DNA of 34,113 bases from Candidatus Zixiibacteriota bacterium. GTDB lineage: Bacteria; Zixibacteria; MSB-5A5; WJJR01. Made by a program: the position numbers and the translations under genes. Positions 1-34,113 of the stretch are shown here, piece after piece; positions within the stretch are counted from its first letter, which is position 1; every line of letters starts with the position of its first letter. The stretch spans positions 1 to 34,113 of the forward strand of contig JAGVEK010000484.1 of the NCBI GenBank assembly GCA_020058315.1, in the 5' to 3' direction. Under the pieces are notes generated by a model. That model ran no database searches and had not been told where the DNA came from. It was given only the letters and a program-made list of their open reading frames with translations.

Positions 1-3000
1 AACCAGGCACACCCTGCCGCAGCCCGGCTGATCGCGTCGCTTGTTAAGGCTTCCCCGAAGAACACTGTACTTGTCGATGCCGCCATCTCTTGGGTGCGCC
101 AGTGCCCTGAGGATCCAGGAAGTTCCGCGTTACTGGCGACGCTATGCAAGCACAGTCCGTATTCAACATCGTTTATCACAGCTCTTCATGCCTGGGTTGC
201 TATCCGCGGGACTATGGAGAGCGCCTACTGGGTACTCGCCCCTGCTGTAAGGCGTCGCCCTTTTGATCCGGAACTCGTGCGGGCGGCTCTTGATTGGCTC
301 ACTGCGCACCCTCGACACCCCGAAGCCTATTTTCTCCTAGTTCCCTTGGTTAAGAGCCAGCCGCGCGATGAGGCAGTACTCGGCGCGGCCCTCCAATGGC
401 TTAGTGAATTCCCTGCACATCCGCATGCGTTCTGGCCCCTTCTGTTTCTTATCCGCGCGTGGAAGGATCGTCAGCCAGTCCGAGTGCTCTTAGAAGAATG
501 GATCAACGCCAATTGGAATCGAGGTGAGGTGGCACAGGTTTTGAGTGCCTGGCTGGCATCCGGACCCGACGATCCTAGAGTGATCGATACTACTCTCCGA
601 TGGACGTCGGAGCACCCCACTACACCCACGGCTCATCTCGCGATCACGGCTCTGGCCAGGCTCCGCCCACTCGACGCCATGCCCTTTGATCTTGCCGCGT
701 GCTGGCTATCGGCGAACCCTCACGGTACACGCTATGCGGAGTTCTTACGCAACTTGCTCCTCCTAAGCCACGGCGCGCCGCGGTGGGTTGAGCGGGCCGA
801 GGCCTATCTAGGAGCGCGAGATGCGAAAGGAGCTCATAGAGTGCTGGCAGCTCTCTTACGCACAGAATACTGCAAGCCAGAGTACATAGCATTGGTCATC
901 GACTGGCGCGGAGGCCTACCTAGACGAACGCGAGACTTTTTGCTCTCTGAACTTGCGGGTGCGCTTGTCCATCACCCTGCCAGCACCGCGGAGTACTTCT
1001 GTACTGTTCGCAGCACACATGAGCGGCGCGTGGCAGCTGAAGCTCTCGCCTGTGGCTTTAGCCGATACCCTCACATGATCCATCTTTTCTTCATCGACGG
1101 CATTCCGCTCATGCCGATTTCCGACATTTGCAGAGTGCTCAGATACTTCTCGGCATTCGGGTTCGCGAGCGATCAACTGGATTTTCAACTCATTGCGTGG
1201 CTCCGGAAACACTGCCGGCAAAATGGGTATATCGTGGTTTTGCATATCTTGCACGACGATGTCGAATGGTGGAACCGATTACTGCGCACCGGAGCCGTTC
1301 CACCTATTGTGATCAGAGACTTTCGGCGGTCCGGACGCGAGTCGCCAGTCCAATATGTGAGCAAGCCACCAATTAGGCGCGCAGATCTCTACGCAGAGAA
1401 TCTCAAATGGCTTGAACAAGAGGCGCCCGATCAAGAATCATGGCCATACGTTTGGTATGGCGCTAGTGTGCACCGCCCTAAAGGGATTCCATTTAATCGA
1501 CTGAGTACGCTTGGCCTGCAATGGATTCGCCAAGCATCACCAACTGATGCGGCATGGGGCTATGTGTGGATCTCTCTGTTTGAGCTTGCGCTGGAGCCGC
1601 ACGAGCATATCCTACTCCGACAGTATGGTATGCAATGGCTGCAAGAAGCTCCATCCAAACATCCGGCGTGGGGTCGCATCTGGTGCTTGCTTTGGGACAA
1701 GAGAAGCGATCCGACGATGGCAACGGCGCTGAAGCAAGTTGCTTTATGTTGGTTGAGTGATACATCGAAAGCGCACATGGCGTGGAGCTTCGTATGGGCG
1801 GCCTTATGGGCTGAGGGATCGGGGGACACCGCTCGAGCCGTACTGCAACATCTGGCCATGGCGTGGCTGGAGGGTGTCCGGCCAACTCACCTTGGGTGGG
1901 GCCATGTTTGGCGCCACCTGTGGCAGGGCGTTGCGTGCCTTGATGATTGCAAGCAGCTCACAGCGTGGGGAAAGACATGGCTTTTGAAGACCTTGCTCCG
2001 ACACCCTTCTTGGCCGCACGTGTGGCACGAATTGTGGCTCACTGGGCTTGATGAGACGGAACGGCTGCACCTGGGGAGGCTGGCTGATGAGTGGCTACGT
2101 GGCGAGACGATGGAACACGTCTCGTGGGCTTTTGTGTGGCGAGACAGGTGGCGAAACGCGGAATCAGAGGCGGCGCGCGAGGCACTCGCAGAGACGGGGA
2201 TGAATTGGCTCTCTGGGGATCTGGGTACTGGAACGTCATGGTTTTTGGTGTGGAAAGAACTGCGAGGGAGTACCCACCGCCGCCAAGCCACGTTGTCGCC
2301 CTTCGCGCTCGACTGGCTCGAACGAACGCCGGTCGGCCACCATGATTGGGGCTTGGTGTGGCAGGAACTGTGGAAAGAGGAGCCCGGCGTAGACAAGACC
2401 ACACTTTCAAACATCGGCAGGAAATGGCTCAGGGAGGTCCGCTACGATCACGTCTCGTGGCACTACGTTTGGTCGGTGCTTCAAGCTGTGGAGCAACGTG
2501 AAGGGCAACTGGCAGAGCACATAGCACTGGCAAGAAGATGGATTCAGCGGACACCTGCGGATCATAACTCTTGGGTCTACATGTGGAGAGATTTGTGGGA
2601 TCACACACCGAGCGGTGCGCAAAGAGACGATCTGGTCGCGGCTGGAGTGCGGTGGCTGAAACATGCGCCCGCGGAACATCAGTCCTGGGAGTTTGTTTGG
2701 AAGACACTTTGGGAATTATTCGCGCTGACTCACAAAGAGAGAATGCGATTAGAGGCGATCGCTGTCGGGTGGCTGAAACGGGTACCGGCTGAGCATCATT
2801 CATGGCAGTACGTCTGGAAAAGCCTGCGGATTGCAAGTACGGGACGGAATCGGGAGAAGGAATTGGATTGCCTTGGGATGGAGTGGCTTCGGACGGTATC
2901 ACACAGTCACAAATCCTGGCCGTTTGTTTGGCACGACCTTTCGGCCGATCGACCTAGCGAGGCGCTTCGAGAATTAGGGGAAGGCTGGGTGCTGAGTGAG

Positions 3001-3174
3001 CCTGTTGATCGAACCGGCCTAGGAATGGTGTTGGCTGCGATCATTCGGACAGGTACGGCATCTCACAGTCTATTGGAGCTCGCGGACCGATATCTCGCAA
3101 CGGTAGATCGGCAGCGCGAGTCGTGGAAACTGGTCAGTAACGCGCGCGAGAGTGTAGTTGGACAGATTCGCTGA
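1..3174 (+). CDS. Large tandem-repeat (alpha-solenoid-like) protein, 5' end outside window; C-terminal >=14 repeats of ~37 aa 'WL(x)nP..H.SW..VW..LW'
   Basis: Frame 1 is open from base 1 (NQAHPAAARLIASLVKASPKNTVLVDAAISWVRQCPED...), so the listed start at 94 is not the real start. Repeats such as WLKHAPAEHQSWEFVWKTLW / WLKRVPAEHHSWQYVWKSL / WIQRTPADHNSWVYMWRDLW are read directly from the translation. Confidence 0.9.
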   Translation, partial: NQAHPAAARLIASLVKASPKNTVLVDAAISWVRQCPEDPGSSALLATLCKHSPYSTSFITALHAWVAIRGTMESAYWVLAPAVRRRPFDPELVRAALDWLTAHPRHPEAYFLLVPLVKSQPRDEAVLGAALQWLSEFPAHPHAFWPLLFLIRAWKDRQPVRVLLEEWINANWNRGEVAQVLSAWLASGPDDPRVIDTTLRWTSEHPTTPTAHLAITALARLRPLDAMPFDLAACWLSANPHGTRYAEFLRNLLLLSHGAPRWVERAEAYLGARDAKGAHRVLAALLRTEYCKPEYIALVIDWRGGLPRRTRDFLLSELAGALVHHPASTAEYFCTVRSTHERRVAAEALACGFSRYPHMIHLFFIDGIPLMPISDICRVLRYFSAFGFASDQLDFQLIAWLRKHCRQNGYIVVLHILHDDVEWWNRLLRTGAVPPIVIRDFRRSGRESPVQYVSKPPIRRADLYAENLKWLEQEAPDQESWPYVWYGASVHRPKGIPFNRLSTLGLQWIRQASPTDAAWGYVWISLFELALEPHEHILLRQYGMQWLQEAPSKHPAWGRIWCLLWDKRSDPTMATALKQVALCWLSDTSKAHMAWSFVWAALWAEGSGDTARAVLQHLAMAWLEGVRPTHLGWGHVWRHLWQGVACLDDCKQLTAWGKTWLLKTLLRHPSWPHVWHELWLTGLDETERLHLGRLADEWLRGETMEHVSWAFVWRDRWRNAESEAAREALAETGMNWLSGDLGTGTSWFLVWKELRGSTHRRQATLSPFALDWLERTPVGHHDWGLVWQELWKEEPGVDKTTLSNIGRKWLREVRYDHVSWHYVWSVLQAVEQREGQLAEHIALARRWIQRTPADHNSWVYMWRDLWDHTPSGAQRDDLVAAGVRWLKHAPAEHQSWEFVWKTLWELFALTHKERMRLEAIAVGWLKRVPAEHHSWQYVWKSLRIASTGRNREKELDCLGMEWLRTVSHSHKSWPFVWHDLSADRPSEALRELGEGWVLSEPVDRTGLGMVLAAIIRTGTASHSLLELADRYLATVDRQRESWKLVSNARESVVGQIR

Positions 3175-3334
3175 CAATAATCGAACATCTCTCGTTCGTG
3201 TTTGGCGATATTCGCTTACGCCGCGGTCGGCGCGCCGACGTTGGAACTGGAGGTACAGTACATAAGTAGACCTGCGCTGATTCGGGACAAAGGTTGATTC
3301 CACTCGATTGGCCGCCATGAAACGATGTGAGGTT

Positions 3335-3364
3335 GGCGGTTCGCATTTTTTCAAGTGAACCGCC
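3335..3364 (+). repeat. Hairpin copy 1: GGCGGTTCGC-ATTTTTTCAA-GTGAACCGCC
   Basis: Inverted repeat, 10-bp stem with one G-T wobble and a T-rich loop; related to copies at 6251 and 7073. Confidence 0.85.
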
Positions 3365-3392
3365 ATCTGAGCGGTCGTCGGAGGACCTGAAG

Positions 3393-3509
3393 ATGACGCA
3401 ACAAGAGATTGAGGAATTAGCGAGGACCGTCGCGAAGCTGATCCGCAACAGCGCCGAGGTGCGGCAGACAATCTGAGGCTGCGCGTGCCAGTGCCCAAAT
3501 CTAACCTGA
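3393..3509 (+). pseudogene. Truncated copy of the 41-aa 'MTQQE' small-protein family (in-frame TGA at 3474)
   Basis: MTQQEIEELARTVAKLIRNSAEVRQTI*GCACQCPNLT* versus MTQQESEEFAKLITKLIRNSAEVRQAIWDCACQCPNLTVEY at 6308; TGG->TGA at the conserved W. GGAGG-type RBS upstream. Confidence 0.7.
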
Positions 3510-3553
3510 GGAGGAATCAATCCACGAGGGAGTAAAGCTCGTGGTCGCCTTTC

Positions 3554-4087
3554 TCAAGCGAAGCGATCGATTGCGAAGATCTCGGATCCTGTTTTCCGCT
3601 GGGAATCGGCCACAGGCGAGATCAACTCGCCCGCAGCGGGGTATCCAACCGGCATGAGAGCGACCACCTTTGCCTGCCGTGGAACGCAGAGCAGTTTCTT
3701 GATTTCCAGCTCGTCGAACGCGCCGATCCAACACATCCCTAGGCCCTCAGCCACGGCCGCCAAGGCGAGATGATCGAGCGCGATGGTCACGTCGATGTCC
3801 ACGCTGTTTCCGGAGCCGCCCATGGTCTGGTATGCCTGGTGCGGCAGCCCACACCCCACCACGATCAGCGGCGCGTCGGCGATGAAAAGCTGCTCCTGCG
3901 CCGCCTGAGCAAGCCTCTGTCGAATCTGCGGATCGAAGACGAAGATGAACCGCCAAGGCTGAAGGTTGCAGGCCGACGGAGCAAACCGCAACGCTTGGCG
4001 CAAACGATCCAGGATCTCCGGCGGGATCGCCTTGGACGCATACGCTCGGACGCTTCGCCGCATGCGAATCGCTTCGAGTACGTTCAT
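3554..4087 (-). CDS. Nitroreductase family protein
   Basis: MNVLEAIRMRRSVRAYASKAIPPEILDRLRQALRFAPSACNLQPWRFIFV... with RRSVRxY and PSACNLQPW typical of nitroreductases. Confidence 0.88.
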   Translation of the reverse strand: MNVLEAIRMRRSVRAYASKAIPPEILDRLRQALRFAPSACNLQPWRFIFVFDPQIRQRLAQAAQEQLFIADAPLIVVGCGLPHQAYQTMGGSGNSVDIDVTIALDHLALAAVAEGLGMCWIGAFDELEIKKLLCVPRQAKVVALMPVGYPAAGELISPVADSQRKTGSEIFAIDRFA

Positions 4088-4246
4088 GAGGTTCCTCCAC
4101 GAGAGGGCGACATCCGACAGTATACCCCATTCGGTTTGCGCGTAGAAAACAGCAGCCGCCGAGCAGATGGAAGTTGGCAAGGCGATCGCTGGGTTGGAAC
4201 AACATGGCAGCCAATCCGTACAATAAGCCGCGGAAGGGCAGCTGAC

Positions 4247-5143
4247 GTGAACGTACCCGTCGTCTATCACGCGGATTACTACGCGGACATCGGCGCCCAC
4301 GTTTTTCCCACCAGGAAGTTTTCGCTCGTCCTCGAAGCGATTCAGAGGAACGTTGGCGAAATAATGGGATGTCTTCGCCAGCCCTCGCCCGCAACGCGCG
4401 AGCAACTCCTGCGCATACACGCGCCCGAGTACCTAGCGGATCTGGACGGTTGTCGCTGGACGCCGCGAACCTCGTTCTCGGAATTGCCGCTGACCAAGGA
4501 GATCGTCGACGCCTATTACCTGATGGCTGGTGGAACGTGCCTGGCGGCAAGCCTTGCCTGCCAACATGGCGGTGCGATGAACCTGGGCGGTGGGTTCCAC
4601 CACGCCTTCGCAGACCGGGCAGAGGGGTTCTGTTACGTCAACGACGTTGCCATCGCGGTGCGTGAGATTCAGGCGCAGAGGCTCGTCGAGCGCGTGGCCG
4701 TCATCGACACCGACCTGCACCAGGGCAACGGCACAGCGCGGATCTTTCGGGGCGACCCGCAAGTCTTTACCTTTTCGATTCACCAGGAGGATCTTTATCC
4801 CCTCAAGGAGCAGAGCAGCTTGGACATCGGGCTGGAAGACGGAACGGAGGACGACGAGTACCTCACGAAGCTACGCCAAGGGCTGGATGTTGTCTTTGGG
4901 CAGTTCAAGCCGCAATTCGTGATGTACGTCGGCGGCGTGGATCCCTACAAGGACGATCGGCTCGGCTCATTACAACTCACCAAGGCAGGAATCAAGCAGC
5001 GCGACACGATGGTCTTCCGGAGATGTCGCGATCACGGCGTTCCCGTTGTGGCCGTGCTTGCGGGCGGCTACGCGGCCGATGTCGGGGACACGGTTGAAAT
5101 GCACGCCAACACCTACCTGGCGTTGCGAGGAACTCTCGGCTGA
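4247..5143 (+). CDS. Histone deacetylase / acetoin-utilization family hydrolase
   Basis: GGGFHHAFADRAEGFCYVNDVAIA, DTDLHQGNGTA, YVGGVDPYKDDRLGSLQLT, VAVLAGGYA: classic HDAC-fold metal-ligand motifs. GTG start at 4247 chosen to fit the domain start VPVVYHADY. Confidence 0.9.
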   Translation: MNVPVVYHADYYADIGAHVFPTRKFSLVLEAIQRNVGEIMGCLRQPSPATREQLLRIHAPEYLADLDGCRWTPRTSFSELPLTKEIVDAYYLMAGGTCLAASLACQHGGAMNLGGGFHHAFADRAEGFCYVNDVAIAVREIQAQRLVERVAVIDTDLHQGNGTARIFRGDPQVFTFSIHQEDLYPLKEQSSLDIGLEDGTEDDEYLTKLRQGLDVVFGQFKPQFVMYVGGVDPYKDDRLGSLQLTKAGIKQRDTMVFRRCRDHGVPVVAVLAGGYAADVGDTVEMHANTYLALRGTLG

Positions 5144-5287
5144 GCCCGCGGCGATTGGATGTTGCCCGACCAAATCCGTTGCGATCAGCGGGCAAATTCG
5201 TTTTCGATACTCAGTACATACCGTTTCTCGCCCGCATCGGCGTCCCATTGCCTGGCAGACCCGCAGTGCAGGCAGTCAGAGCACAGG

Positions 5288-6178
5288 TCAGTTTGGTGTC
5301 AGGGCGAACGCCCAAGCGACCGCAAGAATCGTCAAAGCGGCGCCTCCGAATATGAGCTGTGCTCGCAGTTGAGACCATGCGCGGTCGGCTCTTTCGCCGA
5401 GAGCGCCAACTAGAGCGCCACACAGGAAGCCAAACACGTGGGCGCCGACATCGGTGCGCCCGCCGCCAGTACCTAGGAGGCTGAGCAGGAGGGCGCCCCC
5501 GACGATCGGCGCCCATTTTTCCATTCGTGAGGTGCGCAGCCATCTGTTTTGTCGCCAAGCATGCCCCGCAAGCAACCCCAAGGCAGCGAAGACGGCAGTC
5601 GAAGCGCCGATAGAAGCGTGGCCGGCGGGGTGCAGCCAAGCATTGAGAAGATTGCCCAAGGCGCCTCCGATGAGGATGCCAAACCAGGCGCGGCCCGAAC
5701 CAAACGAACGGCCAGCGAACAGCCCGACGAGACCGCCGATGATGACGTTCCCAATCAAGTGCACAAGGTCGGCGTGCAAGGTCAGAGCGGTTACCGTCAG
5801 CCACCACTGTCCCTGTCGGATGAGGCCTGCCTGTGCCGTGCCTGCTTCAAGCCAATCCACACCAAATGAATGCTGCTGCTGCCACACGGCTACGATCGAT
5901 AGCACCGTGGCATAGCACAACACGCCGGCCCACCCGTTGGCCGGCCTTGGAACCGTAAAACGAGCCGTCGGCCAATCACGATTCTCTGATGCGTAGGCAT
6001 CGAGTTCCGCGCGGCTCCGATCCGCATCCGAAGCAGCAACCAAGATGATGAGCTCACCTGCTTCTGGACGAACCTCGTGCGCGATCCCAGCCGCCCCAAG
6101 CACAAGGGCATGCTCGCGGCAATCCGTTTGATTCGGCGAACGGTAGACGATTCCCCACTCAAAACGCGAGTCGGCCAT
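5288..6178 (-). CDS. Rhomboid family intramembrane serine protease
   Basis: HADLVHLIGNVIIGG, HPAGHASIGASTAVFAALG (GASTA catalytic Ser), TDVGAHVFGFLCGALVG (catalytic His), multiple TM helices. Confidence 0.88.
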   Translation of the reverse strand: MADSRFEWGIVYRSPNQTDCREHALVLGAAGIAHEVRPEAGELIILVAASDADRSRAELDAYASENRDWPTARFTVPRPANGWAGVLCYATVLSIVAVWQQQHSFGVDWLEAGTAQAGLIRQGQWWLTVTALTLHADLVHLIGNVIIGGLVGLFAGRSFGSGRAWFGILIGGALGNLLNAWLHPAGHASIGASTAVFAALGLLAGHAWRQNRWLRTSRMEKWAPIVGGALLLSLLGTGGGRTDVGAHVFGFLCGALVGALGERADRAWSQLRAQLIFGGAALTILAVAWAFALTPN

Positions 6179-6250
6179 ACCCAGCGATTCTATCGACCAT
6201 GCGGAAGGCTACGTAGGGGCTGCGTGGAATCGCGCAGGGTTAGGTACATT

Positions 6251-6281
6251 GGCGGTTCGCCTTGTTTTTGAGCGAACCGCC
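6251..6281 (+). repeat. Hairpin copy 2: GGCGGTTCGC-CTTGTTTTTGA-GCGAACCGCC
   Basis: Perfect 10-bp stem with T-rich loop, 26 nt upstream of the 6308 ATG. Confidence 0.9.
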
Positions 6282-6307
6282 ACAAGTGGTCGCTGGAGGA
6301 ACTGAAT

Positions 6308-6433
6308 ATGACGCAACAAGAAAGCGAAGAGTTCGCAAAGCTCATCACGAAGCTGATCCGCAACAGCGCCGAGGTGCGGCAGGCGATCTGGGACTGCGCG
6401 TGCCAATGCCCGAACCTAACCGTGGAGTACTGA
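6308..6433 (+). CDS. 41-aa Cys-containing small protein (MTQQESEEFAKLITKLIRNSAEVRQAIWDCACQCPNLTVEY)
   Basis: Paralogue of the 3393 copy; substitutions between the copies include several synonymous third-position changes in this frame (AAC/AAT, CAA/CAG, CCG/CCA). RBS CTGGAGGAACTGAAT upstream. Not in the supplied ORF track. Confidence 0.7.
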   Translation: MTQQESEEFAKLITKLIRNSAEVRQAIWDCACQCPNLTVEY

Positions 6434-6442
6434 GGTGGGAGC

Positions 6443-6682
6443 ATGGATCGAAACGAGGCGGAGCAGCTCGCCTGGAAGATTCTTGGCGAGGTCGAAGAAA
6501 CGATGAGTGGGGATGGCGTTGCCGTTTTTTCAGGCGAAGGCCATCACGGCATCAAGGTGAGGGCCTTCTTCGAGGACCGGGAGTATAGCGCCTTGGAGAA
6601 CACGATTGTCAGGATTCTGCTGGAGGCAATGAAGGTTCAAGCGGTCCTGCAGGCCCAGTCGTTGGACGGGCACGACTTGTAG
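6443..6682 (+). CDS. Small acidic protein carrying one copy of a recurring ~50-aa domain
   Basis: ILGEVEETMSGDGVAVFSGEGHHGIKVRAFFEDREYSALENTIVRILLEAM aligns by eye with both halves of the protein at 7135. Confidence 0.7.
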   Translation: MDRNEAEQLAWKILGEVEETMSGDGVAVFSGEGHHGIKVRAFFEDREYSALENTIVRILLEAMKVQAVLQAQSLDGHDL

Positions 6683-6775
6683 GGGAGCGAGGATGAGCGG
6701 GGAAACAGCGCGGGATCGAAAGAACTGATCGGGCGAGCTCACGTCGATCGCCTTGACGTGCGGAGGCGATCGAAC

Positions 6776-6991
6776 ATGACGAAAACAGAAGAGAATTCAG
6801 AATCAGCCACACGGTGTGAGAACTGCGGTGGTACGGTCTTTTTGGTTGATGAAACCTGCACGCATGTCGAGATCGACGGCGAGATCGTGAAAACCTACGC
6901 CAGCGACTTGTGCAATCGGAATTGCATGCGGTGTGTCTACCCCGAGGTGTATCGGGACCATTTTGGGGATCCGGAAGCGTGGCCCGACTGA
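6776..6991 (+). CDS. Small zinc-ribbon-like protein
   Basis: CENCGGTVFL...CNRNCMRC cysteine pairs; 71 aa from ATG 6776. Confidence 0.6.
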   Translation: MTKTEENSESATRCENCGGTVFLVDETCTHVEIDGEIVKTYASDLCNRNCMRCVYPEVYRDHFGDPEAWPD

Positions 6992-7072
6992 TGTCGTGGG
7001 GTACACGTACCCCGCGGACGCCTCTGAAAAGATCATCAGTCGTCATGGTCAGACGATGGAAGATTCAGTTCA

Positions 7073-7103
7073 GGCGGTTCGCCTTTTTTTCGGGCGAACC
7101 GCC
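7073..7103 (+). repeat. Hairpin copy 3: GGCGGTTCGCC-TTTTTTTCG-GGCGAACCGCC
   Basis: Perfect 11-bp stem, T7-containing loop, 31 nt upstream of ATG 7135. Confidence 0.92.
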
Positions 7104-7134
7104 AATAGGGAGGGGTTTGCCGGAGGATGAAAAC

Positions 7135-7722
7135 ATGGACGAAGAAAGAGCGTATGAAATCGCCCTTCGGATTCGTGACGAGTTCGAGGATTTACTGGAC
7201 GAGAAAAACATCACGATTCCGTCGGCGGATCGGGAAGGCGCGCCGGGCGAGGCACGTCTGTACGGAGAAGAGAACTTGCGGTTGGTTGATTCGATCGTGG
7301 AATTGTTGATCAAGCATGCAGATGAGATCACTTTGCAAGGAGACATTGACGATTCAAGCCATCCCCTGCGCGAACTTGCCATCCTGCTTTGTGACGAATT
7401 TGAGGATTTGCTGGACGACAAAAGCATCATGATCCCCTCTGCGGATCGTGAAGGGCGTGCGGAGGAAGCCTGTCTGTACGGGTCGGAGTATTACGCGCTT
7501 GAGGATGGCGTCGTCGAGATCCTAATGGAGGAACTCGCTGCTGGCGCGAAACGGGAAGACGCCGCGGAAATCTGCGCGGAGGCGCGGGAAACGGTCGAGG
7601 CGATGCAGAAAGCGATGGCGACGGCACCAGAAGGGTTGACGAGGATCGGCTCAGCCGGAGTGGGCGCGCGCATGATGCCGGGGCAACCGGCCTCAGAACA
7701 CGGCAACGAGTCGGTGAGGTGA
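7135..7722 (+). CDS. Protein with internal tandem duplication of a ~50-aa acidic domain
   Basis: RDEFEDLLDEKNITIPSADREGAPGEARLYGEENLRLVDSIVELLIKHA versus CDEFEDLLDDKSIMIPSADREGRAEEACLYGSEYYALEDGVVEILMEEL. Confidence 0.8.
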   Translation: MDEERAYEIALRIRDEFEDLLDEKNITIPSADREGAPGEARLYGEENLRLVDSIVELLIKHADEITLQGDIDDSSHPLRELAILLCDEFEDLLDDKSIMIPSADREGRAEEACLYGSEYYALEDGVVEILMEELAAGAKREDAAEICAEARETVEAMQKAMATAPEGLTRIGSAGVGARMMPGQPASEHGNESVR

Positions 7723-7727
7723 TCGGA

Positions 7728-7994
7728 ATGGCAGACCGTGAACACACTATCACGTTGACTTTGTGCGAAGGCGATTTCGAGATGTCGATGGGGCGCAAGC
7801 CGCGTGGCGATGAGGAGTTCGAAGAGTGGGCCTATCTGTGCGAGAAGGGAATGCTCAACGGGCACATTGATTGGGATGTTTTGTATCAATGTGCGAAAGA
7901 GGCGATGCCCGTGGGTGCGGACCAATCGGTTCTTGGCTCCTCAGCCGACCAGCGAAGGAAACCAAAAACAAATCCTTCGGAGGCAGCACCATGA
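7728..7994 (+). CDS. Hypothetical accessory protein, ATGA-overlapping with ardC-like gene
   Basis: ATG with upstream GAGGTGATC, a strong Shine-Dalgarno; stop overlaps the next start (ATGA at 7991). Confidence 0.65.
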   Translation: MADREHTITLTLCEGDFEMSMGRKPRGDEEFEEWAYLCEKGMLNGHIDWDVLYQCAKEAMPVGADQSVLGSSADQRRKPKTNPSEAAP

Positions 7995-8851
7995 AGAAAA
8001 ACCAAGCTCAGAGGGTCATCGACGAAGCGCTCGAGCAACTCGCAACAGCGCTTGCGAACGGGCAGAGTGAAGCGCTGAAAACTTACCTCTCCGCGATGGC
8101 GCGGTTTTCGGCCTACAGCATCGGGAACCTCCTGTTGATTTTGGCGCAACGGCCTGAGGCGACGAGAATTGCGGGCTACCGCACTTGGCAAGGACTCGGC
8201 CGCAATGTCAAGAAGGGCGAGAAAGGGATACTCATCACTGCGCCGATTGTTTTCAGCAAGAAACACGGCGACAGGCACAGCCGTGCGCCACCAATTCATG
8301 AAGAAGACGACACGATACTGTACTTCAAGGCGGTGCACGTTTTCGACATTTTACAAACTGATGGCAGGCCGCTTCCAAAACCCGCCTGCGTCGGCGGCAA
8401 CCCCGACGGCCAAACGGAAAAACTCAAGGCGTTCGTCGCGTCGAAGGGGATTGCACTCGATTACTCGTCAAGCCTCGGGACAGCCGACGGCCAGTCTCAG
8501 GGCGGAAAAATCACGCTCCGCGAAGGACTTGCGCCGGCAGAGGAATTCTCCGTTCTTGTCCATGAGCTCGCCCACAGTCTCCTTCACTCTCGTAGCGTTG
8601 CAACGACAAAGACCGTTCGCGAGACCGAAGCCGAAGCCGTGGCGTTTGTGGTCTGCCAGGCAATCGGCCTCGAAACAGGAACCTCGTCATCGGATTACAT
8701 TCGGCTTTATCGTGGCGACAAAGAAACGCTCGCGCAGTCGCTGGCACGGATTCAGAGAACGGTGGCGGAAATTCTGGAGGGAATCCAGGCAGATGCAGAA
8801 CAACAATCCGAAGATCTCGGATTAGTGCAGGAATCCCTTGCAAAACAATGA
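7991..8851 (+). CDS. ardC: ArdC-like antirestriction protein (ssDNA-binding N-terminal domain plus HExxH metallopeptidase)
   Basis: SAMARFSAYSIGNLLLILAQRPEATRIAGYRTWQGLGRNVKKGEKGI (ArdC N-terminal pattern) and SVLVHELAHSLLH (HELAH) with downstream ETEAEAVAFVV. Confidence 0.9.
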   Translation: MKKNQAQRVIDEALEQLATALANGQSEALKTYLSAMARFSAYSIGNLLLILAQRPEATRIAGYRTWQGLGRNVKKGEKGILITAPIVFSKKHGDRHSRAPPIHEEDDTILYFKAVHVFDILQTDGRPLPKPACVGGNPDGQTEKLKAFVASKGIALDYSSSLGTADGQSQGGKITLREGLAPAEEFSVLVHELAHSLLHSRSVATTKTVRETEAEAVAFVVCQAIGLETGTSSSDYIRLYRGDKETLAQSLARIQRTVAEILEGIQADAEQQSEDLGLVQESLAKQ

Positions 8852-9021
8852 AGCCTGGAGAACGGGTTCGATTATCGACCCACAATCGCGGTCGTGCGAT
8901 TCAGCGAATCGCGGCAAAATCGAACACTCCGGTATTCCCCGAGCCTACCGCAACACAGGCCGACGACTTCATTCTGTGTCGTTTCGTTCCACGGCATCAT
9001 CTATCTGCGCAGCGCCGATGA
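8848..9021 (+). CDS. Possible 57-aa translationally coupled ORF downstream of ardC-like gene
   Basis: ATGA overlap with the ardC stop; MKPGERVRLSTHNRGRAIQRIAAKSNTPVFPEPTATQADDFILCRFVPRHHLSAQRR*. No homology recognised. Confidence 0.35.
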   Translation: MKPGERVRLSTHNRGRAIQRIAAKSNTPVFPEPTATQADDFILCRFVPRHHLSAQRR

Positions 9022-9159
9022 AGTGCCTTCGTACCGTGTCCGCAAAGACCAGCGAACCGGAGCGCTGGACGCATCAGGCGGTGGCAAGGATCAGCAAACG
9101 GATCCTCACTGGTCAACTCCCGCCACCACCAAGCCCCGCCACTGCAAACCGCTGAAGAT

Positions 9160-9834
9160 TCACCAGAAGATTCCCATCGGATCGTCCAGCACGTATTGTG
9201 CCGCTTCCTCCACCGTCTCGAAGATCACGCCGCCCAAGTCTCCAATGGACTCCCACTTGTCGCGATGACTCCACCACAGGACTTCCCACCAGTTGTCGCG
9301 TGGCCGAATGCGGGAGACCGCCTGACCTTCGTGGTAGATGTTGTAGCCCCAACTGACTTTGGCGGGGAAGGCAGGGCATCTGCGTTTCCTGAACACCGCC
9401 TGAATGCGTGACATGGAAACGTCGGCTTTGTCCTTCTCCGCTTTTCGTCGCTCCCGTGTTTTCTCCCGCTTTTTCAGTTTGATCCATCGTTTCCGGCTGA
9501 TCTCGTACAGCCGCTCGCTCTCGCTGTTGAGCCGGTCGTACAGCCGCTGGCAGATCACGCATCGTTCATCGGTGCGCGGAGCGTATTCCAGCTTCCACGG
9601 ATCATACTGGACGCAGGGGTAGCCCTTCGGATCGTGAAGGACGGCATCGAGCACCGCGACCAGCCAATCAAGTTCGTCGCGGGAGATCACAAGTGGCTTC
9701 TGGCCGCTGTACTTCTGTATCCGTCGACCCAGCCCTGGGCATGCGGGTATCTCGTGGGCATGACGCTTGAGTTCGACGAGTCCGGCGCCCGTCACGGATA
9801 TCCTGCACTCTTGTTCGGCGTCGGGCTTGCTCAT
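9160..9834 (-). CDS. Hypothetical protein, basic central region
   Basis: 224-aa ORF with protein-like composition (CVICQRLYDRLNSESERLYEISRKRWIKLKKREKTRERRK...). Confidence 0.65.
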   Translation of the reverse strand: MSKPDAEQECRISVTGAGLVELKRHAHEIPACPGLGRRIQKYSGQKPLVISRDELDWLVAVLDAVLHDPKGYPCVQYDPWKLEYAPRTDERCVICQRLYDRLNSESERLYEISRKRWIKLKKREKTRERRKAEKDKADVSMSRIQAVFRKRRCPAFPAKVSWGYNIYHEGQAVSRIRPRDNWWEVLWWSHRDKWESIGDLGGVIFETVEEAAQYVLDDPMGIFW

Positions 9835-9954
9835 CCAACTATCACCGCTTCGACTCCTTGACCCAGTAGCTTTTCGCCGTGTGATACGGGCATTGAGTTC
9901 ATGATTCGGGTCCCGTTCACCGTCACCATCGTGTGCCGGGAGCGCTGCACAGAA

Positions 9955-11055
9955 TCACGCGCGTTCGAGGCAGCACTTCTTGTATTTCCGGCCGCTGCCG
10001 CACGGGCACGGGTCGTTGCGGCCGACCTTCTGCGCCAGTGGGAAGAACTCGGGTCGGTCAGTAATTACCTTCGTCGGCGGGGGCAACGCATGCCGGAACG
10101 GCACGTCGACATGCCTACCGCTCCGCGGGTGTTTTCGCTCGAGTTCCCTCCAGTCATCGGACCGTCCCATCTTCTCGAGAAGGTCGATGATACGCTCCGA
10201 GGCGCCGTCCCAGTCGTACGACTCGGCCGCCATGCCCATCGCGTGTATGTAAAAGGCCAAGGCGGCTTCGTTGTCACCAAGCTCGGCATACACATCACCG
10301 GCCTTGATTCGGATCCAGAAGTCCTCCGGGAACCGTTTGAGATTGGCTCGAACCCGATCCAGGGCCTGCTCGCGCCGGCCAGCCATCGCCAAGGCAAATG
10401 CGAGGTCGCCCTGGTAGTTGGCGGCATCGTCGAAGCTGGACATCACATCGGCGACCCGCGTCACTTCGTCCGGGTAGCGCTTACCGTGGTTCAGGACGAA
10501 ACAGAGCAGCCATGAGCTATGATCGTATACGCCGCACTCGTCGACTTCTTGCAACCGCGCCGCCCGCTCCTTGGGCGGGACGCGTTCAAGATAGTCCATG
10601 AGCAATAGGGCCGTCTCGACGTCGCGCTGGCCGTCCTCTGGTGAACGGCTGGGGCGCTCGCTCGAAGCGCGAACGGCCTCTTCAAGGCGATCAGCAATCA
10701 GCTCCGGACACAGAAGATCGGGCATTAAGCGGCGCCACAGCTCCTCCACAGCCAGGAACGGAAAATCGTCCCAGAATGTGCCGGTGTCGGGCGCACCTTC
10801 GCAGCACGTCCTCTGCAGGACCGTCGGGCGCTTCGCCGCCTGCGCCTGCTCGCGGAATCGCTGCTCGTCGGTGTCGACGCCGAGTGCCTGGAGCTTCGCG
10901 AAGATGGCATCCGTGGACCAATCCGAGAGCCCGTCGTACCGCCAGCCGAAACCCTCTTTCCGGTGCCGTTCGACATCCTTCGTTATCGTCTCGTCGTCGC
11001 CTTTCCGCAGCGCCTGCTTGACCATGAGATAAACCTGCCGGTGGTTGATGTTCAT
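9955..11055 (-). CDS. TPR-like protein with C-terminal SEC-C metal-binding motif
   Basis: C-terminal [19 protein letters not shown], the SEC-C signature; preceding helical repeats. Confidence 0.85.
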
Positions 11056-11260
11056 GATGAAAGCGCTCTGAACAGCGGGCGGCCCGCCGAAGCCGAGCTA
11101 TCGTACCGCGCCGGCAAGGGGTGTGCAGTTTGCCAGCTTCGATGGTGACGGCGTACTTGGACGCAGCAGCAAACAAGCCCATCAATCGCCAACTTGCGGT
11201 CCGGTCGTCGCATCAGCCATGCTGAACCAGCGATGGGGGCTCGCCGTGTATAATCCCCTC

Positions 11261-11491
11261 ATGTCCTCGACGGAGACCACCGCCGAAGCCCTGACCGGCA
11301 GCATCGAACGGGTGACTTTTCACAACCCCGACAACGGCTTTGCCGTTCTGCGCCTCAAGGTCAAGGGACGCACCGAACTCGTCAGCGTCGTCGGCTATCT
11401 TGTCTCCACCGCCGAAGGGGAAAACGTTGAAGCGGGCGGACGCCCGGAAGAGGCACTCCGCTTTGAAGGAGCGGCTTCAGAGGCGCGTTGA
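11261..11491 (+). pseudogene. N-terminal remnant of RecD2-like helicase
   Basis: LTGSIERVTFHNPDNGFAVLRLKVKGRTELVSVVGYLVSTAEGENVEAGG resembles the RecD2 N-terminus, then diverges and terminates; no helicase motifs follow. TATAAT at 11249 just upstream. Confidence 0.7.
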
Positions 11492-11542
11492 GAACCTGTA
11501 ACCCTAAACGACAGGCGACTTATCTTGACAAAAGATGAACCG

Positions 11543-11923
11543 ATGAAGCCGTCCAAGTGCTGGATTGAGCAATGCGAAGCCGCCCGAAATATTGAAGATG
11601 AGTTCGGAACCGAGAACGCCCTTGACTACCTGATCGGGGAGAAGTTCCTCAACTTCTTGGAAGTAGCGGAAGACAATCCTGAGTTCCGGGCGGAAATCTC
11701 CGCCTTCGTCGCTGAGATCAAGCGTATCTTCGAGCGGTGGCAACTGGCCGAGTATCTGGAGAAAACCAGGCAAACTGAGCCGTTCGATCCAAGCCTCTAC
11801 GACGAGAACGACGATCCGGAAGAGATGGAGATGGACCGGCAGGACGACATCCGCCGGTCTGCTCGTGACCTCCTGCTGGTAGAGCTGGCGAAGGAGTACT
11901 TACTGGAGAATGGCAACGGTTGA
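11543..11923 (+). CDS. Hypothetical acidic accessory protein
   Basis: MKPSKCWIEQCEAARNIEDEFGTENALDYLIGEKFLNFLEVAEDNPEFRAEISAFVAEIKRIFERW...; coherent coding composition. Confidence 0.7.
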   Translation: MKPSKCWIEQCEAARNIEDEFGTENALDYLIGEKFLNFLEVAEDNPEFRAEISAFVAEIKRIFERWQLAEYLEKTRQTEPFDPSLYDENDDPEEMEMDRQDDIRRSARDLLLVELAKEYLLENGNG

Positions 11924-12267
11924 TTGGCTCGCGGCGGAGGACGCCCGCCGGGGCGGGAATTCGCCGGCGTCAGAAGGAATCCCGCAGCGAGGGCCCGCGA
12001 GCGTTTTGCCTTCCGAAGTTGTCATCCGCTCCCTTTGCTACGAAACAAGCGTGTGGCTATGCGTCTCGGAAGACGGACGCCGGCCGGTGTGGTTTCCGAA
12101 GAACCCATCTGGCTTTGCTAGCTGCGAAAACGCATTAGTTTTCGGGTCACATCACCGCGGCACGCCGATCCGTCACGCCGAGACAATTCGATTCACGTAA
12201 CTGCCCGCCCCTTCGACAGATTGCGAAGAGGCGGTCACAAAGATGACAGCTCTCGTGGAGAAGAAAC

Positions 12268-12537
12268 ATGGCAAACAACAAACCCAGCGCAAAGTTCAAA
12301 GCAGGTGCCGTATCCGTGGCACTCTGGCCGACGGAGATTACGGTCAACGGACGAACGATGACCGTGCTCAAGGCGTCGCTGGACAAGAGGTACAAGGACA
12401 ACGCAACCGGCGAATGGAAGAGCTCGTCGAGTCTATCTCGCAACGAAGTCGGCCAGGCGGTTCTTTGCCTCGTCCGAGCCTATGCCGCGATGATGGAAAA
12501 GTCGACCGAGGACGAGGAGGTGGTGACGTCCGAGTAG
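12268..12537 (+). CDS. Small conserved-type hypothetical protein often seen in mobile/accessory regions
   Basis: KFKAGAVSVALWPTEITVNGRTMTVLKASLDKRYKDNATGEWKSSSSLSRNEVGQAVLCLVRAY; the KASLDKRYKD...W..S.S.SRNE pattern is familiar from hypothetical proteins. Confidence 0.7.
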   Translation: MANNKPSAKFKAGAVSVALWPTEITVNGRTMTVLKASLDKRYKDNATGEWKSSSSLSRNEVGQAVLCLVRAYAAMMEKSTEDEEVVTSE

Positions 12538-12544
12538 GTCGCAA

Positions 12545-12583
12545 CGCCGCAGCGGCTCTTTCTTGAGCCGCTTTTCCGCGGCG
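12545..12583 (+). repeat. Nested hairpin CGCCGC-A-GCGGCTC-TTTCTT-GAGCCGC-TTTTCC-GCGGCG upstream of small ORF
   Basis: Inner 7-bp and outer 6-bp stems with pyrimidine-rich loop; followed by GAGGTGATCAGAATGG. Confidence 0.75.
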
Positions 12584-12596
12584 CGAGGTGATCAGA

Positions 12597-12776
12597 ATGG
12601 ACACGTGGTTGGAGGAGTATCGGGAGGAGCGTCGGCGTGCTCTTTGCCGGCGCGAGATTGAAGCTGCGATCAGCGAGGCTAAGGGGTACCGCCCAGATGA
12701 TCCGGTGTGGCGTGAATGGTACCGGGCGCTGGTCTTGCGAAGACCGAGGCGCACCAAGTCGGACGGTGAGAAATGA
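12597..12776 (+). CDS. 59-aa hypothetical protein
   Basis: MDTWLEEYREERRRALCRREIEAAISEAKGYRPDDPVWREWYRALVLRRPRRTKSDGEK; strong RBS GAGGTGATC. Confidence 0.6.
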   Translation: MDTWLEEYREERRRALCRREIEAAISEAKGYRPDDPVWREWYRALVLRRPRRTKSDGEK

Positions 12777-12948
12777 CGCAACGCCCCGGACTGCGCGGTC
12801 ACGCGGCAGGCTGACTCTCGTGGAGTGCTGTGCTAAGGCATGATTCGATTTCGACCGCACGAACGTGGTAACATGTCCGGTCGGCCGTTAGCTCCGATTC
12901 GGACGAGGGCGGACTGGAAACGTCGGTTAATTTGTGGAGGGGACGTCG

Positions 12949-14450
12949 ATGCGCCAGAAGTGCTTGTTGGCCGCTGTGCTCGTGATGCTCTCGGCAACGG
13001 TGGCTGGGGCGGTCACGTTTCCAGTCTCGCGATCGCCCAACGGACGCTACTTGCGGGACGCCACCGGCGCCCCGTTCCCGATCCTCGGCCGGACGGCATG
13101 GTTCATCACCTCGCTGTCACAAACTGACTATCAGACCTTCCTCGACGACACGTCCACCAAGGGCCACACTGCAATCGAGTTCCATGTCATCAACCACGAC
13201 CCGCGCGGTAACAACGAACCCTTCGCGGGCAACGGCGTGTTGCCCTTCCTGAAGCGTCTCGACGGCACCACCTGGTCCGGGGCGCTCTCTTATTCAAATA
13301 TCAACGCACAAGCGCCGGATTTCACGCAACCCAACGAGGCCTACTGGATGCATGTCGACGCGCTTCTCGCCTATGCGGAGTCGAAGGGAGTACTCTGTTT
13401 CATGTTCCCCGCCTATGTCGGCTACGCTGGCGGCGAGCAGGGCTGGATGCAAGAGCTGGTTGCTAACGGCCCGGCTCGGGTGCAGAGCTACGGCGCGTGG
13501 ATTGCCGCCCGGTACGCCTCGCGCGGCAACATCGTCTGGATGATGGGAGGTGACATGGGGTCCTTCGACGCCGCCCAGGAAGCCGTCGAGCAAGCGCTGT
13601 TGACCGGGCTGCAGAGCGTTTCCGGGCAGCAGTCGACGTTCTTCTCCGCCGAGTGGGACTCGGGGTCAATCGGGACTGACCAGCCGACGTTCGGCTCTGT
13701 AATGACGCTGAACGGCGCATACTCGTGGAGCGGAGAGGTGAACTACCACTGCCGCCGAGCCTATGAGTACATGCCGGTGGAGCCGACCTATCTCTTGGAA
13801 GAGCCCTACGACGAAGAGGGGCCGGACGGGAACAGCGTGAATCCCAGCGCAATACAGCCTGTGCGCCGCTTTCAGTGGTGGGGCTGGCTCTCCTCGGTTG
13901 GTGGATACATCTCCGGTAACGGATACATCTGGCCGTTCAACGCGGGGTGGCAGAGCCACCTGAATACACAGGGTGCGCAGGATATGGCGCGGCTCAATGG
14001 GTTCATCAGGTCGATTGCTGGCAGAATCTGGTGCCATCGGGGCTCGGCGGAATGGGAACTATCGTGACCGACGGCGGTTCAACGATCTTCGCGGACGATT
14101 ACGCTTCAGCGGCGGCGACACCGGACGGGAAGCTGCTTGTCGCCTATGTGCCGCCCGACCACACAGGTACGATCACGATTGACATGGCCACGCTCTCGGG
14201 GCCGGCACGGGCGCGGTGGTTCAATCCCACGACCGCAGCCTACACCGTCATCGCAGAGAATCTACCCAACATCGGCACGCATGTTTTCTTGCCGCCGGGT
14301 GACAACGGATCGGGGTTCAGCGACTGGGTATTGGTGATTGATCGTGCTACCTCGATTCCCACGGTGTCGGGTTGGGGCGCGACCTTGTTGGCACTCCTGC
14401 TGCTCTTATCTGGCGGCGCGATAGCTGCACGGTTTCCGCGATCAGGCTGA
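12949..14450 (+). pseudogene. DUF4038-like glycoside-hydrolase-related secreted protein with IPTL-CTERM-like sorting tail; frameshifted at ~14018
   Basis: Signal peptide MRQKCLLAAVLVMLSATVAGA; PNGRYLRDATGAPFPILGRTAWFITS; RGNIVWMMGGDM; the frame breaks at ATTGC|TGG and continues as WQNLVPSGLGGMGTIVTDGG... to IPTVSGWGATLLALLLLLSGGAIAARFPRSG. Confidence 0.8.
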
Positions 14451-14951
14451 ACGCGCTCTCGATTGCCGACACTTGGACGATTCGACCCGGTGAGCGTGGC
14501 GGAACCGCAAGCCGAGTTGTGGCGTAACGATGTTCATCCGAAACGCGCTCGGAGCGGAGGATGTTCCAGCCAGGTACGCGTCAAATGTGCAATGCCATCG
14601 ATGTGGGCAGTGGGTATTGGTTCAGCTCTGAGCCGATCCTGATCGGCTGGATCGCCCCTGGCGGGCGAAGGAATCCTCACCACGCAGTCTCGCCAATTTA
14701 AGGCTTTCGGTCGCCTTAGGATTGGATGCCCCGATTGCGCGACCGAAACCCATAAAAGACGAGCCCGCTCAAGGCAAGGATTCGCAATTCCTCGCCGTCG
14801 TCGGGAACCTGGTTGGCGGCGAAGCTTGGATTGCTTGGGTTCTTTTTGTTTGTCTTTTTGCCAACCAGAACCCCGACCCCCTTGCCCACGAACGGTCGTT
14901 TCACGCACCCCGTCTTTGCCAAAGGCTTGTCGAAAGACGGAGGTGCGTAAC

Positions 14952-15506
14952 ATGAAACATCAGACGCAAAGAGGTGTGGCCTTGTGGGCGATTTTGGCAG
15001 CCAACAAGCCGAACAAGTACGGGTCGATTCCGGATCTTCCGGATGAGGAGCTGGCCGATCCCGAGGAGCTGGAGCGGCAGGTGTTCCTGCAGGAGTGGGG
15101 GCCGATCCTCGCGTTGCCAGTTCGGGGTGCACCAGCGTTCCGGCCGGAGATCGATGAAGACGGCTTTGTGAAGGGCGCGTTCAGCACCATGGACTTTGAC
15201 CGAATCTCGCCCAAGTTCGACAAGGTTCGTTACAAGATCGACAAGCTCAGGGAAGAGCGTCGCAATGTCCGGATGATGATCGACACGATCAGATTCCACG
15301 TTCGGGATGCGGACAAGTACGTCGTTGTCCGGTACGCATTGCGGGGCGTCATCGACATCGAGGACATCCTGGACGCGGAGCTGAAGGAACTCGTCAGGCT
15401 CTACATGAGGGTGGAGCGGCTCACGAAGGAGATCGAGCAGCTTCGGAAGGCCAGGCAGAAGAGGAGGCAGCGTGAGTTGGCGGCGATGCTGGCGCGGTGG
15501 GAGTAG
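14952..15506 (+). CDS. Hypothetical protein with coiled-coil C-terminal half
   Basis: MKHQTQRGVALWAILAANKPNKYGSIPDLPDEELADPEELERQVFLQEWG...ELKELVRLYMRVERLTKEIEQLRKARQKRRQRELAAMLARWE. Confidence 0.7.
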   Translation: MKHQTQRGVALWAILAANKPNKYGSIPDLPDEELADPEELERQVFLQEWGPILALPVRGAPAFRPEIDEDGFVKGAFSTMDFDRISPKFDKVRYKIDKLREERRNVRMMIDTIRFHVRDADKYVVVRYALRGVIDIEDILDAELKELVRLYMRVERLTKEIEQLRKARQKRRQRELAAMLARWE

Positions 15507-15541
15507 CTCTCCCATCGTCTTTTTTTGTGCTATCGCATGGT

Positions 15542-15593
15542 GGACGCTCGGCTGCGCCGAGGTCCCCCGCCCGCCGACCGTTCCGGTCGGCGG
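15542..15593 (+). repeat. GC-rich palindromic repeat, copy 1
   Basis: GGACGCTCGGCTGCGCCGAGGTCC followed by a perfect hairpin CCGCCGACCG-TTC-CGGTCGGCGG. Confidence 0.75.
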
Positions 15594-15712
15594 GGCGTAA
15601 CGGCGCGTCGTGCGACTCTCCTGTCGATATCCGATTGGTGCGTTGGTAGTCTGCGCAGGTGGGCGATACGGAGCACCGTCCGCGCTGCAAGCGGTGTTAA
15701 TAGGGAGAGCCG

Positions 15713-16165
15713 ATGGACTTCAGCGCCTGGTTCAACGCTCACAAGCCTGCCGCATCGGCCAGAAGTCATGCGTTTCTGGCTGCGTCCATGTGGACCGTTG
15801 TGGGGACTGTGTTGACACTCGTCGGCGTGCGTTGGGTAATCAGCAGCAGCCTTCCCCATGCGTGGCTCTTCGTGCTCGTCGCGGTCGTGGCGGGGGTACT
15901 CAAGTCGCGATTCGTCCTCGAGCGATCGGCAGGCCGCGCAATGGAGCGCATTCGGGGGCGTGGGGACGGGCGCTGTGTCGGTGGGTTCTTTTCGTTCAGG
16001 GCGTGGGTTTTTGTGGTGGCGATGGCGTGCCTGGGAAGGATCCTGCGCGGGGGCCTGCTTCCACCTTACCTCGTTGGCCTGCTTTACATCGCGGTCGGAA
16101 TTGCGCTGGTGCTCGCCTGCTGCAAGTTGTGGGCGGGCTGGTACCGACTTGGCTCTGACGCATAG
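15713..16165 (+). CDS. Small multi-pass membrane protein
   Basis: Four or so hydrophobic segments (FLAASMWTVVGTVLTLVGV, AWLFVLVAVVAGVL, WVFVVAMACLGRIL, LLYIAVGIALVLACC). Confidence 0.65.
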   Translation: MDFSAWFNAHKPAASARSHAFLAASMWTVVGTVLTLVGVRWVISSSLPHAWLFVLVAVVAGVLKSRFVLERSAGRAMERIRGRGDGRCVGGFFSFRAWVFVVAMACLGRILRGGLLPPYLVGLLYIAVGIALVLACCKLWAGWYRLGSDA

Positions 16166-16238
16166 AGTTGAATCGCAGGTGAGCGTTGCGCCGAGGTGTG
16201 GGGATGCGACGCAGCAATGGTGAACGCTTCGCGTTGGA

Positions 16239-16293
16239 GGACGCTCGGCTCCGCCTCGGTCCGCCGTCCGCCTCGCTCCGCTCGGCGGGCGGC
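16239..16293 (+). repeat. GC-rich palindromic repeat, copy 2
   Basis: GGACGCTCGGCTCCGCCTCGGTCCG, near-identical start to 15542; followed by CCGCC...GGCGGGCGG. Confidence 0.65.
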
Positions 16294-16573
16294 TTTCAGG
16301 ACGGATCGAGTCGTATGAGGCACGGGAATGGAAGCGGAAGAGTTCGCGCCGAGAATGCCATCTGACTGGTTCCTTGAAGGATGCACGGCGGCGGTAATGC
16401 GGCGACACGCGAGATTATCAGATACGGGGACGACCAAACACGACAGGGAGGACTCTAACAGGTGGATGATAGAACGTGCAAACACGCCCTTTTTTCACGG
16501 GTGGAGGGGGCGGAGTGAGATAACAAATGGGAGCACTCGGAGCGTACATGCGACGAGTTCATGCGGGGAGTTG

Positions 16574-16626
16574 ACTCGGGCCGCGGGCCCGAGTTGGGGG
16601 GTCTAACCCTGCGGGGTTGACCCCCC
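16574..16626 (+). other. Two adjacent strong hairpins
   Basis: ACTCGGGCC-GCG-GGCCCGAGT immediately followed by GGGGGGTC-T-AACCC-TGCG-GGGTT-GACCCCCC. Confidence 0.8.
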
Positions 16627-16708
16627 GGACGGGGCGACGATAACGGGCTGATGCTGATGATTGGATGGACGGAAAAGGGGAAGAAGCGGAAGGCTGAAGC
16701 AGGCGATA

Positions 16709-16861
16709 ATGAACGGACGGAGGACGATGTGGGACTATTGGGGGCCAGAGGCTGACAAGTGGCTTGAAAACAAGGACTTACAGAACTGGAAAAGGTCGGA
16801 CTATGGGAATATTGAGTATTATCCGAGCCGGAGTCCGAGGCCGAAAGTCTACCTAATTTAA
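16709..16861 (+). CDS. Possible 50-aa small protein
   Basis: MNGRRTMWDYWGPEADKWLENKDLQNWKRSDYGNIEYYPSRSPRPKVYLI*; plausible composition only. Confidence 0.35.
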   Translation: MNGRRTMWDYWGPEADKWLENKDLQNWKRSDYGNIEYYPSRSPRPKVYLI

Positions 16862-16871
16862 CGCCGAAGCA

Positions 16872-17090
16872 TCAGAGCAGGTCTTCTTGGCAGCCTTCGA
16901 CGAGCCAGCGCTCGAACTCAATTTCAGCGAGAAGGCGCTCGCGGTCGACGCCCGTTGCCCGCGCGAACTGACCCGCCAATTCCCCCAGTCGCCGGCGCGC
17001 ACGGGCGCCGATTTCGGCCAAGCGCTCACGCGTCGCTAGCTCCAATCGGTCGTCGATTGAACCCGGCCAGATGTTCCTTTCGATGGTCAT
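16872..17090 (-). CDS. Small helical hypothetical protein
   Basis: MTIERNIWPGSIDDRLELATRERLAEIGARARRRLGELAGQFARATGVDRERLLAEIEFERWLVEGCQEDLL; GAGGT RBS and CTTTAAGA TATA-like box ~35 nt upstream. Confidence 0.6.
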   Translation of the reverse strand: MTIERNIWPGSIDDRLELATRERLAEIGARARRRLGELAGQFARATGVDRERLLAEIEFERWLVEGCQEDLL

Positions 17091-17187
17091 TTCGATACCT
17101 CAGAGCAGTCGAAAGAGGCCCCGATTCTTAAAGGTATCGGTCGCACGGCGGGTCCCGTGGGGTTCGCTACTGGGGGGTAGCAAAAAG

Positions 17188-17204
17188 CGGAAAGCTTAAA
17201 TACA
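17188..17204 (+). promoter_or_regulatory. Archaeal-like BRE/TATA element GCGGAAAGCTTAAATAC
   Basis: Purine-rich BRE-like stretch followed by CTTAAATA, ~50 nt upstream of ATG 17250 in otherwise GC-rich DNA. Confidence 0.55.
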
Positions 17205-17249
17205 CGGCCGCATTTACCACCGCCAAGTGAACACTTTCGAGGTGGCAAA

Positions 17250-17858
17250 ATGTACCCAATCCAATCGTCCAACGGCCCTATCTCCACGGGCAGCTATGTC
17301 CCGTACTTCTATCAGGGCGGCGTCTTCGAGCGCTACGGGCTGCCTGCCGTGCTTCCCGGCCGCACCGGGACGCAAGAAAAAGCGATCCCGTACCGATTCT
17401 CGTCTGATCTCTCGTTAGTAAGAACGCTGGACCACGACCAAACCGTCGAGCAGATCATCGCTCACGGTTACTTCGCGCCGCCACCGGGCGATCCGATCAC
17501 GGCCATCCTATCCGACAAGAAAACCACCTCCTGGCTCGGCCTCGACGACATCATCTCGCAGGTCCGACACCGCTACGAGGTGCACCGCCAGAACATGTAC
17601 GAACTGGAACTGGCCAAATCGGCCGCGACCAACTCGCTCTACGCCCACTGGGCCTACCACGGTCTGCCCGACGCGAAACAATTCTACTCCCGCCACAAGC
17701 GTATCCAGGAGCTCTACCAGGAGCAGCGAGATGAACGGGTGAACCTCTGGCGCGATGTATCCCGACTGCGATTGGCTCTCCCCGAGACGGCCCAGGCATA
17801 CCTCTCTTCGCACCGCAAACTCACCGCCCTCGAAGGCGAACCGGGTGATGCTCCATGA
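17250..17858 (+). CDS. Hypothetical protein, first gene of HerA-like operon
   Basis: 202-aa ORF, RBS GAGGTGG; stop overlaps next ATG (ATGA at 17855). Confidence 0.75.
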   Translation: MYPIQSSNGPISTGSYVPYFYQGGVFERYGLPAVLPGRTGTQEKAIPYRFSSDLSLVRTLDHDQTVEQIIAHGYFAPPPGDPITAILSDKKTTSWLGLDDIISQVRHRYEVHRQNMYELELAKSAATNSLYAHWAYHGLPDAKQFYSRHKRIQELYQEQRDERVNLWRDVSRLRLALPETAQAYLSSHRKLTALEGEPGDAP

Positions 17859-19969
17859 TGACCCGCATGCAGGAACTGTGTCGAAAGCTCAAGCCGGTTC
17901 TCGGTTCAAAAGTGGACGGATTGTGGCGGGCGTACGTCGCCGATTCCGACGCCGACGGCAAAGCGGACATCGAACAAACATTGGAACTTCTGGCCGCCAA
18001 GCACCTCGGAATCGACTATCAGCCGGATCGCTCGCCATTCCCGCCGCCGGCCAGGACGTTCGCGGCCTTGGGCGACATTACAACCGGCATGGTCTCGTAC
18101 GGGACTCGCGAGTTGTATCCCTTCGCCCTTCAAAGTGGGCGTCTCAAGGAACACGTCCTGATCGCCGGAAGGAGCGGCTCTGGAAAGACCAATCTCTCCT
18201 TTGTTCTCATGCAAGGCATCATGAACCGTGGCGTCAAGATTCTGGCTTTGGACTGGAAGCGCGCCTACCGGGACCTGCTTTCGCTGCGATCGGACTTGCG
18301 TGTCTACACCATCGGGCGGGAAGTGGCGCCATTCAGATTCAACCCCTTCATTCCTCCGCCCGGCTGCGAAGTCCAAGTTTGGACCAAGCTCATCGTGGAT
18401 GTGATTGCGTCCGCGTACCTCGGCGGCGAGGGAGTCATCAGCCTGCTCATCGCGGGACTCGATCGGCTCTATCCGGAAGCCCGCGACAAGAGACGCTGGC
18501 CGACGGTCATCGATCTTCTGACCTGGCTGCGGACCGTCAAACTCCGAGGCCGTGCGGCGATGTGGCAAGCGTCGGCCGAGAGAATTCTTCTCGCCATGAC
18601 CTACGGCGAGTTCGGTGCCGTCCTCAACACCCAGGACAACAGCCATCTGCAACACCTTCTCGATCACAATGTCATCCTGGAGATGGATGGTCTGTCGAGT
18701 TCCTCCGATCGGGTGATGTTCTCGGAGGCCATCACGCTCTACCTCTATCGCTACCGGCTGTCCCTTGGGCCGCGAGAACAGCTGACCAACGTCATTGTCC
18801 TCGAGGAAGCCCACAACCTACTCCTCGCTAAGCAGACGGGGACGAAGGAATCTGGCCTTGAGACCTCCATTCGAATGATCCGTCAGTACGGGCTCGGCTA
18901 CGTCTTCGTCGATCAATCGGCGTCCCTGTTGAGCCGGGTGGCTTTCGCCAACTCCTACGTGACCTTCGCGCTCAGTCAGAAACTCCGTGCGGACATCAAG
19001 ACCATGTCCGGGGCGATGAATTTGTCCGAAGAACAGGAGGAGGCGTTGAGCACTCTCCCGATAGGATCGGCAGTCGTGCGCCTGGCCGACGAGCATCCTG
19101 AACCATTCCTGATCCGGATCCCGCGCTGCTCGATCCGGGAAGGAAGCGTCTCCGATTCTGCGATTCGAAGTCACATGGCGGCTTATTCCGCTGAGTCCGC
19201 GGTGAATAGTCCGCCGCGCTTTGAACTACCGGCGGTTCCACCGGTTCCGGCCCCAGATAAAAACAACATTGAAATCAACCTAACGACAATTATTCCCCAC
19301 CCACCATCCCCCGAAAGATCACCCGAATGCTCGGATTCATCCGACTCGACCATCCGCGATACGATTCCCGATCCACCCCATTCTAAACTCTCTCGAGAGA
19401 CAATTCGCTTCCTTACTGATATAGCCGCCCGGCCGCTATCGACTACTGTCTCTCGTTATCAACGATTGCATCTGTCCCGTCGAAAAGGTAACGCCATCCG
19501 TCATGATCTACTCGCCGCCGGCATCATCGAAGCCGTCCCCCTCGCCACCCGCACCGGGCAGGTCATGCTCTTTCAGTTGACCGACTTCGGTCGTCAGATC
19601 TGTAACGACATCGGTGTGGATCCCGGTCCTCCGCCCCGCGCCAGCCTCGAACATCAATACTGGGCCCATCGCGTGGCCGAGATGTACGAGAAGCAGGGTT
19701 ATGAAGTCGCGCTTGAGCATGCCGTGGCCGGCAACGGAATCGTCGACGTCGTCGCCGAGCGCGCTAGTGAGCGCCTGGCCATTGAGATCGAGACAGGCAA
19801 GTCAGACATCCAAGCGAACATCGAGAAGCTGCGAGGCATGGGTTTCGATCGAGTCCTCCTCGTGGCCACCTCGCCATCCGCGATTAGCGCCTGCCAGCGG
19901 GCGCTGGATTCCGTCCCGCGGGAAGCCCGGCAGGCAGTTGAACTCTTGACATGGCTGGATGTGCCATAG
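17855..19969 (+). CDS. HerA/VirB4-like (DUF87-type) ATPase fused to winged-helix and PD-(D/E)XK-like C-terminal regions
   Basis: Walker A LIAGRSGSGKTNLS, VKILALDWKRAY, Walker B NVIVLEEAHNLLL, RQYGLGYVFVDQSASLLS; C-terminal GIVDVVAERASERLAIEIETGKSDIQANIEKL. Confidence 0.85.
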   Translation: MMTRMQELCRKLKPVLGSKVDGLWRAYVADSDADGKADIEQTLELLAAKHLGIDYQPDRSPFPPPARTFAALGDITTGMVSYGTRELYPFALQSGRLKEHVLIAGRSGSGKTNLSFVLMQGIMNRGVKILALDWKRAYRDLLSLRSDLRVYTIGREVAPFRFNPFIPPPGCEVQVWTKLIVDVIASAYLGGEGVISLLIAGLDRLYPEARDKRRWPTVIDLLTWLRTVKLRGRAAMWQASAERILLAMTYGEFGAVLNTQDNSHLQHLLDHNVILEMDGLSSSSDRVMFSEAITLYLYRYRLSLGPREQLTNVIVLEEAHNLLLAKQTGTKESGLETSIRMIRQYGLGYVFVDQSASLLSRVAFANSYVTFALSQKLRADIKTMSGAMNLSEEQEEALSTLPIGSAVVRLADEHPEPFLIRIPRCSIREGSVSDSAIRSHMAAYSAESAVNSPPRFELPAVPPVPAPDKNNIEINLTTIIPHPPSPERSPECSDSSDSTIRDTIPDPPHSKLSRETIRFLTDIAARPLSTTVSRYQRLHLSRRKGNAIRHDLLAAGIIEAVPLATRTGQVMLFQLTDFGRQICNDIGVDPGPPPRASLEHQYWAHRVAEMYEKQGYEVALEHAVAGNGIVDVVAERASERLAIEIETGKSDIQANIEKLRGMGFDRVLLVATSPSAISACQRALDSVPREARQAVELLTWLDVP

Positions 19970-20082
19970 GCCACGAGACCTACGCGGCGCCTATTCGAAA
20001 TCAGCGCCGACATCGGCGCGGCGAGCGTTACAATGGTGCTTACTGTCGCACGGTGCGGACCGCGACTGAGCTTGGGACCATC

Positions 20083-21045
20083 ATGGAACTTCTGAGCCGC
20101 TTCCAAGGTTGTATTGTCGGGCTTGCCATCGGCGACGCGTTGGGGCGCCCTACGGAATTCCTCCACACTTTGGCGGCCATCCACGCCCGATTCGGGGCTG
20201 ACGGCGTTACGGACCTCGAACCCGACGGTCATCCGGCCGGAACCTACACCGACGACACGCAGATGACGCTTTGCGTGGCCCGGGCCCTGATCCTCGCTGG
20301 GCACGAGTCGCTTGACACGCTCATGTCGGCCATGGTCAAGGAGTTCGTCGAGTGGAGCCGATCGGCGGAGAATGATCGCGCTCCGGGCACTACATGTATG
20401 GCCGGATGCCGGAATCTGAGTAGCGGCATCGAATGGCGGGTGGCCGGGATCGTGGGCTCAAAAGGGTGCGGCAGCGCCATGCGGACGGCGCCGATCGGAC
20501 TGTTCTATCACGACAACGAACGAGAGCTGATCGAGGTGGCGCGGGCCAGTTCGTTGCCAACGCATGGTCACCCGACCGCTCTCGCGTCGGCCGCCGCCAC
20601 CGCGCTGCTCACGGCCTGGGCGCTTCATGGCGATGAGCCGGCGGAATTTCCTTCGCGGCTGGCCACGGTCATGCGGGAAATGGAGGGCGGCGAAGAAGTG
20701 GCTGTCCTTGCGGCACGTATTCCCGAGTTGCTGAGCGCTGCACCGGAGTCGGTGCTGCGAAAGGACGTGCTGGGCGAGGCCTGGGTTGGCGATGAGGCGG
20801 TCGCCTGCGCTTTGTATTGTTTCTGCCGGAGCCCGCGGGATTACCGAACGACAGTGCTTACGGGCGCCAACACGATTGGCGATTCCGATAGCATTGCGTG
20901 CATCGCAGGCGCCATCAGCGGCGCTTACAACGGACTTGATGCGATCCCGAAGAAGTGGCGGCAGCGAATCGAGAAGTCAGACGAGCTGCATCGGGTTGCC
21001 GAAGAATTGTTGCGGTCCGCCGGCGTCTCAACCCCGGGATCATGA
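20083..21045 (+). CDS. ADP-ribosylglycohydrolase (DraG-like) family protein
   Basis: GLAIGDALGRPTEF, GTYTDDTQMTL, GDSDSIACIAGAISGAYNG. Confidence 0.92.
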   Translation: MELLSRFQGCIVGLAIGDALGRPTEFLHTLAAIHARFGADGVTDLEPDGHPAGTYTDDTQMTLCVARALILAGHESLDTLMSAMVKEFVEWSRSAENDRAPGTTCMAGCRNLSSGIEWRVAGIVGSKGCGSAMRTAPIGLFYHDNERELIEVARASSLPTHGHPTALASAAATALLTAWALHGDEPAEFPSRLATVMREMEGGEEVAVLAARIPELLSAAPESVLRKDVLGEAWVGDEAVACALYCFCRSPRDYRTTVLTGANTIGDSDSIACIAGAISGAYNGLDAIPKKWRQRIEKSDELHRVAEELLRSAGVSTPGS

Positions 21046-21175
21046 TCGTGCGCATCACTACTGGCCCTTCTGACGGCCTTTGCGGGACTGCTATTCCATC
21101 GCGTTGGCGTATCGTGGGCTCCGCGGGCAACAAGTCGGTTTTTCTGTGGCTCGAATTTGATCCTCGGGGACTGAC

Positions 21176-21805
21176 TTAAACATGGGTCTGTACGGCGCTC
21201 GAATCAGCGGGAACGACTTTCTTGAGGGCCTCAAAGAGAAGATGGGTCAGGAACGCGTCGTCCCCCGCTTGATGGAGTTGAGCTGTGGCCGTTTGAATGC
21301 CGAGGAACGTAAGGCAGGTAGCGAGGGAGAACTTAAGTCCGGGCGCGCGGGTCTCAAGCACGCGGTCGGCATACTTCTTGAAAGTCTCATCCGACCTTCG
21401 TTCCATCTTAAGCTTCCAGCCCTTGTAGAGCGCCGCCGTGTCAACGAAATGCCCGAACTCTGGCACGGGCGTGCCCAGGCGCCGACACTCGGCGATTAGG
21501 AACAGGATGTCGAACCGATGGATGTTGTGTCCCACGCACGAGGGAGCCGTGGAAAGTACCCCGAGCAGGCGCGTCAGGCTCTCGTGCGGCGGAATACCGC
21601 GCGCACGAATGTCGGCTGTGGTGATCCCGTGGACCATCCGCGCCTCCGGCGGGACCTCGACGTTCTGGTTCACCAGCCAGCCGGATCGTTCGGTCACGAC
21701 TCCGTCGCACACCTTGCAAAGTCCGACCTGGATGATGCGGTCCGTCCGTGGATTGAGGCCGGTGGTCTCAACATCGAAGACCAGGTAGGAGTCCGTGGGT
21801 GACAT
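21176..21805 (-). CDS. DEDDh 3'-5' exonuclease (DnaQ/RNase T-like)
   Basis: YLVFDVETTGLNPRTDRIIQVG (Exo I), GHNIHRFDILFL (Exo II), HQAGDDAFLT (Exo III). Confidence 0.9.
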   Translation of the reverse strand: MSPTDSYLVFDVETTGLNPRTDRIIQVGLCKVCDGVVTERSGWLVNQNVEVPPEARMVHGITTADIRARGIPPHESLTRLLGVLSTAPSCVGHNIHRFDILFLIAECRRLGTPVPEFGHFVDTAALYKGWKLKMERRSDETFKKYADRVLETRAPGLKFSLATCLTFLGIQTATAQLHQAGDDAFLTHLLFEALKKVVPADSSAVQTHV

Positions 21806-21876
21806 ATGCAAGATCATAGGCGAGGCTGTAGTCGGTCGACCAGGTCCATGATACTGAGTTTACGAGGTGAAATTCA

Positions 21877-22311
21877 TCAACGCGCTCTGCAATCAGGCAA
21901 GCGTGCGTACACGGGACCACTAACCAACGAGTTGCCGATCAGAACAGCAGGCGGCAATCCGAATGGCTGCGGCGTGACCCGGTATGGACTGATCATGACC
22001 GCCGGGATTGGCACCGCGGGGTACCGCAGAGTGGCACGGGTGCCGAATGGCCCGCGCGGAACGGGCCACGTCACAGGGTAGGCAAGGAGACGAGGCTGCA
22101 CTCCAACGCCTGGCGCATACAAAGGTACGGGCGGTCGGGGCCAATTCGGCGAAAGGCAAACATCAGGACCTGCGGCCGACGCAAAACTCACCCCCGGACC
22201 AGGTCCCGAAGCGCCGTACTGCCCAGCCAGGACGGTGGGCAGAAGAATGGCCATAAGGATGAGCCCACCGATCAGCTCTGGCGTTGCATGCGCTGGCGAC
22301 TTGCGGCTCAT
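21877..22311 (-). CDS. Small membrane-anchored/secreted proline-rich protein
   Basis: N-terminal hydrophobic ELIGGLILMAILLPTVLAG; start overlaps the upstream stop (ATGA). Confidence 0.55.
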   Translation of the reverse strand: MSRKSPAHATPELIGGLILMAILLPTVLAGQYGASGPGPGVSFASAAGPDVCLSPNWPRPPVPLYAPGVGVQPRLLAYPVTWPVPRGPFGTRATLRYPAVPIPAVMISPYRVTPQPFGLPPAVLIGNSLVSGPVYARLPDCRAR

Positions 22312-22739
22312 GGGTGTTCGAGGTCTGGCCGGCGGTAGCCGTGAATCTGCTGGTGCCGATATTCGGCCTGGGCGCGCTGATACTCGGCATGAACGCGCCG
22401 CATCAGGGTTTCGTCCCAGCGGGTGGTACTCAAGTCCTGGTCGCGGGCTACAAGGGCCGCGATTCCGTTGAAACGATAGACGCGCTGACGCTCGGCGTAG
22501 TCGACGCCGCTGTTCGGGTCAGCGTATTCGACCACGAGGCTGTCGTAGGTCGGCAGCGTGAAGGTTGGATGCCAGATGTCATGGTAGCCCTGGTCATAGA
22601 TCAAACGCGGCTGGCGGTAGAAGAACGGAGTGTCGTATCGGTCCATCATCCGGCCAATGCGGGCCTCGACATCGGTCTGATACGGCGGTTCCAGTTTGCC
22701 AAGTTTGGGGTCCGGCGGTTCGTAGGTCTTGGAATTCAT
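22308..22739 (-). CDS. Putative PD-(D/E)XK-like nuclease fold protein
   Basis: HPTFTLPTYDSLVVEYADPNSGVDYAERQRVYRFNGIAALVARDQDL resembles the 'F.LP.Y.L.vEY.g...Y..R...Y..ngi..l' core of restriction-like endonucleases. Eye-level similarity only. Confidence 0.55.
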   Translation of the reverse strand: MNSKTYEPPDPKLGKLEPPYQTDVEARIGRMMDRYDTPFFYRQPRLIYDQGYHDIWHPTFTLPTYDSLVVEYADPNSGVDYAERQRVYRFNGIAALVARDQDLSTTRWDETLMRRVHAEYQRAQAEYRHQQIHGYRRPDLEHP

Positions 22740-23809
22740 GGTTGGTTCACCTCGGGTGTTTGTTGGGTAACGTGTTGAGCGACGGCGAGGAGTTTTTTCT
22801 CGGTGCGATCGATGAGCTTGAAAAGGCGCGTGTTGTGAGCTTGGAGTTTCTCGGCGCCCTTGAGCAGGTCGGGCACTCTCCGGTACTCATGTCGCTTGAG
22901 GGCCTCCGCGGCCTCCGCGGTCACATGGTGGATGCGGCGCTCGGCCTCGGCGCAGGCGCGGTCTAGACGTTCGAGGCGTAGATCCAGCTTGAGCTCCTTG
23001 AATCGGGTACTGAGTTCTTCGCCGAGTTTCCGCTTCCCTTCCGCAGGCAGCTTCGAGAGGACGTCGCGGATCTCCTCGATCCGGGCCACCTGTCCCTCGC
23101 GCATGTGGTAGGCCCTCTCGCGAAGGGCCGCGAGGCGCTCGGTCAGATAGCCCTCCGCGGGAAGAATGCGCCGGAGCTGGAGCATGAGGTCGTTTTCCAG
23201 CTCCGGGCGGTCATCAAGGAGATCTGCCTCCCGCCGCGCCCGGCGCAACTGGTTGACGAGCGCACCGGCCAGGTGGCGGTCACGGTAGAGTCGAACGGGG
23301 TCGTTTCGCACGGACGGAACCGCGGCTGGGGTTTGTGGGCGCCAGCGGCGGTTATCTTGGCGGTGGTTGCCCAGGGCGAGAAGTCCTACCAATAGTGCGA
23401 CCGTTGTGATCGTTTGGAGCACCTGCTCGTTGATTGGCCATGGGATGCCGAGGATCCAGCCTATCAGGATGCTCACGCCGAAGGTGAACGACAGACCCGC
23501 AATGGTCCCGCCGATGGCGCGGATCGCCCGGTACATGACGGCGGCAAGAAGTAGAAGGGCGAAGGCCACGGCGATGGGACCGAGGCTTCTGATGGAATAG
23601 CCGTTCTCTGCCTCCCACCACACGAGGCCTGTTGAAAGCGCCACGCCGATCGCCAGAGAGGCTACGGCGGCGGAGCGCTTGTTGAACTTGTCGCTCAACG
23701 CAGCGAAACAGAGGGCGGTGAAGAAGGCCACGGCCAGTACGAAGTCAGGGAAGAATTCATGAAGAAGCGTCCCTCTCGCCAACTCTGCCGCCTCGTCCGC
23801 GCGCGCCAT
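22736..23809 (-). CDS. Multi-pass membrane protein with long C-terminal coiled coil
   Basis: Several TM segments in the first ~160 aa, then RARREADLLDDRPELENDLMLQLRRILPAEGYLTERLAALRERAYHMREGQ...; first gene of an ATGA-overlapped operon. Confidence 0.75.
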   Translation of the reverse strand: MARADEAAELARGTLLHEFFPDFVLAVAFFTALCFAALSDKFNKRSAAVASLAIGVALSTGLVWWEAENGYSIRSLGPIAVAFALLLLAAVMYRAIRAIGGTIAGLSFTFGVSILIGWILGIPWPINEQVLQTITTVALLVGLLALGNHRQDNRRWRPQTPAAVPSVRNDPVRLYRDRHLAGALVNQLRRARREADLLDDRPELENDLMLQLRRILPAEGYLTERLAALRERAYHMREGQVARIEEIRDVLSKLPAEGKRKLGEELSTRFKELKLDLRLERLDRACAEAERRIHHVTAEAAEALKRHEYRRVPDLLKGAEKLQAHNTRLFKLIDRTEKKLLAVAQHVTQQTPEVNQP

Positions 23810-23830
23810 GAAGGGAAGTGGGGCTTGGTT

Positions 23831-23840
23831 GTATTTATAT
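23831..23840 (-). promoter_or_regulatory. TATA-like element ATATAAATAC (minus strand)
   Basis: 22-31 nt upstream of ATG at 23809 (minus), consistent with archaeal TATA and near-leaderless transcription. Confidence 0.55.
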
Positions 23841-23934
23841 CTTACTGTTCTTTGGATCTCGCAGCAGAGCGCGACCGCCATTCCCAGGACTGGACCATCT
23901 TCTCGTTCGTGGTGTCACCCCTCCCAAGGGGTGC

Positions 23935-23950
23935 GATAGCTTTATGTATT
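23935..23950 (+). promoter_or_regulatory. TATA-like element GATAGCTTTATGTATT
   Basis: ~30 nt upstream of ATG 23978 of the Orc1/Cdc6-like gene. Confidence 0.5.
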
Positions 23951-23977
23951 AGTGCGCTTTATACGCCACCAGAGTTG

Positions 23978-25078
23978 ATGAGCACCGTGGATTTCGAATC
24001 CTATTTCAAACACCAGCGCGAACGGATCGAGGAAGAGGCCAAACTAATCAAGGACTTCTCGGTCTTCAGCTTCCACTACGTTCCTGATGAACCGGTGCTT
24101 CGGCCCGAGGCCACCCTGCTGATCGATGAGCTCGCCAACTTCAACCTGTCCGGCATACCCACGCACCTGGCAATCGTTGGTAGCCGAGGCTCGGGTAAGA
24201 CCCTCACGGTCAAGTACCTGGAGCGCGTCGTGCAGCGGGAGTCGGACCTGGAGATCCTCTACGCCAACTGCCGCCATCACGACACGAGCTTCAAGATCTT
24301 CGCCCATCTTCTGGGCATCCACGCCCGTGGGGCTAGTATGAGCGAGGTGTTCGAGCGCTTTTGCGCCCGTTGCCGCAGAAAGACGGTGGTGGTCCTGGAC
24401 GAAGTCGACCTCATGAGTCCCAAGGACCGACGCCGTGAGATTCTGTACCTTCTCAGCCGGGCAGCACAGCCCTTCATGGTCATGATGCTCTCCAACAGCC
24501 CGCAGGTGCTCAAGGAGCTGGATGCCGCCACGCGGAGCAGCCTCCAGCCCGTTCCGGTCCACTTCAAGAACTACAATGCGGATCAGATCCGCGACATTCT
24601 CCGCGACCGCGCGCAGCGCGGGCTGCATCGTTGGGAAGAAGCCGACCTCTCGGAGATTGCCGCCTTGACTACGAAGTTCAGCAATGCCGACGCCCGCTTG
24701 GCGATCAAGACCCTGCAGTACCATGTGACCGGCCGGGCCAAGGACCTTCGCGCCTGCTTCGAACGCGCGCGGCGGGACCTCGTCGTGGACCTGGTCTGCG
24801 ACCTCTCGGACAGCACCCTGGCCATCCTCTGGGCTGCCGCCACCAACGACTCGGACTTTGCCCGAAGCATCTACGAGCGGTATTGTGCCCACTGCCGGCA
24901 GCGCCATGAAAAGCCGTTCAGCTACGTCCACTTTCATTCGAACCTGAGCTACCTGCAGAGCGCCGGCCTAGTTGCGTTGGTCTCGACCAAGCAAGGACGC
25001 ACCTACGCCAACCGGGTACTGTTGACCTTCGACCGGAACATGGCCCGTGAAATCGCCGGGCTGCGCTTCGAAGCCTGA
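23978..25078 (+). CDS. Orc1/Cdc6-like AAA+ replication initiator with C-terminal winged helix
   Basis: Walker A AIVGSRGSGKTLTVKYL, ILYANCRHHDTSFKIFAHLLG, Walker B KTVVVLDEVDLM, sensor-1 VMMLSNSP, YNADQIRDILRDRAQRGL, sensor-2-like NADARLAIKTL, wHTH PFSYVHFHSNLSYLQSAGLVALV. Confidence 0.85.
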   Translation: MSTVDFESYFKHQRERIEEEAKLIKDFSVFSFHYVPDEPVLRPEATLLIDELANFNLSGIPTHLAIVGSRGSGKTLTVKYLERVVQRESDLEILYANCRHHDTSFKIFAHLLGIHARGASMSEVFERFCARCRRKTVVVLDEVDLMSPKDRRREILYLLSRAAQPFMVMMLSNSPQVLKELDAATRSSLQPVPVHFKNYNADQIRDILRDRAQRGLHRWEEADLSEIAALTTKFSNADARLAIKTLQYHVTGRAKDLRACFERARRDLVVDLVCDLSDSTLAILWAAATNDSDFARSIYERYCAHCRQRHEKPFSYVHFHSNLSYLQSAGLVALVSTKQGRTYANRVLLTFDRNMAREIAGLRFEA

Positions 25079-25160
25079 CACCGGGCACGGATGGCTCGAC
25101 TTTTCCAGGCTGATTCTCGCCTTGTCTTGCGGAGCAGTGCCCTAATCTGGAAATGCTAAC

Positions 25161-25182
25161 ACTGTGCGGAGTGAATACGCGG
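25161..25182 (+). repeat. Origin-like repeat R1 ACTGTGCGGAGTGAATACGCGG
   Basis: 18/22 match to R4. Confidence 0.8.
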
Positions 25183-25248
25183 CCGTCTCCCGATGTGGTG
25201 GCATGCTCGTTCTTCCAATCGCGGATTGGGTGATCTTCCCGCATCATC

Positions 25249-25270
25249 ACCGCGCGCAGTTAACACGTGG
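25249..25270 (+). repeat. Origin-like repeat R2 ACCGCGCGCAGTTAACACGTGG
   Basis: 20/22 match to R4. Confidence 0.9.
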
Positions 25271-25339
25271 CAGCCATTTGTTCTTGGCGGGTGTCCATCA
25301 CTCCGGTGCCCGCCTGCTCCCATCCTGATTCTCGAACAC

Positions 25340-25360
25340 GCTGTGCGTGTTAATGCGTGG
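25340..25360 (+). repeat. Origin-like repeat R3 GCTGTGCGTGTTAATGCGTGG
   Basis: Matches R4 with a 1-nt gap and 4 mismatches. Confidence 0.75.
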
Positions 25361-25428
25361 CCGCATCCCAGGGCCGTGGTACATTCCTTCCTCAGATCCC
25401 TGGCTTCGCCATCAACCCGGCCTGTCAC

Positions 25429-25450
25429 ACTGTGCGCAGTTAACACGTGG
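25429..25450 (+). repeat. Origin-like repeat R4 ACTGTGCGCAGTTAACACGTGG
   Basis: Reference copy of the repeat set. Confidence 0.9.
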
Positions 25451-25530
25451 GCACCTACCCATGTGTGTGGTGTCCTGCGTCCTTCCCGTCTTTTCTTCCT
25501 GATTCTTCACTCCGTCCGAAGACTGCTTCC

Positions 25531-25575
25531 GACATACCTATATATGACATACCTATATATATTGCTACAATATGG
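25531..25575 (+). other. AT-rich putative unwinding element with tandem 15-mer GACATACCTATATAT x2
   Basis: GACATACCTATATAT|GACATACCTATATAT|ATTGCTACAATATGG in a GC-rich context, between R4 and inverted R5. Confidence 0.8.
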
Positions 25576-25613
25576 AAAGGAATAGGAAGGAAGGACCCCG
25601 CGGCCGGGGGCGT

Positions 25614-25635
25614 TGGCGTGTTAACTCCGCACAGT
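25614..25635 (-). repeat. Origin-like repeat R5 (inverted) ACTGTGCGGAGTTAACACGCCA
   Basis: Reverse complement matches R4 18/22; opposite orientation on the other side of the AT-rich element. Confidence 0.88.
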
Positions 25636-26265
25636 TTGCTTTGACCTTCCAAGCCCAACTGGTCGCCGTTTGCCAGGCGCAGGGCGCCTTCGGAGTGCGA
25701 ATCTGCCGCGCACGCGGGAACGCCAGAATGCCGTAATCTCATCTACAGCCAGGGCTGATGCAGGGATCAGCCCTGTTCCGTATCGAGGGTCGTAGCGCTC
25801 GGCGTACAGGGCAGCGAGGCGATACCCGGTGCGAACCGACTCCCAGGGTCGCAGCACGCACTCCATCGCGTACTCCGCCAGCAGACCTTCCTTATAGTGG
25901 ATGATGCGGACATCGGCCCAGCGATGATGCTCAACCTCGCTTTGTGAATCCCGGAGGTCTTCGTACGCGGCCCGCAACGCCTCGCGACATACCGACCCCG
26001 GCCTGCGAAGATGCGATCGGATGACCCTCACCGCGCGATCGATCAGCGGGCGAAACTTCTTCTTGGCCTTGGGTCGGGCCAATTGGGTCAAGTGCAGCCC
26101 GAATGCAACCGTATCCGCCGGATCCGAGCAAAACTCCTTGAGCAGAGTGAGCCGCGTGATCTGGAAATGCTGGCCGTTTCGCAGCTGGGCGGCGATTTCG
26201 ACCAAGCGATTGATCTTCACCGCCGCTTTGTCTGGATCAATCACGTTCAATGGTGCTCCCATCAT
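25621..26265 (-). CDS. Hypothetical protein; stop codon lies within repeat R5
   Basis: 214-aa ORF with good composition; TAA stop (25621-25623, minus) is part of the GTTAAC core of R5. Confidence 0.7.
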   Translation of the reverse strand: MMGAPLNVIDPDKAAVKINRLVEIAAQLRNGQHFQITRLTLLKEFCSDPADTVAFGLHLTQLARPKAKKKFRPLIDRAVRVIRSHLRRPGSVCREALRAAYEDLRDSQSEVEHHRWADVRIIHYKEGLLAEYAMECVLRPWESVRTGYRLAALYAERYDPRYGTGLIPASALAVDEITAFWRSRVRGRFALRRRPAPGKRRPVGLGRSKQTVRS

Positions 26266-26337
26266 ACCACCGACACCGTGGCCTCAATCGATCCGCGGCT
26301 TGCTGCCGCAATGCGAGTACCGCGCGGGGACAGCACA

Positions 26338-26349
26338 GTTTTATATACC
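26338..26349 (+). promoter_or_regulatory. TATA-like element AGTTTTATATACC region
   Basis: AT-rich TTTATATA ~37-44 nt upstream of ATG 26384, followed by strong RBS GAGGTGATC. Confidence 0.5.
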
Positions 26350-26383
26350 AGGGTCCCTCCCATGTCCCGCGAGGTGATCAATC

Positions 26384-26710
26384 ATGGGAAGGCGATACAA
26401 GTGCGTTTGGTGCAGTTCCGGCGAGACGACCGGCAAAGGGGTTCGGCGCACAAAGACGATGGGGAATCGGCGAATTTGCCGCTGTAAGGCCTGCGGCCGA
26501 AAGTTCACGCCGAAATACCAGCCTGAAGTCTCGGTGACTTCGGGCCCTGATCAAACACGATCGTCGGCCATCGATCCGCAGAAGCTTGCGAAGCCTGCGC
26601 AACTCTGCAACTCAGCCCCAAAACAAGATCAGGCCAGCACTCCCATCGGCTATAAACCCGAGCAAGGAGACGCCGAACACGGCCTTTCGGAGAATGGCCC
26701 CAGCGCTTGA
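26384..26710 (+). CDS. Small zinc-ribbon protein
   Basis: MGRRYKCVWCSSGETTGKGVRRTKTMGNRRICRCKACGRKFTPKYQ; CxxC...CxxC, strong RBS. Confidence 0.7.
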   Translation: MGRRYKCVWCSSGETTGKGVRRTKTMGNRRICRCKACGRKFTPKYQPEVSVTSGPDQTRSSAIDPQKLAKPAQLCNSAPKQDQASTPIGYKPEQGDAEHGLSENGPSA

Positions 26711-27500
26711 CCGCTCCGGGCTCCTCACCCGCACCTTCCAGATGAGCGAGGCGGTCGAGCGGTTTGTCGGCGCCGCACGGGCGTTCTTCTACGAGGTCGC
26801 GCTGTCGGGTCGGCAATGTCCCGTCTGCGGTGGTCGCCTAGCGATGAGCGGTGAAAGTCGCTGTCGTTGCGAGACCTGCGGGCAGGAGTCGGACCCGACA
26901 TGTGCGTTCCAGCGGTGCCCGGCGTGCGGAGGCAGCCCACGGCTCCGCGTCCGGCGATATGAGTGCGAAATCTGCGGCATGGACATGCCGTCGCGTTTCG
27001 TCTTCGACGGATTGGTGTTCGATGTCGAGTACTTTCGGCAGAAGATGGAGGAGCATCGCCAGAGGACCGCGGGGCGTATGGAGCGTGTCCGTGAGATGCT
27101 TGCGGCGAGCCGATCGCCGGCAATCGCGGCAGGCCCGTTGGACCTGGCCAATCATCCCGGCTTGCTTGATGCACTGGACGCACTGGTAGACGGCTCTCCC
27201 GTCGCCCTCCAAATCGAGCCGCGCTCGAGATTCGATCTCAAGGCCTACCAGGCGCATGTACAGGCTAATCTTGGGACACTCGGGCGCGACTTCGATGAGA
27301 TCCCCGCCCTGCGATCTGATGACCGGTTTGACCGCGTGTGGCGGTTTATCGCGGTCATATTCCTCGCCCACGAGGGTCGCGTGAGGGTCGTTCAGGATGG
27401 CGAGGAGATCATGGTGATGCAACGTGAAACTGACCGAGAAGGACAAGACATTTCTGGAGAACTTGAAGAGGCTGATGGAGTCGAAGGACTTGTGGGTTGA
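26694..27500 (+). CDS. Multi-zinc-ribbon protein with uncharacterised C-terminal domain
   Basis: CPVCGGRLAMSGESRCRCETCGQESDPTCAFQRCPACGGSPRLRVRRYECEICG: four CxxC pairs; overlaps upstream and downstream ORFs. Confidence 0.7.
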   Translation: MAPALDRSGLLTRTFQMSEAVERFVGAARAFFYEVALSGRQCPVCGGRLAMSGESRCRCETCGQESDPTCAFQRCPACGGSPRLRVRRYECEICGMDMPSRFVFDGLVFDVEYFRQKMEEHRQRTAGRMERVREMLAASRSPAIAAGPLDLANHPGLLDALDALVDGSPVALQIEPRSRFDLKAYQAHVQANLGTLGRDFDEIPALRSDDRFDRVWRFIAVIFLAHEGRVRVVQDGEEIMVMQRETDREGQDISGELEEADGVEGLVG

Positions 27501-27903
27501 ACTCAAGCCCGGCCAACCCAGCCACATGGTCCTTCGCGGTACCTACGGAGAGAAAGTTTATCGGGCCTTTCGCATGACTCGGCAGGGCGTGCGCTGGCGC
27601 TTCTGGCGTATCTATAATGATATCTACATTTCTGCGTTCGAGGCCATTCTCTTCGTGGAAACCACATTCGGCACTCAGCTCCGCGAACATGCGATCCGAA
27701 TCAGCAAGGAGCGGTATGCGCTGCGGCAGGAGGCGTTGGGAAGCGAGTTTGAAAGCGCGAGCGTGGTGCGGGATGGAAGTGACGATTCTCCGAAGGCCCC
27801 AGTCTCGGAGAGTGATCATACCAAGCACCCGGATCACGAACCGCATGACTCCAACGCGGCCGAAGGTGCTCAGCCTCAGGAGCCGCGAGGTGACGGCCGA
27901 TGA
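27424..27903 (+). CDS. Hypothetical protein
   Basis: MKLTEKDKTFLENLKRLMESKDLWVELKPGQPSHMVLRGTYGEKVYRAFRMTRQGVRWRFWRIYNDIYISAFEAILF...; ATGA overlap with next gene. Confidence 0.65.
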   Translation: MKLTEKDKTFLENLKRLMESKDLWVELKPGQPSHMVLRGTYGEKVYRAFRMTRQGVRWRFWRIYNDIYISAFEAILFVETTFGTQLREHAIRISKERYALRQEALGSEFESASVVRDGSDDSPKAPVSESDHTKHPDHEPHDSNAAEGAQPQEPRGDGR

Positions 27904-28319
27904 GCGAACCGAGCAAGATCGATTTCCGGCATCGGCGCATTCGGGAGATCGAAGATATCACGGACATCGTGGCGATGATCTTCCCAGGCAACACGAATCA
28001 GCAAAACGCGGCGGCACGGATACTTCTCACATTAAAGGCCGCCGCGGAAACGGTCCCATCGTTGCGAGTTCTTGAGGAACAACATGGCATCTCGCGCCGA
28101 ACGCTCGAACGCACGCGGGCCAAGCTGGCTCATGTTGGCCTGATCGAAAACATCGGGCCGCTGAGCAAGCGGGCAAATGGTCACCCAGGCTGGCGGCTCT
28201 CGGGGCGGATGAGCGGCGCGATGCGCCTCCTTGCCGAGAAGATTGATACATGGAAAACCGACACGAGGCCGGAGCGCCAAGAGAAGGATGAGAGGCTGGT
28301 AGGGATGCAGTTATCGTGA
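27900..28319 (+). CDS. Winged-helix/HTH DNA-binding protein
   Basis: QQNAAARILLTLKAAAETVPSLRVLEEQHGISRRTLERTRAKLAHVGLIENIGPLSKRANGHPGWRLS. Confidence 0.7.
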   Translation: MSEPSKIDFRHRRIREIEDITDIVAMIFPGNTNQQNAAARILLTLKAAAETVPSLRVLEEQHGISRRTLERTRAKLAHVGLIENIGPLSKRANGHPGWRLSGRMSGAMRLLAEKIDTWKTDTRPERQEKDERLVGMQLS

Positions 28320-28418
28320 ACGACCCTATTGCGAGGGAAGCACGCCGGACGCCGCGCAGCGCAGGCCCGTGACCATAGGTGACTTGTGCCGTAACTGAGG
28401 CCTTCTTACGCTGGGCGT

Positions 28419-29516
28419 ATGAAAAGGCGAGTCTTACGGATCCTTTTCTATTCGATTGTCGGTCTCGCCGTTGTCACGTTAATGTTCTTCCTTTGGTTTT
28501 CGCACAGTCCAACCACGCAACTCATCGACGCTTCTGGAAAGGAACTTACCGCCGGTACCGCCCCCCAGGGAGATGAAGAGGTTCTCGACGGCTCGCTCTT
28601 CGAAGAGGCTCAGGCGCTGATCAAACGCAAGGAATTCGCAGCGGCCAAGGAGCGGCTCCTCCGGGTCATCGAGGAATCCAACCGCGATGGCGAGGCCTGT
28701 ATTCTCCTCTGCGACGTTTCGCGCGAGCTCAAGGACGTGGCGGCAGCCGCGGACTACGGTCTGAAGGCTGTTGAACTTCTGCCGGGCAGCGCCGAAGCGC
28801 ACCTCGCCTACGCGAAAGCACTCGGGGCACAACTCGCCGCCGACATGCAGAGCATCAGCGGCATGCTTGGCGCCATGAAGCGGCTGGGGCTCTTCAAGGC
28901 CGAGCTCAACCGGGTGATCGAACTGAATCCCCAGGACACCGAAGCGCGAACGATGTTGGTGTTTACCAATATGGCCCCCAAGCCCATCGGCGACATCGAT
29001 CGAGCGGTCGAGCTCTGCGGGGAGATCGAGGCGCGCGATCCTATCATGGGAAAGCAACTACTCGCCATGTGCTACCAGAGGAAGAAAGAGACCGAGCGCG
29101 CCATCGCGCTCCTGCTGGCCGGAATCGAAGAGTATCCAGAAGAATGCAGCCTTCACGCCGCTCTCGCGGATATCTACGCCGAGGAGAAACGCTTTGATGC
29201 CGCGGACGCGGAGTACGAGGCGGCGCGTCGTGGTGAGAAAGGTAAGGCCTACTACCGCTCGCTGTATGGCCAGGCACGGATGCGCATCCAGAACCAGTTC
29301 GAGCCCGCGCGGGCGGTCGAGTTGCTCAACGAGTTCATCAGGGGCGAGCCTGAAAGCGACGGCATGCAGACCGTGGCTCACGCCTGTTGGCGCAAAGGCA
29401 ACGCGCTCGAACAACTGGGCCGGAAACAGGATGCCCGCGAAGCGTACGAGGAGAGCCTCCGTCGGGATCCTAGTCTTGAACTAGCCAAGAAGGCGATCGC
29501 CGGTTTTTCTGAGTGA
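28419..29516 (+). CDS. Membrane-anchored tetratricopeptide repeat protein
   Basis: N-terminal TM ILFYSIVGLAVVTLMFFLWF; TPR-like helices including EQLGRKQDAREAYEESLRRDPS. Confidence 0.85.
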   Translation: MKRRVLRILFYSIVGLAVVTLMFFLWFSHSPTTQLIDASGKELTAGTAPQGDEEVLDGSLFEEAQALIKRKEFAAAKERLLRVIEESNRDGEACILLCDVSRELKDVAAAADYGLKAVELLPGSAEAHLAYAKALGAQLAADMQSISGMLGAMKRLGLFKAELNRVIELNPQDTEARTMLVFTNMAPKPIGDIDRAVELCGEIEARDPIMGKQLLAMCYQRKKETERAIALLLAGIEEYPEECSLHAALADIYAEEKRFDAADAEYEAARRGEKGKAYYRSLYGQARMRIQNQFEPARAVELLNEFIRGEPESDGMQTVAHACWRKGNALEQLGRKQDAREAYEESLRRDPSLELAKKAIAGFSE

Positions 29517-30143
29517 CCCACTAGGCACAGCCAAAGCGCCTATAATTGGCATCGGACGCCTGTTTTTCATTTGTCTCGACGGAAAATGCGATCCGAGTCG
29601 CAGCGTTTTTCCGACTGCCAATTGTAAAGGTCATTGCCAGCCGAACTGGTCATGAAGGACACCTGTTGGAAAGGCTTCACCGGAATGTCGCCTAGCGCGG
29701 CATCACCTTCTCGGGACGCAGGTCCGCCGATTTCGCCAGGTTTTTGGTACAATGGCGTTCGCGCACTCGCGGTGCCTGCGAATTTTAACATCGAGGAATT
29801 CGTGAGGTCTCGCGGCGGAGGGCTGATTCCGTGTTCGAGGGACGGACCCACTATGGGATCAGCTGGGCCGGGGAAAGGCTGATCCCGCTCGAATTGTCAC
29901 GGCGTGCAGCTTGGGAAGCCGACGCAGTCCGTTTCAAACCCCTTTGATGACAACAACTTAAACATCGATGGCGCAGGCATAGATACTGTTCTTGCGCTGG
30001 TGTGGGAACTGATTTCTGGGCTGTTTTCAGGGTCGTTCTGCCACGAATCTGCCACGAAGAAACGACCCCGTATACGCCTTTTGAAATACGGAGCGTATGG
30101 CAGGGAACCAATCCGCTCGTGATGTAGAACCGAATGTTACATG

Positions 30144-33100
30144 TTACGGCAACACGCCCGTGAAAACTCGCTGAAAGACGGCAAAATCCTTCAGGTCAAC
30201 GTCCCCGTCCGATTCGAGATCAGACTCCCTGCAGCTTTCAGGCATTGTGACTCCCGGTCCGGTAAGGCATGCCGAGCCAACAGCGTGGTCTTGCGCATCG
30301 ATGTCTCGGTCTCGGTCTAGGTCGCCAAGGATGAGGGGAACATGGACGACCTGTACATGGACATTGTCAGTCTCGTCCGCTTCATTCACCGAATGATCGA
30401 AGTTTGCAAGCGCGAAAACCTGCACGAAATCGCCTGGACGCAAGTCCCGCGTATCCCAAACGAAAGTGGCGTCGTAACTCCCGCCGGAAGGAACTGGATC
30501 TGTCGTGCCAACGCCGATCTCGGCACCATCGGCTGCATTCAAACGCCAGGAGACGCCAAACGGCCCAGTCGGTACCGACCCCGAGTTCATTAGGCGAGTT
30601 GTGACAGCGACAGCGGTTTCTGAGACCCGGGTGATTGGCCCCGACGCCATTTCGATGTTTGGCAGTACAATCCAAGCACTCACGGTATTGTTCGATCGAT
30701 CTCTGTCGTCTACGTTAAGATCCGGATCTACGACCACAAACAATCTATGGGGGACCTGCAGCGATGGAACATTCCAGGGGAAGAGAAGCTGTTCTGTTCG
30801 GCCAGCCATTAGGGGCGATGGCGATACCGAGACCTTTGCAATGGACGCACCGCCGTTGTTCGGATCGCCGTCGTACAACTCAACCAATGCGCCAACCACC
30901 GGTAAGTCGCCACGATTCTCAATCGTCGCTTTGATCGTCGCAGGTGACCCCGGAACAGGATTGGGCGGTTCGACAACAAGCGATCTCTCGACCACCGCAA
31001 GATCGTTCCCAAGCACGTGACGAAGTAGGCACAAGTCCGTTCGTCCCGGTTGTGGAACGTTGGTAAGATGATGTAGTTGTCCGCTGATTTCGATGTCCAT
31101 GTCGTTTCGTTCGGTCTGCGTTTTCAGGTAGGCAATCAGCAGTTGCGAACCATTGTACGCCAAGGACAACGCGGTCTCGGAGTGCTCATCTTGCGTCAAC
31201 TGGCGCGGAAGTGACCACTGATCTACTTCGACATCATAGAAGGCCGCCACGATGTCCACGCCTTCTGGGCCCTGTACGCCGTAAGCTACCGCCGCCCCGC
31301 CAGGCATAGTCACCCCATCCAACGATGGCGCTTGGTTGGCCAGGGTGTCTTCGGCATAAATGGGTCGTGCGTTCCAAGTGCCCAGAGGCGAGTACATAAC
31401 GGTTCCATCCGACGCCCAAACGCAGATGACTTCACCGTTGGGGGCTACCAACACCGGTAGCGCGTCCTCCACCGTGTCATTCGTCAGGCGTCTGGTTGCC
31501 TGCCATATGCCTCCTGCCGTCTCAAGTGCGTACAACTCGCGATCATCTCTCGTATCGAGGTTGCCGTCCTCGTCCACGGTGAAGACAACGTATCCCGCTC
31601 CGCCACTATCTTCAACAAACGCTAGGCCTAGAACGCCCTTTTGCCCTGACCACACAATTTCTGGGCTCGACCAGTTAGTGCCATTCCAATGGGCAAACAT
31701 GAGCCGGTCGCCAGAGCTAGAGTTGCCAGGACTTGCATCAGCCTCGTTCTGAATCCAGATGACACCTGTCGTGCCGTTATAGACGACTGGGCATGGTGCG
31801 CGATCGACCACATCGTTGTTTGCGACAAGGATTGGAGTGGTCCACTCTCCCGTCGCCCGATCAAAAAAGGAAGTTGCAATCTCCAGGTAAGGCGCGACAT
31901 CGCTGGGACTTTGTGCTCCAGAAACATCGCCATCGATCTGTTCCCAAACCGCAATGTCCTTGTCCACACTGGTTGCTGCGAGTACTGGCCCAAAGTCAGC
32001 CATGGCGTCGTCCGCAACCCGTTCCATGGTCCACGCAGCACCTCCAACCGAACGCACGGAGGCTATGTCGGTCGCTTGGTACCACGGTTTCGATGGATCG
32101 TGGAGAGCGTAGGCAACATGGGTCTGGGTCGAGTCCGAGATAAGAGACGGAGACGCAAGAGGGGAAACATTCGTGACCAGGATCTCCTCAAGCGCCGGAC
32201 CAAGCCCTTCCGCCTGGTTTGTCCCACGCCACAGTAAGATCTGGTCACGCCCAGTCTGGTTGGCTTCGCCCCAGCGTACTAGCTCAAAACCGAGCGGTCG
32301 CCATTTACCGTTCAGCATCGGGTCGCCGAGGGCGACCGAACCGAGCGCGCGCTCCTCGGTGCAATCACCGAAACAGATTTCGGTTCCCACTTCCTCAGTG
32401 AACTGGAACAACCACGCGTGGGCGAATACGCCGACATATGCAGCTAAGGTCAAACTTCTGAAAACCCATTCCGGGCATACCTCAAACTCGGGCGTCCCGG
32501 TTCCGCCGGCGTAGATCCCCACCTTAACGTCTTCGTCAAGTTTAAGAAGTGCCTGCGCTTCGATGCCCATGGTTCCAGACACGTTGATCGTATCCGCGCC
32601 AAGAAAGCATGCGTCGTTCCATGTTCCGAGCTCGTACTCGCCGGAGACCGTTGCGCCACCGATGAGATAGACGCGAACCTTGAGCGCTCCTACTACTTCT
32701 TTGACGACTGGAATTGTCAAAAGGAAATTAACCGCCGGCGCAGCAGGCGGGAATAGAACGCCGACAACGGCCACCGCCTTCGCTCCAACACCGGCCTTGC
32801 CCGAAAACGAAGCCTCCCAGCTTGGCGTAAGTTCCGGCGCGTCGCACCCTGCTAATGCGATATCGAGTTCTCCGGCAAGGCCGAGTTGCGCCTCTCCAAG
32901 TATTTCGACTGGGGTTCCCGGCAGATTCCACTCGATATCGAGGCCGCCAAAGCCGCCAAGAGAGCCACCAAAGGTCGCCCCAAGTAGGTCGTAGCTTAAA
33001 CCGGCGTTGTAGCCCAGCGATGCCTCGAGCTTCAGATCGTTGCTTCCTAGCGGCAGTTTCCAGTCATGCGACTTTTCCAATGAGAAATCCAATTTCAAAC

Positions 33101-34113
33101 TGTCGGGTGTCCACGGGATGTTGTCCTGATACCACGGAACGATAATGCCCGGGACAGGAGAAACGTGTACGCCTGTTTTGAAAAACGTTCTCCGGCCTTC
33201 ACCGTTGACGACCTCCACCATGATCTCACTGCAAGTGTCGACTGCGCTTGGTGCAGAGATGTCCAACGTGGCACGCGCCAGGCCTCCACCGAGGTTTGTG
33301 ATAACGGCTTGGTGCTGTGTCCCGGCAACCGTGCACTGCACCGACCCTGGGGAGCCATTCCAAGCAACGGTGGTTTCAAACGCCAGATTTCCTGGCATTC
33401 CTTCGATCAGGTGATGACCATTCGGTGAGTCGAAATCCAGCGTCGCCGGTGATCCCAGACCGGAGTTTGCTTGCAACTGGAAGGTCTCGTACTTCGCCTC
33501 GCCGGCGGCAATGGTGATTGTTCGTGTTGCAGAGTAGTAGCCCGTCTTGCTGATCGTCACAGTACCGGAGTTTGGTGGGAGACCGGTGAACTCAAACTCT
33601 CCTTGCTGATTGGTCGTGGTCGCAATGCCGGCAAACGACACAGACGCTCCGGCAAGCGGGCCCAGAACTTGGCCAAGAGAATCCGCTTCAACTGCGAGCC
33701 CACGCAAGCTCGCTCGGTCCGCAGCAATAACACAGCCAGTCGAGGGCGGCGAAGAAAGAAAGGGTGTGTATTCAACGAGTGGAAGATTATGGTTGTCGTT
33801 CCAGTCTTGAATCTTGGTGTTAATTGTCGCTGTGCTCGTCGTTCCCCACCAATTGTACTCCATGTGTATGACTGATCCGCTGGTTCCGACGGCAGAAACG
33901 GACGCAGAAGAAAGGTCGTTGTTGTAGAACTCCACGTCGGCATTGCTATGAATCGTGATGTTATGTAGATGAGAACAGCCCACCGACCCTGCGCTGCCGG
34001 TGTTGAAGGTCACCCGCCCCTCCAGCCGGGTGTTGGCGAAGCTCGCCTGCCCGCCGCTGTTGACGATGAGGTTCGTGCTCCCACCCGTGAACGACGCCCC
34101 GTCCGCAACCAAC
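30144..34113 (-). CDS. Very large secreted protein (beta-helix-like and carboxypeptidase-regulatory-like regions, CARDB-like domains, dockerin-like C-terminus); 5' end outside window
   Basis: SFAGIATTTNQQGEFEFTGLPPNSGTVTISKTGY; PGSPATIKATIENRGDLPVVGALVELYDGDPNNGG; GDLDRDRDIDAQDHAVG...SDLESDGDVDLKDFAVFQRVFTGVLP. Confidence 0.85.
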   Translation of the reverse strand, partial: LVADGASFTGGSTNLIVNSGGQASFANTRLEGRVTFNTGSAGSVGCSHLHNITIHSNADVEFYNNDLSSASVSAVGTSGSVIHMEYNWWGTTSTATINTKIQDWNDNHNLPLVEYTPFLSSPPSTGCVIAADRASLRGLAVEADSLGQVLGPLAGASVSFAGIATTTNQQGEFEFTGLPPNSGTVTISKTGYYSATRTITIAAGEAKYETFQLQANSGLGSPATLDFDSPNGHHLIEGMPGNLAFETTVAWNGSPGSVQCTVAGTQHQAVITNLGGGLARATLDISAPSAVDTCSEIMVEVVNGEGRRTFFKTGVHVSPVPGIIVPWYQDNIPWTPDSLKLDFSLEKSHDWKLPLGSNDLKLEASLGYNAGLSYDLLGATFGGSLGGFGGLDIEWNLPGTPVEILGEAQLGLAGELDIALAGCDAPELTPSWEASFSGKAGVGAKAVAVVGVLFPPAAPAVNFLLTIPVVKEVVGALKVRVYLIGGATVSGEYELGTWNDACFLGADTINVSGTMGIEAQALLKLDEDVKVGIYAGGTGTPEFEVCPEWVFRSLTLAAYVGVFAHAWLFQFTEEVGTEICFGDCTEERALGSVALGDPMLNGKWRPLGFELVRWGEANQTGRDQILLWRGTNQAEGLGPALEEILVTNVSPLASPSLISDSTQTHVAYALHDPSKPWYQATDIASVRSVGGAAWTMERVADDAMADFGPVLAATSVDKDIAVWEQIDGDVSGAQSPSDVAPYLEIATSFFDRATGEWTTPILVANNDVVDRAPCPVVYNGTTGVIWIQNEADASPGNSSSGDRLMFAHWNGTNWSSPEIVWSGQKGVLGLAFVEDSGGAGYVVFTVDEDGNLDTRDDRELYALETAGGIWQATRRLTNDTVEDALPVLVAPNGEVICVWASDGTVMYSPLGTWNARPIYAEDTLANQAPSLDGVTMPGGAAVAYGVQGPEGVDIVAAFYDVEVDQWSLPRQLTQDEHSETALSLAYNGSQLLIAYLKTQTERNDMDIEISGQLHHLTNVPQPGRTDLCLLRHVLGNDLAVVERSLVVEPPNPVPGSPATIKATIENRGDLPVVGALVELYDGDPNNGGASIAKVSVSPSPLMAGRTEQLLFPWNVPSLQVPHRLFVVVDPDLNVDDRDRSNNTVSAWIVLPNIEMASGPITRVSETAVAVTTRLMNSGSVPTGPFGVSWRLNAADGAEIGVGTTDPVPSGGSYDATFVWDTRDLRPGDFVQVFALANFDHSVNEADETDNVHVQVVHVPLILGDLDRDRDIDAQDHAVGSACLTGPGVTMPESCRESDLESDGDVDLKDFAVFQRVFTGVLP

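Follow-up and report, generated by a model that had tools for sequence, protein, structure and literature searches.

Replicons that depend on Orc1/Cdc6 characterize archaea and, in the form of ORC, also eukaryotes; in bacteria, replication is normally initiated by another protein. The canonical ORB core of the archaeal systems is that of Sulfolobus and Pyrococcus origins. ORB sequences and initiators are diverse and specifically paired (PMC4010727), and some archaeal origins lie downstream of the initiator gene, an arrangement that is rarer but known (PMC3528665). In the Cdc6 and IG1 system of plasmid pPO1 from Picrophilus oshimae, Cdc6 has been proposed as the initiator and the adjoining AT-rich repeat region as the origin (PMC3177234).

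The locus described here lies in a stretch of 34,113 nucleotides (the window in the following), contig C143 of a genome of the phylum Candidatus Zixiibacteriota, in which an orc1/cdc6-like gene (23978-25078, plus strand) is followed by a repeat array with an AT-rich element (25161-25635). Like pPO1, it has an AT-rich repeat region with an inverted pair beside the gene, and pPO1, too, carries an FtsK/HerA-related gene, separate on the plasmid; unlike the window, pPO1 is an AT-rich plasmid of 7.6 kb from an archaeal host, with its repeats 5′ of the gene. The repeat sequences of the two are not provably related: the 14/19 resemblance seen by eye is only a hint, a blind scan was not significant (the best core match was reached in 69 of 500 shuffles), and a profile comparison gave p about 0.04, but in a different register. 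A second inverted pair of pPO1 (3786-3978; 19 nt, 95% complementary, 155 nt between the arms) precedes its HerA-type gene and offers an alternative control region.

For an archaeal control, repeat families were sought, against shuffles, in the DNA flanking orc1 on eleven archaeal plasmids, pPO1 excluded. Significant repeats in both orientations were found in seven of the eleven (pRMAS01, pCaT2 and the Halorussus, Haloarcula, Halalkalicoccus, Haloplanus and Halocatena plasmids), and in five of these seven the AT-richest stretch lies between copies of opposite orientation; the Methanosarcina and Halobacterium plasmids have chiefly direct repeats, and none were found in the orc1 flanks of the Salinigranum and Halococcus plasmids. 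The repeat motif is private to each plasmid. The Halalkalicoccus plasmid is very like the window: a pair of direct copies spaced by 90 bp is accompanied by an AT-rich stretch and a single inverted copy. More generally, the window shares with archaeal ORB origins an AT-rich element that adjoins the initiator gene and is surrounded by repeats of a private motif in either orientation, whereas it differs from them in its bacterial host without detected MCM, in the lack of a canonical ORB core and in the position of the array 3′ of the gene. Bacterial iteron and DnaA-box origins also combine a repeat array with an AT-rich unwinding element; however, the putative initiator of the window is of the Orc1/Cdc6 kind, none of the window proteins scanned stood out as belonging to a plasmid Rep family, and the window has no match to the DnaA box TTWTNCACA (against 0.9 expected by chance).

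The initiator-like gene and its repeat array

The gene beside the array, initially annotated as Orc1/Cdc6-like, turned out to encode a full-length homologue of 366 residues. The TIGR02928 match (E=3.1e-37, residues 24-341) is nearly full length, but misses the curated cut-off (128.3 vs 181.3 bits), which is passed by the Orc1 relatives of the bacterial genomes G110, G012, G031 and G127. The protein matches the archaeal Orc1/Cdc6 structures 2v1u, 2qby and 1fnn, the alignment with Sulfolobus Cdc6-1 spans residues 33-355, and homology extends over the AAA+ and C-terminal regions; a possible C-terminal winged-helix domain scores 18.5 bits with PF09079, below the cut-off of 25.1. Walker A (GSRGSGKT) and Walker B (VVVLDEVD) motifs are present, at positions that are invariant among the relatives. 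When six relatives, of which two are archaeal or archaeal-looking, were combined into a profile, it matched 2qby_A (Cell division control protein 6 homolog 1) at 6.7e-88; single-sequence structure prediction (pLDDT 43) was too poor for use. The best named relative is the Cdc6 of pPO1 (tblastn 2e-36), with which the window protein forms one clade (support 100/99), and no closer ones were found in genome_contigs, viral_contigs or phages. Searches of viral_contigs with pPO1 Cdc6 and with the HerA-like protein of the window found none either. The gene is intact, with coding-like codon usage.

The array had been described as five 22-bp sites, and for four of them the description stands: R1 (25161-25182), R2 (25249-25270) and the consensus copy R4 (25429-25450) are good direct copies on the plus strand, and R5 (25614-25635) is an inverted copy on the minus strand. 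R3 (25340-25360, plus) is a weaker, degraded copy with a deletion of 1-2 nt, scoring 14 bits in an ungapped register against 29-32 for the others. The start-to-start spacings of the direct copies (88, 91 and 89 bp) were given correctly, and they are even; as to phasing, however, they are half-integral in helical turns, so that adjacent sites would point to opposite faces of the helix. A divergent unit of about 90 bp around the repeats is weakly supported (p about 0.013).

All five sites fall in the non-coding stretch that separates orc1 from a convergent ORF (25621-26265, minus), of which only 25738-26265 shows coding-like codon usage; from two codon-usage scores, its last 39 codons appear non-coding. 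Since the array is on the 3′ side of orc1, not 5′, and faces the convergent ORF, it is no obvious promoter operator. Its ungapped 18-mer family score is 12, against a maximum of 3 in 60 + 40 dinucleotide-preserving shuffles, and the only other comparable array of the window is found within a tandem-repeat protein gene (1.9-2.4 kb). A score of 12 was reached by 5 of 406 segments of 562 bp, at two loci on other contigs of the same genome. Strong repeat families, possibly of repeat proteins, occur in this genome around 6183-6464 of L080 and around 844-2530 of L081.

The motif does not recur elsewhere in this genome; at no more than two mismatches, one isolated, chance-level site was found among the remaining 133 genomes of the phylum, in a coding region of G038, and the site pattern is absent from the viral contigs searched. 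Nor is it the canonical ORB, the core of which (TTCCANNGGAAAC) is absent from both orc1 flanks at up to two mismatches. As to the proposed new initiator-site specificity, the site sequence is new, but a private repeat for each archaeal initiator is already known (PMC4010727), and the motif alone is therefore not the novelty.

Between R4 and R5 lies the AT-rich tandem element (25531-25593), a candidate unwinding element, in which the two annotated copies of GACATACCTATATAT were found at 25531-25560. No other 60-mer of the 34-kb window is as AT-rich or as unstable as the one at 25534 in this element (-66.3 kcal/mol vs a mean of -90.2, sd 4.6, i.e. about five sd). As in origins of the archaeal type, this minimum is bracketed by the repeats, with R1-R4 to one side and R5, inverted, to the other, and, as in archaeal orc1/cdc6-adjacent origins, the repeated sites adjoin the gene. 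One sigma-70-like match falls in the element (0.4 expected by chance), and neither Rfam families nor tRNA genes were found in the window. The GC-skew analysis suggested at the outset gave no clear switch in the window.

The bacterial host and related elements

The locus has a bacterial host, of the phylum Candidatus Zixiibacteriota, whose genome is 59% complete, in 571 contigs, and has a bacterial DnaA. In GC content and tetranucleotide usage, the window agrees with the remaining contigs of this genome and with the genus, and dockerin-like and IPTL-CTERM-like bacterial proteins were recognized in it by inspection. At its end (34076-34113), the window overlaps another contig of its genome, C545 (L065), by exactly 38 bp; if adjacent, the two form a segment of at least 44.8 kb. 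C545 carries TROVE/Ro60-like and MoxR-like ATPase genes and a second, diverged ADP-ribosylglycohydrolase. No end overlap indicative of circularity was found in the window contig. The only BLAST-detectable DNA common to the window and other genomes of its family is a match of about 57 bp, so that the window is probably accessory DNA.

Several of its genes recur in other Zixiibacteriota. A HerA-like ATPase (17855-19969, plus), shared with other zixibacterial elements and of a family that 17 of the phylum's 134 genomes contain, is preceded by a probable coiled-coil partner (17250-17858, plus) shared with G012 and G038; other genes fill the 4 kb between orc1 and the HerA-like gene. The HerA-like protein has a weak C-terminal match to an Mrr-like nuclease (PF04471); a HerA-like ATPase with such a match and a coiled-coil partner is also seen in G000:C524. 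Divergent from orc1 is a probable membrane protein (22736-23881, minus), a relative of which lies beside HerA in G045. Downstream follows, on the plus strand, a cassette (26586-28319) of a zinc-ribbon protein (26586-27500), a second gene (27424-27903) and a helix-turn-helix-like protein (27900-28319), which is whole in G012 and G110 and represented by its first two genes in G038. A YrrC/RecD2-type helicase fragment with the OB domain only (11123-11491) is probably a gene remnant.

A related element is found in G110. It belongs to the same phylum, has the cassette after orc1 in the same order and orientation and an AT-rich stretch at orc1, and its contig is host-like in composition. Unlike the window, it has an Orc1 of another lineage and, 5′ of the gene, a canonical ORB pair (G110:C68, L055, 10613-10760), made of the exact core TTCCATCGGAAAC and a less perfect inverted partner, which flanks the least stable AT stretch of the contig. 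The expectation that repeats would accompany homologous AAA+ genes was therefore borne out by a textbook ORB pair in G110 but not in the four genomes with more distant orc1 genes (G031, G127, G012, G038), where the flanks examined hold no repeat array. No closely related element was found on which site conservation could be checked.

Bacterial Orc1 proteins fall into the window type, the G031/G127 type and the G012/G038 type, which G110 joins at moderate support, i.e. at least two and probably three lineages, which suggests repeated capture. The G031/G127 type is found also in Phycisphaerae and Aenigmatarchaeota bins: L060 and L061 are close Orc1s in a bacterial and an archaeal bin, respectively, a kinship due to either a domain-crossing element or a binning error. 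A further orc1 contig, G128:C120 (L020; 33% GC, several ORB-like sites and a repeat array of about 38-bp spacing at 3469-4000), is probably archaeal and was put into a bacterial bin by mistake.

A candidate origin and its alternatives

The locus is a good candidate origin, and its importance lies less in the motif than in the bacterial host. Most probably, it is the replicator-initiator module of an archaeal-type mobile or extrachromosomal element in a Zixiibacteriota bacterium, and we infer an extrachromosomal rather than an integrated state. The repeats R1-R4 and, beyond the AT-rich tandem element, the inverted R5 would be bound by Orc1, which would form an assembly spanning the segment and open that element, whereupon a replicative helicase would be loaded, MCM in archaea and here host DnaB or another helicase. 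The origin reading of the initial annotation is well supported by the anatomy, since the array goes beyond shuffles and is the only non-coding one in the window, the AT element contains its least stable 60-mer, and the site, which is no obvious operator, lies beside orc1 between convergent genes. It draws further on an Orc1 that matches TIGR02928 and archaeal structures and groups with pPO1 Cdc6, on the archaeal Orc1 plasmids that share the layout with private motifs, and on G110, where the same cassette order accompanies orc1 and inverted ORBs around the least stable stretch; a bacterial host that the contig fits would make it an archaeal-type replicon in a bacterium. It is weakened by the lack of a canonical ORB, of detected MCM and of a TIGR02928 score above the cut-off, by the 3′ position of the array and its absence near orc1 in four genomes, by the non-circular contig, the missing GC-skew switch and the degraded R3, and by the failure of the link with the pPO1 motif in the blind scan.

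Some of these points would also suit a decayed or dormant origin in a chromosomally integrated element replicated by the host, either a relic or active only on excision. Besides R3 and the lack of circularity, G031 speaks for it, with its orc1 in a 114-kb contig beside ordinary chromosomal-looking genes and an integrase; on the other hand, the AT element and all sites but R3 are well kept and orc1 is intact and coding-like, which leaves dormancy rather unlikely. A lower probability still attaches to a partition (centromere-like), recombination or transcription-control site that is no origin. Partition systems also have direct repeats beside an ATPase gene, and the sigma-70-like match in the AT element could be added, but the neighbour is of the Orc1 type, ParA/ParB did not stand out among the window proteins scanned, the site lies at gene 3′ ends, and an origin would account for the inverted copy and the extreme minimum of stability.

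HerA-type and Orc1-like ATPases also co-occur in defence systems, which counts against the origin reading, and the weak PF04471 match of the HerA-like protein would agree with an anti-invader system in which the repeats serve for regulation or loading. This we hold highly improbable, given that orc1 is without a convincing PADLOC match, is separated from the HerA-like gene by 4 kb and other genes and has a plasmid initiator as its closest relative, while the array sits between convergent 3′ ends. The chance is similarly slim that the contig is archaeal and was misbinned, the array being then an ordinary archaeal plasmid origin. The incompleteness and fragmentation of the bin, the archaeal-looking G128 contig with its low GC and ORB-like sites and the near relative of the G031-type Orc1 in the Aenigmatarchaeota bin would allow for it; against it are a composition equal to that of host and genus, the bacterial dockerin-like and IPTL-CTERM-like proteins, the exact overlap with another contig of the bin and the cassette common to several zixibacterial bins.

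Helicase partner and significance

If the locus is an origin, the main surprise, missed in the initial annotation, is the bacterial host of an archaeal-type initiator-origin pair. No convincing MCM helicase was detected in the orc1-bearing bacterial genomes, nearly complete ones included (the genome of the window is incomplete); PF00493 gave only weak cross-matches there (E about 1e-6). As this search is noisy, with matches in all 14 controls, including Escherichia coli, which is without MCM, only the absence of strong matches was counted. A stronger MCM-like match was found in G037, which is without detected orc1. Lacking a detected MCM, the window Orc1 would need DnaB or some other helicase. 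We give even chances to the broader proposal that Orc1 fires its own origin in an MCM-less bacterium and hands the DNA over to DnaB or a helicase of the element, in a hybrid form of initiation, and that such replicons were captured more than once, with canonical as well as private sites.

If true, bacterial elements would contain a complete initiator and origin module, the initiation system would cross the domain border, and one could ask outright if a bacterial helicase is able to cooperate with an initiator of the Orc1 family; the initiator/site pairs, one with the canonical ORB and one with a new motif, would provide material for studies of site choice. No account of bacterial Orc1/Cdc6 was found in the open-licence literature searched, and any claim of priority is limited accordingly. 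Near the bacterial orc1 of G012, an archaeo-eukaryotic-type primase (AEP-TOTE) is encoded at 5787-6401 of contig C235 (L021).
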